DNA from: Agrococcus jejuensis
GTDB lineage: Bacteria; Actinomycetota; Actinomycetes; Actinomycetales; Microbacteriaceae
Length of the DNA: 64,000 nucleotides
Direction of reading: 5' to 3'
NCBI RefSeq assembly: GCF_007679035.1
Contig: NZ_VEFR01000001.1
Location: forward strand, 1,073,925-1,137,924
Positions 1 through 64,000 of this stretch are shown here, piece after piece (the first letter of the stretch is position 1; the number at the start of each line of letters is the position of its first letter). The position numbers were made by a program, and so were the translations under genes. Under the pieces are notes generated by a model, which was not told the DNA's origin, did no database searches, and saw only the letters and a list, made by a program, of their open reading frames with translations.

Positions 1-1070
1 GCCTCGACCGACGAGTCGAGCGTCACGGGCTGGCCGGTGCGGATGGACTCGTCGATCGCGATCATCGCCTCGAGCACGTGCAGCGCGAGCTCGCCCGACG
101 CGCGATGCGGGCGACCCTCGCGGATGGCGCGCACCATGTCGACGATGCCGATGCCGCGGCCGCCGACGGCACCCTCGGTCTCGACGGCCTCCCACGCGGA
201 GTCGGCGCGGAAGTCGTCGCCGACCCTCGTGACCTCGAGGTCGCCCTCGAACATGTTCGGGTCGGGGATGCGCAGCGTGCCCTCGGAGCCCGAGATCTCG
301 ACGATGCCCGCGCGACGGTAGGCGGTGTCCCACGAGAACGTCGACTGGGCGACGCCGCGCTCGAGCTCGATGTTGACGTGCACGTGCGTGGGCACGTCGA
401 CGGGGAACGACTCCCCCGCCCGGTCGCCGACCTTGATCGTGCGGGTCGTCTGCGGCGTGCGCCCCACGGCGGAGACGCGACGGATGGCGCCGAGGGCGCT
501 CACGAGCGTCGTCAGGTAGTACGGCCCCATGTCGAAGACGGGTCCCGCGCCGGGTGCGAAGAGGAACTCCGGGTTCGGGTGGAACAGGTCGGGCCCCGCG
601 TACTGCATGACGGTCGTGGCGCCGATCGGCGTGCCGATGACGCCGCGCTCGATCGCCCGCAGGCCGCTCTGCACGCCCTGGCCGAGCACGGTGTCGGGCG
701 CGATGCCCACGCGCAGGCCCAGCTCGTCGGCGCGTGCGAGCAGCCCGCGGGCCGACGCGATGTCGACGCCGATGGGCTTCTCGCTCCACACGTGCTTGCC
801 GGCCTCGAGGGCCTGCAGCGACACCTCGACGTGCGCGGCGGGGATCGTGAGGTTCACGACGAGCTGCACGTCGGGGTGCGCGAGCACCTCGGCGGGCGTG
901 CCCGCCTCGGCCACGCCGTGCTTGTCGGCCTGCGCTCGCGCACGGTCGACGTCGAGGTCGCCGAGGATGACGACGCGCACGTCGGGGTACTGCGCGAGGT
1001 TCGTCAGGTACTGCTCGCTGATCATGCCCGCACCGATGAAGCCGATGCCGACGGGGGTCTGCAGCGTCAC
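1..1070 (-). CDS. Gfo/Idh/MocA family oxidoreductase (3' end outside window)
   Basis: NAD(P)-dependent sugar or polyol dehydrogenase. The N-terminus shows the Rossmann nucleotide-binding strand and glycine turn (GIGFIGAGMISEQY), followed at about residue 95 by the family's EKP motif (HVWSEKPIGVD), whose lysine takes part in catalysis. The GTG at 1070 is preceded by AGGAGG five bases upstream. About 356 residues are visible and the C-terminus runs off the window. It is the last gene visible in the sugar operon, 17 bases after the MalG-type permease. The context suggests it oxidises the imported sugar or its derivative; the substrate cannot be read from the sequence. Confidence 0.9.
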   Translation of the reverse strand, partial: MTLQTPVGIGFIGAGMISEQYLTNLAQYPDVRVVILGDLDVDRARAQADKHGVAEAGTPAEVLAHPDVQLVVNLTIPAAHVEVSLQALEAGKHVWSEKPIGVDIASARGLLARADELGLRVGIAPDTVLGQGVQSGLRAIERGVIGTPIGATTVMQYAGPDLFHPNPEFLFAPGAGPVFDMGPYYLTTLVSALGAIRRVSAVGRTPQTTRTIKVGDRAGESFPVDVPTHVHVNIELERGVAQSTFSWDTAYRRAGIVEISGSEGTLRIPDPNMFEGDLEVTRVGDDFRADSAWEAVETEGAVGGRGIGIVDMVRAIREGRPHRASGELALHVLEAMIAIDESIRTGQPVTLDSSVE

Positions 1071-1087
1071 GCTGCCTCCTTCTGCGG

Positions 1088-1927
1088 TCACTTGACGGCT
1101 CCTGCCGAGAGTCCGGCGACGAGGTGCCGCTGGACGAGCAGGAAGCCGACCAGGATGGGGATCGAGACGACGATCGACGCCGCCATGAGCTGGTTCCAGA
1201 GCACGTCGGACTCCGACGAGTACGCCTGGAGGCCGATGGGCAGGGTGCGGGTCGCGTTGCTCGACAGCACCGCGGCGAAGAGCACCTCGCCCCACGCCGT
1301 GATGAACGAGTACACGGCGACCGCGACGATGCCGGGCCGTGCGACGGGCAGGATGACGCGGAACAGGGCGCCGAGCCTGCCGGTGCCGTCGATCATCGCC
1401 GCCTCCTCGAGCGCTGCCGGGATCGCCCGCATGTAGCCCGTCAGCATCCAGATCGAGAACGGCAGCGTGAACGTCATGTACGTGACGATCATGCCGAGCA
1501 GGCTGCCCGTGAGCTGCAGCCCGATCGTGCGCTGGATCTGCGTGAAGATGAGGAACAGCGGCAGCAGGAACAGGATGCCGGGGAACATCTGCGTCGACAG
1601 GATGACGAGGCTGAAGGGCCGCTTGGCGCGGAACGACAGCCTCGCGAGGGCGTACGACGCGAGGATCGACACGATCACCGAGAACGCCGTGGCGACGACG
1701 GTGACGACGAGCGAGTTCGTGAAGTAGCGCGCGAGCGGCACCGTCGACCACATGTCGATGAACGGCTGGATCGTCCACTCCGACGGGAACCAGATGAACG
1801 AGCCGGAGACGTCGGACAGGGGCTTGAACGCCGTCGTCACGATGACCCACAGCGGCACGAGCACGAAGATCGACAGCAGCGTGAGCGTGATCGCCCGCGC
1901 GACCTTGAATCCGCGAGTCTCAATCAT
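1088..1927 (-). CDS. ABC sugar transporter permease, MalG type
   Basis: Inner-membrane permease (279 aa) of a carbohydrate-importing ABC transporter (CUT1 family). It has six hydrophobic segments and the cytoplasmic EAA loop (EEAAMIDGTGRLGALFRVIL), which docks the ATPase. The ATG has a GGAGG site eight bases upstream and overlaps the end of the partner permease gene by 8 bases, so the two are translationally coupled. No ATPase gene is present in the visible operon; such systems usually borrow a shared MsiK-type ATPase in actinobacteria. Confidence 0.93.
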   Translation of the reverse strand: MIETRGFKVARAITLTLLSIFVLVPLWVIVTTAFKPLSDVSGSFIWFPSEWTIQPFIDMWSTVPLARYFTNSLVVTVVATAFSVIVSILASYALARLSFRAKRPFSLVILSTQMFPGILFLLPLFLIFTQIQRTIGLQLTGSLLGMIVTYMTFTLPFSIWMLTGYMRAIPAALEEAAMIDGTGRLGALFRVILPVARPGIVAVAVYSFITAWGEVLFAAVLSSNATRTLPIGLQAYSSESDVLWNQLMAASIVVSIPILVGFLLVQRHLVAGLSAGAVK

Positions 1928-2912
1928 CGAGCTCGCCTCCCTTCGGCAGCACGAGTCGGATGTAGAACACCGACACGACGAGCAGCGCGAGCAGCAGCAG
2001 GAAGCTCATGGCGCCGCCGGCGCCGAAGTCCCACAGCAGGAACGAGTTCTGGTAGATCAGCGGCGAGATGAGCAGCGCCTGGCCGGGCGACTGCGGCCCG
2101 AACAGCACGTACGGGATGTTGAACTGGTTGAAGAGCCAGAGGCCGAGGATGAGCACGAGCGCCGCGTTGGCGTGGCGGATCATCGGCAGCGTGATCGTCC
2201 AGAACTGCTTCCAGTTCGAGGCACCGTCGAGCGACGCGGCCTCGTAGACCTCCGTCGGCACGTTCTGCAGCGCCGCGAGCAGCATGAGGAACGCGAACGG
2301 CCACATCGACCAGATCGACACGACGACGAGCGAGATGAACGAGTTGTCGCCGATGAGCCAGTACGGCCGATCGTTCGTGAGGCCGAGCACGTCGACGATC
2401 ACCTGGTTCACGACGCCGTCCTGCTGGTTGAGCATGAAGCCCCAGGCGAGGGTGCCGACGTACGTGGGGATGGCGTAGGGCACGAGGAAGAGCGTGCGCA
2501 GCAGGCCGCGGCCCTTGAAGCTCGACGTGAGGAACACGGCGGCGGCCATCGCGAGCACCCACGAGACGCCGAGCGTCAGCACGACGTAGACCGCGGTGCG
2601 GCCGACGGAGCCGAGGAACTCGGAGCCGATGGCGCTCGTCGGGTCGAGGCCTCGCGCGAAGTTGTCGAGGCCGATGAAGGGCGCCTGCAGCCAGTTGCGC
2701 AGGCTCCGCTGGTCGAGCTCGATGAACGCGATCCACACGCCCAGGACCATCGGGATGATGTGGATGAGCAGCTCGAGCAGCACGGCGGGCAGGATCAGCA
2801 GGTACGCGAGCCTGCGGTCCTTGCGCTGCTGGGTGCCGCGGCGGGGCAGCTGCGACCGCGCGGGCGCCGGCGAGGGCGCCGCGGTGTCGGGGCGGGTGGC
2901 GGTGGTGGTCAT
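1920..2912 (-). CDS. ABC sugar transporter permease, MalF type
   Basis: Second membrane subunit (330 aa) of the CUT1 sugar importer. A Thr/Pro/Ala-rich N-terminal tail of about 30 residues precedes six membrane segments. The EAA loop (YEAASLDGASNWKQFW) is at about residue 225. I chose the ATG at 2912 because GGGAGG lies at the right distance upstream; the frame stays open far beyond it only because the GC content is high. It follows the solute-binding protein gene by 56 bases and overlaps the MalG-type gene. Confidence 0.93.
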   Translation of the reverse strand: MTTTATRPDTAAPSPAPARSQLPRRGTQQRKDRRLAYLLILPAVLLELLIHIIPMVLGVWIAFIELDQRSLRNWLQAPFIGLDNFARGLDPTSAIGSEFLGSVGRTAVYVVLTLGVSWVLAMAAAVFLTSSFKGRGLLRTLFLVPYAIPTYVGTLAWGFMLNQQDGVVNQVIVDVLGLTNDRPYWLIGDNSFISLVVVSIWSMWPFAFLMLLAALQNVPTEVYEAASLDGASNWKQFWTITLPMIRHANAALVLILGLWLFNQFNIPYVLFGPQSPGQALLISPLIYQNSFLLWDFGAGGAMSFLLLLALLVVSVFYIRLVLPKGGELDD

Positions 2913-2968
2913 GGTGTGGACCTCCCGGTCGGGGCCGACGCTGACGCGCCGGCCCCGGCGGGGTGGTG

Positions 2969-4273
2969 TCAGCGCACCTGGCCGTTCGCCGCTGCCAGGC
3001 GGCCCGCGACGTCGGCGTCGCCGCCGGTCGCGTACGCCTGGAACGACTCGCGCACGGCGTTGCCGACGGCGGCCTCGATCTCGCCGATGTTGCCGACGAG
3101 CGGGAACGGGGCGGATGCGTCGGCCTGCGCGTCGCGGCGCACCTCGAGCGTCGTGTCGCCCGAGTCGGCCAGCAGCGGCTCGTCGTAGGCGTCGGTGACG
3201 ACGGGCAGGAGGCCGAAGGCCGAGGCGAGCTCCGCCTGCTCCTCGACGCTCGTCATGTGCTCGACGAACTGGAAGGCCTGCTCCTGGTTGGGCGAGTCGA
3301 CGAGCACCGTGATGTTCGTGCCGGCGATCATCGACTCCACGTCCTCGCCGTCGGCGAGCACGGGCGTGGGCGCGATGGCCCAGTCCGAGAAGTCGCGCGA
3401 CGTGAACTGCTCGATGGGGTTCTGCTGCAGGATCATCGCGGCGTCGCCGTTGATGAACTGGTCGACGGCGTCGGCGCCGAGGTCGATCTCGGCGTTCGAC
3501 GGGGCCATGATCTGCGAGTCGGTCATGAGGCCGACGTAGGCCTCGACGGCCTCGACCTGCTCGTCGCTGTCGAGCGTCGACTCGCCCTCGTCGTCGACGA
3601 AGTCGCCGCCGAACTGCTGGCCGAGGATGAAGGCCATGTGCGCGTTCTGCTGCACGTTCGCCGCGGCGCCCGAGTAGCCCCACTGGTCGATCGCGCCGTC
3701 GCCGTCGGTGTCGACGGTGAGCTGCTGGCCGACCGACACGAACTCCTCCCACGTGGCGGGCGGCTCGGCGATGCCGGCGGCCGCGAACAGCGTGGGGTTG
3801 TAGTACAGCGAGTACACGTTCGACAGGAACGGCACGGCGTCCTGCGTCTCGCCGGGCACCTGCGCGGCCTCGTAGACGGCGGGCACGAAGCGGTCGGAGC
3901 CGCCGAGCCAGTCGAGCGTCTCGCCCTCGATGGTCGCGAGCGCGCCCGTGTCGTGCAGCGAGCCCGTCCAGGTCGTGCCGATGTTCAGCACGTCGGGGCC
4001 GGTGCCCGAGGAGACGGCGGTGAGGATGCGGTTGTAGAGGTCGGCCCACGGGATGACCTCGAACTCGACCTCGATGCCGGTCTCGTCGGAGAAGCGGTCG
4101 ATCGCAGCCTGGTAGGCGGCCTCGGAGTCGCCGATCGTGGCGGTCTGCTGGGTGGCCCACCAGGTGATCGAGCCGCCCTCGGCGCCGGCGTCGCCGCCTG
4201 CCGAGCAGCCGCTCGCGGCGAGTACGACGGCTGCGGCGGCAGCCGCCCCCGCGATGGTCTTCATGCGCGTCAT
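2969..4273 (-). CDS. ABC sugar transporter substrate-binding lipoprotein
   Basis: Extracellular sugar-binding protein of family 1 (434 aa). It starts MTRMKTIAG with AGGAG upstream. The signal peptide ends in a lipobox-like ASGC at about residue 22, so it is probably anchored to the membrane by lipidation. The mature part carries typical family segments such as ITWWATQQT near the N-terminus and GTNITVLVDS in the C-terminal lobe. It delivers the substrate to the two permeases encoded downstream. The ligand is not predictable by eye. Confidence 0.93.
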   Translation of the reverse strand: MTRMKTIAGAAAAAAVVLAASGCSAGGDAGAEGGSITWWATQQTATIGDSEAAYQAAIDRFSDETGIEVEFEVIPWADLYNRILTAVSSGTGPDVLNIGTTWTGSLHDTGALATIEGETLDWLGGSDRFVPAVYEAAQVPGETQDAVPFLSNVYSLYYNPTLFAAAGIAEPPATWEEFVSVGQQLTVDTDGDGAIDQWGYSGAAANVQQNAHMAFILGQQFGGDFVDDEGESTLDSDEQVEAVEAYVGLMTDSQIMAPSNAEIDLGADAVDQFINGDAAMILQQNPIEQFTSRDFSDWAIAPTPVLADGEDVESMIAGTNITVLVDSPNQEQAFQFVEHMTSVEEQAELASAFGLLPVVTDAYDEPLLADSGDTTLEVRRDAQADASAPFPLVGNIGEIEAAVGNAVRESFQAYATGGDADVAGRLAAANGQVR

Positions 4274-4372
4274 CGGAACTCCTTCGTCCTGTGGTGCGTG
4301 CATCCCTCCCGGCGACGCAGCCGGGTGGGCGGGTGTCGGCCGAGCCGACGGTGTGGGGATGGGTCGGTGGGG

Positions 4373-5131
4373 TCAGCGCACGGCGGTGAGCGTGCGGATG
4401 CCGGCGAGGCTCGTGGCTGCGCCGTCGTAGATGTCGCCGCGGAACTCGTCGAACTCGACGACGAGGAGGCGGGCGGTGGGTGCGGCGTCGAGGATCGACG
4501 TCCACTCGATCGCGCCCTCGCCCACGGGCAGCTGGTCGTGGCGGTCCTGCGAGAGCGCGCCGTCGACGAGGGGCGCGTCCTTGAGGTGCAGCGCGACGAC
4601 GCGGGTGCCGAGCGCCGCGAGCAGCGCGGGCACGTCGGCGCCGCCGACGGCGGCCCAGTACGCGTCGACCTCGAGCACGACCTCGGGGTCGAGCGCGTCG
4701 GCGAGCACCTCGAGGGCGGTCGTGTCGCCGAGGGGCGCGGCCTCCCATGCGTGGTTGTGGTAGCCGAGGGCGAGGCCGTGCTCGCGGGCGCCCGCCGCCG
4801 ACGCGTTGAGGTGGTCGGCGATGCGCAGCACGTCGTCGCGCGTCGTCCAGAGCGCCGGCTCGGTGAAGGGGTCGATGATCGTCTCGACGCCGAGGGATGC
4901 GGCGGTGGCGAAGATCGCCGACTGGTCCTCGCCCAGCAGGCGCGCGTGTGCCGTGGGGGCGGCGAGGCCGTTGGCGGGCAGCTCGGTGCGCAGCTCGTCG
5001 GCCCAGCCCATGAGGTTGAAGAGCTCGATGCGGTCGAAGCCCGCGGACGCGGCGTGCGCGAGGGACGGGGCGAGCCCGTCGCTCTCGATGCGCTCGCGGA
5101 TCGAGTACAGCTGCAGTGCGATGTCGCTCAT
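4373..5131 (-). CDS. Sugar phosphate isomerase/epimerase family (TIM barrel)
   Basis: AP-endonuclease-2-like TIM-barrel protein of 252 aa. It opens ALQLYSIRERIESDG, typical of the sugar isomerase/epimerase group, and has probable metal ligands in LGYHNHAWE and VVLEVDAYW. The ATG at 5131 has AGGAG ten bases upstream; an ATG at 5149 has no ribosome-binding site. It is the first gene of the sugar operon. Together with the Gfo/Idh/MocA dehydrogenase the set resembles inositol or keto-glycoside catabolic clusters, but the substrate is an inference. Confidence 0.85.
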   Translation of the reverse strand: MSDIALQLYSIRERIESDGLAPSLAHAASAGFDRIELFNLMGWADELRTELPANGLAAPTAHARLLGEDQSAIFATAASLGVETIIDPFTEPALWTTRDDVLRIADHLNASAAGAREHGLALGYHNHAWEAAPLGDTTALEVLADALDPEVVLEVDAYWAAVGGADVPALLAALGTRVVALHLKDAPLVDGALSQDRHDQLPVGEGAIEWTSILDAAPTARLLVVEFDEFRGDIYDGAATSLAGIRTLTAVR

Positions 5132-5184
5132 CGGCTCGGGTCTCCTCATCGAGATTGCTCCGGGTTCGCGACGAACGTAGCAGC

Positions 5185-5210
5185 ACTTCTGCTGTCAACA
5201 AAGCAAAAGT
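5185..5210. promoter_or_regulatory. Putative ROK-regulator operator in the divergent promoter region
   Basis: Imperfect palindrome ACTTCTGCT-N8-AGCAAAAGT (9-bp arms, one mismatch) midway between the sugar operon and the ROK gene. On the minus strand it contains a consensus -35-like TTGACA. The position suits a repressor that controls both directions. The region is visibly more AT-rich than its surroundings. Assignment to the adjacent ROK protein is inferred from position. Confidence 0.6.
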
Positions 5211-5290
5211 CGAACATGACATGTACTCAAGTCGTGTGCAGTAGCGTGGAAGCCCGCCGCACCCCCGCGGCGCCAGGCGAGGAGGCCGCG

Positions 5291-6469
5291 ATGTCGCTGG
5301 CGACCCCACCGCATCCGACGAGCGCGGGTGTGCTGCTGCAGCACTTCCTCGACGGCCGGGCGCGCACGCGCGCCGAGCTCGTCGAGGCCACGGGCCTCGG
5401 CCGCGCGACGGTCGCCGCGCGCATCGACGCGCTCGTCGCCGCCGGCCTGCTGCGCGCCGCCGGCGCCACGACCTCCACGGGCGGGCGCCCGCCGTCGATG
5501 CTCGCGTTCGACCCCTCCGGCGGCACGATCGTGGCGTTCGACTTCGGCGCTCGGCACGCGAACATCGCCATCACCGACCTCGCCGCGACGGTCGTCGCCT
5601 CGGTGTCGCTCGCGCTCGACATCGCCGACGGGCCGGTCGCCGCGCTCGACGCCGCCTGCACGCACGCACGGACGCTGCTCGAGACGGCCGGCCGCGACGC
5701 GAGCCACGTGGTCGGCGTCGGCATCGGCGTGCCCGGCCCCGTCGAGCACGCGAGCGGGCGCCCCGTGAACCCGCCGATCATGCCCGGCTGGGATCGCTTC
5801 GACATCCCCGCGCACGTGCAACGTGCCTTCCCCGTGCCCGTGCTCGTCGACAACGACGTCAACATCCTCGCCCTCGGCGAGCACGCCGCGGGCGGCGGAC
5901 GCCACGGCGACCTCGTGTTCGTGAAGGTCGCGACGGGCATCGGCGCCGGCATCATCGCTGGCGGGGTGCTGCAGCGCGGCGCCGACGGCGCAGCCGGCGA
6001 CCTCGGCCACATCCGCGTGCCCTACAGCCCGTCACCGCTGCGCACGCCCGAGGACGAGCGCGACCTCGAGGCGATCGCGAGCGGCACGGCGATCGCCGAG
6101 GCGCTCGTCGCCCGCGGCATCGCGGCGACGTCGAGCGACCACGTCGTGGCGCTGCTGCGCGCCGGCGATGCGGATGCGCTCGAGATCACGCGCGAGGCGG
6201 GCCGCGTGCTCGGCGAGGCGCTCGCGCTCGTCGTGAGCCTGCACAACCCAGCCGTCATCGTGCTGGGCGGCTCGATCGCTCGCGCGGGCGAGCAGCTGCT
6301 CGCCGGCGTGCGCGAGGTCGTCTACCGGCGCTCGATCCCGCTGGCGACGCAGCACCTGTCGATCGTGCAGTCGCAGGGCGGTGCGCTCGCAGGAGCGCGC
6401 GGCGCCGCGATCCTCGTGCGCCAGCACGTGCTCTCCCCCGCCCTCGTCGACGCGCACCTCGCCCGCTGA
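5291..6469 (+). CDS. ROK family transcriptional regulator
   Basis: Sugar-responsive repressor of 392 aa. The N-terminal winged helix-turn-helix (about residues 10-60, ARTRAELVEATGLGRATVAA) is fused to a ROK sugar-kinase-like domain (FDFGARHANIAI, VGIGVPGPVE, VDNDVNILALGEH, GTGIG-like VATGIGAGI). The cysteine cluster that binds zinc in most ROK proteins (CxCGxxGC after GxxGH) is absent; the segment after GDLGHIRV contains no cysteine. It is divergent from the ABC operon and probably controls it. ATG at 5291 follows GGAGG. Confidence 0.9.
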   Translation: MSLATPPHPTSAGVLLQHFLDGRARTRAELVEATGLGRATVAARIDALVAAGLLRAAGATTSTGGRPPSMLAFDPSGGTIVAFDFGARHANIAITDLAATVVASVSLALDIADGPVAALDAACTHARTLLETAGRDASHVVGVGIGVPGPVEHASGRPVNPPIMPGWDRFDIPAHVQRAFPVPVLVDNDVNILALGEHAAGGGRHGDLVFVKVATGIGAGIIAGGVLQRGADGAAGDLGHIRVPYSPSPLRTPEDERDLEAIASGTAIAEALVARGIAATSSDHVVALLRAGDADALEITREAGRVLGEALALVVSLHNPAVIVLGGSIARAGEQLLAGVREVVYRRSIPLATQHLSIVQSQGGALAGARGAAILVRQHVLSPALVDAHLAR

Positions 6470-6492
6470 GCGGGCGCCCACCACAAAGACGA

Positions 6493-6540
6493 TGGAGGTT
6501 TTCGGCCGCTTTTGACATCAAAAGCGGCCGAAAACCTCCA
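6493..6540. terminator. Long perfect inverted repeat between convergent genes
   Basis: Perfect 23-bp arms (6493-6515 and 6518-6540) with a 2-base centre, between the convergent ROK and ilvC genes. It can form a very stable hairpin on either strand, but neither side has a long T-run. It probably terminates both transcripts. The arm begins TGGAGGTTTTCGGCC, which resembles the arm of the inverted repeat at 16020-16063. Confidence 0.7.
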
Positions 6541-6557
6541 AAGGTTCTCTACCGAGA

Positions 6558-10036
<3,479 letters not shown>

Positions 10037-10068
10037 GGCGATCTCCCTGGGTGACGCTCAGGCGGGCG

Positions 10069-11760
10069 TCAGCCCGTGACGGCGCCTTGTGCGGCAGAGC
10101 GCACGAGGCGGGCGTACTTTGCGAGGACTCCCCGCGTGTAGCGCGGCGGAAGCGGGGCCCAGCCTGCTCGGCGGGCTTCGAGCTCTTCCGCATCGACCTG
10201 GAGGTCGATGCGCTGAGCCGGGATGTCGACGCGAATGGTGTCGCCATCACGAACGAAGGCGACGGGACCGGAGTCCACGGCCTCGGGCGCGATGTGTCCG
10301 ATGCACAGGCCGGTTGTGCCGCCTGAGAATCGTCCGTCCGTCAACAGTAGTACATCCTTGCCAAGCCCTGCGCCCTTGATGGCCGCGGTGATGGCGAGCA
10401 TCTCGCGCATGCCCGGTCCGCCCTTGGGTCCCTCGTAGCGGATGACGACGACGTCGCCCTTCTGGATCTCGCCGTTCGTGAGCGCATCCATCGCCGCGCG
10501 CTCGCGCTCGAACACGCGAGCGGGGCCCTCGAACACCTCGGCGTCGAAGCCCGCGGTCTTCACGACGGCGCCCTCGGGCGCGAGCGAGCCGTGCAGCACC
10601 GTGAGGCCGCCGGTGGCGTGGATGGGGTCGTCGATCGCGCGCACGACCGTGCCGTCGAGCGGCGCCGGCGCGAGCTCGGCGAGGTTCTCGGCGACGGTCT
10701 TGCCGGTCACGGTGAGGGCGTCGCCGTGCAGCAGGCCCGCCTCGAGCAGCGCTGCCATGACGACGGGCATGCCGCCGACGCGGTCGAAGTCCTGCGCGAC
10801 GAAGCGGCCGAAGGGCTTGACGTCGGCGAGGTGCGGCGAGCGGGCGCCGATCTCGCGGAAGTCCTCGAGCGTCAGCTCGACGCCCGCCTCGTGTGCGATC
10901 GCGAGCAGGTGCAGCACGGCGTTGGTCGAGCCGCCGAGCACCATGGCGACGGTGATGGCGTTCTCGAACGCCTTGCGCGTGAGGATGTCGCGGGCGGTGA
11001 TGCCCTTGCGCAGCAGCTCGACGACGGCCTCGCCCGAGCGGTGCGCGAACATGTCGCGGCGGCGATCGGCCGACAGCGGCGTCGACGAGCCCGGCAGGCT
11101 CATGCCGAGCGCCTCGGCGACGCACGCCATGGTGTTGGCGGTGTACATGCCGCCGCAGGCGCCCTCGCCCGGTGCGAACCCGCACTCGATGCGCTTGAGG
11201 TCCTCCTCGCTCATCGTGCCGGCCTTGCATGCGCCGACCGCCTCGAACGAGTCGATGATCGTGAGCTCCTTCTCGGTGCCGTCCGAGAGCTTGACCCAGC
11301 CCGGCGCGATCGAGCCGGCGTAGACGAAGACGGAGGCGAGGTCGAGGCGGGCGGCTGCCATGAGCATGCCGGGCAGCGACTTGTCGCAGCCGGCGAGCAG
11401 CACGGTACCGTCGAGGCGCTCGGCCATGACCACGGTCTCGACGGAGTCGGCGATGACCTCGCGGCTCACGAGCGAGAAGTGCATGCCCTCGTGACCCATC
11501 GAGATGCCGTCGGAGACGGAGATGGTGCCGAACTGCAGCGGGTAGCCGCCGCCGGCGTGCACGCCCTCGCGCGAGCCCTGCGCGAGCCGGTCGAGCGAGA
11601 GGTTGCAGGGCGTGATGTCGTTCCACGACGACGCGATGCCGATCTGCGGCTTCTCCCAGTCGTCGTCGCCCATGCCGACGGCGCGGAGCATGCCTCGGCT
11701 CGTCGTCGCCTCGATGCCGTCCGTGACCGCGCGCGAGCGCGGCTTGATGTCGATCGCCAT
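10069..11760 (-). CDS. ilvD: Dihydroxy-acid dehydratase
   Basis: Fe-S dehydratase (563 aa) for the third step of branched-chain amino acid synthesis. Cluster-binding cysteines are in [18 protein letters not shown] and [11 protein letters not shown]. The start ATG has no clear ribosome-binding site but lies eight bases after TAGACT, suggesting a leaderless transcript. The last hundred or so codons (below about 10375) use many A/T-ending codons (GTA, CTA, CGA, TCA, ACA, ATT, CTT, CAA), unlike the rest of the gene, which is almost all G/C-ending. This suggests a mosaic 3' end. Confidence 0.97.
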
Positions 11761-11856
11761 GAGACCTGAGTCTAGGAGCGTCGCGCACCCTCCACGGCAT
11801 CCGCCCGTCGCCTCGCCGCAACGCGCGCGACGCACGATGCCGCTAGCGTGGCGCGA

Positions 11857-12648
11857 GTGATCCCCGTCGGACTCAGCACCATCAGCGTCTTCCCGCGACC
11901 CCTGGAGGACGGCTTCCGGCTGTCCGCCGAGTGCGGCTACGACGGCGTCGAGGTGATGGTGACGACGGATGCGCGCACGCGCGACGCCGACCGCCTCAAG
12001 GTGCTCGCGAAGGCGTACGACCAGCCGATCCTCGCGATCCACGCGCCGACGCTGCTGCTCACGTCGTTCGTGTGGGGCAACGACCACTTCGTCAAGCTCG
12101 AGCGCTCGGCGCAGCTCGCGGTCGACACGGGTGCCGAGACCGTCGTCGTGCATCCCCCGTTCCGCTGGCAGGGCAAGTACGCCGCGACGTTCGAGGAGTC
12201 GGTGCGCCGCACGGAGGACAAGTACGACGTCGCGATCGCCGTCGAGAACATGTTCCCCTGGCGCACGGGCGGCAAGGACCGCAAGGCGTATCTGCCGGGC
12301 ATCGACCCGAGCCTCATGGACGTGCGCCACGCGACGCTCGACTTCTCGCACTGCGCGCTCGCCGGGCGGGACTCCCTCGAGCTCGCGAACGACCTCGGCT
12401 CGCGCCTGCGCCACCTGCACCTCACCGACGGCATCGGCGGCAAGGGCAACCGCACGTCCGACGAGCACCTCGTGCCCGGTCGCGGCAACGAGCCCGTCGC
12501 CGAGGTGCTGCAGATGCTCGCCGCGACGGACTTCGGCGGCCAGATCATCGCCGAGATCAAGACGCGTGGCGTGCGCACCGAGCGGGATCGGCGTGCGCTC
12601 ATCCAGGAGACGATCGACTTCGCGCGGAAGCACCTGGGCCAGGCCTGA
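11857..12648 (+). CDS. Sugar phosphate isomerase/epimerase-like TIM-barrel protein
   Basis: TIM-barrel protein of 263 aa in the AP-endonuclease-2 fold. Likely metal ligands are in [29 protein letters not shown] and HLHLTDG. The GTG at 11857 lies seven bases after TAGCGT (11844-11849), and there is no ribosome-binding site, which is the leaderless arrangement. Divergent from ilvD with 96 bases between. Function within the family is unknown. Confidence 0.8.
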
Positions 12649-12709
12649 CGCGACGCGGGTGCCGTGTCGACCCCGTGTGCGAGCCCGCCGCCTTCGGTAG
12701 CGTGAGCGC

Positions 12710-12919
12710 GTGCGCAAGTTCATCCTCAATCCCGGCTTCCTCGCAGCTCTCGCGAGCGGCATCGGCGTCGTCAAGATGACCCGGGAGGGGCCTCGTGACT
12801 GGCGCCTCGGCCTGCTCTGGGCCTCCTGGGGCATCGGCGTCGCCCTCGCGGTCGGGTCGGTGATCGACGAGGACAAGCGCGTGCGCGCCGAGGAGCTCGA
12901 CCGCTCGCTGGGCCTGTAG
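12710..12919 (+). CDS. Small membrane protein, unknown function
   Basis: A 69-residue protein with a hydrophobic segment near the N-terminus ([12 protein letters not shown]) and a second in the middle ([19 protein letters not shown]), ending in a charged tail. The GTG start lies six bases after TAGCGT (12698-12703), so it is probably leaderless. Codon use matches neighbouring genes. No family recognised. Confidence 0.65.
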
Positions 12920-12929
12920 GGCCTGCGCC

Positions 12930-13811
12930 ATGACTCGCATCGCCGTCGTCGGCGACGCGCTCGTCGACGTCGTCGACGGCCGCCGCGTGGCCGGCGGCGC
13001 CGCGCTCAACGTCGCGGTGGGCCTCGCGCGGCTCGGCACCGACGTCGACCTCGTCGCGATGGTCGCCGACGACGAGCCCGGCCGCCTGCTCGCAGCGCAT
13101 GCCGCATCCCACGGCGTGCGCCTCGCCCCCACGCCCGCGCCGCTCGGCACCGCCACCGCCACGGCGACGCGCGACGGCGACACCATGCGGTACGCCTTCA
13201 ACGAGGCAGGCAGACGCCGTCACGTCGACGTGGCGCCGCTGCTCCCCCTGCTCGACGCCGCCGACCTCGTCGTCGTGTCGTGCATGGCGCTCGACGACGA
13301 GCGCCAAGCCGAGCCGCTGCTGCGCATCGCCGATCCCGAGCGTCGCCTCGTCGTCGACCCCAACCCGCGCCCCGGCTACCTGCCCACGCCCGAGCACGTC
13401 GTGCGCTTCCGCGAGGCCGTCGAGCGCATCGGCGCCCGGTCGAGGGTCGTGAAGGTGGGCGACGAGGATGCGGAGCTCGTGTGGGGCACCGAGCCCCACG
13501 CCGTCGCGTCACGGCTGCTGTCGCTCGGCGCCGCGGCCGTGCTCGTGACCGAGGGACCCGACGGCGCGACGGCGCATGCGCGCACCGCGAGCATCCACGC
13601 CCCCATCCACGCCATGGATGCGCCGATCGTCGACACGATCGGCGCGGGCGACGCGACGATCGCCGCCGTCGCCGCAGCCCTCGCCGAGGCCGAGATCACC
13701 GGCACCGACGTCGGCGCCGACTGGTGGCGCGAGGTGCTCGACGACGCGATGGCGATCGCCGCGGCGACCTGCCGCGTCGAGGGCGGCCTGCTGCAGCTGC
13801 CGCACCGCTGA
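12930..13811 (+). CDS. PfkB family carbohydrate kinase
   Basis: Ribokinase/fructokinase-type sugar kinase of 293 aa. The N-terminal strand is [12 protein letters not shown] with the diglycine [15 protein letters not shown]. The C-terminal PfkB signature [13 protein letters not shown] contains the catalytic aspartate and anion hole. It starts 10 bases after the small membrane protein gene. Fructokinase is the best guess from overall length, but the substrate is not determined. Confidence 0.88.
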
Positions 13812-13884
13812 GCCGACGCACCCCGGTCCGCCGACCCACCAGTGGTCGCGCATCCGCCCATCCGCGCCGACCTAGCATGGTGCA

Positions 13885-15108
13885 ATGGCTCTGAAGTCCC
13901 TCGACCAGTCGTCGAAGCTGAAGCACGTCCTCTACGAGATCCGAGGACCCGTGCACGCGGAGGCCGCGCGACTCGAGGCCGAGGGCCACCGCATCCTCAA
14001 GCTCAACATCGGCAACCCCAAGCCGTTCGGCTTCGAGACGCCCGAGACGATCGTGCAGGACATGATCGCCGAGATCCGCAACGCCGAGGGCTACTCGGAG
14101 TCGAAGGGCATCCTCTCGGCACGCCGCGCCGTCGTCGCCCGCTACGAGGGCGTGCCGGGCTTCCCGCAGCTCACCGTCGACGACGTGTACCTCGGCAACG
14201 GCGTCTCCGAGCTCATCACCATCACGATGCAGGCGCTGCTCGACCAGGGCGACGAGGTGCTCATCCCCGCCCCCGACTACCCGCTGTGGACGGCGATGAC
14301 GAGCCTCGGCGGCGGCACGCCCGTGCACTACCTGTGCGACGAGCAGGACGGCTGGCAGCCCGACCTCGCCGACCTCGAGGCGAAGATCACGCCGCGCACG
14401 AAGGCGCTCGTCGTCATCAACCCCAACAACCCCACGGGGGCCGTCTACACGCCCGAGGTGCTGCGCGGCATGGTCGAGCTGGCGCGCAAGCACTCGCTGC
14501 TGCTGCTCGCCGACGAGATCTACGACCGCATCCTGTACGGCGACGCGCAGCACACGTCGCTCGCATCGCTCGCGCCCGACCTGCTGTGCATCACGTACAA
14601 CGGCCTGTCGAAGACGTACCGCGCCGCGGGGTTCCGCGCCGGCTGGATGGTGATCTCGGGCCCGAAGCACCACGCGACCGGCTTCCTGCAGGGCATCGAC
14701 CTGCTGGCCTCCACGCGCCTGTGCCCGAACGTGCCGTCGCAGTACGGCATCCAGACGGCGCTCACGGGCCACCAGTCGATCGAGGACCTCATCGAGCCGG
14801 GCGGACGCCTGCTCGAGCAGCGCGACGCGACGGTCACGGGCCTGCGGTCGATCCCGGGCGTCTCCGTCGTCGAGCCTCGCGGCGCGCTCTACGTCTTCCC
14901 GCGCCTCGACCCCGAGGTGCACCAGATCCACGACGACCAGCAGCTCGTGCTCGACCTGCTGCTGCGCGAGAAGATCCTCGTCGTGCAGGGTTCCGGCTTC
15001 AACTGGCCGCAGCCCGACCACTTCCGCATCGTGACGCTGCCGTACGCCGACGACCTCACGGTCGCGGTCGAGCGCATCGGCAACTTCCTGGCCTCCTACC
15101 GCCAGTAG
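13885..15108 (+). CDS. PLP-dependent aminotransferase, alanine transaminase (AlaA) type
   Basis: Class I/II aminotransferase of 407 aa. The PLP lysine is in the segment YNGLSKTYRAAGFRAGWM. Other PLP contacts are NPNNPTGAVY and DEIYDRILY, and the C-terminal arginine is probably in HFRIVTLPY. The sequence reads like the AlaA/AspC branch that makes alanine from pyruvate and glutamate. The ATG lies six bases after TAGCAT (13873-13878) with no ribosome-binding site, so it is probably leaderless. Confidence 0.9.
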   Translation: MALKSLDQSSKLKHVLYEIRGPVHAEAARLEAEGHRILKLNIGNPKPFGFETPETIVQDMIAEIRNAEGYSESKGILSARRAVVARYEGVPGFPQLTVDDVYLGNGVSELITITMQALLDQGDEVLIPAPDYPLWTAMTSLGGGTPVHYLCDEQDGWQPDLADLEAKITPRTKALVVINPNNPTGAVYTPEVLRGMVELARKHSLLLLADEIYDRILYGDAQHTSLASLAPDLLCITYNGLSKTYRAAGFRAGWMVISGPKHHATGFLQGIDLLASTRLCPNVPSQYGIQTALTGHQSIEDLIEPGGRLLEQRDATVTGLRSIPGVSVVEPRGALYVFPRLDPEVHQIHDDQQLVLDLLLREKILVVQGSGFNWPQPDHFRIVTLPYADDLTVAVERIGNFLASYRQ

Positions 15109-15130
15109 CGCGTCGCCGGGTCGTGGGGGC

Positions 15131-15997
15131 TCAGCCGAGCCCGCAGGATGCGGCGACGTAGCCGAGCAGGTCGGCGCGCGTCGCGTCGTCGCTCGGCAGC
15201 TGCAGCGTGCGCGCCTCGCCGTCGAGCACGACCTGGAAGACGAAGATCGTGCCCTGCTTGTCCTCGGCGATGGCATGCGCGTCGCAGCGGCCGGGGCGCA
15301 CCGTGAATGCGACGGTCTGCGCGTCGCCGTCAGGCGTGATCGTGACGCCGATCGGCACGGACGTCGCGCGTGCCCCGGCATCGTCGACGAGCGCGAGCAG
15401 CACGGTCGCCGCGGCCGACTGCACCTCGAGCTCGCCGCCGCCGGTCGGCGTGAGCCGCAGGGAGACGGTCGCGTCGGCTCCGAGCGCCGGCTCGGGGACG
15501 TCGATCGGCAGCCACTCGACGTCGACGACGGCCTCGACCGCGAGCCGCGTGCAGGACGCGTCGGTGAGCGTCGCGATCTGGTCGTACGGGTCGCCAGGGT
15601 CGAGCGTCACCTCGGTGCCGTCGTCGAGCACCACGACGACCTCGTCGACGATCGGCCCGTCGTCGCACGTCGGCTCGGGCAGCTCGCCGCGCAGCGCCCG
15701 CGACGCGCCGGCGGGGATGGTCGCGTCGTCGCCGCCGACGAGCGGCTCGACGAGCGCCGACGAGCGGTACTCGGCGTGGTCGACGACGACCTCGACGTCG
15801 GACTCGTTCGTCACGACGATGCCCACGACCCCGTCGCGCACGTCGCCGCGCCCCTGCACGATCTCGGCGCTCAGCGCGGGCGGCCCGCTGCTGGGGCTCG
15901 CGCTCTCGCCCTCCCCTGCAGCGCCGCCGCCGACAGGCGCGCACGCCGCGAGCACCGCCGCCATCGCGACCGCGACACCCGCTCGAACGCTCCGCAC
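15131..15997 (-). CDS. Putative lipoprotein, unknown function
   Basis: 288-residue exported protein. The signal peptide ends at a lipobox LAAC at about residue 19 and is followed by a Gly/Ser/Glu-rich linker. The remainder is an acidic beta-rich domain with three or four cysteines (TCDDGP, ASCTRL, GRCDAH, terminal ASCGLG). The GTG start has GGAGGG almost touching it, so the exact start is uncertain. Convergent with the aminotransferase gene. No family recognised. Confidence 0.75.
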   Translation of the reverse strand: MRSVRAGVAVAMAAVLAACAPVGGGAAGEGESASPSSGPPALSAEIVQGRGDVRDGVVGIVVTNESDVEVVVDHAEYRSSALVEPLVGGDDATIPAGASRALRGELPEPTCDDGPIVDEVVVVLDDGTEVTLDPGDPYDQIATLTDASCTRLAVEAVVDVEWLPIDVPEPALGADATVSLRLTPTGGGELEVQSAAATVLLALVDDAGARATSVPIGVTITPDGDAQTVAFTVRPGRCDAHAIAEDKQGTIFVFQVVLDGEARTLQLPSDDATRADLLGYVAASCGLG

Positions 15998-16019
15998 CCC
16001 TCCAGCATCCGCCAGAGTC

Positions 16020-16063
16020 GAGGGTTTCGGCCCGAAGGGAGATCACTTCGGGTCGAAACCCTC
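16020..16063. repeat. Inverted repeat resembling the 6493-6540 element
   Basis: 18-bp arms with one mismatch (16020-16037 and 16046-16063) around an 8-base loop. The left arm GAGGGTTTCGGCCCGAAG shares the GAGG-TTTTCGGCC theme with the repeat at 6493. It lies between the tRNA-remnant hairpins and the lipoprotein start. It may be a terminator for tRNA-directed transcription or a family of small palindromic elements. Confidence 0.6.
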
Positions 16064-16081
16064 AACTCCGAGCCGAGACGC

Positions 16082-16119
16082 AGAGAGGGCCTCGTCGCTG
16101 CTGCGACGAGGCCCTCTCT
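16082..16119. terminator. Strong hairpin downstream of the tRNA-like remnant (copy 1)
   Basis: Perfect 17-bp arms AGAGAGGGCCTCGTCGC around TGCT, immediately after the 3' end of the degenerate tRNA on the minus strand. An identical hairpin is at 16194-16231. It probably terminated tRNA transcription. Confidence 0.8.
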
Positions 16120-16122
16120 CGG

Positions 16123-16198
16123 TGGTACACCCCCCGGGACTCGAACCCGGAACCAATGGATGAAGAGTCGACCGCTCTACCGGGCCGAGATGGAGAGA
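16123..16198 (-). pseudogene. Degenerate tRNA-Lys-like gene
   Basis: Over 76 bases the T arm, acceptor 3' strand and CCA are identical to the intact tRNA-Lys at 32920-32995. The anticodon loop reads CTCTTCA (anticodon CTT). The 5' half is broken: the acceptor has T-T mismatches at positions 1 and 3, the D stem pairs only three bases, and the anticodon stem has a C-C mismatch. Its 5' end runs into the next hairpin. It is most likely a decayed second tRNA-Lys or the trace of an older integration event. Confidence 0.7.
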
Positions 16199-16231
16199 GG
16201 GCCTCGTCGCTGCTGCGACGAGGCCCTCTCT
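16194..16231. terminator. Original host terminator of tRNA-Lys, now separated from its gene
   Basis: Identical 17-bp-arm hairpin to 16082-16119. It sits directly downstream (minus strand) of the tRNA 3' fragment in attL. Before phage integration it would have ended the tRNA-Lys transcript. Confidence 0.75.
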
Positions 16232-16271
16232 CGGTGGTACACCCCCCGGGACTCGAACCCGGAACCAATTG
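16231..16271 (-). other. attL: attL: 41-bp core matching the tRNA-Lys 3' half
   Basis: Identical over 41 bases to 32916-32956. It contains tRNA positions 40-76, from the 3' side of the anticodon stem through CCA, plus four flanking bases. Sequence diverges immediately on both sides, as expected for phage attachment site copies produced by a tyrosine integrase. Confidence 0.95.
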
Positions 16272-16368
16272 GCATGCGGGACGATTTGCGCAGGTGACGT
16301 CGATCGACGACGCTCGTAGCGTGCGTGAACCTGTCCTCACGCTCGGCGACAAGGGGGAAGCCGCTTGA
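16272..16368 (+). other. Displaced 3' coding tail of the viral-form repressor
   Basis: When attL and attR are joined as attP, the repressor frame beginning at 32652 continues here as TGG instead of the prophage TGA. It adds 32 codons (starting WHAGRFAQ, ending GDKGEAA) before TGA at 16366-16368. In the prophage this piece has no start of its own. Its stop overlaps the TTG of the next small gene (TTGA). Confidence 0.85.
16294..16322 (+). promoter_or_regulatory. Putative promoter for the 51-aa gene and integrase
   Basis: -35 GTGACG (16294-16299), a 17-base spacer and -10 TAGCGT (16317-16322), about 40 bases before the TTG start at 16365. In attP it lies inside the repressor's 3' coding tail. 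It would let int be expressed in the prophage independently of the repressor promoter. Confidence 0.55.
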
Positions 16369-16520
16369 ACGATGAGGAGCGCGCAGCGTTCACCGAATGG
16401 CTGCGCGAAGTCATGCGCGAGGCAACCAATCACGAGGTGTGGTGGATCGACTCGACCGCCAACTCGGTCGCAGACGCTCTGCTCGCCCGGTACGAGATTC
16501 GGCAGCGCAGCGCAACGTGA
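16365..16520 (+). CDS. Small 51-aa phage protein between repressor tail and integrase
   Basis: TTG start with the purine-rich AAGGGGGAAG six bases upstream, and an acidic N-terminus (NDEERAAFTEWLREVMREA) likely to be helical. Its TTG overlaps the viral repressor stop (TTGA) and its TGA overlaps the integrase GTG (GTGA). In the circular phage it would therefore be the middle gene of a coupled repressor-small gene-integrase operon. No family recognised; possible roles are an integrase partner or an antirepressor, both speculative. Confidence 0.6.
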   Translation: MNDEERAAFTEWLREVMREATNHEVWWIDSTANSVADALLARYEIRQRSAT

Positions 16521-17371
16521 CGTACAGGCGAGCGCGCCCAGAATGGGCCATGACTGAGAACGCCTCTACCGATCACTGGACCGATCCGCTGCGCCGCTTC
16601 GACCGCTACCTCTCGTCTGCCGGCATCGCCCGATCCACCAGGCAGCTGCGTCACCACCAGCTGCGCCGCGCCGCACGCTGGCTCGCGTGCGCGCCGCACG
16701 AGGTGACCTACGAGCGCCTCGAGCGCTACGTCGGGCACGCGGCCTGGAAGCCGTCGACGCGACGCAACGCTCGAGCGGCGCTGCGGGTGTTCTTCGCCTG
16801 GGCGCTCGTGCGCGGGCTCGTCGAGTCCGACCCGGCCGCGGCTCTGCCGAGCGTCCGCGTCCCCACGGGCACGCCGCGGCCGGCGCCCGACCACTCCCTC
16901 AAGTCGGGGCTGCGGTGGGCTGACAGCCGCGTCGAGCTCATGATCCGCCTCGCGGCGCACGCGGGCCTGCGCTGCGTCGAGATCGCCGCCGTGCGGCCGC
17001 GAGACGTCGAGACCGACATGGTGGGCTCGAGCCTGCGCGTCGTCGGCAAGGGCTCGCGCGTGCGCCTCGTGCCACTGCCCGACGACCTCGCCGCGATCGT
17101 GCGGAACCACGACGGCGAGTGGCTGTTCCCCGGCCAGATCGACGGGCACCTCTCCGCGGCGTACGTCTCCAAGCTCGTTTCGCAGGCGCTCCCCGAGGGC
17201 GTGACGGCGCATATGCTGCGCCACCGGTACGCGACGCGCGCATACGCGGCTGAACGCGACCTACTAGCGGTCCAACGGCTGCTCGGGCACGCCTCCGTCG
17301 CCACCACGCAGGTCTACACCCGCGTCCCCGATGGGGCCCTGCGCAGCGCCGCCCTCGCGGCTGCTGCGTGA
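16517..17371 (+). CDS. int: Tyrosine recombinase (phage integrase)
   Basis: Site-specific recombinase of 284 aa with an N-terminal SAM-like core-binding domain (about residues 20-105) and a C-terminal catalytic domain. The catalytic set is complete: R in HAGLRCVEIAAV, K in VVGKGSRVRLVPL, HxxR in HMLRHRYATR, H in LLGHASV and the nucleophile in TQVYTRV. The GTG at 16517 overlaps the preceding stop; ATG at 16550 is an alternative. The protein ends SAALAAAA, which resembles an ssrA-type degradation tag. It presumably recombines attP with tRNA-Lys. Confidence 0.95.
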   Translation: MTYRRARPEWAMTENASTDHWTDPLRRFDRYLSSAGIARSTRQLRHHQLRRAARWLACAPHEVTYERLERYVGHAAWKPSTRRNARAALRVFFAWALVRGLVESDPAAALPSVRVPTGTPRPAPDHSLKSGLRWADSRVELMIRLAAHAGLRCVEIAAVRPRDVETDMVGSSLRVVGKGSRVRLVPLPDDLAAIVRNHDGEWLFPGQIDGHLSAAYVSKLVSQALPEGVTAHMLRHRYATRAYAAERDLLAVQRLLGHASVATTQVYTRVPDGALRSAALAAAA

Positions 17372-17692
17372 CTCTTCCGCACGATCCTGAAGCGAACGTA
17401 CCCGCTCGCTCTCGCGGGCCTCACGTACCTGTCGAGCAGTAGGGCGCTCGACCAGTGGCTCGGGATCGCGCACCTGCGTCAGCATCTGCTTGACGCCGTG
17501 CAGCACGATCGCACCGACGACGCTCGGGACCAGGATCGCGAGGAAGAACCCAGCGGTTCCGACCGCGAGGGCGAACCCTCCCGACTCCGGCCTTGGCAGG
17601 CTCACGATCACCATGAGGCCGGCGACGAGCCAACCAACCGCGGATAGGGCGATGATCCAGCCCAGGGCTGAGGTGTGATGTAGGGGTTTCAT
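17264..17692 (-). CDS. Phage membrane protein, unknown, overlapping the int 3' end
   Basis: 142-residue ORF with two hydrophobic segments (WIIALSAVGWLVAGLMVIV and AGFFLAILVPSVVGAIVL) and a long charged tail. The last 36 codons lie antisense to the int 3' end (108 bp convergent overlap). It is the last gene of the leftward late operon. It could be a second lysis-associated membrane protein; not recognised as a family. Confidence 0.6.
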   Translation of the reverse strand: MKPLHHTSALGWIIALSAVGWLVAGLMVIVSLPRPESGGFALAVGTAGFFLAILVPSVVGAIVLHGVKQMLTQVRDPEPLVERPTARQVREARESERVRSLQDRAEESRSSREGGAAQGPIGDAGVDLRGGDGGVPEQPLDR

Positions 17693-17701
17693 GCGCGGAT
17701 C

Positions 17702-18058
17702 CTAGCCAGGCTGCTGGGGGTCAGGCTGGGCGTCCGGCTGCGCGACGCTGCCGGTCACAGGCTGCCCGGTCTGCGGGTCGAGGCCAGCGGCGAGCAGCTT
17801 GCGCTGAAGCTCGGTGATCTCGTTGTCCTTCGCGCCCAGTCGGCCGTTCGTGTTCCGCTCGACGTTCTCGAGTCGGTCGGCCACCTTCGCCTGCCCGTTC
17901 ACGGTGACGAAGAACGTGGTCACGATGCCGATCACGAGGACCGTGGTGCTCGTGAAGGTGGCGGTCGCGTCGGGGCGCTCGACGGTGATGTAGGCGATGC
18001 CGAGCAGGCCGACGACGGCGACGGCCGCGCCGATCGCGTAGGCGACGGTCTTGTTCAT
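17702..18058 (-). CDS. Putative holin
   Basis: 118 aa with two membrane segments (AVAVVGLLGIAYI and LVIGIVTTFFVTV), a predicted coiled-coil stretch (VADRLENVERNTNGRLGAKD) and a Pro/Gln-rich hydrophilic tail. It sits next to the endolysin and has a strong AAGGAG site. Size, topology and position fit a holin that releases the endolysin; direct family membership is inferred. Confidence 0.7.
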   Translation of the reverse strand: MNKTVAYAIGAAVAVVGLLGIAYITVERPDATATFTSTTVLVIGIVTTFFVTVNGQAKVADRLENVERNTNGRLGAKDNEITELQRKLLAAGLDPQTGQPVTGSVAQPDAQPDPQQPG

Positions 18059-18082
18059 GAGGGGGCTCCTTGTGGGGGGGGG

Positions 18083-18760
18083 TCAGCGGCGCATGTCGTC
18101 GAAGAGGCGGTACGCCTTCAGCTTCCGCATGCTGCGGATGCCGGGGCGGTAGCCGTGGCACGTCTCGAACGCGTCGAGGAGCGCCTCACGGTCGGCTACG
18201 GAGCCGATCCTCTTCTGGCCTCGGTCGGTGGCGGTGTACTCGGCGAAGTGCTCGGGATCGCCCGGCTCCTCAATGCGGATGAAGAGCATGTCAGGTGCCT
18301 CTCGTCGGATGGGTCGCGGGTAGTCGGCGGGCGCGGATGCGATCGCCTTGGAAGCCTGTGCGTCGAGGAACGGTTTGGGGTCTACGCGGCGGTCCTGGAC
18401 CCACAGCTCGACGTGGACGTGCACGCCGGTCGAGAGGCCCGTCGATCCCATGACGCCGAGCACGTCGCCCTCGGCGACGGTCTTGCCGAGCGTGGGAGCG
18501 TACGAGGCCAGATGCCAGAGGTCGATGCGCAGCGACGCCTTGTCGCCGACGAACACGCCGAGCGCGCCGTACTGGTCGCGCACGCGGACGACAGGCCCGC
18601 CGATCACGGCCTGGAGGAGTACGCCCTGCTTGCCGCGCTGCTCCGGGCCGTAGTCGACGCCCCAGTGGAACGAGGGCGTGCTGCCGGCGTTCGTCTTGAT
18701 CGGGTCGCGGTCGCCGAACGCGCTCGTGTAGACGAGTCGCTCGGGGCTGAGGCGGGCCAT
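18083..18760 (-). CDS. Endolysin, M23 metallopeptidase
   Basis: 225-residue lysis enzyme. The M23 zinc peptidase domain is at about residues 25-160, with the HxxxD ligand pair at H32/D36 (HWGVDYG) and the HxH motif in GVHVHVELW. It would cut peptidoglycan cross-links. The C-terminal 60 residues form a separate basic region (RKLKAYRLFDDMRR), perhaps a wall-binding module. The ATG overlaps the preceding stop by one base (TGATG). Confidence 0.9.
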   Translation of the reverse strand: MARLSPERLVYTSAFGDRDPIKTNAGSTPSFHWGVDYGPEQRGKQGVLLQAVIGGPVVRVRDQYGALGVFVGDKASLRIDLWHLASYAPTLGKTVAEGDVLGVMGSTGLSTGVHVHVELWVQDRRVDPKPFLDAQASKAIASAPADYPRPIRREAPDMLFIRIEEPGDPEHFAEYTATDRGQKRIGSVADREALLDAFETCHGYRPGIRSMRKLKAYRLFDDMRR

Positions 18761-18891
18761 CACTCCACCGGCTCGGGGGTGAGTGTGATGATGTGGAAGT
18801 AGCCGGGTGCGTCGCCGCCGAAGTGGACGAGCTCGTAGCCCGCCTCCCACTCCTGCTCCTCGCCGCACACGGCGCACGTCATGGTGACCAT
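18760..18891 (-). CDS. Small phage protein with a CxxC motif
   Basis: 43 aa starting MVTMTCAVCGEEQEWEAGYE; a single CxxC pair near the N-terminus suggests a half zinc-knuckle. Both ends overlap neighbouring genes by one base (TGATG), consistent with coupled translation. Function unknown. Confidence 0.6.
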   Translation of the reverse strand: MVTMTCAVCGEEQEWEAGYELVHFGGDAPGYFHIITLTPEPVE

Positions 18892-19487
18892 CAGACTCCC
18901 TCCCAGCGGGTGATGATGAGTTCGGCGGACGCGTTGCTCGAGCCGCCCGTCTGCTTCTCGACGCGGAACCAGATGCGCGTGGCGGCTGCGAACTTGATGC
19001 GCTGCACGACCATCGGGAAAGTGAACGAACCCACGCCACCCCACGACGAGTCGCGCAGCATCGACCCGCCGCTGGCCGCGTCGCCGGAGGAGAGGCCGGT
19101 CCAGATGCTCATGGTCGAGCGGCCGGTGGTGTTGCTCGTGAGCGTGCCCCACAGGTCGAACGAGTACGTGCCCGCTGGGAGCAGGAAGCCGCCGTTGAGC
19201 GTGCCGCTCGAGGTGTAGGTGTACGGGAACGGGTTGGGCGATGCTGCTGCGGTGTCCTCGGACGTGAGCGCCAGGAAGTAGCGGTTTGGGCTGTCGGCGA
19301 TCGAGGATCGAGTCAGCGCGAACTTCCGCATGCTCTGACGGGCGTTCAGGTCCAGCGCGCTCATCTGCGACCGCACGCTCGCAATCGCGGTCGACGTCGC
19401 CGACTGTCCGAGGTTGAGCGTGTCGACCATCGGGAAGTCGGGCTCGCTGCCGTCGTACTGGTAGATGCCGTTCGCGTCGATTGCCAT
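18891..19487 (-). CDS. Minor tail / receptor-binding protein candidate
   Basis: 198 aa, rich in Ser, Thr, Gly and aromatic residues (TYTSSGTLNGGFLLPAGTYS, FDLWGTLTSNTTGRS), as in beta-structured tail-tip proteins. It is the most promoter-distal structural gene before the lysis genes, where host-recognition proteins usually lie. It starts 3 bases after the preceding stop. Assignment is by composition and position. Confidence 0.6.
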   Translation of the reverse strand: MAIDANGIYQYDGSEPDFPMVDTLNLGQSATSTAIASVRSQMSALDLNARQSMRKFALTRSSIADSPNRYFLALTSEDTAAASPNPFPYTYTSSGTLNGGFLLPAGTYSFDLWGTLTSNTTGRSTMSIWTGLSSGDAASGGSMLRDSSWGGVGSFTFPMVVQRIKFAAATRIWFRVEKQTGGSSNASAELIITRWEGV

Positions 19488-19490
19488 GGG

Positions 19491-20645
19491 TCAGTCCGTC
19501 TCGAGGTAGGTGGTGGTCACGTCGGCGGCGCCGTAGTTGTAGACCATCGACTGCACCGGGACACGATCGGCGATGTCGAACAGGTCTCGGAACGGGGCGT
19601 GGCGAATGTCGATGGGGCGTCGAATCGTCGTGACCCGCTGGAAGTTCTTCATGAAGCCGACGCGCGCCTCTGCGAGGTCGGGAGGTTCCCAAGCGGTGGG
19701 CAGGTCACGCTCTTCGATGTACGCGCGGCGCATGAGTCGCCAGTCGCCGTGGGCGTTCGCGAAGAACAGCCGATCGGGCCGATTGGCGTCGGTGCGGTCC
19801 CGGTAGCGGATCATCACCGCGTCGGCGTACTGGTTCTGCCCCTCGGCGAAACCCTCGACGGAGCGACGGGCGGCTATGGACGTCGAGCCATTGCGCTGCG
19901 GGATTATCCGCGGAAGCGGGAGGTCAGCAAAGTCGACCTGGTTCATCTTCGTGTCGATCAGGTAGCGCTGCCCCGGCACATGGGTGCGCACCGCGTTGAG
20001 CCAGGACCATGCGTTCTCGCCTGTGCGCCAGGGCTCCATCTCGTTACGCCAGGCGATGCCAGTCGTGGGGCTCTGGAGCGCTGCTTGCAGGCTTAGCGGC
20101 ACGAGGAAGGTGCGGAAGAACTCGCCCCACACGTCATCGAGCGACCACTGGAACACTCCGCCTGGGGAACCGCCCGGGCGCGGCATCCAGTCGGAGCCGA
20201 AGTTGATGAGCTCGGTGAGCAGGAAGTCGGCTGACGCGAGCGACACGTTCATCGTGCCGGCCGTCTCGTCTACGGTGACGTCGGTGACGTACAGGTGGAT
20301 GCGCCGCACTCGCTGCCCGATCGGCGTCGCGTCGCCGCCAAGCGACTGCGGATTCGAGGCCTTGTTGGACCAGTCGAGGGATGCGAGCGTGCCCGGCGCC
20401 GAGCCTGCACCGAATGCGGAGAGCGGCCCGGCTGCGACGGCACTGTAGCGAACCTCGATGATCGCGTGCGCACGGGTGAACGGGTCGAACAGCTTCGCCG
20501 CCGTCCAAGTCGTGAACGGCACCTTGAGTGACGCCGACACCTGTGGGTTGCGCGTCGAGTCGACCGTGATCGAGCCGTCGAGCACCACCGTGCTCGTGGT
20601 GGCGCCGGCAGGCGTCACGAACCAGTCCCAGATGCGGCCGCTCAT
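19491..20645 (-). CDS. Minor tail protein (tail hub/baseplate type)
   Basis: 384 aa starting MSGRIWDWFVTPAGAT. It follows the small distal-tail gene with a 4-base ATGA overlap and precedes the receptor-binding candidate, the usual position of the large minor tail protein in siphophages. Segments with strand-rich domains and an internal aromatic cluster are visible (GVFQWSLDDVWGEFFRTF). No enzymatic motif seen. Confidence 0.75.
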   Translation of the reverse strand: MSGRIWDWFVTPAGATTSTVVLDGSITVDSTRNPQVSASLKVPFTTWTAAKLFDPFTRAHAIIEVRYSAVAAGPLSAFGAGSAPGTLASLDWSNKASNPQSLGGDATPIGQRVRRIHLYVTDVTVDETAGTMNVSLASADFLLTELINFGSDWMPRPGGSPGGVFQWSLDDVWGEFFRTFLVPLSLQAALQSPTTGIAWRNEMEPWRTGENAWSWLNAVRTHVPGQRYLIDTKMNQVDFADLPLPRIIPQRNGSTSIAARRSVEGFAEGQNQYADAVMIRYRDRTDANRPDRLFFANAHGDWRLMRRAYIEERDLPTAWEPPDLAEARVGFMKNFQRVTTIRRPIDIRHAPFRDLFDIADRVPVQSMVYNYGAADVTTTYLETD

Positions 20646-21025
20646 GCTGCCGTCCAAGCCGCTGACACGATCCACACCGCACCGTTGACGTCGTGCACTC
20701 GCTCGATCGAGAGCGCTCCAGTGGTCAGCCAGGTGAACGCGCCAGCCTCGCCCATGCTCGCCGCGAGGTAGTGGCGGGTGCCGTTCGCCAGCGACGCCTC
20801 CGCGGCCTTCGCGCGCGTCTGCGCATCGGTGCCAGCGAACATCAACTGGAAGATGCCGGTCCGCGGGCCGTGTGCGCGGATGACGATCGCGACGCCGCCT
20901 GTCGGGATTGCCTGCACGACGCTGCGCGATTCGCGCTGCCCCTCGAACTGGAGCACGGCGTCGACCGTCGCGACCGTGACGTTGGGCGTACCGGATCGGT
21001 ACAGGATTCCGTCGGAGGTGGGCAT
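20642..21025 (-). CDS. Minor tail protein (distal tail component)
   Basis: 127 aa, starting 8 bases after the tape measure gene and coupled by ATGA overlap to the next minor tail gene. The sequence is beta-rich with few charged clusters. Position just after the tape measure suggests a distal tail protein; not recognised by motif. Confidence 0.6.
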   Translation of the reverse strand: MPTSDGILYRSGTPNVTVATVDAVLQFEGQRESRSVVQAIPTGGVAIVIRAHGPRTGIFQLMFAGTDAQTRAKAAEASLANGTRHYLAASMGEAGAFTWLTTGALSIERVHDVNGAVWIVSAAWTAA

Positions 21026-21033
21026 GGCGTCTC

Positions 21034-22269
21034 CTAGAACGGGATCGGCACGCCGGCCTGCGTGCGGACGTGGGCGAGAATGGTCGCCGAGCGGTTGCGG
21101 ACGAGGTTGGAGAGGATGGTCTCGGCCTGGCCGACGATCGCCTGCGCCGTGACCGTGGCGGTCGAGCCGTCGAGCTGGTTCGTCTGGTAGGCGACGTTCT
21201 CAATGTCGGTGGACGCCTGCCCCGTTTCGGCGTCGATGATGATCTGCGCACCGTCGGGCAGCGTGTAAACGCTGTCACCGAAGGCGTTGACCTCCGAAGT
21301 GGCACCGGCCGTCGTCGTCGCGAGGTTCACCAGCTGCTGGTTGTAGGCGGAGGCCTGCTCCTGCGCGAGCGCGTACGACTCCTCGAGCTCGGTGAGCGCG
21401 GCGTTGCCGTTGATGACCTCCTGGTTCGCGCCCTGCTGCGCGAGCGACACGTCACCGTACGCCGAGGTGTTCGCCGCGGCAACGGCGTTCGTCTCCTCCA
21501 TGCGGGCGTTGAGCGACTCACGCGACGCGAGCAGCGCCGCCTCGTTGCCGATCATCGCCAGCGCCGCAGTTTCCTGAGAGACACCCCACTCAGCGGCGTT
21601 GTCCTGCAAGTCCTGGTACGACTCGGTGTAGACCTGCTGCAGTGCAGCGATCTCCTGGGTCGTCGTAAGCACCCGTTGGCCGGACTCGGCGTACGACGTG
21701 GCCCACTCGGCCGCGAGCTCGTTGATTCGCTCCTGGCGCTCCTCGACAGCCTCGAAGCCAGCGACAGCCAGACCGATGCCCGCGGCCGCTGCCAGGCCCG
21801 CGACAGCGCCGGCAGGACCGAAGCCGCCGAAGGCGTTCGCGGCGATCTCCTGCACGAGGTCGGAGACGTCGTCGAATTCGCCCGAGAACGAAGCCGCGGC
21901 CTCGCGGCCAGATGATGCCGCCTCAGACTTGAAGTCGTCGAGTCCCTCGCCAGCTCGATCCAGCCCCTTGCGCGCGTCGTCACCTGCGTCTTCCGCGTCG
22001 CGACCGAAGTCCTTCGCGGCGCGTGCCGCATCCTCGAACTCCCGCTCGGCGTCGCCCACGGCATCGTTCAGCCTGTCGACCTCGCGCTTCGCGTCGCCGG
22101 GCATGTCCGAGAAGATGCTGAAGTAGTCAGCAGCTTCCTCGCCCGCGTCTGACGCCTCATCGGTGAATCGCTCCACGACGTCCTGCAGGTCTTCGAGGGC
22201 ACGCTCGGCATCCTTCGTGCCGGCCTGGAAGCGGCGCGCGTTCAGCGCGAGGTCGACCTCCATCGCCAT
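21034..22269 (-). CDS. Tape measure protein (short)
   Basis: 411 aa. The N-terminal 130 residues are heptad-rich and coiled (DAERALEDLQDVVERF, DDARKGLDRAGEGLDDFK). A glycine/alanine-rich hydrophobic stretch follows at about residues 145-175 (FGPAGAVAGLAAAAGIGLAV). A second Ala/Gln-rich helical half completes the protein. It sets tail length; the short protein implies a short tail of about 60 nm if the usual 0.15 nm per residue holds. ATG at 22269 has GGGAGG upstream. Confidence 0.88.
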   Translation of the reverse strand: MAMEVDLALNARRFQAGTKDAERALEDLQDVVERFTDEASDAGEEAADYFSIFSDMPGDAKREVDRLNDAVGDAEREFEDAARAAKDFGRDAEDAGDDARKGLDRAGEGLDDFKSEAASSGREAAASFSGEFDDVSDLVQEIAANAFGGFGPAGAVAGLAAAAGIGLAVAGFEAVEERQERINELAAEWATSYAESGQRVLTTTQEIAALQQVYTESYQDLQDNAAEWGVSQETAALAMIGNEAALLASRESLNARMEETNAVAAANTSAYGDVSLAQQGANQEVINGNAALTELEESYALAQEQASAYNQQLVNLATTTAGATSEVNAFGDSVYTLPDGAQIIIDAETGQASTDIENVAYQTNQLDGSTATVTAQAIVGQAETILSNLVRNRSATILAHVRTQAGVPIPF

Positions 22270-22270
22270 G

Positions 22271-22795
22271 TCATCGCCTCCCCTCGAGGGCCTCGTGAAC
22301 GGTTCGGATCGCGGTCTGCGTCCAGAGAGCCGCGAAGCGCGGCAGCAGGTTTTCGACGGTCGGGTAGAACGCCCAACCCTGACGCCGCACACGAGGCCAC
22401 TGGCGCGTGGTGTGGCGCTTGACCTGATGCGGCTTGCCCTTCGGGCTGCGGCGCGTGTAGGTCGATACCTTGCCGGCGTTCGCGCCGAACTCGATCGCCT
22501 TGCCGTAGGCGTTCGGGACGAGCCCGCCCTTGAGCGCGCGCGTCGACGCAGCGGTGCGCATTCGCACGTTCTGGTCCGACACCTGAATGCGAGCGCCGCG
22601 CACGAGTACCGCGGACGAGAGCCGCGGCTGGTTCGACATGGCGGCACGCTCTGCGATCTGCTTCGTGAACTCGGGCTCGAGCGCCCGCTTCGACACCTGG
22701 CGCACCTGCTTGCGGACCTCGGTCGGGGCGACGCGCAGCGAGAGGATCGCGGCCTGTAGCAGCCGCGATCCCTCGACGTCGATCCGCCCCGGCAT
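22271..22795 (-). CDS. Tail component, HK97 gp10-like candidate
   Basis: 174 aa, strongly basic, starting MPGRIDVEGSRLLQAAIL with conserved-looking segments GLVPNAYGKAIEFGANAG and RRQGWAFYPTVENLLPRFAALW. This resembles HK97 gp10-type head-tail joining/tail assembly proteins. It lies between the major tail protein and the tape measure, where a frameshifted tail chaperone is normally found. Confidence 0.6.
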   Translation of the reverse strand: MPGRIDVEGSRLLQAAILSLRVAPTEVRKQVRQVSKRALEPEFTKQIAERAAMSNQPRLSSAVLVRGARIQVSDQNVRMRTAASTRALKGGLVPNAYGKAIEFGANAGKVSTYTRRSPKGKPHQVKRHTTRQWPRVRRQGWAFYPTVENLLPRFAALWTQTAIRTVHEALEGRR

Positions 22796-22798
22796 CGG

Positions 22799-23245
22799 TC
22801 AGGAGGCCGTCGTGACGATGACGGGCTTGCCCTGCACCTGCAGCGTGACGGTGGCCGCCGCCACGCTGTCGACCGTGCCGCCGACCGCGCCGGCCTGCAG
22901 CGTGACGGTGACGCGGAACGCCGGGTTCGTCGCCGACACTACGGCGCCGTTGTTCGGCAGGAACGTGAGCACGACCTCGGCGCCGTCGTTGTCGAAGAGG
23001 TAGCGGCTGAGGCTCGTCGCCTGCGACCAGTCCTGCGCGTACGCGAGGGTGCATGCCCACGTCGTGCCGGTCGGGAAGTTGAACACGGCATCCGGGTTCA
23101 GTCCCTTCCACGAGACGCTGCCGCTCGAGGGCGTGAGCTCGACCTGCGAGACGTGCTTCTCGAAGTCGCCGACGTCGGTCGCGCCCGACTTGATGTTGAG
23201 CTTCACGTTCGACAGCCGCAGCGGCTTGACGTTGATCTGTGCCAT
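22799..23245 (-). CDS. Major tail protein
   Basis: 148 aa starting MAQINVKPLRLSNVKLNIK, beta-rich and ending in an immunoglobulin-like region (AAATVTLQVQGKPVIVTT). Size and position after the tail terminator and before the tape measure fit the tail tube subunit. It starts 4 bases after the upstream stop. Confidence 0.75.
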   Translation of the reverse strand: MAQINVKPLRLSNVKLNIKSGATDVGDFEKHVSQVELTPSSGSVSWKGLNPDAVFNFPTGTTWACTLAYAQDWSQATSLSRYLFDNDGAEVVLTFLPNNGAVVSATNPAFRVTVTLQAGAVGGTVDSVAAATVTLQVQGKPVIVTTAS

Positions 23246-23249
23246 GGGA

Positions 23250-23624
23250 CTAGTCCTCTCTGGTGGTGATGACGTGCACGGGAACGTCCCATGCGAGCGT
23301 GTTGGTGTCGGGGTCGAGCACCTTCTCGGCCTCGTCCCAAGCGGAGCCGAGGTGGTCTTCGATCACGGCGAGCAGGTCGGATAGCGAGTCCTCGAGGTCG
23401 CGCTCGGCCTTGGGCTGGTCGTCGTGGTGCGAGGTGATGCGCACGAGGAGGGTGTGGTCGTACGCGCCGAGGGGAGCGTCGGCCGCGCGTCGGACGCGCT
23501 CGTTGCGGACGCGGACCATGGTGCGGTCGAGCGTGTCGGGTGCGCTCTCGACATCGATCACGAGCCACGACTTCGGCAGGTGGTCGCGGAGCGTGGCCGC
23601 GACGTACTCGCGTGCGGCCTTCAT
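23250..23624 (-). CDS. Tail terminator candidate
   Basis: 124 aa starting MKAAREYVAATLRDHL with a segment typical of tail-completion proteins (YDHTLLVRITSHHDD, followed by an acidic helix LEDSLSDLLAVIEDHL). It overlaps the preceding connector gene by 4 bases (ATGA) and lies upstream of the major tail protein, the usual place of the tail terminator. Confidence 0.65.
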   Translation of the reverse strand: MKAAREYVAATLRDHLPKSWLVIDVESAPDTLDRTMVRVRNERVRRAADAPLGAYDHTLLVRITSHHDDQPKAERDLEDSLSDLLAVIEDHLGSAWDEAEKVLDPDTNTLAWDVPVHVITTRED

Positions 23625-24208
23625 CCGATCACCGGCTTCCCGCGGCGGGGCCGGAGCATCTGCTGCACCGACCAGTCGAGGGGGAACACGGGTGCGGCGA
23701 AGCCCTCGGGGCCGAGGGTCGTCGCGCCGGGGTCCGTCTTGCTGGCGTTCCAGATGTTGCGGGCCTGCATGAGCTGCGCCTGCCGGTAGCGGGTCGGGAT
23801 CGGCGCGTCGGCGGCGAGCGTCGGTGCGTACTCGAGGCACTGGTGCCGGGCGACGACGAGCAGATCGTGGAGTCGACCGTCGTCAGACGGGGCACCCGAC
23901 CAGTCGTGGCGTGCGGCGGCGATCGTGTACCAGCCGCCGCCGTCTTCGTGCTCGACGATCACGGGCAGCGGAAGGAGCGACTGCGTGACGCCGGGGGCGC
24001 TCATGACGACGCGCAGCTCGTGGCGGCCGGCGACGCCGAGGAGCGGCAGATCGACCTCGACGACCTCGCCGAGCAGCGCGGCGCCGACAGGGATGGTGAC
24101 GCCGTTCTCCTGGACGAGTTCGGCATCGGCAGCCGTGAAGTCGTCGAGGTCGACGGAGGCAGGCTCGATCGCCACAGGTGCCGGGTGGTCACCGATGGTG
24201 AAGTGCAT
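23621..24208 (-). CDS. Head-to-tail adaptor/connector
   Basis: 195 aa following the capsid gene. The C-terminal half has the helical segment PTRYRQAQLMQARNIWN characteristic of gp6-like head-tail adaptors, preceded by a beta-domain. It should close the portal vertex and join the tail. ATGA overlap with the next gene. Confidence 0.7.
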   Translation of the reverse strand: MHFTIGDHPAPVAIEPASVDLDDFTAADAELVQENGVTIPVGAALLGEVVEVDLPLLGVAGRHELRVVMSAPGVTQSLLPLPVIVEHEDGGGWYTIAAARHDWSGAPSDDGRLHDLLVVARHQCLEYAPTLAADAPIPTRYRQAQLMQARNIWNASKTDPGATTLGPEGFAAPVFPLDWSVQQMLRPRRGKPVIG

Positions 24209-24236
24209 GAGCCTGCCTCCGTCGTCTCGTGTGGGA

Positions 24237-25880
24237 TCAGCTGTCGGCCGTGCCGATGAGCACGAACGACGCGGGGCGCTCGATGAGCGTCTGGAGGTAC
24301 CCGACCGCGGCGCGGTCGACGCCGCCCCGGGCCACGTCGAGCGCGTCGACCTGGATGGGCGTCTCGCCGATCTCGTTGAAACGGATGCCCTGCTTCGACC
24401 CGACGAGGACGGCCGGGGTGTTCTCGATGCCGATGTCGCCGCGGACGACGCGGAAGCCGTCTGCCGTGCCCTCGCCCTTCGTGCCGAAGTCGAAGTTCAC
24501 GAACTCGGGGATCTTCTCGTGGCCGGTGAAGAGCGCCTGCTGGTAGGCGGCGGTGTTCATGATGGCGAACGTCGGGGTGTCCTCGGCGTCCTCGATCGCG
24601 AGGATGCCCTGCATGAGCATGCCGAGCGCGGCGGGGTAGTCGGTCGGGTAGGTCGCGGCGGCGACGGGCGCGCCCGCTGCCTGGACGATGAACGACAGGG
24701 CCTTGCGGTCCGTGATCCGCGCGTACGACTCGAGCACGCCCCGCCAGAACGCGGCGATGACCTCCTCACCGCCCGGCAGGTCGAAGAACTCGCGGGCGAT
24801 GTCGGCCGCGAATCCGTACTTCGTGAGCACGCTCGCGACGAGCGACGTGGACGCGGTGCCGGTCGGCAGCTGCGTCTTGTTGCCTGCCCACTCCTGGACG
24901 AGCGCCGTGCCCTGGTCGAGCACGAAGCCCTTGGCGTCCATCGCGGCGATGGTCCCCTGGGTGCCGAGGGTGATGTACTTCCGCTGGTAGGCACGGCCCT
25001 TCCACGCCTCGCCGATCCAGGCGGGCTGCAGCACGCCGGTGGCGGGCAGAGCGCCCGAGCCGGTGTGCTTGATGTCGGAGAGCGCGGCGAGCATCTGCTC
25101 GGCCTGCGCCTTCTCCGAACCGTGGCCGTGCATGACGGCGGTCATGGCGGCGAAGACGGCGTTGGCGCCGAGCTCCTCCGCCTTCTGGACGTCCGCCTCG
25201 GTGGCGGTCGTCGGCGCGACGGCGTTGCCCATCGTCGCCTCCTCTCCTGCCGCCGGGGCGGCCTCGGTGGTCTGCTCGTCCTCGGCGTCGGCCGGGACGT
25301 AGGTGGTGGTCTGTCCGTCCGGGGTCGTCACGGTGACGTCCTCGGGCTTCGTGTCGGCGGTGAGCTGCACGTGGTCGCCGTCTCCAGTCGTGGACTCGAC
25401 CTCGGCCTCGGGCTCCTCGTCGCCCTCCTGCACGTCGCCGAGCGCGAACAGGCCGGCCGACGCGAACGCACCCTCGGTGACGAGGGCGGCACCGGTGAGA
25501 GCGGCACCGACTGCGACCGCGCCGGCGCGCACGATGTCGCGCAGCTCGGCGGACAGTCGACGCCGCGACGGGTCCGCGAGGTAGGCGTCGCCCTCGTCGG
25601 TGTCAGCGATCGCGAACTCCGCGACGATGCCGACGCCGGGCACCGACTCGAGGGAGGTGGCGCGACCGAGCGGCTGGAACCGGTCGTGCTCGAGGTTCAC
25701 CGTCACGACGGAGGGGTCGCGCGGCAGGCGCACCGTTCCCTCGGGGAAGGTGATCGGCGCAGTGCCGGACTGGCTGAGACGGGACTCCTCGCCGTACGGC
25801 AGCAGCAGGCCACGCACTGTGCGCGGCTTCTCGGCGACGGCCGCGAAGAGGCCAGCCTGGGTGGTGGTCGTGTCGGTCAT
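24237..25880 (-). CDS. Fused prohead protease - major capsid protein
   Basis: 547 aa carrying two functions. Residues about 15-125 resemble an S78/U35 prohead protease (RGLLLPYGEES; possible catalytic His in VTVNLEHDRFQPLG and Ser in RRRLSAELRD). Residues about 125-230 are an Ala/Glu/Thr-rich linker, probably a scaffold/delta-like region. Residues about 240-547 resemble an HK97-fold capsid protein (GVLQPAWIGEAWKG, RVVRGDIGIENTPAVLVG). Normally these are separate genes. GGAGG precedes the ATG. Confidence 0.85.
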   Translation of the reverse strand: MTDTTTTQAGLFAAVAEKPRTVRGLLLPYGEESRLSQSGTAPITFPEGTVRLPRDPSVVTVNLEHDRFQPLGRATSLESVPGVGIVAEFAIADTDEGDAYLADPSRRRLSAELRDIVRAGAVAVGAALTGAALVTEGAFASAGLFALGDVQEGDEEPEAEVESTTGDGDHVQLTADTKPEDVTVTTPDGQTTTYVPADAEDEQTTEAAPAAGEEATMGNAVAPTTATEADVQKAEELGANAVFAAMTAVMHGHGSEKAQAEQMLAALSDIKHTGSGALPATGVLQPAWIGEAWKGRAYQRKYITLGTQGTIAAMDAKGFVLDQGTALVQEWAGNKTQLPTGTASTSLVASVLTKYGFAADIAREFFDLPGGEEVIAAFWRGVLESYARITDRKALSFIVQAAGAPVAAATYPTDYPAALGMLMQGILAIEDAEDTPTFAIMNTAAYQQALFTGHEKIPEFVNFDFGTKGEGTADGFRVVRGDIGIENTPAVLVGSKQGIRFNEIGETPIQVDALDVARGGVDRAAVGYLQTLIERPASFVLIGTADS

Positions 25881-25882
25881 GG

Positions 25883-26956
25883 TCAGTCCTCCGTGGGGAC
25901 GCCGGTCGGCTCGGGGGCCGGCGTGTCGAACTCGGACAGGTCGAAGCGGACGCGCTGCCCGCGCGGCACCACGTCGTCCATCGAGAGCCGGTGCTGGATG
26001 GGGTCGAGCCAGAACTTCAGATCGCCGTAGAACCGGGACACCTCGCCCTGCGCGTTGCGGTAGGTCATCGAGTCCTCGGCGACGCCACCGTCGATCAGCG
26101 CGACAGGGAGGCCGACGTGGTTGGCGACGTCGATACGGACGGCGTTGCGCGCGTCCTGCAGCAGCGCCTGCGCGTCGTGGCCGGGCGTCTCCATCTGCAG
26201 GCCCGGGGGCAGGTAGCCGATCGTGCCGCCCGGCTGTCGGCGAGCCTCCCGCCACTGCGTGAGGACGCCATCGGTACCGGTCACCTCATCCTGCTCGAGC
26301 ACGACCTCGGACCCCTGCTGGTGGCGGATCACGGTGATCGGGATGGGGTTCTGCGCGCGGTCGACGTACGCGGCCTCGATCGCCTGCGCAGCTCGGAGCG
26401 TGTCGCGAGCGTCGTTGAGGAGTCCATTCGTCGGTCCGTTGAACAGCAACACGTCCTCGGCGTCGACGACCTCCATGCCGCCGCCAGGCTTCACGACGAC
26501 TTCGATCTGCCCGTTCCTGATCTGCCAGCGATCCCACGGGACGCGCACGGCGTCGAGGATCGGGCCGTGCGCCGAGCCGGACGTGCGCGCGCCGCGCTCG
26601 AGCGCCCAGAGCGACAGGCCGTGGAAGAGCAGGTCGTCGAGCGTCCAGACCATTCGGTCGTAGGGGTTCTCGAGGCTGTTCGAGCGGTAGAGGAACGTGG
26701 GCTGCGTGCGGGCGACCCCGTTGGCGTCGAGGGCTCGGAGCGGCAGCGGTGCGCCTGCGCCGACGATCAGGTTGCGGCTGCGGGCGACGGCGGGCACCTG
26801 GATCGCCGCGGCGCGGTTGAGCGGCGCGCTCGACAGAGCGATGCCGAGCGCCTCGGCCGCGGCGATCGCAGGGCTGAGCGTGGAGGCGTCCTGCCAAGGG
26901 GCGACGACGGGAAGCGTGCTGCTGCCCTTGCCGCCGAGGATGCTGAGGAGGTCCAC
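25883..26956 (-). CDS. Portal protein
   Basis: 357 aa HK97-type portal, compact compared with the usual 400-500. Recognisable elements are NRAAAIQVPAVARSRNLIVG near the N-terminus, RVPWDRWQIRNG and the C-terminal DSMTYRNAQGEVSRFYGDL (a typical YxNxE/Q motif). It forms the packaging vertex. The GTG start lacks a clear ribosome-binding site; 42 bases separate it from the terminase. Confidence 0.88.
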   Translation of the reverse strand: MDLLSILGGKGSSTLPVVAPWQDASTLSPAIAAAEALGIALSSAPLNRAAAIQVPAVARSRNLIVGAGAPLPLRALDANGVARTQPTFLYRSNSLENPYDRMVWTLDDLLFHGLSLWALERGARTSGSAHGPILDAVRVPWDRWQIRNGQIEVVVKPGGGMEVVDAEDVLLFNGPTNGLLNDARDTLRAAQAIEAAYVDRAQNPIPITVIRHQQGSEVVLEQDEVTGTDGVLTQWREARRQPGGTIGYLPPGLQMETPGHDAQALLQDARNAVRIDVANHVGLPVALIDGGVAEDSMTYRNAQGEVSRFYGDLKFWLDPIQHRLSMDDVVPRGQRVRFDLSEFDTPAPEPTGVPTED

Positions 26957-26998
26957 GGCAGGGATGCAAGCAGCAGCCCTGCGCGAAGGGGACAGATA

Positions 26999-28528
26999 TC
27001 AGGCGACGTAGCGCATGGGGGCGCGCTTGGCAGGCGTCTCGTCGTAGACGCGCAGCGCGAGGGAGACGGCCTCGAGCGCGACGATCTGCGCCTCGGGCGT
27101 CGGCCTGCCGAACGCGAACGAGCGCTCGTCGCCGCGGCGCGAGGCGATGAGAGCGGCCTGCGTCAGCGCCTCTTGGCCGTAGTGCCTGAGCCTGGCCGTG
27201 TGCACCTCGCGGACGAGCAGCGCGGCCGCAGTCTGCACCTCGAGCCACGACTGTCGCTGCAGGCGCGTGCGAGCTCGAGCCTGCGTGATCTTCTCGACCT
27301 CGACGTTGATCTGCCCCTTCGCGTCGTAGACGATGGGGGCGCGCGGGTACTTCGCGGCGATGCCGTTGACGCGCTCGACGAGCCAGTCGCTGCCACGCTC
27401 GTACGCGACGAGGCCGACGTGCGCCACGCCGTCGACGCGCCAGGCGATGCCGATCGCGGAGAACGACTGATCGAACGACACCGCCACGCCGAGCGCGAAG
27501 TGGTCGGGGCGCACGGTTTCGAGGTCGCCGTCGACCTCGGCGCCATTCCACTTCCCGGGATTGATGATGCCGGCCGTGGTGGCGTCGCGGCCGAACTGGC
27601 CGAGGTACTCCTGGGCGAAGCGCTCGCCGCCGATGCGGTCGTAGTTCTGCTTGATCGCGCGCATGGTCGTGAGCGTGCCGACGCCGGGGTGCCCGCGCTC
27701 GACGAGGGGGCGCACGAGGTCCCACGTCTCGACATCCTCGACGGTGAGCTCTTCACGGATGCCGTACTTCACGATGCCGTGGAGGATCGACTCGTCGTCG
27801 TCGAGCACCTCGGCGCGGTCGGCATCGATGTCGGCCTTGCCCTGCTCGAGCGCATCCCAGAGCAGGTTGCCGGCGCGGAAGTCGGCGGGCGTGCCGGCGA
27901 TGATCAGCTGCGCGTCGGGGCGGGTGTCCATCGTCGGGCCTGCCGACTGCAGTAGCACCGAGGTGAGCGCCACCGACGCCTCGCCGCCCTCGTCGATGAT
28001 GATCAGGTCGAACGCCTCGGATCGGAACGACGAGGCCTTGGGCGGCAGGAGCATGATCTGCGAGCCGTTGCCGAAGTCGATCGCCTCGTGCCCGTTCGAG
28101 CGCGTGATCTTGAGCGTCGGCCAGTGCTGGTCTGCCCAGCCCTCGATGCGCTCGAACACGTCCATCTTCCAGCGGGCTGCGAGCTTCGTGCCGGTCGAGG
28201 CGAACACGATGGCGACGCGGTAGCCGGGACGCTCGAGGCAGCGCCCGATGGCGATCGCGGTCGTGGACTCGGACTTCCCCGAGCGCCTGGGGACGTCGAC
28301 GGCGACCTGCCCGTAGAGGTGGCGGCCGAACGAGTCGCGGCTCTCGCAGACCTCGAACACTCGCCACTGCTGCGGCGCGATCTTCTCGAAGCCGAGCACG
28401 AACATGCCGAGGATGAACTCGCTCTCGAAGGGCTCGAAGCCGTCCGTTGGGCTGATCCACGCCGGGTCGATCCCCGGCGCGCTGTCGCGCGCGGGGAGAG
28501 GCTGCTTGCGGCGGGTAGTGAGCGCCAT
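26999..28528 (-). CDS. Terminase large subunit
   Basis: DNA-packaging motor of 509 aa. The ATPase domain has a Walker A-like VPRRSGKSESTT at about residue 82 and Walker B FDLIIIDEGGEA near 175. The nuclease domain begins around residue 340 with an acidic residue in VAVSFDQSFSAIGIAW. No separate small terminase was recognised. The ATG at 28528 has no ribosome-binding site; see the entry for 28529-28643 about an alternative upstream start in another frame. Confidence 0.92.
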   Translation of the reverse strand: MALTTRRKQPLPARDSAPGIDPAWISPTDGFEPFESEFILGMFVLGFEKIAPQQWRVFEVCESRDSFGRHLYGQVAVDVPRRSGKSESTTAIAIGRCLERPGYRVAIVFASTGTKLAARWKMDVFERIEGWADQHWPTLKITRSNGHEAIDFGNGSQIMLLPPKASSFRSEAFDLIIIDEGGEASVALTSVLLQSAGPTMDTRPDAQLIIAGTPADFRAGNLLWDALEQGKADIDADRAEVLDDDESILHGIVKYGIREELTVEDVETWDLVRPLVERGHPGVGTLTTMRAIKQNYDRIGGERFAQEYLGQFGRDATTAGIINPGKWNGAEVDGDLETVRPDHFALGVAVSFDQSFSAIGIAWRVDGVAHVGLVAYERGSDWLVERVNGIAAKYPRAPIVYDAKGQINVEVEKITQARARTRLQRQSWLEVQTAAALLVREVHTARLRHYGQEALTQAALIASRRGDERSFAFGRPTPEAQIVALEAVSLALRVYDETPAKRAPMRYVA

Positions 28529-28643
28529 CCAAAAACGCCGGGTCGGTGCGCTCTCGACGGGCGCGGCTCGAGCCGCGAGCAGCGGAACGCAGTGGCACGG
28601 GCGCGAGGCCGAGGTCGAGCTCTGCCGGCAGGGCGTCGGGCAT
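28529..28643 (-). other. Terminase leader region with a coupled out-of-frame ATG
   Basis: An ATG at 28643 overlaps the HNH stop by one base (TGATG) and opens a frame of coding-like codon use (starting MPDALPAELDLGLAPV). This frame is shifted relative to the terminase and reaches a run TTTTTG just before the terminase ATG at 28528. It could be a short leader gene, a frameshift-fused N-terminus of the terminase, or a recent indel. Confidence 0.35.
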
Positions 28644-28954
28644 CACAGCGAGATCATCCCCTTGCGTCGGGCACGGTTCTCGCGGGCGATCTTGTTGCCG
28701 AGCTTCCCGCCTGCCCGCTGGTTGCAGCGCGCGGTGCGGTCGTTGTGGCTGGGCCCGACGTTCCACGCGGCGTACTGGTACTGCGGGTGCGTGCGGCGCG
28801 GCAGGCGGTGGCCGACCTCCCACTTCTGCCACGGCATGATCGGCTGCCCACAGTCGATGCAGACGGCTGAGCCTGCGTCGACGGTGGGCTGCATCTGCTT
28901 GCGCATCGCCTTCGCGAACGCTTGCCATGCCGAGCCGCGGTGGAAGTCGGTCAC
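28643..28954 (-). CDS. HNH endonuclease family protein
   Basis: 103 aa. A zinc-ribbon CIDCGQPI is followed by the HNH core (WEVGHRLPRRTHPQYQY, WNVGPSHNDRTARCNQRAGG). HNH proteins next to terminases often take part in packaging-site cleavage. GTG start at 28954, 3 bases after the upstream stop. Confidence 0.85.
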   Translation of the reverse strand: MTDFHRGSAWQAFAKAMRKQMQPTVDAGSAVCIDCGQPIMPWQKWEVGHRLPRRTHPQYQYAAWNVGPSHNDRTARCNQRAGGKLGNKIARENRARRKGMISL

Positions 28955-28957
28955 GGT

Positions 28958-29149
28958 CTACTCGGGTCGGTCCGCGTGGCCGAGGTCGACCTCGAGGTGG
29001 CGGCGCTGGTCGCGCAGCGCAGTGCGCCGACGCACGAGGTCGTCGAGCGTCGCAGTCTGCTTCTCGATGCCGGCCTGCACCTCGTCGATGCGTTGGTCGA
29101 GGATGGCGATCGACGTCTCGATGAGGCGTCGGGTGGTGGTGGTCATCAT
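28958..29149 (-). CDS. Small coiled-coil phage protein
   Basis: 63 aa, almost entirely predicted helix (RRLIETSIAILDQRIDEVQ, TATLDDLVRRRTALRDQRR). Coupled to the preceding gene by a 4-base ATGA overlap. Function unknown. Confidence 0.65.
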   Translation of the reverse strand: MMTTTTRRLIETSIAILDQRIDEVQAGIEKQTATLDDLVRRRTALRDQRRHLEVDLGHADRPE

Positions 29150-29454
29150 GCTCGGCGTCCTGCCTTCATCGTCACGCTCGGGTCGCCGCGACGGACCATG
29201 CGCTTGTAGTGGGTGGCGCACAGTCCGTGCGCCTTGTGAGGCCGCTCGCACGCCGGGTACTTGCAGCCGCTGGTGTCGTGCTCGTGGTGGAACGTCGACC
29301 AGTGTGCGAGCGCGCGGATCTGGGCCTCGGATCGGCGCAGGTGGCCGATGAACGGGCCAAACTGCGTGCCGCACACGTGGCACACCACGACGATCGAGCG
29401 GTCGGACTCGTCCAGGTCCATGCGCTTGCCGCGCAGCGTGCTCGGCGCCCTCAT
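29146..29454 (-). CDS. Zinc-binding phage protein
   Basis: 102 aa with two zinc-binding segments: CHVCGTQF followed by histidines (HWSTFHHEH), and CKYPACERPHKAHGLCATHY then KRMVRRGDP. The second is common in actinophage DNA-binding and HNH-associated proteins. ATGA overlaps on both sides. Confidence 0.75.
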   Translation of the reverse strand: MRAPSTLRGKRMDLDESDRSIVVVCHVCGTQFGPFIGHLRRSEAQIRALAHWSTFHHEHDTSGCKYPACERPHKAHGLCATHYKRMVRRGDPSVTMKAGRRA

Positions 29455-29573
29455 GGCTCGCTCCTGTCGTTGAGGTAGACCAGGCCCACCACGGCGATGG
29501 CTCCGGTGACGACGAGGCAGACGAGCAGCGCCACGTCCTGCGCGAGCGGCACCCACTCCAGCCAGCCGCTCAT
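29451..29573 (-). CDS. Small phage membrane protein
   Basis: 40 aa with one transmembrane helix (ALLVCLVVTGAIAVVGLVYL) and short polar ends. ATGA overlaps with the methyltransferase upstream and the zinc protein downstream support translation. Function unknown. Confidence 0.6.
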   Translation of the reverse strand: MSGWLEWVPLAQDVALLVCLVVTGAIAVVGLVYLNDRSEP

Positions 29574-30265
29574 CGGTCCGCTCCGGCTTCCATCGCTGCG
29601 AGCAACTGTGCGCCGAGGTGCTCGGTGTAGACGGGCGGGAGGCTCTCGTGCATGCCCTTCTCGGTGGCCCAGTCGATCCCGAGCAGGCGCTGCTGCACGG
29701 CTCGGGACGGGACGTAGCCGCCCTTGCGGATCGTGCGCGCCTCCACCTTGTCGCGGCGCGCGCCGCCGTAGGACCCCGCAACCTGCATCTTCGGGTGGCG
29801 GCAGGGCCGCGGAGCGAGCAGGGCGACGTTCGACTCGAACAGGCGATGCCGCTGCATCCGCAGTGGCGTGCCGTCGTCGTCGAGCACAGAGCCGGGCTCG
29901 TGGAACATGGACCAGCAGAGCTTGAGCGGGTCGAGCAGAGGAGCTCCCACGACGTTCTCGATGATGAACGGCTTGCCGGATGCGACGAGCGCGGCGCGCG
30001 TGGGCTCGACCAGCTCGGGGTACTGCACGGAGTGTCCGTGCTTCGTGATGCTGTATGCCTGGCACGGCGGGCTCGCGTGGATCGCGTCGAACTCGTGCCC
30101 GTGCTCGAGCACGTACTCGATCGCGTCGGCCTGCACGAACTCGAACGGGTAGCGGTGCTGGTTCTTGATGTCGACGCCGACCACCTCGAAGCCAGCGCGG
30201 TGGTAGCCCATGCCGGCGCCGCCCTCGCAGCAGAACAGGTCCAGGAGCCTAGGCACGGGAATCAC
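29570..30265 (-). CDS. DNA cytosine-C5 methyltransferase (short)
   Basis: 231 aa, shorter than most C5 methyltransferases. It has motif I RLLDLFCCEGGAGMGYHRAG, the catalytic cysteine in motif IV ASPPCQAYS, motif VI IIENVVG, motif VIII MQRHRLFES and a motif X-like YTEHLGAQLLAAM. The target recognition region is reduced. No partner restriction enzyme is nearby, so it probably protects phage DNA or regulates. GTG start overlaps the upstream gene by 17 bases. Confidence 0.88.
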   Translation of the reverse strand: MIPVPRLLDLFCCEGGAGMGYHRAGFEVVGVDIKNQHRYPFEFVQADAIEYVLEHGHEFDAIHASPPCQAYSITKHGHSVQYPELVEPTRAALVASGKPFIIENVVGAPLLDPLKLCWSMFHEPGSVLDDDGTPLRMQRHRLFESNVALLAPRPCRHPKMQVAGSYGGARRDKVEARTIRKGGYVPSRAVQQRLLGIDWATEKGMHESLPPVYTEHLGAQLLAAMEAGADR

Positions 30266-30464
30266 CGGACTCTCGGAGACGGTCGGCGACCGCCATCTCG
30301 TCGTCGGTGAGCTTCCCGCCCCACCAGACCGTCGCGCCGTCCTCGCTGCGGTGCTTGCCGCGGTGCCCAGCGTCGTGCTTGCACTCGGTGAGGATGCCGC
30401 CCGTGAGGCTGACGATGAGGGGCGACAGACCGCCGGCCCACGCTTGCTTGCAGCGCTCAGGCAT
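30249..30464 (-). CDS. Small phage protein with Cys/His pairs
   Basis: 71 aa. The middle reads ECKHDAGHRGKHRSEDG then VWWGGK, a pattern recurrent in small actinophage proteins. The start ATG has GGGAGGG upstream and overlaps the preceding gene by 8 bases. Function unknown. Confidence 0.6.
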   Translation of the reverse strand: MPERCKQAWAGGLSPLIVSLTGGILTECKHDAGHRGKHRSEDGATVWWGGKLTDDEMAVADRLRESGDSRA

Positions 30465-30708
30465 CGGAACCCTCCCCAATGCCGCCCGACTTCGGGTACA
30501 GGGCCTCTGCCGCGGCTTCGCAGAGGCGGGCGACCGTCTCCGTCAGGTTCGACCCCGCGAATCCACCGCCTCGCGCCGCCGCCGAACGGATGTTGCGTGC
30601 GGCGAGCCGGTAGTAGTTCGCGTCGGCCCGCGCGTGAGGCACGCCGATCGGCCCGAACGGAACCGACGGGATGACCACCTCGCGCGGCTCGTGCTGCCCG
30701 CCCTTCAT
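30457..30708 (-). CDS. Small phage protein, unknown
   Basis: 83 aa, with a basic helical middle (NYYRLAARNIRSAAARGGG) and a C-terminal helix (NLTETVARLCEAAAEAL). ATGA overlap with the preceding gene. Not recognised. Confidence 0.6.
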   Translation of the reverse strand: MKGGQHEPREVVIPSVPFGPIGVPHARADANYYRLAARNIRSAAARGGGFAGSNLTETVARLCEAAAEALYPKSGGIGEGSDA

Positions 30709-30875
30709 CGATCGCTCCCTTCGGACCCGAAGCTGCTCGACTTCGGGCCGAGGCCCTCGCGCTCGATGCGCTCGAGCAGCTGGCCGAGGGCGACGAGCAC
30801 GTCCTCGGCGGTCACGTGGGCATCCGTGCTGTCTGCGAAGCCCTGCATCTCGTCGCGAAGCTCGTCGTGCGTCAT
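30705..30875 (-). CDS. Small acidic phage protein, unknown
   Basis: 56 aa starting MTHDELRDEMQGFADS, mostly helical and acidic. GGGAGC lies upstream of the ATG and there are 4-base overlaps at both ends. Confidence 0.55.
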   Translation of the reverse strand: MTHDELRDEMQGFADSTDAHVTAEDVLVALGQLLERIEREGLGPKSSSFGSEGSDR

Positions 30876-31066
30876 CGGTCGCTCCCCTCGGAACTGCTCG
30901 ACTCAGGGTCGACCGGCCGCCACGGCGTGACGGGGCGCATGAACATGGGCGACGACGGGCGCGCTGCGTGCATCGTCTCCGCGAGCAGCACGTTGCGCGT
31001 GACGTACATGAGCCCGGGCACCGGCCCGGGTGCCTCGAAGCCGTACTCGTACTCGATCTCAGGCAC
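30872..31066 (-). CDS. Small phage protein, unknown
   Basis: 64 aa from a GTG preceded by GAGGAG. The N-terminus is acidic (VPEIEYEYGFEAPG) and a Met-rich middle follows. It overlaps the upstream gene by 8 bases and the downstream one by 4. Confidence 0.55.
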   Translation of the reverse strand: MPEIEYEYGFEAPGPVPGLMYVTRNVLLAETMHAARPSSPMFMRPVTPWRPVDPESSSSEGSDR

Positions 31067-31235
31067 GATCGCTCCTCTCGGAGTTGCCCAGTTCCCGGCG
31101 AGCGACCGCGCCGACGATGCAGCAGGGCTCGTCGACACGGCGATGCCGGCCGTGGGCTGTGGTGCCGCCCCCCGGGGTCAGGATGCGCGCGGCCTCGAGC
31201 TCGTTGTCGTAGGGGCGGGCGTGCTTGCCGCTCAT
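31059..31235 (-). CDS. Small phage protein, unknown
   Basis: 58 aa starting MSGKHARPYDNELEAARI, with adjacent cysteines (EPCCIVGAVARRELGN). It has a 4-base overlap with the upstream gene. Function unknown. Confidence 0.55.
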   Translation of the reverse strand: MSGKHARPYDNELEAARILTPGGGTTAHGRHRRVDEPCCIVGAVARRELGNSERSDRA

Positions 31236-31408
31236 CGCTCGAGCGCCTTCTCGAGGAGCGCCTCGGTGACGTGGGTGTGGGCGTTCCAGGCGTCGCGGCT
31301 CTCGTCGGTGTCGTCGATGCCCTGCGTGCGCAGGGTCTGCTCGGCGAGCGCGAGCACCTTGGTGAGGGCTTCCTGGTGCACCTCGATGGTGACGTGCCAG
31401 CGGCTCAT
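31232..31408 (-). CDS. Small phage protein, unknown
   Basis: 58 aa starting MSRWHVTIEVHQEALTKV, predicted to be a beta-strand followed by helices. ATGA overlaps at both ends place it in the coupled early operon. Confidence 0.55.
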   Translation of the reverse strand: MSRWHVTIEVHQEALTKVLALAEQTLRTQGIDDTDESRDAWNAHTHVTEALLEKALER

Positions 31409-31731
31409 GCGTTGCTCCTGTCGTGGTCCTGGCCTGCTCGGGTGAGCACGCTGGGTCGGTTGCTGTGGTCTGCGAGTCGCTCAAGGACTGCGAGCGCTTC
31501 CCCGACGCAGTGGCGGCACTCGAGCGCGGGAATGGTGCTCTCGAGCGCCTTGGCACGCGTCTCGTCTGCGAGGTGATCCCACGCGGGCGTCGTGGCGAGG
31601 TGGGTCGCCACGACACCGCGTGCTCGGTAGGGACTGCGAGGAGTGACCACGGCCGCGATGCGGTCGTGGGAGTAGAGCTGCGCGTCGCGAGCGTCCGCGA
31701 GCGTGGCCGCGAGTACAACGATGCGGCTCAT
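31405..31731 (-). CDS. Phage protein, unknown
   Basis: 108 aa starting MSRIVVLAATLADARD. A Rossmann-like first strand is followed by a helical region with one CxxC (ALECRHCVGEALAVL). ATGA overlaps with both neighbours. Not recognised. Confidence 0.55.
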   Translation of the reverse strand: MSRIVVLAATLADARDAQLYSHDRIAAVVTPRSPYRARGVVATHLATTPAWDHLADETRAKALESTIPALECRHCVGEALAVLERLADHSNRPSVLTRAGQDHDRSNA

Positions 31732-32369
31732 GCTGCGCTCTTCTCGATGGGCTGCTCTCGGCAGTCGGGGCAGCAGCCCATGGGCTCGCTGTAGCGGTGG
31801 GGCTGGCCGCTCGGGTAGCGCACCGAGCAGGTGGGCGTGTGGAAGATCGCCCAGCAGGTCGTGCCGTCGCCCCGACGCGCGCGCACACGGTTCCCAACGT
31901 GAGATGCAGGAGGTGTGTGGGTAGAAGGTTGAGAGGACGGTTCGGGGGTCGATTCCGAGGGGGGGTCCCCCATCAGATCCGAGGCCCCCCTCAATTCCGA
32001 CCCCCCCTCAAGATTGAGGAGGGGTGCAGGCCCTCGCAGAGCGGCCTTGCGGCGCGTGCGGTGGGCCGTGGTGCCGTCGCAGTCGGCGGGGCAGCGCAGG
32101 AGGATGTCGTAGCGGTTGGGGCGCTCGTGGTCGGCCATGGAGCGGGTGCCGCCACCCTGGATCTGGCGCCGAATCTCGCCCATGCTCTCGAGCTTCGCGA
32201 TGTGCTTGCGGGCGCTGTCGCGCGTGACGTTTGCGTAGTCGGCGAGGGTCGCGATCGCGGGCCAGGAGCCGCCGTCGCCGTGGTGGTTCGCAATGCCCAT
32301 GAGCACGACCTTCGTCGTGCCGGTGGCGCGCGAGTGGTGGAGCGCGAGCACCATGGCCTCGACGCTCAT
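31728..32369 (-). CDS. Helix-turn-helix DNA-binding protein (replication/early regulator)
   Basis: 213 aa. The N-terminal winged helix (about residues 20-70: SWPAIATLADYANVTRDSAR, HIAKLESMGEIRRQ) resembles replication-initiator and GntR-like HTH domains of phages. A Ser/Pro-rich linker follows, then a C-terminal cysteine cluster (CPDCREQP). It is the second leftward early gene and probably acts in replication. Confidence 0.7.
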   Translation of the reverse strand: MSVEAMVLALHHSRATGTTKVVLMGIANHHGDGGSWPAIATLADYANVTRDSARKHIAKLESMGEIRRQIQGGGTRSMADHERPNRYDILLRCPADCDGTTAHRTRRKAALRGPAPLLNLEGGSELRGASDLMGDPPSESTPEPSSQPSTHTPPASHVGNRVRARRGDGTTCWAIFHTPTCSVRYPSGQPHRYSEPMGCCPDCREQPIEKSAA

Positions 32370-32560
32370 CGCGGCTCCGGGGTGAGCAGGGCGTCGACGT
32401 CGGCCGCGAGGAATCGCCGGTGCCCGCTGGGCAGGTACTGCGCGCTCAGCACGTCGTCGGCGACGTAGCGGTCGAGCGTGCGCTGGCTGATCCTCAGGCG
32501 CTGCCGGACGTCTGCCGCGGTGAGGTAGTGCACCTCGTCCTGCGTAGTGTCTGACTGCAT
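32366..32560 (-). CDS. Excisionase/Cro-like helix-turn-helix protein
   Basis: 64 aa with a MerR/BldC-type winged helix (YLTAADVRQRLRISQRTLDR, then LPSGHRRFLAADVDALL). It is the first leftward gene, divergent from the repressor, which is where Cro or Xis proteins lie. The ATG is seven bases after TACGGT (minus strand), suggesting leaderless translation of the lytic transcript. Confidence 0.8.
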   Translation of the reverse strand: MQSDTTQDEVHYLTAADVRQRLRISQRTLDRYVADDVLSAQYLPSGHRRFLAADVDALLTPEPR

Positions 32561-32651
32561 ACGGCAGACCGTAGCATGCCGTGGCGCACTACTGAGGATT
32601 CACAGCGCGCGTCTAGGGACGAATGACATGGAATGGCATACGATGCATCCC
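32561..32651. promoter_or_regulatory. Divergent lytic/lysogenic control region
   Basis: 91 bases between the excisionase/Cro-like gene and the repressor. The minus-strand -10 is TACGGT (32568-32573) and the plus-strand -10 is TACGAT (32639-32644), each about seven bases from its start codon. An inverted repeat ACGGCA-N10-TGCCGT (32561-32582) brackets the leftward -10 and is the best operator candidate. Confidence 0.6.
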
Positions 32652-32957
32652 ATGACCAACGTGTTCCCCCTGGCACCTCCAGAGCCAGCGCACTTCGATG
32701 CCGTGATCGGCCGGCGCGTTCGCGACCTCATCCGAGGGCGCGCCACTCAGGCAGAACTGGGCGCGGTGCTCGGGCTCGGGCAGAGCGACGTGAGCAAGCG
32801 CCTGCGCGGCGCGATCGCATGGAAGGCCGAGGAGCTGCGGCGCATCGCTGACGCCCTGGGCGTCTCGATCGCCGTCGTATACGGCGAAGAGCCGCCGCCT
32901 GCTGGCGACGGCTCTTCGGTGGTACACCCCCCGGGACTCGAACCCGGAACCAATTGA
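32652..32957 (+). CDS. Phage repressor, truncated prophage form ending inside attR
   Basis: 101 aa with a Cro/C1-type helix-turn-helix at about residues 31-52 (ATQAELGAVLGLGQSDVSKR). Residues 89-101 (SVVHPPGLEPGTN) are encoded by the att core, antisense to the tRNA-Lys gene, and the TGA stop is formed at the core's edge by host sequence. In attP that codon becomes TGG and the protein gains 32 residues. The ATG is seven bases after TACGAT, so the mRNA is probably leaderless. It probably represses the leftward promoter and maintains lysogeny. Confidence 0.88.
   Translation: MTNVFPLAPPEPAHFDAVIGRRVRDLIRGRATQAELGAVLGLGQSDVSKRLRGAIAWKAEELRRIADALGVSIAVVYGEEPPPAGDGSSVVHPPGLEPGTN
32886..32917. terminator. 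Phage hairpin replacing the tRNA-Lys terminator
   Basis: 14-bp arms with one mismatch (32886-32899 and 32904-32917) around TGCT, directly downstream of the tRNA 3' end on the minus strand. It lies within repressor codons 79-89, so one DNA segment is both coding (plus) and a likely tRNA terminator (minus). Confidence 0.65.
32916..32956 (-). other. attR: attR: 41-bp core within tRNA-Lys
   Basis: Identical to attL at 16231-16271. Because the phage carries the tRNA 3' half, integration restored a full tRNA gene here. The right edge lies next to the anticodon stem. Confidence 0.95.
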
Positions 32958-32995
32958 TTAAGAGTCAACTGCTCTGCCAATTGAGCTAGAGGTGC
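32920..32995 (-). tRNA. tRNA-Lys(CTT)
   Basis: 76-base cloverleaf with encoded CCA: acceptor GCACCTC/GGGGTGT, D stem GCTC/GAGC, anticodon stem GTTGA/TCAAT with loop CTCTTAA (anticodon CTT) and T stem CCGGG/CCCGG with TTCGAGT. The 3' half comes from the phage. It is transcribed toward the prophage. Confidence 0.95.
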
Positions 32996-33069
32996 TCGGC
33001 GCATCACTGCGAACCGAGGAACCACACTAGCACGACGCGGAGGGCGTGTCGGACCACGATGATGGACGC

Positions 33070-33549
33070 ATGCCTCTCGCCGTCGGTGACCTCGCTCCGG
33101 ACTTCGTCCTCCCCGCCCACGACGGCTCGCAGGTGCGGCTGTCCGACCTCCGCGGTCAGCGCGTGATCCTGTGGTTCTATCCCGAGGCGATGTCGCCGGG
33201 CTGCACGCAGCAGGCGTGCGACTTCCGCGACTCCATCGAGGCGCTCGCCGCCGAGGACCTCACGGTGCTGGGCATCTCGCGCGACTCGGTCGAGCGCCTG
33301 GCGCGCTTCGCCGAGCGCGACGCGATCCCCTTCCCGCTGCTCAGCGACGAGGACCTGCAGGTGCACCTCGCGTACGACACGTTCGGCGAGAAGCAGCTCT
33401 ACGGCAAGACCGTGCAGGGCGTGCGGCGCACGACGCTCGTCGTCGACGCCGAGGGCCGCATCGAGCACGCCTTCTACAACACCAAGGCGAAGAACCACGT
33501 CGAGATGCTGCGCAAGCGCCTCGGATTCGCGTCCGTCGCGACCGACTGA
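33070..33549 (+). CDS. bcp: Thioredoxin-dependent peroxiredoxin, BCP/PrxQ type
   Basis: 159-residue peroxide-reducing enzyme. The thioredoxin-fold active site reads FYPEAMSPGCTQQACDFRD with peroxidatic and resolving cysteines five residues apart, as in BCP. The usual Thr of the motif is Ser. I place the start at the ATG before PLAVGDLAPDF; a GTG at 33046 would add eight residues. Confidence 0.92.
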   Translation: MPLAVGDLAPDFVLPAHDGSQVRLSDLRGQRVILWFYPEAMSPGCTQQACDFRDSIEALAAEDLTVLGISRDSVERLARFAERDAIPFPLLSDEDLQVHLAYDTFGEKQLYGKTVQGVRRTTLVVDAEGRIEHAFYNTKAKNHVEMLRKRLGFASVATD

Positions 33550-33555
33550 GCCGCC

Positions 33556-34194
33556 TCAGCGCGCTGCAGGCGGCAGCACCATCGTCGTCGTGCCGAGCGA
33601 TGGATCGTCGGTCGCGGCCGTCAGCCAGTCCGGCGTCGCACGCAGCACCGTCTGCCACCCGTCGGCGCGATAGCGGCGCAGCGCTGCCGGGTTGAGGTCG
33701 ACGACCTCGAGGCACGGGCGCAGTCCGGCGCCGCGGATGCCGTCGACGACGGTCGCGAGCAGTCGCGGACCGAGCCCCTGCCCGCGTGCTGCCGGGTCGA
33801 CGAAGAGCGCGGACACCCAGGCGAGCTCGTCCTCGTCGCAGCCGTGCGCGGACGCGCACGCCTCGGCGGCTGTGCGCGTCGCGCCCGTGCTCGTCTCGAC
33901 GCCGCGCTGGGCGGCTGCCGACGGCGGCGTGCGCAGCCAGCACGCGTGGCCGACGACGCGCCCGTCCAGCTCCGCCGTCCAGGCTGCCGCGGCGTCGTGC
34001 ACGTGCAGGAAGTCCTCGACCGGGAAGGGCAGCGAGTCGCGCACCGGGTAGCGGGTGGCGGGCTGCTGCGCCCACAGCAGGTCGACGAGCGGCGACACGT
34101 CGGCCACGACCCGCGGCCGGATCGTCGCGGCGCCGCGGCGACCCGCCACCGCCGTCGCCTCTGCGCGTCGCTCGGGGTCCATGGCGCCGATCAC
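33556..34194 (-). CDS. GNAT family N-acetyltransferase
   Basis: 212 aa. The acetyl-CoA binding motif A reads SALFVDPAARGQGLGPRLLATV at about residue 130, and the C-terminal part has ALRRYRADGWQTV. The GTG at 34194 overlaps the preceding ABC-F stop (GTGA); an ATG at 34182 is possible. Substrate unknown. Confidence 0.85.
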   Translation of the reverse strand: MIGAMDPERRAEATAVAGRRGAATIRPRVVADVSPLVDLLWAQQPATRYPVRDSLPFPVEDFLHVHDAAAAWTAELDGRVVGHACWLRTPPSAAAQRGVETSTGATRTAAEACASAHGCDEDELAWVSALFVDPAARGQGLGPRLLATVVDGIRGAGLRPCLEVVDLNPAALRRYRADGWQTVLRATPDWLTAATDDPSLGTTTMVLPPAAR

Positions 34195-35867
34195 CGTTCG
34201 GCGACGGCGCCGGCCTCGACGTGCCAGCGACGATCGACGTGCACGGCGTCGAGCATGCGGCGGTCGTGCGTCACGAGCAGCAGCGTGCCGGCGTACGACT
34301 CGAGCGCCTGCTCGAGCTGCTCGATCGCCGGCAGGTCGAGGTGGTTCGTCGGCTCGTCGAGCACGAGCACGTTGACGCCGCGCGCCTGCAGCAGCGCCAG
34401 GCCGGCACGGGTGCGCTCTCCGGGCGACAGCTCGTCGACGGGACGACCGACGTGGTCGGCGCGCAGGCCGAACTTCGCGAGCAGCGTGCGCACGTCGGCC
34501 TGCGACCAGTCGGGCACCTGGCGCTCGAACGCGTCGGCGAGCGGCGTCGACCCGGCGAGCACGGCGCGCGCCTGGTCGATCTCGCCGATCGCGACGGACG
34601 CGCCGAGCGACGCCGAGCCCGCATCCGGCTCCCGACGACCGAGCAGCAGGCGCAGGAGCGTCGACTTGCCTGCGCCGTTCGGTCCCGTGATGCCGATGCG
34701 GTCGCCCGCGCGCACCTCGAGCGACAGCGGGCCGAGCTCGAAGGCGTCGTCGCCGGATCCCTGTCGCACGACGGCACCCGAGAGCGTCGACACGACGCTC
34801 GAGCCGCGCGGCGCCGCGGCGATCGACATCTCGAGCCGCCACTCCTTGCGCGGCTCCTCGACCTCGTCGAGCCGTGCGATGCGCGACTCCATCTGGCGCA
34901 CCTTCTGCGCCTGCTTCTCGCTCGACTCCGACGCCGCCTTGCGTCGGATCTTGTCGTTGTCGGGCGCCTTCCTCATCGCATTGCGCACGCCCTGGCTCGA
35001 CCACTCGCGCTGCGTGCGCGCCCGCGCGACGAGGTCGGCCTTCTTGTCGGCGAACTCGTCGTACGCCTCGCGCGCGTGCCTGCGCGCCGTCGCCCGCTCC
35101 TCGAGGAACGCGTCGTAGCCGCCGCCGTAGACGCGATTCGTCGACTGCGCGACGTCGAGCTCGAGCACCTTCGTGACGCAGCGCGCGAGGAACTCGCGAT
35201 CGTGGCTCACGAGCACGATGCCGCCGCGCTGCTCCTGCACGAAGCGCTCGAGACGGTCGAGGCCGTCGAGGTCGAGGTCGTTCGTCGGCTCGTCGAGCAG
35301 CGCGACGTCGAAGCGCGACAGCAGCAGCGCCGCGAGGCCCACGCGCGCCGCCTGCCCACCGCTCAGCGCCGTCATGAGGGAGTCGGGTCCGACGCCGGCA
35401 CCGGATGCGAGGCCGAGGTCGGCGAGCACCTCGGGCAGCCGCTCGTCGAGGTCCGCGGCGCCCGAGGCGAGCCATCGATCGAGTGCGACGGCGTAGACGT
35501 CGTTGGGGTCGCGGCCGTCCGCCCGCGGCGACGCGTCGCCGAGCGCCGCAGCGGCCTCGTCCATCTCGGCCGTCGCCTGCGCGCAGCCCGTGCGCCGCCC
35601 GACGTGCTGCGCCACGGTCTCGCCGGGCACGCGCTCGTGCTCCTGCGGCAGCCAGCCGACGAACGCATCCGCCGGATCCGTCATGACCGAGCCGTCCTGC
35701 GGCGCATCGACGCCGGCGAGGATGCGCAGCAGGGTCGACTTGCCGGCGCCGTTCGCGCCGACGACGCCCACGACGTCGCCGGGCGCGACCGTGAGGTCGA
35801 GACCCTCGAAGAGGGTGCGGTGGCCGTGGCCGCCCGCGAGCTCCTTCGCGACGAGGCGCGCGCTCAT
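34191..35867 (-). CDS. ABC-F family ATP-binding protein
   Basis: 558-residue soluble tandem ATPase without membrane segments. The first nucleotide-binding domain has GANGAGKSTLLRIL, signature LSGGQAARVGLA and VALLDEPTNDLD. The second has GPNGAGKSTLLRLL, LSPGERTRAGLA and VLVLDEPTNHLD. Between them lies the charged, helical P-site linker (EAYDEFADKKADLVARA). ABC-F proteins act on ribosomes in translation or antibiotic protection. It couples by ATGA to the membrane protein gene upstream. Confidence 0.92.
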   Translation of the reverse strand: MSARLVAKELAGGHGHRTLFEGLDLTVAPGDVVGVVGANGAGKSTLLRILAGVDAPQDGSVMTDPADAFVGWLPQEHERVPGETVAQHVGRRTGCAQATAEMDEAAAALGDASPRADGRDPNDVYAVALDRWLASGAADLDERLPEVLADLGLASGAGVGPDSLMTALSGGQAARVGLAALLLSRFDVALLDEPTNDLDLDGLDRLERFVQEQRGGIVLVSHDREFLARCVTKVLELDVAQSTNRVYGGGYDAFLEERATARRHAREAYDEFADKKADLVARARTQREWSSQGVRNAMRKAPDNDKIRRKAASESSEKQAQKVRQMESRIARLDEVEEPRKEWRLEMSIAAAPRGSSVVSTLSGAVVRQGSGDDAFELGPLSLEVRAGDRIGITGPNGAGKSTLLRLLLGRREPDAGSASLGASVAIGEIDQARAVLAGSTPLADAFERQVPDWSQADVRTLLAKFGLRADHVGRPVDELSPGERTRAGLALLQARGVNVLVLDEPTNHLDLPAIEQLEQALESYAGTLLLVTHDRRMLDAVHVDRRWHVEAGAVAER

Positions 35868-36289
35868 CCGGCGTCGCCGTCGAGCTTCTCCTGGCGCTCG
35901 CGCGCCAGCCACTCGCGCGTCGGCTTGCGGAACACGATGATGAGCGCGGCGAGCGCAGGCACGAACATCGCGAGGGCGAGGGGCACGGGGCCCTCGGCGC
36001 CGTTGAACGTGCCGAACGAGATGCCCAGCTGCAGCACCTGCCACACGACGACGGCGGCACGCGACCACGAGCGGCCATCGAGCACGCCCCGTCCGGCCTG
36101 CAGCAGGAAGAACGAGAGGCCGACGAGGCACGCGCCCCAGAACAGCCCTGCCGTGACCTCGCGGGCCTCGCCGCCGATCACCGTGACCACCGACCAGATC
36201 GCCACGCCGAGCACCGCGACCGCCTCGAGGAAGACGATGATCGCCAGGATCCCCGCCGCTCTCGGGCGTTCGCTCATCGCTGCATCCAT
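35864..36289 (-). CDS. Integral membrane protein, unknown
   Basis: 141 aa with four membrane helices (GILAIIVFLEAVAVLGVAIW, LFWGACLVGLSFFLL, AAVVVWQVLQLGI, LALAMFVPALAALIIVF). It is coupled to the ABC-F gene by a 4-base overlap. A start at MSERPRA, four codons in, is possible. Confidence 0.75.
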   Translation of the reverse strand: MDAAMSERPRAAGILAIIVFLEAVAVLGVAIWSVVTVIGGEAREVTAGLFWGACLVGLSFFLLQAGRGVLDGRSWSRAAVVVWQVLQLGISFGTFNGAEGPVPLALAMFVPALAALIIVFRKPTREWLARERQEKLDGDAG

Positions 36290-36372
36290 CAGACCTCTTG
36301 CCCTGCCTTCGACCCGTGTGGGAGAATCGCTCCTTGGGTCGCTGGCGAGGACGCCGCCCCATCTGAGTCTTG

Positions 36373-36391
36373 TCGTGCACTCGTTGCACGA
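36373..36391. promoter_or_regulatory. Palindrome upstream of whiB1
   Basis: TCGTGCA-CTCGT-TGCACGA, perfect 7-bp arms, 36 bases upstream of the whiB1 ATG. A -35-like TTGTCG overlaps its left edge and a weak TTCTAC follows it. It is a likely operator; the binding protein is unknown. Confidence 0.5.
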
Positions 36392-36426
36392 GTTCTACCT
36401 CTCACCACATTACAAGGAGTGCCTCT

Positions 36427-36675
36427 ATGGATTGGCGCGATGACGCCGCATGCCTGACGGTCGACCCGGAGCTGTTCTTCCCGATCGGCAACACGGGTCC
36501 TGCGATCGATCAGATCGAGAAGGCCAAGACCGTCTGCGCGCGCTGCCCCGTGACGGAGCAGTGCCTCCAGTACGCCCTCGAGACCAACCAGGACTCGGGT
36601 GTGTGGGGCGGTCTGAGCGAGGACGAGCGTCGCGCCCTCAAGCGCCGCGCCGCCCGCGCCCGCCGCGCCAGCTGA
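36427..36675 (+). CDS. whiB1: WhiB family iron-sulfur transcriptional regulator
   Basis: 82 aa. Four cluster cysteines: C9 (DDAACLT) and the trio in CARCPVTEQC. The GVWGGLSEDERR turn and a basic C-terminal tail (RRALKRRAARARRAS) follow. WhiB proteins bind a 4Fe-4S cluster and the housekeeping sigma factor. The short length and the position next to pdtaS match whiB1 of mycobacteria. AAGGAG precedes the ATG. Confidence 0.9.
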   Translation: MDWRDDAACLTVDPELFFPIGNTGPAIDQIEKAKTVCARCPVTEQCLQYALETNQDSGVWGGLSEDERRALKRRAARARRAS

Positions 36676-36693
36676 CGCGAGGTTCCCACGACC

Positions 36694-36725
36694 GACGGGT
36701 CGACCCCTACGGGGGTCGGCCCGTC
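36694..36725. terminator. Hairpin between convergent whiB1 and pdtaS
   Basis: Near-perfect stem from 36694-36707 (GACGGGTCGACCCC) and 36711-36725 around TAC. It lies where the two transcripts converge. Confidence 0.6.
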
Positions 36726-36796
36726 GTCGCGTCCGGCGCCGGCACGCGCACAGTCGTCGACCGCGACGCGCGCCGCGCGTCCCCCGCTCGTGGCGA

Positions 36797-38278
36797 CTAG
36801 TCGCGGTCGAGGAACCGCAGCGGCACCGAGATCGTGACCTCGGTGCCCTGGTCGACGCGCTGGCCCCAGTCGATCGCGCCCGAGAGCTCGCCCGTGATGA
36901 GCGTCTTCACGATCTGCGTGCCCAGGCCCGAGCCGACGCGTCCCGCGGGCAGACCCGATCCGTTGTCGCAGACCCGCACGGTGAGCGTGTCGTCGTCCCG
37001 GTCGGCGTTGATGCGCACGAGCCCGTCGCGCCGACCCTCGAGGCCGTGCTCGACGGCGTTCGTCACGAGCTCCGTGAGCGCGAGGGCGAGCGGCGTCGCG
37101 TAGGCCGACGGCAGCACGCCGAACGACCCGCGCCGCTCGGTGCGCACGGTGGCGTTGTGGATCGACGCGACCTCGCTCGTGAGCTTGAGCGTGCGATCGA
37201 AGACGGCGTCGAAGTCGACCGACTGGCTCAGCCCCTCCGACAGGGTGTCGTGCACGACCGCGATCGACGCGACGCGTCGCTCGGCGTTCACGAGCGCCTG
37301 CTGCGCCTCGTCGGAGTGCGTGCGGCGCGCCTGGATGCGCAGCAGCGCCGCGACGGTCTGCAGGTTGTTCTTCACGCGGTGGTGGATCTCGCGGATCGTC
37401 GCATCCTTCGTGATGAGCGACTGCTCCTGGTGCCGCAGCTCGGTGACGTCGCGCGCGAGCACGATCGCACCGATGCGGTCGCCGCCCCGGCGCAGCGGCA
37501 CGGCGCGCAGCGAGATCGTCACGGCATGCGTCTCGATGTCGGTGCGCCACGGCGCGCGGCCGGTGACGACGAGCGGCAGCGTCTCGTCGACGTCGTGCGA
37601 CTCGTCGATGAGCTCGGTCGTCACCTCGGCGAGCGACCGCCCCTCGAGCTCCTCGCGGAAGCCGAGGCGCACGAACGCCGAGAGGGCGTTCGGGCTCGCG
37701 AACGTCACGTTGCCTGCGCTGTCGAGGCGGATGAGGCCGTCGGAGGCGCGGGGCGCGCCGCGGCGCGGGCCCGTGGGCGCCGACTCGTCGGGGTAGTCGC
37801 CGACCGTCATCATGCGCAGCAGGTCGTCGGCGCACTGCTTGAAGGTGAGCTCCTGACGGCTCGGCGTGCGCTCGGCGACGTTGGAGTGGGTCGTGATGAC
37901 CGCGACCGTCTCGAGATCGCCGCCGACGCGGCGCGCGACGGGCACGGCGCGCACGCGCGTGTCGCCGTCCGTGCCGGGCTCGGGATGCGTGCCCTCGACG
38001 ATGCGGTGCGACGAGAACGCGTCGTCGACCTGCCCGCGCCACGCGTTGCGCACCGGCTGGCCGATGAAGTCGCGGTAGAACAGCGTGCCCGACGAGGACG
38101 GCCTCGCGTGCGAGAGCGCGATGAAGCCATCGGGGCCCTCGGTGGGGAGCCAGAGCACGACGTCGGCGAACGCGAGGTCGGCGATGAGCTGCCAGTCCCC
38201 CACGAGTCGGTGGAACCAGGGCACGTCCGGAGCATCGGCGAGGGCGTGCTGCTCGACGAGCGTCGCGAGGGTGGTCAC
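36797..38278 (-). CDS. pdtaS: Sensor histidine kinase, PdtaS type
   Basis: 493-residue cytosolic two-component kinase without membrane helices. An N-terminal GAF domain (about 1-150) and a PAS domain (about 180-290) precede a HisKA_2 dimerisation segment with the phosphoacceptor in EIHHRVKNNLQTVAALLRI. The HATPase has LVTNAVEHGLEG and DNGSGLP. It would phosphorylate an ANTAR-type antiterminator response regulator, not seen in this window. The GTG is seven bases after TACGCT, so it is probably leaderless. Confidence 0.92.
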   Translation of the reverse strand: MTTLATLVEQHALADAPDVPWFHRLVGDWQLIADLAFADVVLWLPTEGPDGFIALSHARPSSSGTLFYRDFIGQPVRNAWRGQVDDAFSSHRIVEGTHPEPGTDGDTRVRAVPVARRVGGDLETVAVITTHSNVAERTPSRQELTFKQCADDLLRMMTVGDYPDESAPTGPRRGAPRASDGLIRLDSAGNVTFASPNALSAFVRLGFREELEGRSLAEVTTELIDESHDVDETLPLVVTGRAPWRTDIETHAVTISLRAVPLRRGGDRIGAIVLARDVTELRHQEQSLITKDATIREIHHRVKNNLQTVAALLRIQARRTHSDEAQQALVNAERRVASIAVVHDTLSEGLSQSVDFDAVFDRTLKLTSEVASIHNATVRTERRGSFGVLPSAYATPLALALTELVTNAVEHGLEGRRDGLVRINADRDDDTLTVRVCDNGSGLPAGRVGSGLGTQIVKTLITGELSGAIDWGQRVDQGTEVTISVPLRFLDRD

Positions 38279-38283
38279 CCCCG

Positions 38284-39513
38284 TCAGCGTAGTGCGATCC
38301 GCAGGCCTCTCCTGCGCGTCGCTCGGGACGCGGCACGCGCCGCCGCGCGCGTCGGCTCGGCGGGCAGCAGCGTGAGCGCGGTCGCCTGCATCGCCCTGCG
38401 CAGCCGCGAGCGACCCGCGACGTCGACGAGCGGCCTCGCCGACAGCAGCGCCGCATCGGCAGCGCCCTGGTCGAGCGGCCACTGCGCTGCAGGCGCGATG
38501 CCGCCGAAGCGCTGCAGCGTCTGCGCGACGCCCGTCTCGGGTGCGAGGCCCGACGCACCCGTGCGCACCTTGTTCACGACGACGGCGACGCGATCCGACG
38601 GCACGACGTCGACGAGGTCGGGATAAGCGCGCAGCAGCCGCATCATGCCGACCGGGTCGCCGCCGGCGAGCGCCACGACGCGGTCGGCGGCACGCAACGC
38701 GGCGATGGTCGCGGCGTTGCGGCGCGGGCCGAAGACGTCGCTCGAGATCTCCTCGTCGCGCTCGAGGCTCGCAGCGACGTCGACGACCGTCCAGTCCACC
38801 CAGTCGCGGCACGCCTCCAGCACCCCCGCGACGCGATCGGCCGCGAGCTCGGGCCAGCGGCCCGCGCGCGTGATGCCCGTGAGCACGCGCAGGGCGCCCA
38901 CCGACGACTCGACCGTCTGCGCCACGCGGTCGAGCTCGTCGACCGTGAGGCTGCCCGTGCGCACGAGGCGCGCGGCGGCGGCGAAGCCCGGCGCCTCGTC
39001 GAGCAGGCCCAGCGCGGGGGCGACGGATGCGGCGTGGCTGTCGGCGTCGACGATCGCGACGCGCTGCCCGCGGGCGGCGAGCTCCGTCGCGAGGCCGATC
39101 GCCGCCGTCGTCCGCCCAGGAGCCCCTGCGGGACCCCAGACGGCGAGCACGCGACCGCGGGGACGCTGCTCGCGGGCGGCCGTCGGCGTGACGATCGCCC
39201 ATTCGATCGCCGGGAACCCGTCGGCGAAGCGCACCGACTCGACGCCGAGCGCGCGAGCCCTGCCCGCCTGCGCCGCGTCGTCGACGACCGCGACGACGCG
39301 CACGCCCGCGGCGTCGCAGACCCGCACGAGCTCGGCGTCGAGATGCGGCTCGTCGGGCGAGACGAGCACGGCATCGACCTCGACGTGCGCGAGGCGCTGC
39401 ACGAGCTCGCTCGCCCGTGCCGCACGCACCGCGATGCGGTGGCCGTGCCGCTGCGCGAGGTCGGCGAGCGCATCCTCCCGCTCGAGCGGCGCCGAGATCG
39501 CGAAGACGGTCAC
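38284..39513 (-). CDS. CpaE/MinD-like P-loop ATPase
   Basis: 409 aa. An N-terminal receiver-like domain (about 1-120) is followed by a ParA/MinD ATPase fold with a deviant Walker A (VWGPAGAPGRTTAAIGLA), Walker A' VAIVDADSHAAS and a WTVVDVA strand. CpaE proteins localise pilus machinery. The GTG overlaps the stop of the SAF-domain gene by 4 bases (GTGA), so the pair is coupled. No other Flp pilus genes are in the window. Confidence 0.75.
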   Translation of the reverse strand: MTVFAISAPLEREDALADLAQRHGHRIAVRAARASELVQRLAHVEVDAVLVSPDEPHLDAELVRVCDAAGVRVVAVVDDAAQAGRARALGVESVRFADGFPAIEWAIVTPTAAREQRPRGRVLAVWGPAGAPGRTTAAIGLATELAARGQRVAIVDADSHAASVAPALGLLDEAPGFAAAARLVRTGSLTVDELDRVAQTVESSVGALRVLTGITRAGRWPELAADRVAGVLEACRDWVDWTVVDVAASLERDEEISSDVFGPRRNAATIAALRAADRVVALAGGDPVGMMRLLRAYPDLVDVVPSDRVAVVVNKVRTGASGLAPETGVAQTLQRFGGIAPAAQWPLDQGAADAALLSARPLVDVAGRSRLRRAMQATALTLLPAEPTRAAARAASRATRRRGLRIALR

Positions 39514-40112
39514 GGCGCCACCGGGGTCGCCACGGGCACGACGTGCACCGCGTGGGCGTTGGCGACGGCGTCGAGCACGCCTGCGACGTCCTCGCGCGGC
39601 ACGAGCACCTCGAGGCGCACGGCGTCGTCGGCGATGATGCCCTCGTCGGCCAGGAGGCCGACGACGATCGCGTCGCCCACGAGCACCGTGGCCGCCTCGA
39701 ACGAGCCCTGCTCGCCCGGCGGCGCGGCCCACACGTCGACGACGCTGCCCTCGACGACCGTCGAGGCGATGCCGCCGTCGAGCGCGAGCACCACGGTCGC
39801 GAGGTCGACGGAGTCGGCGTCGCCCAGCGCCGTGAGGGGCAGCGCCTCCCCCGCACCGACCGGCGACACGACGACGAGGCCCTCGGGCGTCGCCTCGCCC
39901 GCGAGGTACGCATCCGTCGCGCCCTCCATCCGCAGCTCGACGGCCTCGACGTCGCCGGCGCCGATCACGTCGCCCGGCAGCAGGGTGTCGCTCGCGACCC
40001 ACACCGTCGTGGATCGGCTGGTCGACTGGATCACGAGCCACACGCCGACGATCGACACGACGACGAGCACGGCGCCGATCGCGAGCCTGGGGTCGAGCCA
40101 CGCGCGTCGCAT
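39510..40112 (-). CDS. SAF-domain protein, CpaB/RcpC-like
   Basis: 200 aa with one N-terminal membrane anchor (LAIGAVLVVVSIVGVWLVI) and an extracytoplasmic SAF domain (TLLPGDVIGAGDVEAVEL). AGGAGG precedes the ATG. CpaB proteins stabilise the Flp pilus secretin, but here only the CpaE-like partner follows, so the actual role is open. Confidence 0.75.
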   Translation of the reverse strand: MRRAWLDPRLAIGAVLVVVSIVGVWLVIQSTSRSTTVWVASDTLLPGDVIGAGDVEAVELRMEGATDAYLAGEATPEGLVVVSPVGAGEALPLTALGDADSVDLATVVLALDGGIASTVVEGSVVDVWAAPPGEQGSFEAATVLVGDAIVVGLLADEGIIADDAVRLEVLVPREDVAGVLDAVANAHAVHVVPVATPVAP

Positions 40113-40134
40113 CCGAACCTCCTGGGAATCGGGG

Positions 40135-40150
40135 GCACCCGGCCGGGTGC
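40135..40150. promoter_or_regulatory. Perfect 16-bp palindrome in a divergent intergenic region
   Basis: GCACCCGGCCGGGTGC, between the SAF-domain gene and the HTH gene. The same gap also carries two copies of CTCTCCACAGG near 40193-40220. A possible operator for the HTH protein. Confidence 0.4.
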
Positions 40151-40252
40151 GTGCAGGTACCGTGCCAGATGCCGCGCGGCGGCGGCCCCCGCTCTCCACA
40201 GGAGACCGACTCTCCACAGGCAGGGATCGCGCTCACGGCGACCGAGAGCATC

Positions 40253-40513
40253 ATGGACCCCGTGAACGAGCGACGCTTCCTCAGCGCGGCAGACGCCGCC
40301 GAGGTGCTGGGCGTCGAGCCGCGAGAGGTCGTCGACCTCGTCGACTCCGGCTCGCTGCCTGGCATCCGGGTGGCCGGCGGCTGGCGGATCGAGCTCGCGG
40401 TGCTGCAGTCGTGGATCGACGAGCAGTACGAGGCGCAGCGTCGCGGCGCGCTGTGGCAGGAGTCGCAGACGGCGTCGATCGCCGATCTCTTCGGCCACTT
40501 CAAGCGCCGCTGA
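40253..40513 (+). CDS. BldC/excisionase-like helix-turn-helix protein
   Basis: 86 aa. The MerR-type winged helix (FLSAADAAEVLGVEPREVVD, then VAGGWRIELAVLQSWIDEQY) is followed by a short polar tail. It is divergent from the CpaB/CpaE-like pair and may regulate it. Target unknown. Confidence 0.75.
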   Translation: MDPVNERRFLSAADAAEVLGVEPREVVDLVDSGSLPGIRVAGGWRIELAVLQSWIDEQYEAQRRGALWQESQTASIADLFGHFKRR

Positions 40514-40538
40514 GTCCGCGGCGCGCGGGGCCCGGCCG

Positions 40539-41120
40539 CTACGGCAGCCGCACCCAGTCGATCGCCGCGAAGGGCACGAGCTCGACGCCCACGACGTGCC
40601 GCGGATGCCGCGACGTGCCGGGCTCGTGGATCGCGAGGTCGAGATGGTCGCGCGCGACGCGGTCGATCGTGCCGGGCAGCGGCGCTGGGCAGCGGAGCTC
40701 GACGGGAGCGCGGCGTCGCGAGAGATCGCGCAGGGCGAAGCCGAGGCTCAGGCGCGCCGCGAGCGACGGCTGGCCGCCCGCTCGTGGCTCCTCCGCCTCG
40801 AGGGACCGCACGACCGCATCCTCGTCGAGCCGCACGCCCGCGATCGAGCGCATCGGCACGATGCAGCCCGCGCCGTCGGCGGCGCCGTCACGGATGGTGC
40901 CGCTCAGCCAGTCCTTGCCGATCGCGAGCCGCTCGATGCGCAGCCGCTCCCCCGAGCGCAGTCGCAGGTCGAGCGACCTCGGTGCCGCGCGCAGCCGCTC
41001 ATGCAGCTCGAGCCTGCCGACGCGGAAGCGCTCCTCCTCGGCGAGCGTGTCGCGCTCGTGCGCACCCAGCTCGGCCTCGAGCTGGCTCTCGAGGTCGTCG
41101 AACAGGTCGTCGAAGCGCAC
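40539..41120 (-). CDS. Hypothetical protein
   Basis: 193 aa with an acidic coiled N-terminus (DDLFDDLESQLEAELGAHE) and a beta-rich remainder (SLDLRLRSGERLRIERLAIG, ADGAGCIVPMRSIAGVRL). The GTG start is six bases after TAGCGT, the leaderless pattern. Family not recognised. Confidence 0.7.
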   Translation of the reverse strand: MRFDDLFDDLESQLEAELGAHERDTLAEEERFRVGRLELHERLRAAPRSLDLRLRSGERLRIERLAIGKDWLSGTIRDGAADGAGCIVPMRSIAGVRLDEDAVVRSLEAEEPRAGGQPSLAARLSLGFALRDLSRRRAPVELRCPAPLPGTIDRVARDHLDLAIHEPGTSRHPRHVVGVELVPFAAIDWVRLP

Positions 41121-41283
41121 GCGCCGACGCTAGCCCGACGAGGGAGCGACGCCCGCACGCTGTCCACAGCCGCACCGCATGCCACAGGTCGACGTTCTCC
41201 ACAGATGGGGAGTTCTGCCCATTCCCAGCGAGCACCCACCGGTCTACCGTTGCCGCCACGCATCGGGACAGGAGCACAGGGCC

Positions 41284-41694
41284 ATGGCACGCGCGAGGAT
41301 GTCGACCGCCGAGGTCGACGAGTACTTCGACTACCAGCCGTGCTCCACCATGGACCTGCCCGACCCGACGCCCCTCGTCGACAACCTCACGCGGTGCGTC
41401 ATCGAGGTGCTGCTCGGCACCCGCGAGGTCGAGCAGGTCGCCCGCTGGGTCACCGAGGACACCTACCTGCACCTCGCCCGCCGGTCGATCGCCGCGCGGC
41501 GCACGCGAGCGCTGCGCAGGCAGCAGCCGGTGCGCGCGCACTACGAGATCGGGCCGCTCGTCGTGACGCATCCCGCCGACGGCATCGTCGAGGCGACGGC
41601 GATCGTGCGCTCCCCAGGCCGCACGCGTGCGGTCGCGATGCGCCTGGAAGGCCTCGACGACCGGTGGCGAGCCACCGCGGTGCACGTGCTCTGA
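41284..41694 (+). CDS. Rv3235-family protein
   Basis: 136 aa. The region LTRCVIEVLLGTREVEQVAR, followed by YLHLARRS and ending RWRATAVHVL, is characteristic of the Rv3235 family found near secA in actinobacteria. Role unknown. Upstream sequence (41160-41210) contains TCCACA repeats. Confidence 0.75.
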   Translation: MARARMSTAEVDEYFDYQPCSTMDLPDPTPLVDNLTRCVIEVLLGTREVEQVARWVTEDTYLHLARRSIAARRTRALRRQQPVRAHYEIGPLVVTHPADGIVEATAIVRSPGRTRAVAMRLEGLDDRWRATAVHVL

Positions 41695-41710
41695 TCGAGC
41701 CCGGCGACGC

Positions 41711-42016
41711 TCAGCGCCGCTGGTCGCCCGGCTCGGCCGTGGGCGTCGCGGCACCGCCCGCCGTGTCGGTCGCGGTCGGCTCCGCGGCGGCATCCACGGG
41801 CGTGCCGTCGGCCGCAGCCGTCTGCTCCGCGGCGATCTCGGCACGCACCTCCTCGCGGTACTTGAGGCGGCGCACGCGGCGGTTCATGTCGAAGAGCAGG
41901 AAGCAGACCGCGATCGCGACGACGGCCGTGGCCGCGAAGCCGATGACGCCCGGCGTCACCGACTCGGGGTCGTACGCGGGGGCGCTCTGCGCGAGCATGG
42001 CGAGCATCGGGGTCAC
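41711..42016 (-). CDS. Small membrane protein next to mca
   Basis: 101 aa with one central membrane helix (GVIGFAATAVVAIAVCFLLF) and an Ala/Thr/Pro-rich tail. The GTG overlaps the mca stop (GTGA). Function unknown. Confidence 0.7.
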   Translation of the reverse strand: MTPMLAMLAQSAPAYDPESVTPGVIGFAATAVVAIAVCFLLFDMNRRVRRLKYREEVRAEIAAEQTAAADGTPVDAAAEPTATDTAGGAATPTAEPGDQRR

Positions 42017-42870
42017 TCCTCGTCGATCCCTGCGAACAGGTCGGTCTCGGGCAGCTGCTCACCGACGCTCGAGCGCACGAGCTCGAAGTCCTCGGTGGGC
42101 CACGCACGGCGGACCACGTCGTGCGGCCAGAAGAAGTAGGGCGTGTCGGGCGCGACCTGGCTCGCGTGCGCGCGCAGCGCGGCATCGCGGGCGTCGAGGT
42201 GGTCGCTGACGTCGACGCGCGTGGTGATGCGCGGCGTGCGCCCCTTCATCCACTCCGCCATCTCGCGGATGCCCTCGATGCGGTCGGAGTGCGGGTCGTG
42301 CAGCTCGTAGTCGGCGAGGAAGGCCGAGACCTTGTCGGACGACGACATGCGGTCGTAGTAGACCTTGGACACCGACCACGGCGCGCCGAGCTCGGGATCC
42401 TCGTCGCGCGCGGCGTGCTCGACGGCCCACATCGTGATCTCGTGGCAGCGGATGTGGTCGGGGTGCGGGTAGCCGCCGCGCTCGTCGTACGTCACGACGA
42501 CCTGCGGTCGGAGACGACGGATGACGCGCGCGAGCACGCGGCCCGAGACCTCGATCGGGATCGTCGCGAACGACAGCGGCCGCACGGGCTCGCCCTCGTC
42601 GGGCAGGCCCGAGTCGAGGTAGCCGAGCCAGAGGTGGTCGACCCCGAGCGCCTCCTGCGCGCGACGCATCTCGACGCGGCGCAGACCCGCCATGTCGCGC
42701 GCGGCATGCACGGTGTCGACGAAGGACTCGTTGAGGATGTCGCCCGACTCGCCGCCGGTGCAGCTGACGACCGTGACCTGCGCGCCCTCGGCGACGTACC
42801 TCGCGACGGTGCCCGCGCCCTTGCTCGACTCGTCGTCGGGATGCGCGTGCACGCTCAGCAGGCGGCGCAT
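42013..42870 (-). CDS. mca: Mycothiol S-conjugate amidase
   Basis: 285 aa zinc amidase that cleaves mycothiol-toxin conjugates for detoxification. The LmbE/PIG-L metal motif AHPDDESSKG is at the N-terminus, and later ligands are in GGYPHPDHIRCHE. GGAGGAG precedes the ATG at 42870. The neighbourhood mca-DUF4307-greA is typical of actinobacteria and indicates a mycothiol-making host. Confidence 0.93.
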   Translation of the reverse strand: MRRLLSVHAHPDDESSKGAGTVARYVAEGAQVTVVSCTGGESGDILNESFVDTVHAARDMAGLRRVEMRRAQEALGVDHLWLGYLDSGLPDEGEPVRPLSFATIPIEVSGRVLARVIRRLRPQVVVTYDERGGYPHPDHIRCHEITMWAVEHAARDEDPELGAPWSVSKVYYDRMSSSDKVSAFLADYELHDPHSDRIEGIREMAEWMKGRTPRITTRVDVSDHLDARDAALRAHASQVAPDTPYFFWPHDVVRRAWPTEDFELVRSSVGEQLPETDLFAGIDEE

Positions 42871-42934
42871 GGCTCCTCCGGTCGCAAGTAGGCTGGTCTT
42901 CGGGACCCTTCGATCCTCCCACGGAACCGCCGAC

Positions 42935-43327
42935 ATGACCGACCTCGCCGCCCGCTACGGACGCACGCCCGAGCGGCGGCGGCGTGACCGGATCATCGGC
43001 ATCTCGGTCGCCGCGGGCATCGTCGTCGTCATGCTCGCGTGGGTGATCTGGGGCGGCCTCGCCGACCCGCGCGGCACGATCGACACGCAGGACACCGGCT
43101 CGACGCGCATCGACGAGCGCTCGATCCAGATCGACTTCACCGTCACGGTGGAGCCAGGCACGCCCGTGCGCTGCGCCGTGAACGCCTTCGATCGCCACCA
43201 CTCGACGGTGGGCTGGGTCGAGCTCGACGTCGAGCCGTCGGAGCAGTGGACGACGCCCCAGAGCGTGGTCGTGCGCACGGCCGACGAGGCCATCGGCGGA
43301 TTGGTCTACCGCTGCTGGCTGCGCTAG
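42935..43327 (+). CDS. DUF4307 membrane protein
   Basis: 130 aa with a basic N-terminus (RTPERRRRDRIIG), one membrane helix (SVAAGIVVVMLAWVIWGG) and an extracytoplasmic beta domain with two cysteines (VRCAVNAF, YRCWLR). Divergent from mca; this family is characteristically found beside mca and greA. Function unknown. Confidence 0.8.
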   Translation: MTDLAARYGRTPERRRRDRIIGISVAAGIVVVMLAWVIWGGLADPRGTIDTQDTGSTRIDERSIQIDFTVTVEPGTPVRCAVNAFDRHHSTVGWVELDVEPSEQWTTPQSVVVRTADEAIGGLVYRCWLR

Positions 43328-43382
43328 GCTCGCGGGCACTGCCGGTCCGCTCGGGCCGGCTTCCCGCATATCAGGAGACCTC

Positions 43383-43874
43383 ATGCCCGACACGACGGAG
43401 ACCTGGCTCACGCAGGAGGCGTACGACCGCCTCCAGGCCGAGCTCGACAACCTGACGGGGCCCGTGCGCGTCGAGATCGCGAAGCGCATCGAGGAGGCTC
43501 GCGACGAGGGCGACCTCAAGGAGAACGGCGGCTACCACGCCGCCAAGGACGACCAGGCGCAGATCGAGGCGCGCATCGCGCAGGTCACGCACCTGCTGCG
43601 CACGGCCAAGGTCGGCGAGGCGCCCGCAGCCAACGGCGTCGTCGAGCCCGGCACCGTCGTGAAGGCGACGATCGCGGGCGCGAAGCAGACGTTCCTCGTG
43701 GGCAACCGCGAGATCCACGAGACCGGCGACGACCTCGACGTGTACTCGGAGTCGAGCCCCATCGGCGCGGCCGTGCTCGGCCTCAAGATCGGCGAGTCGA
43801 CGACCTACACGGCGCCGAGCGGCAAGGAGATCGCCGTCGAGATCCTCGACGTCGAGACGTACCGCAGCGCCTGA
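43383..43874 (+). CDS. greA: Transcription elongation factor GreA
   Basis: 163 aa. The N-terminal coiled coil carries the conserved acidic tip (EARDEGDLKENGGYHAAKD), which enters the RNA polymerase secondary channel to rescue backtracked complexes. The C-terminal FKBP-like domain has SSPIGAAVLGLKIGES. AGGAG precedes the ATG. Confidence 0.96.
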   Translation: MPDTTETWLTQEAYDRLQAELDNLTGPVRVEIAKRIEEARDEGDLKENGGYHAAKDDQAQIEARIAQVTHLLRTAKVGEAPAANGVVEPGTVVKATIAGAKQTFLVGNREIHETGDDLDVYSESSPIGAAVLGLKIGESTTYTAPSGKEIAVEILDVETYRSA

Positions 43875-43900
43875 CGCCGACCGGCAGCGCACGCAGCAGC

Positions 43901-43935
43901 ACGAAGGGCCGCCCGCATCGCGGGCGGCCCTTCGT
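43901..43935. terminator. Bidirectional terminator between greA and ilvA
   Basis: Perfect 16-bp arms ACGAAGGGCCGCCCGC and its complement around ATC, with a TTCGT tail on the plus strand. It lies between convergent genes. Confidence 0.85.
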
Positions 43936-43946
43936 CGATCTGCGGG

Positions 43947-45194
43947 TCAGACCTCGTGCGGCTCGTAGCCGGCGCGACGCAGCGCCTCGAGCAGTCGCTG
44001 CGCGTGGTCGGGGCCGCGCGTCGTGACCGACAGCTCGATCGCGACGGCGTTGATCTGCGTCCACTCGTTGTGCCGCGTGTGCAGCACCTCGACGACGTTC
44101 GCCTGCTCGTCGGACAGGATCTGCGCGATGATCGCGAGCTGCCCGGGACGGTCGGGCAGGTCCATGCGGATGCGCAGGTAGCGCTGCGACGCGACGAGGC
44201 CGCGGCCGATGACGCGCTCGAGCACCATGGGGTCGACGTTGCCGCCCGAGAGGATCGCGACGGTCGATCCCGCATCCCGCACGGCACCCGTCATGATCGC
44301 GGCGGTCGTCACGGCACCGGCGGGCTCGGCGACGAGCTTCGCGCGCTCGAGCAGGGCGATGATGGCGCGGGCGATGTCGTCGTCGGTGACCGTCACCACC
44401 TCGTCGACGCAGGCGCGGATGATCTCGAACGGCAGCTCGCCGGGGCGGGCGACGGCGATGCCGTCGGCGATCGTGGGGAACGTCTGGATCGTCGTGGGAG
44501 CGCCGGCCTCGAGCGAGGGCGGGTAGGCGGCTGCGGCGCTCGCCTGCACGCCGACGATGCGGATCTCACGGCCGAGCTCCGCGGCGCGCTGCTTCGCGGC
44601 CGACGCGACGCCGGCCGCGAGGCCACCGCCGCCGATCGGCACGAGGATCGTCTCGACGTCGGGCTGCTCGTCGAGGATCTCGAGGCCGACCGTGCCCTGG
44701 CCGGCGATGATGTCGTGGTGGTCGTACGGGGGCACGAACGTCGCGCCGGTCTCGGCGACGTGCGCGATGGCCGCCTGCAGCGCCGTCTGGAAGTCGAGGC
44801 CGCGCAGCTCGATGCGTGCGCCGTAGTCGCGCGTCGCCTGCACCTTCGGCAGCGCGGCGCCCATGGGCATGAAGATGGTGGACTGGATGCCCAGCTGCGA
44901 CGCGGCGAACGCGACGCCCTGCGCATGGTTGCCCGCCGATGCGGCGACGACGCCGCGCTCGCGCTGCTCGGCGGTGAGCTTCGAGAGCATGTTGTAGGCG
45001 CCGCGGAGCTTGTAGGCGCCGGTGCGCTGCAGGTTCTCGCACTTGAGGTGCACGGTCGAGCCGAGCATCCCCGACAGGTGCCGCGAGAGCTCGACGGGCG
45101 TGCGCTGGATCACCGCTGCGACCGTGCGCTGGGCCTCGCGGAACTCCGCGAGCGTGGGGCCGGGGATCGTGCCCAGGGCGTCGAGCGAGGTCAT
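43947..45194 (-). CDS. ilvA: Threonine ammonia-lyase (threonine deaminase)
   Basis: PLP enzyme of 415 aa converting threonine to 2-oxobutyrate for isoleucine synthesis. The Schiff-base lysine is in TGAYKLRGAYNML, the phosphate-binding glycine loop is IGGGGLAAG and SAGNHAQGVA is conserved. A C-terminal ACT-like domain (RIRMDLPDRPGQLAIIAQIL) suggests feedback control or the catabolic-type ACT arrangement. The ATG overlaps the preceding stop (ATGA). Confidence 0.94.
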   Translation of the reverse strand: MTSLDALGTIPGPTLAEFREAQRTVAAVIQRTPVELSRHLSGMLGSTVHLKCENLQRTGAYKLRGAYNMLSKLTAEQRERGVVAASAGNHAQGVAFAASQLGIQSTIFMPMGAALPKVQATRDYGARIELRGLDFQTALQAAIAHVAETGATFVPPYDHHDIIAGQGTVGLEILDEQPDVETILVPIGGGGLAAGVASAAKQRAAELGREIRIVGVQASAAAAYPPSLEAGAPTTIQTFPTIADGIAVARPGELPFEIIRACVDEVVTVTDDDIARAIIALLERAKLVAEPAGAVTTAAIMTGAVRDAGSTVAILSGGNVDPMVLERVIGRGLVASQRYLRIRMDLPDRPGQLAIIAQILSDEQANVVEVLHTRHNEWTQINAVAIELSVTTRGPDHAQRLLEALRRAGYEPHEV

Positions 45195-46360
45195 GCGACC
45201 GGGACCTCCGTGAGCCCGTCCGGGCGAGGATTCGTGCGCCACGAGCCCGTGGCGACGGTCTTGATCGCCACGTTCAGGAACGCGACGACCGGCACGGCGA
45301 ACAGCGCGCCGGGGATGCCGGCGACGATCGAGCCGCCGGCGACGGCGAGCACGACGGCCAGCGGATGCACCTTCACGGCCGTGCCCATGATGAACGGCTG
45401 CAGCACGTGCCCCTCGATCTGCTGCACGAGCAGCACGATGCCGAGCATGATGATCGCCGGGATGGGGCCGAGCGCGATGAGCGCGACGAGCACGGCGATC
45501 GCGCCGGTCGTCACGGCGCCGACGACCGGGATGAACGAGCCGAGGAAGACGAGCACGGCGATGGGCACGACGAGCGGCATGCCGCCGTAGAAGAGGCCGA
45601 GGATGAAGGCGCCGAGGCCGATGCCGATCGCGTCGATCGCGGCGACGACGAGCTGCACCCGCACGAAGTTGCCGAGCGTCACCCAGCCGGCGCGGCCGCT
45701 GCCGTCGACGGCGGGGCGGGCTCGGCGCGGGAAGATGCCGACGATCCAGCGCCAGATGCGGGCGCCGTCGAAGAGCAGGAAGATCGTGGCGAAGATCGTG
45801 AGCAGCAGGCCGACGACGAGATGGCCGAGCGACGAGCCGACCGACAGGGCGCCCGACAGGATCTGCTGCGTGTCCTGCTGGATCGCCTGCACGAGCGTGT
45901 CGGTGTACCGCGAGATGTCGGCCTCGGTGAGGTGCAGCGGCGACTCGAGCAGGAACTGTCGCAGACCGTCGTACGAGTCGATCGCGCGCCGCTGCAGGTC
46001 GGGGTAGCCGTCGCGGATCTGTGCGACGGCGAGCCAGAACAGCGCGGTGACGGCCGACAGCAGCAGCACGATGGCGACCGCGACGGCGAGGCCGCGCGGC
46101 CAGCGGCGGCGCTGCAGCCACTCGACGAGCGGGATCGTGAGCGCCGTGAGCAGCGCGGCCACCATGAGCGGGATGACGATGATGCGCAGCTGGGCGACGA
46201 GGAAGAAGACCGCAGCGAGCGCGCCGGCGACGACGAGCAGCCGCCACGACCACGCGCCGGCGATGCGCAGCGCGGGCGGCACGGCCTCGGCGACCTCGCG
46301 CGAGTCGGCGACCGGGCGCGGCTCGGCGACCCGTCGATCGCGCCCGCCGAACAGCCTCAT
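45191..46360 (-). CDS. AI-2E family (PerM-like) transporter
   Basis: 389 aa with about eight membrane segments. The central LTIFATIFLLFDGARIWRWI and the C-terminal FLGSFIPVVGAVTTG plus GHVLQPFIMGTAVKVHPLAV are hallmark segments of the family. Substrates vary, and autoinducer transport should not be assumed. The ATG is eight bases after TAGGCT. Confidence 0.88.
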   Translation of the reverse strand: MRLFGGRDRRVAEPRPVADSREVAEAVPPALRIAGAWSWRLLVVAGALAAVFFLVAQLRIIVIPLMVAALLTALTIPLVEWLQRRRWPRGLAVAVAIVLLLSAVTALFWLAVAQIRDGYPDLQRRAIDSYDGLRQFLLESPLHLTEADISRYTDTLVQAIQQDTQQILSGALSVGSSLGHLVVGLLLTIFATIFLLFDGARIWRWIVGIFPRRARPAVDGSGRAGWVTLGNFVRVQLVVAAIDAIGIGLGAFILGLFYGGMPLVVPIAVLVFLGSFIPVVGAVTTGAIAVLVALIALGPIPAIIMLGIVLLVQQIEGHVLQPFIMGTAVKVHPLAVVLAVAGGSIVAGIPGALFAVPVVAFLNVAIKTVATGSWRTNPRPDGLTEVPVA

Positions 46361-46513
46361 GGCCCACGAGCCTAGCGACGCGCGTGCCCTGTTCGGCACA
46401 TGCGTCCGCTGTGCGCGCGCGATGGGGACGCGCCGCGGTTCCTCGCGGCGTGTGCCGATCGTCGCCCGACCTCGCGCGCATGCGCGTCGGAGGGTCGCCG
46501 TAGGGTCGGATGC

Positions 46514-47734
46514 ATGGCTCGAGCACGGCTGTCGGCGGCGGAGGCACGGCGGATCGCATTCGCGGCCCAGGGCTTCGGCGCTCCCCCACCGGTCGTCGGC
46601 ACGCGACAGCTCTCGGGCGCGTTCGCGCGCCTCGGGCTGCTGCAGCTCGACACCGTCAACGTCTTCGAGCGCAGCCACTACCTGCCGATGCTCGCGCGCC
46701 TCGGTGCCTACGACCGCGCGCTGCTCGATCGGCTCGTGACGCACGACCGCCGACCACGCGTGCTCGGGCGCACGACGGAGCTGTGGGCGCACGAGGCGGC
46801 GATCGTGCCGGTCGACGACGTGCCGCTGCTGCGCTTCCGCGCCGACCGGTTCCGCGCGAAGCACGCGGCATGGTTCGACGCGCACGCGACGCTCGTCGCC
46901 GAGCTGCACGCCATCATCCGCGACCGCGGCCCGTCGACCGTCGGCGAGCTCGAGCATCCGGCGAACGTGCGTGGCACCGGCGGCTGGTGGGACCGCGGCG
47001 ACGCGTACCACGCGGTGCACGCGATGTTCCGCGCCGGCGAGCTCGTCGTGCTGGGCCGCAGGCGATTCGAGCGCGTGTACGACGTCGCCGAGCGCGCGCT
47101 GCCCGCGTCGCTGCAGCACGTCGTGCCCGAGGAGGAGGCGACGGTCGAGCTCGTGCGGCGAGCCGCGGTCGCGCTCGGCGTCGGCACGGTCGACGACCTG
47201 CGCGACTACCATCGGCTCGCCTACCTCGCCGATGCGAGGCGCGCGATCGAGTCCCTCGTCGACGCCGGGGAGCTGCTGCCCGTGACGGTCGACGGATGGG
47301 GTGCGCCCGCCTACCTGCACACGGCCCAGCGCATCCCGCGCAGCATGGATGCGACTGCGCTGCTGTCGCCGTTCGACCCCATCGCATGGCATCGCCCGCG
47401 CGCGCTGCGCATGTTCGACTTCCACTACCGGATCTCGATCTACACGCCGCCCGAGGAGCGCGAGCACGGCTACTACGTGCTGCCGGTCGTCGTGGGCGAC
47501 GAGATCGTGGGCCGCATGGACCTCAAGAGCGATCGGCGCGCGGGCGTGCTGCGCGTGCAGCACGCGCACGTGGAGCCGGCGTTCGCGGATCGCGCGGGCG
47601 AGCTCGCGGCACGGATCGCGCCGCGCGTGCACGAGGCGGCCGCGTGGCAGGGGCTCGACGCCGTCGCCGTGACGGGGCCGGGCACGTGGGCCGCCGACGT
47701 GCGCACGGCGCTGACGGCGAGCCCGTCGGGCTAG
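46514..47734 (+). CDS. YcaQ/AlkX-type DNA glycosylase (HTH_42 family)
   Basis: 406 aa. The family's catalytic QxD/QxQ motif appears as LQLDTVNVFERSHY at about residue 40. GTGGWWDRGD and PFDPIAWHRPRALRMFDFHY are conserved elements. YcaQ and AlkZ proteins excise bulky or cross-linked bases; QxD points to the YcaQ (AlkX) branch. The ATG is seven bases after TAGGGT with no ribosome-binding site. Its stop overlaps the convergent gene's stop through CTAG. Confidence 0.85.
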   Translation: MARARLSAAEARRIAFAAQGFGAPPPVVGTRQLSGAFARLGLLQLDTVNVFERSHYLPMLARLGAYDRALLDRLVTHDRRPRVLGRTTELWAHEAAIVPVDDVPLLRFRADRFRAKHAAWFDAHATLVAELHAIIRDRGPSTVGELEHPANVRGTGGWWDRGDAYHAVHAMFRAGELVVLGRRRFERVYDVAERALPASLQHVVPEEEATVELVRRAAVALGVGTVDDLRDYHRLAYLADARRAIESLVDAGELLPVTVDGWGAPAYLHTAQRIPRSMDATALLSPFDPIAWHRPRALRMFDFHYRISIYTPPEEREHGYYVLPVVVGDEIVGRMDLKSDRRAGVLRVQHAHVEPAFADRAGELAARIAPRVHEAAAWQGLDAVAVTGPGTWAADVRTALTASPSG

Positions 47735-48099
47735 AAGGCGATGCGCGGCGGCTCGGCGGTGCCGCCGCCCGCCTCCTCGTACTCGGGCGCGGGGATGCGC
47801 CCGGCGTAGAGCGACGTCGGGAAGCGCTTGCGCAGTGCCTCCCCCTCGCGCGTCGCCGCATTGACGGCGCGGCGCTCCTCCTGCACCCAGTCGTTCGACT
47901 CGGCGACGTCGGCGGCATCGCCTGCGGCCTTCGACTCCTCCACGGCCGCGCGCGCCGTCGCGAGGCGCGCGCGTGCGTCGACGATCGTGTCCCGCGCCTT
48001 CGAGACCCGTCGCACGGCCACCACCTGCCAGACGACGATGGCGAGCACGATGACGGCGACGGCTGCGACGATGGCGAGCACGATGGGGTCGAGCGGCAT
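47731..48099 (-). CDS. LemA-like single-pass membrane protein
   Basis: 122 aa with an N-terminal membrane helix (LAIVAAVAVIVLAIVVWQVV) and a long helical cytoplasmic part rich in Ala/Glu/Arg. The end KRFPTSLYAGRIPAPEYEEA resembles the LemA C-terminus, though the classic LemA core is not clear. The ATG is seven bases after TAGCGT. Confidence 0.65.
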   Translation of the reverse strand: MPLDPIVLAIVAAVAVIVLAIVVWQVVAVRRVSKARDTIVDARARLATARAAVEESKAAGDAADVAESNDWVQEERRAVNAATREGEALRKRFPTSLYAGRIPAPEYEEAGGGTAEPPRIAF

Positions 48100-48123
48100 G
48101 GCTCCCACGCTACCGGCGTCGCG

Positions 48124-49419
48124 TCAGCCGATCGTGCGGCGCAGGTACGGGTTGTCGAACGTGCGATCGGGGTCGAGTCGATCGCGGACGGCGCGGAAGT
48201 CCGCGAGCGTCGGCAGCCGCGGCTCGAGGTCGGCGGCGGTCTGCGTGTGCAGCTTGCCCCAGTGCGGGCGGCCGTCGTGGTCGAGCATGATGCGCTCGAC
48301 CTCGGCGAAGTGCGCGCGCGGATCCTCCCGCCAGTAGCGATGCACGGCCACGTAGCCCGTCTCGCGGCCGTGCGCCGTCGACAGCAGGGCGTCGTCGGCG
48401 GCGACGGCGCGCACCTCGACGGGGAAGGTGATGCGCCAGCCACGACGCTCGACGAGGGCGCGCATCGCGCGGAAGGCGCTCGGCACGGCATCGAGCGGCA
48501 TGCCGTACTCCATCTCGCGGAATCGCACGCGGCGGGGCGCGACGAAGACGCGGTCGGAGCGGTCGCGCACCTCGGGTCCGGCGAACTGCGTCGATGCCGC
48601 GCGGGCGATGCTCGGTGCGAGCGCGGGCACCGCCGACGCGGCGCCGCACAGGGCAGCCCACGCACCGTTGGCGAGCAGCTCCCGCTCGGCGAGCCGACGG
48701 ATGCGGCCGGGCCCGATGGGTGGGGCGTCGGCGGGCCCGCGCGTGCGCGTCATGGTGATGGCGGCGTCGGTGCCGTGGAACCAGTACCACTCGACGTGGT
48801 CGGCGCCGCCCGCCCGCTCGCGCCAGGCATCCAGCACCGCATCCAGCGGCTCGACGCGCTCGACCGCGTGGAGCGTGAACGCGGGGGCGCACCGCAGCGT
48901 GACGTCGACGAGCACGCCGAGCGCGCCGACGCCGAGCCGCACGGCGGGCAGCAGGTCGGGATGCTCGGTCGCGCTCACGCGCAGCACGTCGCCCGTGCCC
49001 GTCACGAGCGTCGCAGCCGTGATGGTCGAGCCGATGGAGCCGAACGCGAGGCCCGTGCCGTGCGTGCCCGTCGCCACCGCACCGGCGATCGTCTGGCGGT
49101 CGATGTCGCCCATCGACTCGAGCGCGAGGCCGTGCGGCGCGAGCAGGTCGCCCACCGCGTGCAGCGGCGTGCCGGCTGCGAACGTCGCCTCGCGCGTCGT
49201 CGCATCGATCGCGAGGAGCCCCGTGAGGCTCGCGAGGTCGAGCTGGATGCCCGGCGCGACCGCGACGGCCGAGAACGAGTGGCCGGCGCCGACGGCCTTC
49301 ACGCGCTCGCCGCGCTCGTGCGCCGAGCGCACGATGCCGGCGATCTCGTCGGCGTCGGCCGGCGCGAGCACGGCCGTGGGCGTCGCACGCTGCGACCGGC
49401 CCCAGTTGCGCCACGTCAC
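48124..49419 (-). CDS. FAD-linked aldonolactone oxidase (D-arabinono-1,4-lactone oxidase type)
   Basis: 431 aa. The FAD domain has VGAGHSFSAVAV, whose histidine is the usual covalent flavin attachment, and GAVATGTHGTGLAFGSI. The ALO domain ends with the conserved HWGK (DGRPHWGKLHTQ). It would oxidise a sugar lactone or sugar acid. It is followed by the racemase-like gene in the same direction. Confidence 0.9.
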   Translation of the reverse strand: MTWRNWGRSQRATPTAVLAPADADEIAGIVRSAHERGERVKAVGAGHSFSAVAVAPGIQLDLASLTGLLAIDATTREATFAAGTPLHAVGDLLAPHGLALESMGDIDRQTIAGAVATGTHGTGLAFGSIGSTITAATLVTGTGDVLRVSATEHPDLLPAVRLGVGALGVLVDVTLRCAPAFTLHAVERVEPLDAVLDAWRERAGGADHVEWYWFHGTDAAITMTRTRGPADAPPIGPGRIRRLAERELLANGAWAALCGAASAVPALAPSIARAASTQFAGPEVRDRSDRVFVAPRRVRFREMEYGMPLDAVPSAFRAMRALVERRGWRITFPVEVRAVAADDALLSTAHGRETGYVAVHRYWREDPRAHFAEVERIMLDHDGRPHWGKLHTQTAADLEPRLPTLADFRAVRDRLDPDRTFDNPYLRRTIG

Positions 49420-49426
49420 GCGAGCC

Positions 49427-50626
49427 TCACCGGAACGTGCGGTCCTCGCCGCGATACGTGGGCACGGCGTCGACGACGGCGCCGCGCTCGACGACGTGCA
49501 GCGCATCCACGTGCTCGGCCACCTCACCGGCCTTCGCGTGCCGCAGCCACACGCGGTCCCCCACCCGCAGGTCGCGCGCGGCAGCGCCCTGCACGGGCGT
49601 CTGCACCTCGCCGAAGCCCTCGCGGGCGAGCGTCCGCAGACCCTCGGGCCACGCGATCGTCGGCTGCCGGTCGACGCCGACGGGGCCGGATGCGATCCAG
49701 CCGCCCGACTGCAGCGTGGCGACGTCGGCGGTCGGGCGCCGCACGACGGGCAGCGCGAATGCGAGCGCGGGCGCGGGCTGGAAGCCGCGGTAGCCGTCGA
49801 AGAGGCCCGGGCCGAACAGCCCGGATCCGGCGGCGACCTCGGTGACGGCGGGCTCGGCGCTCGTGCGCTCGAGCGAGCCCGTGCCGCCGCCGTTCACGAA
49901 CTCGAGGGCTGCGACGGCGCGCACGCGTGCGACGGCGTCGGCTCGGCGCTCGGCGAGCTCGGCGGCGGACGCACGCTGCATCGCCCGCACGAGCCGACTG
50001 CCCGCATCCCCCACGCCGGCGATCTGACCCTCGTAGGCCATGAGCCCGACGAGGTCGAAGCCCGGCCGGTCGACGACGACGCGGGCGAGCGCCTCGAGAT
50101 CGGCGGCGGCGTGCACGGGCGAGCGGCGGGGTCCGACGTGGCCGAGCGGGCCGCGCCACGACGCATCGAGCTCGATCGCGACGCGGATCGTCGCCCGTGC
50201 GCTCGGCGACGCGACGGCGTCGACGAGGTCGAGCTGCGCGGGGTCGTCGACCATGATCGTGACGCGCTGCGCGAGCGCCTCGGATGCGGCGAGCGTAACG
50301 ATCGCCGCACGATCGACGCTCGGGTAGCCCACGACGACGTCGTCGCACGTCTGGGCGAGCCACAGCGCCTCGGGCAGGGTGTAGGCCAGGATGCCGTGCC
50401 ACCCCGGCTGCGCGAGCACGGCGTCGAGCACGGCTCGGCAGCGCACCGACTTCGACGCGACGCGGATGGGCACGCCGGATGCGCGGCGCACGAGGTCGGC
50501 CGCGTTTGCGGCGAGCGCCGGCAGCGACAGGGCGGCGAGCGGGGCGTCGAGCTCGCGCGTCGCTGCGTCCATCGAGGGCCAGTGCGCGGCGGCGTCGAAG
50601 GACGATGCGGAGGCGAGGTCGAGCAC
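49427..50626 (-). CDS. Fold-type III PLP enzyme (alanine racemase/D-threonine aldolase-like)
   Basis: 399 aa. The N-terminal alanine-racemase-like barrel has the PLP lysine in RVASKSVRCRAVLDAV and FVNGGGTGSLERT at the phosphate site. The C-terminal D-Ser/D-Thr dehydratase-like domain ends DRVWLRHAKAGEVAEHVD with a possible metal-binding histidine. The GTG is six bases after TAGGGT. Substrate not assignable. Confidence 0.82.
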   Translation of the reverse strand: MLDLASASSFDAAAHWPSMDAATRELDAPLAALSLPALAANAADLVRRASGVPIRVASKSVRCRAVLDAVLAQPGWHGILAYTLPEALWLAQTCDDVVVGYPSVDRAAIVTLAASEALAQRVTIMVDDPAQLDLVDAVASPSARATIRVAIELDASWRGPLGHVGPRRSPVHAAADLEALARVVVDRPGFDLVGLMAYEGQIAGVGDAGSRLVRAMQRASAAELAERRADAVARVRAVAALEFVNGGGTGSLERTSAEPAVTEVAAGSGLFGPGLFDGYRGFQPAPALAFALPVVRRPTADVATLQSGGWIASGPVGVDRQPTIAWPEGLRTLAREGFGEVQTPVQGAAARDLRVGDRVWLRHAKAGEVAEHVDALHVVERGAVVDAVPTYRGEDRTFR

Positions 50627-50689
50627 GCTGCGACCCTACGCCCGCACTCGCGTGCGCTCCCTGGCGCGTCGCGTGCCCGCGCTGCCATC

Positions 50690-50721
50690 GTAGTGACCGA
50701 CGATGCGACCTTGGTCACTAC
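50690..50721. promoter_or_regulatory. TetR operator candidate
   Basis: Perfect inverted repeat GTAGTGACC-N14-GGTCACTAC just upstream of the hydrolase-tetR operon, ending 10 bases before its ATG. It is the natural binding site for the TetR protein encoded second in the operon (autoregulation), by position. Confidence 0.65.
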
Positions 50722-50731
50722 AGGAGGATCC

Positions 50732-51610
50732 ATGCCGACCCGACGCCGGATCGCCCTGCCGCACGGCTGGGTGTCGGCCCTCGAGTGGCTGCCCGATGGC
50801 GAGCCGCGCACCACGGTCGTGCTGCTGCACGGGGCCGGCTACGACAACGCCACGCTCTCGTGGGCGCAGACGGGCGCCGCGCTCGCTGCGGCCGGATGCC
50901 GCGTCGTCGCACCCGAGCTCCCGGGCTTCGGCGCGAGCCCGCCCTCCGACCTCGACGGCTCGCTCGCGAGCCTCGTCCGTCACACGGCCGACGTCGTGGA
51001 GGCGCTCGACCTCGACGAGCACGTCGTCGGCGGCCTGTCGCTCGGCGGCGGCATCGCGCTCGGCTACGCGCTCGAGCGGCCCGCGGGTCTGCGCGGCGTC
51101 ATGGCGCTCGGCAGCTACGGCATCATGCCGCGGCTGCGCACCGGCCCGCTCGCGCTGCCCACCCAGCTGCTCATGTGGGCCATGACGCGCACCGGCCCGA
51201 TCGACGGGCTGTTCCGCTGGTACGCGCGCGATGAGCGCCGCATGCGGCGCAGCATCGCGCAGATCGTGCGCACGCCCGCGAACGTCACCGACGCGCTCGT
51301 CGCCGACGCGGTCGCCGAGGGGGTGCAGGGCACGAGCCTGCGCATCACCTCGGCGTTCCAGCGCTCCGAGGTGCTCCCGACGCGGCAGCGCACCGACCAC
51401 ACCCCGCTGCTCGCGAGCCTCGCCGTGCCCGCGCTGCTCGTGCACGGCACCCACGACGTCGGCGTCGCCGTCGAGCACGCCCGCACGGCGGCCGCGCGCA
51501 TCCCCGACGCGACGCTGCTGGTCGTCGACGACGGCGGGCACTGGATCCAGCGGGATCGACCCGACCTCGTGCATCCCGCGATGCTCGCGTTCGTCGAGCG
51601 AGTCGCCTGA
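50732..51610 (+). CDS. Alpha/beta hydrolase
   Basis: 292 aa. Oxyanion region VLLHGAGYDNATLSW, nucleophile elbow GGLSLGGGIALGYA (Ser), Asp in VHGTHDVGVA and His in DDGGHWIQRDRP complete the triad. AGGAGG precedes the ATG. Its TGA shares a base with the tetR ATG. Probably a regulated detoxification or catabolic esterase; substrate unknown. Confidence 0.88.
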   Translation: MPTRRRIALPHGWVSALEWLPDGEPRTTVVLLHGAGYDNATLSWAQTGAALAAAGCRVVAPELPGFGASPPSDLDGSLASLVRHTADVVEALDLDEHVVGGLSLGGGIALGYALERPAGLRGVMALGSYGIMPRLRTGPLALPTQLLMWAMTRTGPIDGLFRWYARDERRMRRSIAQIVRTPANVTDALVADAVAEGVQGTSLRITSAFQRSEVLPTRQRTDHTPLLASLAVPALLVHGTHDVGVAVEHARTAAARIPDATLLVVDDGGHWIQRDRPDLVHPAMLAFVERVA

Positions 51611-52200
51611 TGCCCCGCCCGCGCATCCCCGACCGGCGCGAGCGCATCCTCGACGCCGCCGAGCGCGCCATCCTCGAGCGAGGGTTCGACGCGGTCTCCG
51701 TCGCGTCGATCGCCGAGGACGTCGGCATCGCGAAGGGCGCCATCTACCGGGAGGTCGCGGGCAAGGATGCGCTGCTCGACGCGCTCCTCGAGCGCGGCAT
51801 GCAGCGCATGCGACAGGCGAGCGCCGCGCGGCTCGGCGACGCTCCGCCGAGCCTCGCCGCCGCCTATCGCGTGGGCGCCGAGGTGCTGCTCGGCGACGCG
51901 CTCATGTCCGCCGCGTTCCTCGACGACGCGGACGTGCTCGGCGCGCGGCTCGCGCGGGTGCGCGACGGCCGCTACCGGGCGCGGATGGACGCCGTCGCCG
52001 CCTGGATCCGAGACCTGCAGGCATCGGGGCGCATGACGGCCACGATCGACCCCGACGACCTCGCGCTCGCCCTGTCGAGCACGACGCTCGGCCTGCTCTC
52101 CGCGGCGCGTCATCTCGGACCGCTCGGCCCCGAGCGGCTGCACGGCGCGCTCGCAGCGGTCGAGGCGATGGTCGCGGGCCTCGAGGCCGCCGACGGCTGA
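51610..52200 (+). CDS. TetR family transcriptional regulator
   Basis: 196 aa. N-terminal TetR helix-turn-helix (RERILDAAERAILERGFDAV, SVASIAEDVGIAKGAIYREV) and a ligand-binding helical C-terminus. Translationally coupled to the hydrolase (TGATG). Probably represses its own operon through the palindrome at 50690-50721. Confidence 0.9.
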   Translation: MPRPRIPDRRERILDAAERAILERGFDAVSVASIAEDVGIAKGAIYREVAGKDALLDALLERGMQRMRQASAARLGDAPPSLAAAYRVGAEVLLGDALMSAAFLDDADVLGARLARVRDGRYRARMDAVAAWIRDLQASGRMTATIDPDDLALALSSTTLGLLSAARHLGPLGPERLHGALAAVEAMVAGLEAADG

Positions 52201-52318
52201 GCCCCTGTACTCCTCGACGCGCGTTCGGTCAACGCCCGCGACGGCATCCTCGCCCGACGGGTAGGAACGTCTGCGGACGCCGCTGCTCGGCGACGCCCGC
52301 CGAGTGGACGGGGAGACG

Positions 52319-53815
52319 ATGTCGTCGACGACTGCGAAGCCGAAGGAGCACCGATCGCTGGTGCCGGCCAGGATGGACCGGCTGCCATGGTCGCGATTCC
52401 ATTGGATGATCGTGGTCGGCCTCGGGTTCTCATGGATCCTCGACGGCCTCGAGGTGCAGATCGTCGCCGCGAACGGCTACGCGCAGACGCTCGGCATGGA
52501 TGCGGCGCAGGTCGGCCTCGCGGGCACCTTCTACCTGCTGGGACAGGTGTTCGGCGCGCTCTTCTTCGGCAGGCTCGCCGACCGACTCGGCCGCAAGAAC
52601 CTCTTCCTCGTCTCGCTGGCCGTCTACCTGCTGGGCTCCGCGATCGCCGGGCTCTCGTTCGCGCCGTGGTTCTTCTACCTGTGGCGCTTCGTGGCGGGCG
52701 CCGGCATCGGCGGCGAGTACGCGGCCATCAACTCGGCGATCGACGAGATCATCCCGGCGAGGTACCGCGGTCGCGTCGACATCGCCATCAACGGCACGTA
52801 CTGGGGCGGTGCGGCGCTCGGCGCCGTCGCGTCGTCGCTCTTCCTCAACACGGAGTACTTCGACCAGGACCTCGGCTGGCGCCTGTCGTTCTTCATCGGC
52901 CCCCTGCTGGGCCTCGCGCTCATCTACCTGCGCCGCCACATCCCCGAGAGCCCGCGCTGGCAGATGACCCACGGGCGCGAGGAGGAGGCCGAGCGCGGCG
53001 TCGACGACATCGAGGAGCGCATCCGCGCCGAGGGCAAGGAGATCCCGCCCGTCGACGAGTCGAAGGCCATCACGGTGCGCGAGATCGGGCGCGTGCCCTT
53101 CCTGACGATCGCGAAGGTGCTGTTCCGCGAGTATCCGAGGCGCACCTTCGTGGGCGTGACGATGATGGTGACGCAGTCGTTCCTCTACAACGCGATCTTC
53201 TTCACGTACGCGCTCGTGCTCGAGAACTTCTACGACACCCCGCCCGCGACCGCGTCGCAGTACTTCATCGCCTTCGCGGTCGGCAACCTCACCGGCGCGC
53301 TCGTGCTCGGTCGGCTCTTCGACACCTGGGGGCGTCGGCGGATGCTGTTCGGCACGTACGTGCTCGCGGGCCTGATCCTGCTCGTGTCGGCGTTCCTGTT
53401 CCGCGCGGGCACGCTCGATGCGACGACGCACACGATCCTCTGGTGCGCCTCGTTCTTCTTCGCGTCGGCCGGGGCATCCGCCGCCTACCTCACGGTGTCG
53501 GAGATCTTCCCGCTCGAGCTGCGCAGCCAGGTCATCTCGTACGTGTTCTCGATCGGCCAGCTCGTCGGCGCCGCCGCGCCCGCGCTGTACGGCGCGCTCA
53601 TCGGCGACGGCACCGATCGCGAGCCGCTGTTCTGGGGCTACGTGCTGGGGTCGTGCGTCATGATCGCCGGCGGCGTGATCTGCGGCATCTTCGGCGTCAG
53701 CGCGGCGGGCAGATCGCTCGAGGACGTCACGTCGCCGTTGTCGCTCGTGCAGCAGGCGGAGGGCGGCGTCACGCCCGACGAGGTCGCGCCCGGCTCGGGC
53801 GGCGGCCGCGGCTGA
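52319..53815 (+). CDS. MFS transporter, sugar-porter/metabolite-H+ symporter type
   Basis: 498 aa with twelve membrane segments. The loop 2-3 motif is GRLADRLGRKNLFLVSL and the second-half counterpart is GRLFDTWGRRRMLFG. YLRRHIPESPRW is the sugar-porter-like PESPRW element at the end of helix 6. The ATG at 52319 follows GGGGAG. Substrate unknown. Confidence 0.9.
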   Translation: MSSTTAKPKEHRSLVPARMDRLPWSRFHWMIVVGLGFSWILDGLEVQIVAANGYAQTLGMDAAQVGLAGTFYLLGQVFGALFFGRLADRLGRKNLFLVSLAVYLLGSAIAGLSFAPWFFYLWRFVAGAGIGGEYAAINSAIDEIIPARYRGRVDIAINGTYWGGAALGAVASSLFLNTEYFDQDLGWRLSFFIGPLLGLALIYLRRHIPESPRWQMTHGREEEAERGVDDIEERIRAEGKEIPPVDESKAITVREIGRVPFLTIAKVLFREYPRRTFVGVTMMVTQSFLYNAIFFTYALVLENFYDTPPATASQYFIAFAVGNLTGALVLGRLFDTWGRRRMLFGTYVLAGLILLVSAFLFRAGTLDATTHTILWCASFFFASAGASAAYLTVSEIFPLELRSQVISYVFSIGQLVGAAAPALYGALIGDGTDREPLFWGYVLGSCVMIAGGVICGIFGVSAAGRSLEDVTSPLSLVQQAEGGVTPDEVAPGSGGGRG

Positions 53816-53891
53816 CGGGTGCGCATCGCGCCGGGGGACGGTGCCGACCGGCCGCTGGGAGCGGGCAGGCGGTGCTGATAGCGTCCCTATC

Positions 53892-54842
53892 ATGCTCGCC
53901 AGCGCGAGCGTCGTCGACGACGCCCAGGAGGTCCACACGGTCGTACCCACCGAGATGGGCGACCTGCACGGGATCCTGCGCGTGCCCGATGGCACGCCGC
54001 TGCCCGGGCTCGTGCTCGTGGACGGCTCGGGCGACGGCGATCGCAACGCGTGGGGTGGGCGGCCGATCTGGCTCGCCGACGCCGGCGCCGTCGTGCTGCG
54101 ACACGACAAGCCCGGCTGCGGCGGCTCCCCCGGCGACTGGATGGCGCAGACCCTCCACGATCGCGCTCGCGAGACGCTCGACGCCGTGCGCACGCTGCGC
54201 GGCCGCCCCGCGACCGCCAACCAGCCCGTCGGGCTCTACGGCGTGAGCCAGGGCGGTTGGGTCGCGATGCTCGCCGCCATGCTGGAGCCGTCGGCGGTCG
54301 ACTTCGTCATCGTGCAGTCCACGCCTGCGACGACGCCCGCCGCGCAGGAGCGGGACCGGCTCGAGCGCGCGCTGCGACGCGAGGGGTTCGAGGGGCATCG
54401 CCTCGAGACCGCGATGGCGTGGGTCGACGAGCGCGCTCGGCTCGTCACGAGCGACGTGCCGATCGCCGACGTCCTCGCGGTGCAGCGGACCCACGCGCGC
54501 GAGCCCTGGTACGCGGCGACCCTCCACCCCTACGACGACGCGCCGTCGCTGCGGTTCCTGCGCGGCATGCTCGACTTCGATCCGGCCGACGTGCTGCCGT
54601 ACGTGCGCTGCCCGATGCTCGTGCTGCTCGGCGCCGCCGACCCGATCATCCCGGTGCGCGCGAGCATCGAGGGCTACTCCCGGCTGCTGCCGCCGAACGC
54701 GAGCTCCGGCGCCGCCGTGCTGCCGGACGCCGACCACGGCCTGTTCGTGGCCGAGCCGATCGAGGGCGTCGACCGCCGGGCGCAGCTCGCGCCCGGCTAC
54801 CTGCCGATCGTCGCCTCGTTCCTCGCCGAGCAGCGGCGCTGA
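53892..54842 (+). CDS. Alpha/beta hydrolase (dienelactone hydrolase/peptidase-like)
   Basis: 316 aa. GLVLVDGSGDGDRN is the oxyanion region, GVSQGGWVAMLAA the nucleophile serine, LLGAADPIIPVRA the Asp loop and DADHGLF the histidine. The ATG is seven bases after TAGCGT (53879-53884), the leaderless pattern. Monocistronic, followed by a strong hairpin. Confidence 0.85.
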   Translation: MLASASVVDDAQEVHTVVPTEMGDLHGILRVPDGTPLPGLVLVDGSGDGDRNAWGGRPIWLADAGAVVLRHDKPGCGGSPGDWMAQTLHDRARETLDAVRTLRGRPATANQPVGLYGVSQGGWVAMLAAMLEPSAVDFVIVQSTPATTPAAQERDRLERALRREGFEGHRLETAMAWVDERARLVTSDVPIADVLAVQRTHAREPWYAATLHPYDDAPSLRFLRGMLDFDPADVLPYVRCPMLVLLGAADPIIPVRASIEGYSRLLPPNASSGAAVLPDADHGLFVAEPIEGVDRRAQLAPGYLPIVASFLAEQRR

Positions 54843-54853
54843 GCGGACGCGGC

Positions 54854-54895
54854 ACGACGAAGGGCCGGCACCATCACGGTGCCGGCCCTCGTCGT
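54854..54895. terminator. Terminator between hydrolase and ndh
   Basis: Stem ACGACGA-GGGCCGGCACC with its complement around ATCAC, one bulged base. It lies between convergent genes. Confidence 0.75.
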
Positions 54896-54905
54896 CAGGA
54901 GCGGA

Positions 54906-56342
54906 TCAGGCCTTCGACTCGGCCTTCTCGTCGGCGGCCTCGGCCGCGACCTTCTGCTCGCCGGCGGTGGCGGGCTCGGCGACCGGAGCCGCCTTCGGCG
55001 CCTCGACCGCGTCGGCCGCGGGCTTCGGTCGCGAGGCGAACTCCTCGAAGACCTCGCGCGGCGTCTCGCGCATCGCGAGCTGCACGTCGTCGCGACCGAG
55101 GACGAAGCCGCCCATCCAGTCGCCGAAGACGCGCAGCTTGCGCTCCCACATCGGCATCGCGAGACCGTGGTAGCCGCGGTGCGCCATCCAGGCGAGCGGA
55201 CCGGTGAAGCCGATCTTGCCCTTCTGGAACGCGCCCTGGCCGAGGCCGAGGCCCGCGACCGCGCCGAGGTTCGCGTGGATGTACTCGCGCGGCGCCTCGT
55301 CGCGCAGCGACGCGGCGACGTTCTTCGCGAGCAGCTTGCCCTGGCGCACGGCGTGCTGCGCGTTGGGCACGCAGAAGCCGCCGGGGCCGGGGGTCTTCGA
55401 GACGTCGGGCACGGCCGAGACGTCGCCTGCCGTCCAGGCGTTCGGCACGACCTCGTCGCCGTCGACGACCTGCAGACGCGTGTTCGCCGAGACGCGACCG
55501 CGCTCGTCGAGCGGCAGGCCCGTCTTGCGCACCATCGGGTTGGCCATGACGCCCGCCGTCCAGATGATGAGGTCGGACTCGAACGTGTCGCCCGTCGAGA
55601 GCTCGATGACGCCGTCGACGGCCGACTTCAGCTGCGTGTCGAGGTGCACGTGCGCGTCGCGCGCCTCGAGCTGCGCGATGACCTTCTTCGCCGTCTCGAG
55701 GCTGACCTCGGGCATGATGCGGCCCATCGCCTCGATGAGGTGGAAGTGGATGTCGTCCATGACGATCGACGGGTACAGCTCGACGAGGCTCGTCGCGAGC
55801 GAGCGCAGCTCGGCGAAGACCTCGATGCCGGCGAAGCCGCCACCGACGACCGTGACGGTCAGCAGGCGGGTGCGCTCGGCGCCCTCGGGCAGCACGGACG
55901 CGCGGGCGAAGTTCGCGATGAGGCGGTCGCGCACGGCGGCGGCCTCCTCGATCGTCTTCATGCCGATCGCGACGTCGGCGACGCCGGGGATCGGGAAGGT
56001 GCGCGAGACGGCGCCGGCGGTGAGCACGAGCTCGTCGTACTCGAGGTCGAAGGGCTCGCCGTCCTCGGGCGAGACCGTCGCGGTCTTCGCCGTGTGGTCG
56101 ATCGCGGTGACGCGGGCCGTGATGACGGCGCTGCGCTTGAGGTGCTTGCGCAGCGAGACCACTGCGTGGCGGGCCTCGATGCTGCCGGCCGCGACCTCGG
56201 GGAGGAAGGGCTGGTACGTCATGTACGGCAGCGGGTCGACGACGGTCACCTCGGCCTCGCCGCGGCCGAGGATCTTCTCGAGGCCGAGCGCGGTGTAGAA
56301 GCCGGCGTAGCCACCGCCGACGATGAGGATGCGAGTGGTCAC
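54906..56342 (-). CDS. ndh: Type II NADH dehydrogenase
   Basis: 478 aa membrane-associated flavoprotein passing electrons from NADH to quinone without proton pumping. Two Rossmann motifs: ILIVGGGYAGFYTALGLE (FAD) and TVVGGGFAGIEVFAEL (NADH). WTAGVMANP and AWTAGDVSAV are conserved. The C-terminal 40 residues are an Ala/Glu/Lys-rich tail not typical of the family. GTG start. Confidence 0.92.
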   Translation of the reverse strand: MTTRILIVGGGYAGFYTALGLEKILGRGEAEVTVVDPLPYMTYQPFLPEVAAGSIEARHAVVSLRKHLKRSAVITARVTAIDHTAKTATVSPEDGEPFDLEYDELVLTAGAVSRTFPIPGVADVAIGMKTIEEAAAVRDRLIANFARASVLPEGAERTRLLTVTVVGGGFAGIEVFAELRSLATSLVELYPSIVMDDIHFHLIEAMGRIMPEVSLETAKKVIAQLEARDAHVHLDTQLKSAVDGVIELSTGDTFESDLIIWTAGVMANPMVRKTGLPLDERGRVSANTRLQVVDGDEVVPNAWTAGDVSAVPDVSKTPGPGGFCVPNAQHAVRQGKLLAKNVAASLRDEAPREYIHANLGAVAGLGLGQGAFQKGKIGFTGPLAWMAHRGYHGLAMPMWERKLRVFGDWMGGFVLGRDDVQLAMRETPREVFEEFASRPKPAADAVEAPKAAPVAEPATAGEQKVAAEAADEKAESKA

Positions 56343-56412
56343 GATGAATGGGCTCTCTGCTCGTGTGGGGTGTGCGACAGCACCTTCGATGGTACCCCCG
56401 CTCGGATGCGGG

Positions 56413-56943
56413 TCAGGACCCGCCCTCTACCGCATCCGCCTCGGGCGTCGCCGTGGGCCGGCTGCACGTGCAGGTCTCGGGCTGCCAGTCGCTCATCGCG
56501 AGCGCGGCGTCGCCGATGGGGTTCACGCCCGGACCCGCAGCGAGGCTGTGGGCGAGGAGCGCGTGGAGGCACTTGACGCGCGTGGGCATGCCGCCGGCGC
56601 TGATGCCCTCGATCTCGGGCACGTCGCCGTGCTCGGCGCGCTCGGCGAGGAACGCCTCGTGCGCCCGCTGGTAGGCGGCGGCGACCTCGGGGTCGGCGAG
56701 CCGCTCCTGCAGCTCGACCATGGCGCCGCCCGCCTCGAGGCGCGACATCGCGATCGTCGCGTCGGGATGCGTCAGGTAGTGGAACGTGGGGAACGGCGTG
56801 CCGTTCGCGAGTCGCGGCTTCGTGACGACGACCGCGGGCTGCCCGCATCCGCAGCGCGCGGAGACGCCGACGACGTCGCGCACGGGCCTGCCGAGCTGCT
56901 CGGTCATCGCCTGGATGTCGGCCTCGGTGGCGTGCTCGATCAC
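56413..56943 (-). CDS. DUF501 protein
   Basis: 176 aa with a conserved CGCGQPAVVVTKPRL near residue 32, the segment TPFPTFHYLTHP and a C-terminal RVKCLHALLAHSLAAG. Located directly after ftsB, as in other actinobacteria (Rv1025 position). GGAG lies upstream of the GTG. Biochemical role unknown. Confidence 0.88.
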   Translation of the reverse strand: MIEHATEADIQAMTEQLGRPVRDVVGVSARCGCGQPAVVVTKPRLANGTPFPTFHYLTHPDATIAMSRLEAGGAMVELQERLADPEVAAAYQRAHEAFLAERAEHGDVPEIEGISAGGMPTRVKCLHALLAHSLAAGPGVNPIGDAALAMSDWQPETCTCSRPTATPEADAVEGGS

Positions 56944-56971
56944 TGGGTGCTCCAAGAGGGGGGTGCGCCGA

Positions 56972-57520
56972 TCAGCGCGCGTCGAGCGGCGCGCCCGACG
57001 AGAGGTCGTCGGCGTCGGCGTCGGTGAGGCCCGCGAGCACGACCGACGCGATGCCCGCCTGCACCCAGTCGCCCTGGGACTCGACGAGGTCGGTCGTGAA
57101 CGCCGGCGCCTGCTCGACGGACTCGGCGGGGCCGCGGTCGTCGATGACGACGTAGGCGGTCTCGCCCGGGTAGACGTAGAAGAGGCGGTCGCGCGCCTGC
57201 GCCTCGATGTACGCGGGGTCGTCCCACTGCGCGACCTGGTCGCCCAGGTCGTCGACCGACTCCTGCTGGTCGGCGACCTGCTGCTGCAGGTCGGCGATCG
57301 TCTGCCGCTGCTCGAGCAGCAGGCCGATCGACGGCGCGAGCGTGAAGGCGCCGACGACGACGAGGCTCGCGACGACGAGCAGCGTCCACGACACGCGCAG
57401 GCGCCCGACCTGCGCATCCGACGTGCGACGCGGCTCGGCGCCGCGGCGCTCGGCGCGAGCCCTCGCCGTGGAGGCGAGGGCTCGTCCGAGGCCGCGGATG
57501 CCGCCGGGCCGGTCGTCCAT
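56972..57520 (-). CDS. ftsB: Septum formation initiator, FtsB/DivIC
   Basis: 182 aa bitopic membrane protein of the divisome. A basic cytoplasmic tail, one membrane helix (WTLLVVASLVVVGAFTLAP), a coiled coil (EQRQTIADLQQQVADQQESV) and the family motif DPAYIEAQARDRLFYVYPGE are in order. It stabilises FtsQ/FtsL at the septum. The ATG is seven bases after TAGCCT. Confidence 0.9.
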   Translation of the reverse strand: MDDRPGGIRGLGRALASTARARAERRGAEPRRTSDAQVGRLRVSWTLLVVASLVVVGAFTLAPSIGLLLEQRQTIADLQQQVADQQESVDDLGDQVAQWDDPAYIEAQARDRLFYVYPGETAYVVIDDRGPAESVEQAPAFTTDLVESQGDWVQAGIASVVLAGLTDADADDLSSGAPLDAR

Positions 57521-57539
57521 GGGGATCAGGCTACGAGCC

Positions 57540-58895
<1,356 letters not shown>

Positions 58896-60152
58896 CTACG
58901 TCGTCGGGTCTGCGGGGCGCAGCGGCTGCACGTCGAGCGCGCTCGCGGGGTCGGCGTCGGCGCGCAGCGTCAGCACGTGCGTCGCGCCGGAGGCGGCGAG
59001 CGCGTCGAGCACGCGCGCCACGTTCTTCGTGCGCCTCGCGACGCGCACGGCACGTCCGGAGGCGACGATGCGCCGCTTGGCGGCGACGAGCTGCGCGGGC
59101 GTGACGTCGCGGTCGTGCAGGATGCCCACGACCTCCGCATCCGCGTCGGCCGACAGGTCGACGAGGTCGATGAGTCGCTCGAAGCCGAACGAGATGCCCG
59201 CGGCGGGCACGTCGGTGCCGAGGAAGCGGCCCACCATGCCGTCGTAGCGGCCGCCGCCGCCGATCGAGTACGGCACGGCCGGGTGCGCGATCTCCATGAT
59301 GACGCCCGTGTAGTAGCCCATGCCGCGCACGAGCGACGGGTCGAGCTCCAGTCGCACGCCGACGTCGGCCGGGTCGACGGCCAGCAGCGTGCGCACGGCC
59401 TCGGTCGCCTCGTCGGGCAGCAGCGACCAGTCCCCCGCCGCCACGGCGTCGATCTGCGCCAGCACGGCGGCGCCGTCGATGCCGTGTCCGTCGAGCTCGC
59501 CCGCGACGCCGTCACGGCCGATCTTGTCGAGCTTGTCGATCGTGATGAGCGCGCCGTCGCGGGCATCGTCGGCCACGCCGGCCGCCTCGAGCATCGCGTG
59601 CAGGATGCGGCGGTCGTTCACGCGCACGAACGCGTCGGCGAGGCCGAGGCGCTGCAGCGCGTCGCCCGTCGCGGCGACGAGCTCGAGCTCGGCCTGGATG
59701 CCGGGCTCGCCCACGATGTCGATGTCGCACTGCACGAACTGGCGGTAGCGACCGGCCTGCGGGCGCTCCGCGCGCCACACGGGCGCGATCTGGATCGAGC
59801 GGAAGACCGTGGGCAGCTCGGCGCGGTTCGTCGCGTAGTAGCGGGCGAGCGGCACCGTGAGGTCGAAGCGCAGGCCGAGGTCGTTCAGGTCCGCCGGGCT
59901 GTCGGCGCTGCGCAGGTCGTCGACCGTGAGGCCGCGGCGCTGGATGCCGAACGCGAGCTTCTCGTTGTCGCCCCCGAGGCCCGCGTGCAGGCGCTCCGCG
60001 AGCTCGACGACGGGCGTCTCGATCTCCTCGAACCCGTGGTCGGCGAACGCGCCCCGGATGACGTCGGCGACGTGCGCACGGCGACGCTGCTCGGCGGGGA
60101 GCATGTCGCGCATGCCGCGGGGAGGGTTCACCTGGGATGCCACGTGCTCCAT
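58896..60152 (-). CDS. hisS: Histidine--tRNA ligase
   Basis: 418 aa class II aminoacyl-tRNA synthetase. Motif 1 RGMRDMLPAEQ, motif 2 WRAERPQAGRYRQFVQCDID, the histidine-binding signature LVRGMGYYTG and motif 3 GGGRYDGMVGRFLG plus GISFGFERL are present. The C-terminal anticodon-binding domain is shown. An in-frame GTG three codons downstream is an alternative start. The stop TAG forms part of a possible eno -10 (TAGGCT). Confidence 0.93.
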   Translation of the reverse strand: MEHVASQVNPPRGMRDMLPAEQRRRAHVADVIRGAFADHGFEEIETPVVELAERLHAGLGGDNEKLAFGIQRRGLTVDDLRSADSPADLNDLGLRFDLTVPLARYYATNRAELPTVFRSIQIAPVWRAERPQAGRYRQFVQCDIDIVGEPGIQAELELVAATGDALQRLGLADAFVRVNDRRILHAMLEAAGVADDARDGALITIDKLDKIGRDGVAGELDGHGIDGAAVLAQIDAVAAGDWSLLPDEATEAVRTLLAVDPADVGVRLELDPSLVRGMGYYTGVIMEIAHPAVPYSIGGGGRYDGMVGRFLGTDVPAAGISFGFERLIDLVDLSADADAEVVGILHDRDVTPAQLVAAKRRIVASGRAVRVARRTKNVARVLDALAASGATHVLTLRADADPASALDVQPLRPADPTT

Positions 60153-60218
60153 CCTCTCGCATCCCGCAACCGGGGCCGCGCGTCAGCGAGGCGTCCGCGT
60201 CCTTGCCAGGATGGTGGG

Positions 60219-60971
60219 GTGGCATCCCGCCTTCGCAGACCGCTCCTGCGCGACCACGGCGTCGCGTCGCAGCTGCTGCGACTCACGATCGTCGGCATGG
60301 TCGTGGCGGCGGAGGCACGACGCGTGGGCGTGCTGCTCGACCTCGGCGCGTCGCTCATCGTGCACTTCTCGTACTTCACGACGCAGGCGAGCGTGCTCTC
60401 GGGCGTCGTCGCCATCTGGCTCGTGGCGCAGCCCGCGACGCATCGGCCCGCGTGGTTCGACTGGCTGCGCGCTGCGGTGACGACGTGGGTGCTGCTCGCG
60501 GGCGTGACGTACGTGACGGTGCTCGAGCCCGGGTCGTTCCTGAATCCCGCCGAGCCGTTCCAGAGCCTCGTGCAGCATCAGCTCGTGCCGCTCGCGATGG
60601 TGCTCGACTGGGCGCTGACCCCCGGCCGCACGCGCACGCGGCGTCGCCGCGCCTGGACGTGGCTCATCTACCCCGCCGTGTACGCCGTCGTCGCGGTCAT
60701 CGTGGCGCAGCAGATCGGCGCGTGGCTCTACCCGTTCCTCAACCCCGTCGCGGCCGACGGCTGGTTCGGCGTCGCCGTGCAGACCACGGGCGTGCTCGGC
60801 ATCCTCATGGCGCTCGTCGTGCTCGTGGCGCTGCTCGGGCCCGCCGGCTCGGGGCCGGCGACGCGGCTGCGCACCCGGGATGCCGGCCCGGCCGTGCCGC
60901 CGGAGGATCAGGCGGCCGAGGCGGCTCAGCCGGTCTCGGCCGGCGTCCATGCCGGCAGCGGATCGGCGTAG
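60219..60971 (+). CDS. Pr6Pr family membrane protein (copy 1)
   Basis: 250 aa with six membrane helices. HFSYFTTQASVLSGVVAIWL, HQLVPLAMVLDWALTPGR and WLYPFLNPVAADGWFGV are family elements. Paralogous to the protein at 62117-62821. Its 3' end overlaps the convergent COG0523 gene by 46 bp. Function unknown. Confidence 0.8.
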   Translation: MASRLRRPLLRDHGVASQLLRLTIVGMVVAAEARRVGVLLDLGASLIVHFSYFTTQASVLSGVVAIWLVAQPATHRPAWFDWLRAAVTTWVLLAGVTYVTVLEPGSFLNPAEPFQSLVQHQLVPLAMVLDWALTPGRTRTRRRRAWTWLIYPAVYAVVAVIVAQQIGAWLYPFLNPVAADGWFGVAVQTTGVLGILMALVVLVALLGPAGSGPATRLRTRDAGPAVPPEDQAAEAAQPVSAGVHAGSGSA

Positions 60972-61876
60972 CGGACCCACGCATCCGGGCCCGCGGCCAG
61001 CTCGTCGTCGGTGAGCGCGGCCGCCGCGAGCGTCGTCGCGATCGCCGCGTGGTCGAGGTCGACGCCGATGATCGCGAGATCCTGCCCGACCGCGAGCGGA
61101 TCGTCGGGGTCGGTCTCGAGCGCATGCAGCGCGAACGAGCCGGCCGCGTGATCCCACCAGCCGGTGCGCCCCGGCCTGGTCGCGAGCGCCACGAAGCCCG
61201 CCGAGCGCACGACGACCCCGTGCCGCCCGCTGCCGAGCGCCTCGAGCGCCGCGACCAGGCGTGCGGGATGCAGCGGGCGCACGTGCTCGAAGCGCATGGC
61301 GGTGACGCGCGGGTCGGTCATGTGCGGGTCGTGGTCGCCGTTCAGCACGCACGTCCAGCCCGGGTGGTCGTGCACGGCGCGGATGCGTCGCCCTGCCGGC
61401 GGGTCGACGACGCCGCGATCGAGGCGCAGCCGCGCCTTCGGTGCGACGTGGGCGACGAGCGCCATGAGGGCGCTGAGGGTGGGGGTGTCGACCGGATGCC
61501 AGCCGACGATGGTCGCGACGGTCGACTGCTCGAGCTGCTCGATCAGCCGCTGCGCGCGGCCGCAGCCGCACGGCGGCGCGCCGTCGAGCCCGAGGAGGCG
61601 CAGCAGCGTCGCCGCGTCGACGACGCACTCGATCGCGCCCGGCTGCCCGGCGTCGGCGAGCATCCCCACGACGTGCATGGGCTGCACGTCTGCCGGCACC
61701 TCGACGACGACGCCCGTGCCGGTCTCGAGCGCCTCGGCGATGCCGTCGACGGCCGCGTGGGCGATGGCGCCGGCCGGGACGAGGGGGGCGCTCGTGGCGG
61801 CGGCGAGGCGCGTGGCGTGGCGCGCGCGCACGTCGTCGCTCACACCGAGGACCATCACGGCGACGTCGGGATGCAT
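60926..61876 (-). CDS. COG0523 (CobW-like) protein with degenerate GTPase site
   Basis: 316 aa. The C-terminal CobW_C domain is recognisable (RPLHPARLVAALEALGSG, VVRSAGFVALATRPGRTGWW). The N-terminus should carry a GxxGxGKT P-loop after the first strand but reads MVLGVSDDVRARHATRL, and the family CxCC metal motif is CGCG (PPCGCGRAQRL). It is probably a zinc-homeostasis protein that has lost GTP binding. A Zur-like box lies 21 bases upstream and the divergent gene is a cysteine-free L36. Confidence 0.75.
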   Translation of the reverse strand: MHPDVAVMVLGVSDDVRARHATRLAAATSAPLVPAGAIAHAAVDGIAEALETGTGVVVEVPADVQPMHVVGMLADAGQPGAIECVVDAATLLRLLGLDGAPPCGCGRAQRLIEQLEQSTVATIVGWHPVDTPTLSALMALVAHVAPKARLRLDRGVVDPPAGRRIRAVHDHPGWTCVLNGDHDPHMTDPRVTAMRFEHVRPLHPARLVAALEALGSGRHGVVVRSAGFVALATRPGRTGWWDHAAGSFALHALETDPDDPLAVGQDLAIIGVDLDHAAIATTLAAAALTDDELAAGPDAWVRYADPLPAWTPAETG

Positions 61877-61896
61877 GTCGACTCCATCTGCTTTAC

Positions 61897-61911
61897 TGAG
61901 AACCGTTCTCA
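61897..61911. promoter_or_regulatory. Zur-type box shared by the COG0523 gene and rpmJ
   Basis: Perfect 7-1-7 palindrome TGAGAACCGTTCTCA, matching the TGAnAAnnnTTnTCA pattern of actinobacterial Zur boxes. It is placed between the divergent COG0523 gene and rpmJ paralogue, both typical zinc-starvation genes. Confidence 0.8.
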
Positions 61912-61935
61912 TCATGTCACGGAATCGGAGGCACC

Positions 61936-62058
61936 ATGAAGGTCCGCGCATCGCTGAAGTCGCTCGCGAGGCAGCCAGGCGCGCAGGTCGTGCGCCGGCG
62001 GGGCAAGGTCTTCGTCATCAACAGGCGCAACCCGCGCATGAAGGGCCGGCAGGGATAG
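61936..62058 (+). CDS. rpmJ: Ribosomal protein L36, zinc-independent (C-minus) paralogue
   Basis: 40 aa starting [20 protein letters not shown] and ending PRMKGRQG. The four zinc ligands of standard L36 (CxxC...C...H) are absent. Such paralogues replace the zinc form under zinc limitation, releasing zinc. CGGAGG precedes the ATG, which lies 25 bases from the Zur-like box. Confidence 0.93.
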
Positions 62059-62116
62059 GCGACACTCGGGGTGCGCGTGACAGGGGGTGCCATGCCGCGC
62101 GTGCCACGATGAGCGC

Positions 62117-62821
62117 ATGACGCCGACGTCGCGAGGACTCACCGATCGCTCGACGCTCGTCGTCGCGCTCCGCACCGTCGTGCTGCTCGCCGGCATCTCG
62201 GCCGAGGCCTGGAACCTCGTGACCGTCGCCGGCGAGGGCGACCGCATCAGCGAGCACCTCGGCTACTTCACGGTGCAGTCGAACGTGCTCGTGCTCGGCG
62301 TCGTCGTCTGGATGCTGCTGCGTCCCGACGGCCGGCCGCGTTGGTTCGACGCGCTGCGCGGCGCGACGACCGCGTACATCGTGCTCACGGGGCTCGTGTG
62401 GGCCGTGCTGCTCGCGTCGCCCGAGGAGGCGCTCGGATTCACGGTCGAGTACCCGAGCTTCGTGCAGCACCGGCTCATCCCGGTGCTCATGGCCCTCGAC
62501 TGGCTGCTCGTGCCCACCGCGCGACCGCTGCGAGTCGGTCGCTGCATCCCGGCATGGATGGCGTATCCGATCGCCTACCTCGCCATCTCCTGGGTGCGCG
62601 GCGGGCTGCTCGACGGCTGGATCCCCTACCCCTTCCTCGACCCCGCGGTGCACGGCGGCGTCGGCGGGCTCGTCGTGCCGACGGGCCAGGTGCTGCTCGC
62701 GTTCGTGGTGGGCATCGCGCTCGTCGCGATCGTCGGGCGAGCGCGATGGCGGCCGCGCGAGGGGCTCGAGCGGCCGGCGCCGCGCATCGGGTCGTCGAAT
62801 CCGCACGCGAGCGGCACCTGA
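62117..62821 (+). CDS. Pr6Pr family membrane protein (copy 2)
   Basis: 234 aa with six membrane helices. HLGYFTVQSNVLVLGVVVWM, HRLIPVLMALDWLLVPT and GWIPYPFLDPAVHGGV align with the copy at 60219-60971. The two copies flank the zinc-response genes. Function unknown. Confidence 0.8.
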   Translation: MTPTSRGLTDRSTLVVALRTVVLLAGISAEAWNLVTVAGEGDRISEHLGYFTVQSNVLVLGVVVWMLLRPDGRPRWFDALRGATTAYIVLTGLVWAVLLASPEEALGFTVEYPSFVQHRLIPVLMALDWLLVPTARPLRVGRCIPAWMAYPIAYLAISWVRGGLLDGWIPYPFLDPAVHGGVGGLVVPTGQVLLAFVVGIALVAIVGRARWRPREGLERPAPRIGSSNPHASGT

Positions 62822-62907
62822 GGCGCCCACTGCAGCCGAGGCCCCGCTGACGTGCGGATTCGGCGCGGTCCGCACCGCGGCGCAGGGGATCGTGTCCCCG
62901 CGCCGGC

Positions 62908-63285
62908 TCAGTCCTCCGGCGTCGAGAGGTCGCGGTGCTCGGGCGCCTCGTGCGCGGGACGCGCCTCGCGGCGCCGTTCGTCGGCGCGGAGACGCGCATC
63001 CGCGCGCAGTCGCGACCAGTACGGCAGCTCGCGCACGTGCGGATCGGTCGCGCCCGCGACCCACGGCGTGCCGACGAGCGCGACCACGACGGCCACGACC
63101 GTGCCGACGAGCAGCACGAGCAGGGGCTCCGTCGCGAGCGCGTACACCGGCACCGCGCATGCCGCGGCGACGAGGATCCACACCATCGCGATCGCGGTGC
63201 TCGGCATGCGCGTGCGCCCGAGCAGCAGCAGGCCACCGAGCACGATCCCCGCGACGCCGGCGAGCAGCAGCTCCAGCCACACCAT
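62908..63285 (-). CDS. Membrane protein, unknown
   Basis: 125 aa with three hydrophobic segments (LLLAGVAGIVLGGLLLLG, MVWILVAAACAVPVYAL, LVLLVGTVVAVVVALVG) and an Arg/Glu-rich C-terminal tail. No family recognised. Confidence 0.7.
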   Translation of the reverse strand: MVWLELLLAGVAGIVLGGLLLLGRTRMPSTAIAMVWILVAAACAVPVYALATEPLLVLLVGTVVAVVVALVGTPWVAGATDPHVRELPYWSRLRADARLRADERRREARPAHEAPEHRDLSTPED

Positions 63286-63350
63286 CCGCGCCCCACGATC
63301 CCCGAGCCGACGCCCGGTGCAGCGACCCTAGCGAGCGCGGCTGGGCACCG

Positions 63351-63797
63351 TCAGCGCGAGCCGACCGCCGCGAGCAGCACGAACGCCAGCGCGAGCAGGT
63401 GGCAGGCCATGGGGCGCCACGAGTGCAGCCACCGTGCGACGCGCGTCTCGGGCAGCCCCGCGAGGTCGACGCCCGCGAGGTTCCTGCCGATGAAGATCGG
63501 TCGCACCTGCATGAGCCGGCCCGCGCGCTCGCGCGTCTCGAGGTCCGGCGAGGTCGCTGCGGCGGCGATGCCCCGGCGGTACCACCACACGGTGCCGAAC
63601 GTGAGGCCCAGCCACATCGCGATCCAGAGCAGCGCCGGCACGGCAAGCACCGTCGCAGGCGGCGTGTGCACCGATCCGGCGAGCACGGAGGCGACGATGA
63701 GCAGCGCGAGGAGCACGAGCACGCCGCACGTCGCGAGCCACACGACGAACGCCGCGTGCGCACGCGCCGTGAGCGCTCGCGCGCGTCGCGGCGTCAT
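63351..63797 (-). CDS. Membrane protein, unknown
   Basis: 148 aa with membrane segments FVVWLATCGVLVLLALLIVA, LAVPALLWIAMWLGLTFG and a C-terminal LLALAFVLLAAVG. The ATG overlaps the mazG stop by 4 bases (ATGA). Function unknown. Confidence 0.7.
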   Translation of the reverse strand: MTPRRARALTARAHAAFVVWLATCGVLVLLALLIVASVLAGSVHTPPATVLAVPALLWIAMWLGLTFGTVWWYRRGIAAAATSPDLETRERAGRLMQVRPIFIGRNLAGVDLAGLPETRVARWLHSWRPMACHLLALAFVLLAAVGSR

Positions 63798-64000
63798 GCG
63801 CCGGCGGCGCCGCTCGCGTGGCGCCCCTGCGCGCGCAGCGCCGCGTCGCGCTCCTGCGCACGCAGGGCCGTGTCGCGCTCGCGCACCGCGAGCCGCAGCG
63901 CCCGCTCGGCGTCGAGCCCGTGCGCACCGGCCTGCTCGACGAGCGCGAGCAGCGCCGCGCCGAGCTCCGCCTCGGTCGCCGGCGCCGACGCGTCGGGCTC
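63794..64000 (-). CDS. mazG: MazG family nucleotide pyrophosphohydrolase (C-terminal fragment)
   Basis: Only the last 68 residues are in the window. The helix ATEAELGAALLALVEQAG followed by GLDAERALRLAVRERD matches the end of the MazG fold (EELGDLL...). A short internal repeat (RERDTALRAQ, QERDAALRAQ) ends the protein. MazG clears non-canonical nucleotides; identity rests on this short segment and on the neighbourhood upstream of eno. Confidence 0.65.
   Translation of the reverse strand, partial: EPDASAPATEAELGAALLALVEQAGAHGLDAERALRLAVRERDTALRAQERDAALRAQGRHASGAAGA

Follow-up and report, generated by a model that had tools for sequence, protein, structure and literature searches.

A 16.7-kb prophage at a tRNA-Lys gene of Agrococcus jejuensis: a probable case of integration-dependent immunity

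Known switches with the attachment site in the repressor gene

Among the sources cited for integration-dependent immunity of the BPs/Angel type is Broussard 2013. For BPs and its relatives, the accessible parts of the literature describe the mechanism itself, the C-terminal tags, the cores lying in tRNA genes and the integrases that do not need arm-type sites (PMC4557955, PMC9262239, PMC9934374), and they report that the base adjoining the core makes the stop codon (PMC4557955, PMC9262239). A terminal AA is what is called the tag in the available text of one of these papers (PMC9934374). The Gordonia phages of cluster CW, namely GMA5, GRU3, Jeanie and McGonagall, are described in the part of the source at hand as having genomes of 17.1–17.7 kb, integration-dependent immunity and a 37-bp tRNA-Lys attP (PMC5559632). 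Two Bifidobacterium prophages of about 18 kb, Bb423phi2 and 689b-1, yield a longer repressor with an ssrA-like tag upon in-silico joining, again according to the accessible text (PMC6109161). Finally, an Arthrobacter case is on record in which, as far as the available part of the paper goes, attP does not lie in the repressor (PMC5513430).

The prophage considered here lies within the window, which is the whole stretch of 64,000 nucleotides of Agrococcus jejuensis DNA that was analysed. Its likeness to the gp33-gp32 pair of BPs and Angel, as presented in the accessible text of Villanueva 2015 (PMC4557955), extends to an attP in the 3' end of the repressor gene, a tRNA target and a host base that makes the stop; the repressor is shortened from 136 to 103 aa in BPs and from 133 to 101 aa here. 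Both kinds of long repressor carry an ssrA-like tag, and the repressors fall into one PHROG, phrog_2328, to which Angel gp33 belongs at 3.1e-41. Angel nevertheless differs in that its repressor is only distantly alike, its genome measures 41 kb, its long repressor ends in KAS and its integrase in AGF, and no strong antisense hairpin adjoins the tRNA. As for cluster CW, GMA5 shares an extra small frame between the integrase and repressor genes, according to the portion of the paper available (PMC5559632), whereas the cluster infects another host and is likened here by description only. Features are also shared with the Gordonia phages SallySpecial, Rahul and Coeur (15.9–16.2 kb), in which the repressor gene is followed by the integrase gene, a tRNA-like core lies inside the repressor, the long form ends in AA and an antisense hairpin adjoins the tRNA. 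Integrase identity amounts to 41% with Angel (cluster G) and to 48–51% with these three phages, and SallySpecial and Coeur further share 34–35% identity in the portal protein and 28% each in capsid and terminase; they too differ in host, and most other genes are undetectable at E 1e-2. The Bifidobacterium prophages diverge in having a tRNA-Met target, a 39-bp core and an 18-residue tail, as stated in the accessible text (PMC6109161).

No report of integration-dependent immunity in Microbacteriaceae was found in the literature searched, which covered few subscription papers, and the accessible portions of a survey of Curtobacterium prophages (PMC9862828) and of a Microbacterium prophage paper (PMC9030533) mention neither attP nor ssrA. 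The initial annotation had suggested that a phage of about 17 kb from this family would extend the mechanism, and with regard to the family this stands within the literature just delimited, whereas phages of that size had already been published (PMC5559632 and PMC6109161, both available in part). What is new here is the presence of the arrangement in 19/31 related integrase loci of the host family and of uncut long repressors in 18/29 viral contigs.

The prophage, its core and the reading frames of the repressor

The prophage measures 16.7 kb (16,685 bp from core to core) and is bounded by two exact copies of a 41-bp core, the longest repeat common to both of its ends (Table 1). By judgement rather than by a P value, an exact repeat of this length inside a tRNA gene with an integrase gene adjoining it is not a product of chance. 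The core corresponds to the 3' part of a tRNA-Lys gene, since a complete tRNA-Lys (CTT) is predicted on the minus strand at the attR end, whose 3' end the core overlaps and restores. A query made of this tRNA and the right flank found a match in 24/24 genomes of the genus group, and six of the 24 matched loci were set against the predicted attB. The two closest of the six, G007 and G013, which match the right flank at 96% and 91%, carry no prophage, and in both of them the left and right flanks of the prophage are contiguous through tRNA-Lys, which represents the uninterrupted site.

A partial second copy of the core, 39 bp long (16119-16157), is found 112 bp to the left of the attL core. The surrounding stretch (16074-16271) is a tandem duplication with a 112-bp step, in which a hairpin and a partial tRNA-Lys occur twice, the left copy being a degenerate tRNA-Lys. 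As G013 likewise has a second, partial tRNA-Lys copy, the duplication probably predates the prophage.

Table 1. Features of the prophage ends and of the control region, in coordinates of the window
Feature	Position	Strand	Basis
Hairpin of the host (18 bp) that follows the displaced 3' fragment of the tRNA; probably the terminator that originally served tRNA-Lys	16193..16232	-	fold
attL copy of the 41-bp core	16231..16271		exact repeat
3' portion of the long repressor frame, separated by integration (32 codons including the junction codon, GEAA end, TGA 16366-16368)	16272..16368	+	joined frame
Possible 51-aa small gene; its TTG start shares bases with the TGA that ends the long repressor (TTGA)	16365..16520	+	ORF
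Tyrosine integrase, 273 aa from the likely start	16550..17371	+	homology; Pfam
Replication-initiation (lambda O-like) gene	31728..32369	-	phrog_8540 3.4e-32
Divergent HTH_17 gene, excisionase/regulator-like	32366..32560	-	Pfam, PHROG
Control region separating the two divergent HTH genes; presumed position of PR, Prep and operators	32561..32651		gene layout
Immunity repressor, prophage (short) form, 101 aa + TGA	32652..32957	+	ORF; BetR, HTH_3, phrog_2328
Stem of 15 bp closed by a 4-nt loop, immediately 3' of the tRNA and within repressor codons 78-89; likely replacement tRNA terminator	32885..32918	-	fold
attR copy of the 41-bp core; repressor codons 89-101 (+), tRNA-Lys 3' part (-)	32916..32956		exact repeat
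tRNA-Lys (CTT), complete, 3' end phage-supplied; its antisense gives the stop of the short repressor	32920..32995	-	tRNA prediction

In the prophage, the repressor frame opens with the ATG at 32652 and closes with a TGA at 32955-32957, and both its length and its stop were placed correctly in the initial annotation, as was the start of the core within it, which is exact to the base: 32916 is base 1 of codon 89. An HTH domain occupies approximately residues 17–77 (Pfam BetR 1.5e-7, HTH_3 1.2e-5), and the top PHROG of the protein is phrog_2328 (1.7e-9). The short form takes its stop codon from the strand antisense to tRNA-Lys, with TG contributed by the core and A by the host at the junction. 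When 32956 is joined in silico to 16272, this TGA becomes TGG and the frame grows from 101 to 133 aa, which reproduces the codon change and the 32 additional residues expected beforehand; the C-terminus then reads ...WHAGRFAQVTSIDDARSVREPVLTLGDKGEAA, followed by the TGA at 16366-16368 (GDKGEAA end). GC content by codon position is 0.75/0.53/0.66 in the detached tail and 0.78/0.52/0.81 in the repressor gene before the core. Close relatives of this very repressor were absent from the viral contigs, and the best matches within the family reach 37–40%.

In the form of the phage, the repressor and integrase genes adjoin on one strand, divergent from the Cro/excisionase-like gene. The integrase probably starts at the ATG at 16550 and not at 16397, from where a longer ORF would encode 324 aa: the first 51 residues of this longer frame (16397-16549) precede the stretch that aligns to most relatives. 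Pfam finds only the SAM-like and catalytic domains in the integrase and no N-terminal arm-binding domain, and the protein ends in ALAAAA. The possible 51-aa gene that precedes it has no relatives in the phage collection, the fetched loci or the remaining genomes when 299 of the family were searched; if it is a gene, the TTGA overlap would couple its translation to that of the long repressor in the phage circle. Between the divergent genes no sigma-70-like promoter was found, and a scan for promoters and terminators over 32300-33050 returned nothing. The repeated 7-mer GCATACG, found on both flanks of the control region (32557, 32636), was considered as an operator and rejected, as it also occurs inside the integrase gene (17240) and about three copies are expected by chance, according to an estimate. 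The gene-by-gene check comprised the integrase, the repressor, the HTH_17 and O-like proteins, portal, capsid, terminase, major tail protein and an M23-type peptidase, while several other prophage frames have no family match. The peptidase gene (18083-19039; endolysin/metallo-endopeptidase by PHROG) lies near the integrase end of the prophage.

Recurrence of the arrangement and the ends of the long repressors

When 398 genomes of the host family were searched with the integrase, 37 matches were obtained at E <= 1e-30, including the prophage's own. The locus set comprised 31 integrase loci from 30 genomes, own included, with G085 counted twice for its two integrases; G294 and G351 were left out for the proximity of a contig end, and 10 loci were taken in from weaker integrase matches. 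A tRNA repeat of at least 35 bp is present in 22/31 loci (16/21 plus 6/10), whereas in the other 9/31 none was found within the searched stretch. An HTH frame on the integrase strand runs into the core in 19 of these 22 (15/16 plus 4/6) and is absent in G014 and G031. In G056 (L315, L316), an 82-bp repeat at tRNA-Arg covers part of the repressor, an ambiguous case in which joining leaves a shorter HTH frame than that of the prophage, the opposite of the usual order. The targets of the 19 loci are tRNA-Arg (10), tRNA-Lys (7), tRNA-Met (1) and tRNA-Asn (1), and the prophages measure 14.8–17.7 kb in 16/19 and 36–42 kb in the other three. As in the present prophage, the stop is split two-plus-one between core and host in 12/15 loci; the split is one-plus-two in G246, and the stop is wholly of host origin in G293 and G376.

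Viral contigs were used for a comparison with phages in their uncut form, which the initial annotation had proposed by suggesting a search of related phage genomes for the long repressor. From 80 integrase loci kept, 29 were usable, with at least 700 bp upstream of the integrase, and 51 were not. An uncut long repressor running through the tRNA motif is present in 18 of the 29 usable contigs, and no such frame was found in the remaining 11; L251 was set aside, as were alternative frames of L256, and L240 was counted although ARAGORN proposes a tRNA there. Thus, the long form does exist uncut in related phages, but a close relative of this particular repressor is not among them. The repressor frames were picked by eye and the 37 kept ones (19 prophage, 18 viral) were then checked with Pfam and PHROGs: HTH_3 is found in 35/37 and phrog_2328 matches 37/37, with part of the latter match covering the tRNA-derived tail. 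A scan of genome contigs with the integrase alignment gave one close match among the matches listed (Tessaracoccus, L143, 46%).

Joining lengthens the repressor in all 19 prophage loci (19/19), by 12–61 aa. The length of the extension alone is no evidence of a switch, given how rarely stops occur in this DNA (0.0236 per codon), and a narrow range of extensions (12–38 aa in 15 loci) was dropped as a sign of selection once four more loci gave 24–61 aa. Long forms terminate in Ala in 12 loci, in Ser in 4 and in Cys, Asp and Arg in one each, against background frequencies of 0.11 for Ala and 0.22 for Ala or Ser at the position preceding any stop, as determined in 15 of the prophages. The corresponding binomial P values (7e-8 for Ala; 1e-8 for Ala or Ser, 16/19) serve as guides only, since the loci are related. 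As a control, the two alternative frames were read at each junction of these 15 prophages; they end in Ala in 5/30 and in Ser in 5/30 cases. In the viral contigs, the long form ends in Ala in 14, in Ser in 1 and in Asp in 3 of 18 cases, the latter being near relatives. These three contigs (L228-L230) have the ends CAD, LTD and LAD, which perhaps represent another type of tag or a worn switch.

It is the lengthening in every locus, together with the prevalence of terminal Ala or Ser, that argues for a switch. The prophage is, with a probability of roughly 0.88 judging from its sequence, a BPs/Brujita-type switch for integration-dependent immunity, and is probably a real member of this known type in working order. 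The BPs/Brujita logic put forward in the initial annotation held for each sequence-level defining feature that was tried, namely gene order, core, stop, tags, integrase and homology. In the phage circle, the repressor and integrase genes would stand in one row on one strand and probably be transcribed together, with the repressor read through attP; its 32-residue tail, ending in GEAA, should mark the long form for proteolysis, so that immunity would be off. Integration would cut the repressor gene at the tRNA core, and the host base would turn TGG into TGA, leaving a 101-residue form expected to be stable and to keep the divergent early genes repressed. The integrase, with its ALAAAA end, is probably short-lived too, in which case its survival would decide lysogeny, and the same cut would separate the integrase gene from the repressor promoter.

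Two other readings have to be weighed against this one. The overlap could be incidental, with a repressor that happens to read into a tRNA fragment, a tail without a role and two forms that behave alike; the extension lengths are indeed of about the size expected for GC-rich DNA, and the tails diverge quickly, amino-acid-changing codons exceeding silent ones in 5 of six other pairs and equalling them in 1, which is not informative on selection. Such an accident is very unlikely in view of the uniform lengthening and the Ala or Ser ends, the viral contigs that keep the long frame whole and an integrase related to those of known systems. Somewhat more plausible, yet still unlikely, is a worn switch that retains the integration-dependent layout while GEAA, insufficient as a signal to the host protease, leaves the long form able to repress as well. 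Third from the end stands Glu here, where classic tags have Leu, and for this reason the GEAA tail may be a weak tag; the long form of G246 ends in GDAA, which is likewise acidic, and the host tmRNA tag is ANAKRTDFALAA, ending in ALAA. Against such wear, an AA end is the tag of the literature (PMC9934374, in its accessible text), and the tail is whole and in frame. Among integrases an AA end is not the rule: it is present in 7/15 of those beside such repressors, and neither the other 8 nor that of Angel have one.

An antisense hairpin within the repressor frame

The stem that lies just 3' of the tRNA within the repressor gene folds at -30.4 kcal/mol, and 20/1000 synonymous recodings reach its score. 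Likely, this hairpin is a replacement terminator for tRNA-Lys, and a phage-borne replacement makes sense because integration moves the host hairpin to the far end of the prophage. As neither of the two hairpins has a U-tract, termination at them is put forward here as a probable function. The phage-borne hairpin would thus take the place of the displaced tRNA-Lys terminator and shield the repressor from tRNA transcription.

The comparison was extended to a set of 39 genes (19 prophages, 16 viral contigs, SallySpecial, Rahul, Coeur and Angel), from which L229 and L230 had been dropped as near copies of L228. A strong stem adjoins the tRNA in 27/39 genes, compared with 1/39 and 0/39 in two control stretches of the same genes, by a cut-off that was chosen after first looks at the data. 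Angel (P 0.22), G293, G376, G246, G148, G380 and six viral contigs are without a strong stem. Against synonymous recodings, 25/39 genes score better at P<0.05. An alternative is that the hairpin reflects a structure of the repressor mRNA, or is a by-product of GC-rich Pro/Gly/Ala codons, and has nothing to do with the end of the tRNA transcript. The remaining 14/39 genes, at P >= 0.05, and the cut-off set after seeing the data would suit that explanation, as would the hairpin of the prophage itself, which has neither a U-tract nor a T asymmetry (2/8 on either side) in a region where the terminator scan was empty. It is nonetheless rather doubtful given the position of the stems next to the tRNA, and the T-richness on the tRNA-transcript side among the 27 genes with a stem (P 2.7e-5) argues against it as well.

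For most phages of this type we regard it as fairly probable that the linker and tail of the repressor overwrite, on the opposite strand, the 3' half of a tRNA and a phage-borne tRNA terminator, such that one stretch would serve as protein switch, as the end of the tRNA transcript and as insulation of the repressor from head-on transcription. The antisense hairpin may be a general observation that is new to the literature: a tRNA-terminator hairpin within an integration-dependent immunity repressor was not found in the literature searched, part of which was available in excerpt, and the word 'terminator' is absent from the accessible text of PMC4557955, PMC9934374, PMC9262239, PMC5559632 and PMC6109161. 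In the available portion of PMC9476930, 'terminator' refers to a tail terminator protein, and a partial tRNA is mentioned that is possibly completed on integration. If the proposal is true, the recurrent Pro/Gly-rich linker of these repressors would be the shadow of a terminator, and the hairpin offers a testable reason for a linker that they have in common.

If the preferred reading of the prophage as an integration-dependent switch is right, a well-studied and oddly built lysogeny switch would be placed in a further bacterial family, in which small prophages at tRNA-Lys and tRNA-Arg carry it repeatedly, and the many natural tails of its long repressors could reveal what host proteases read.
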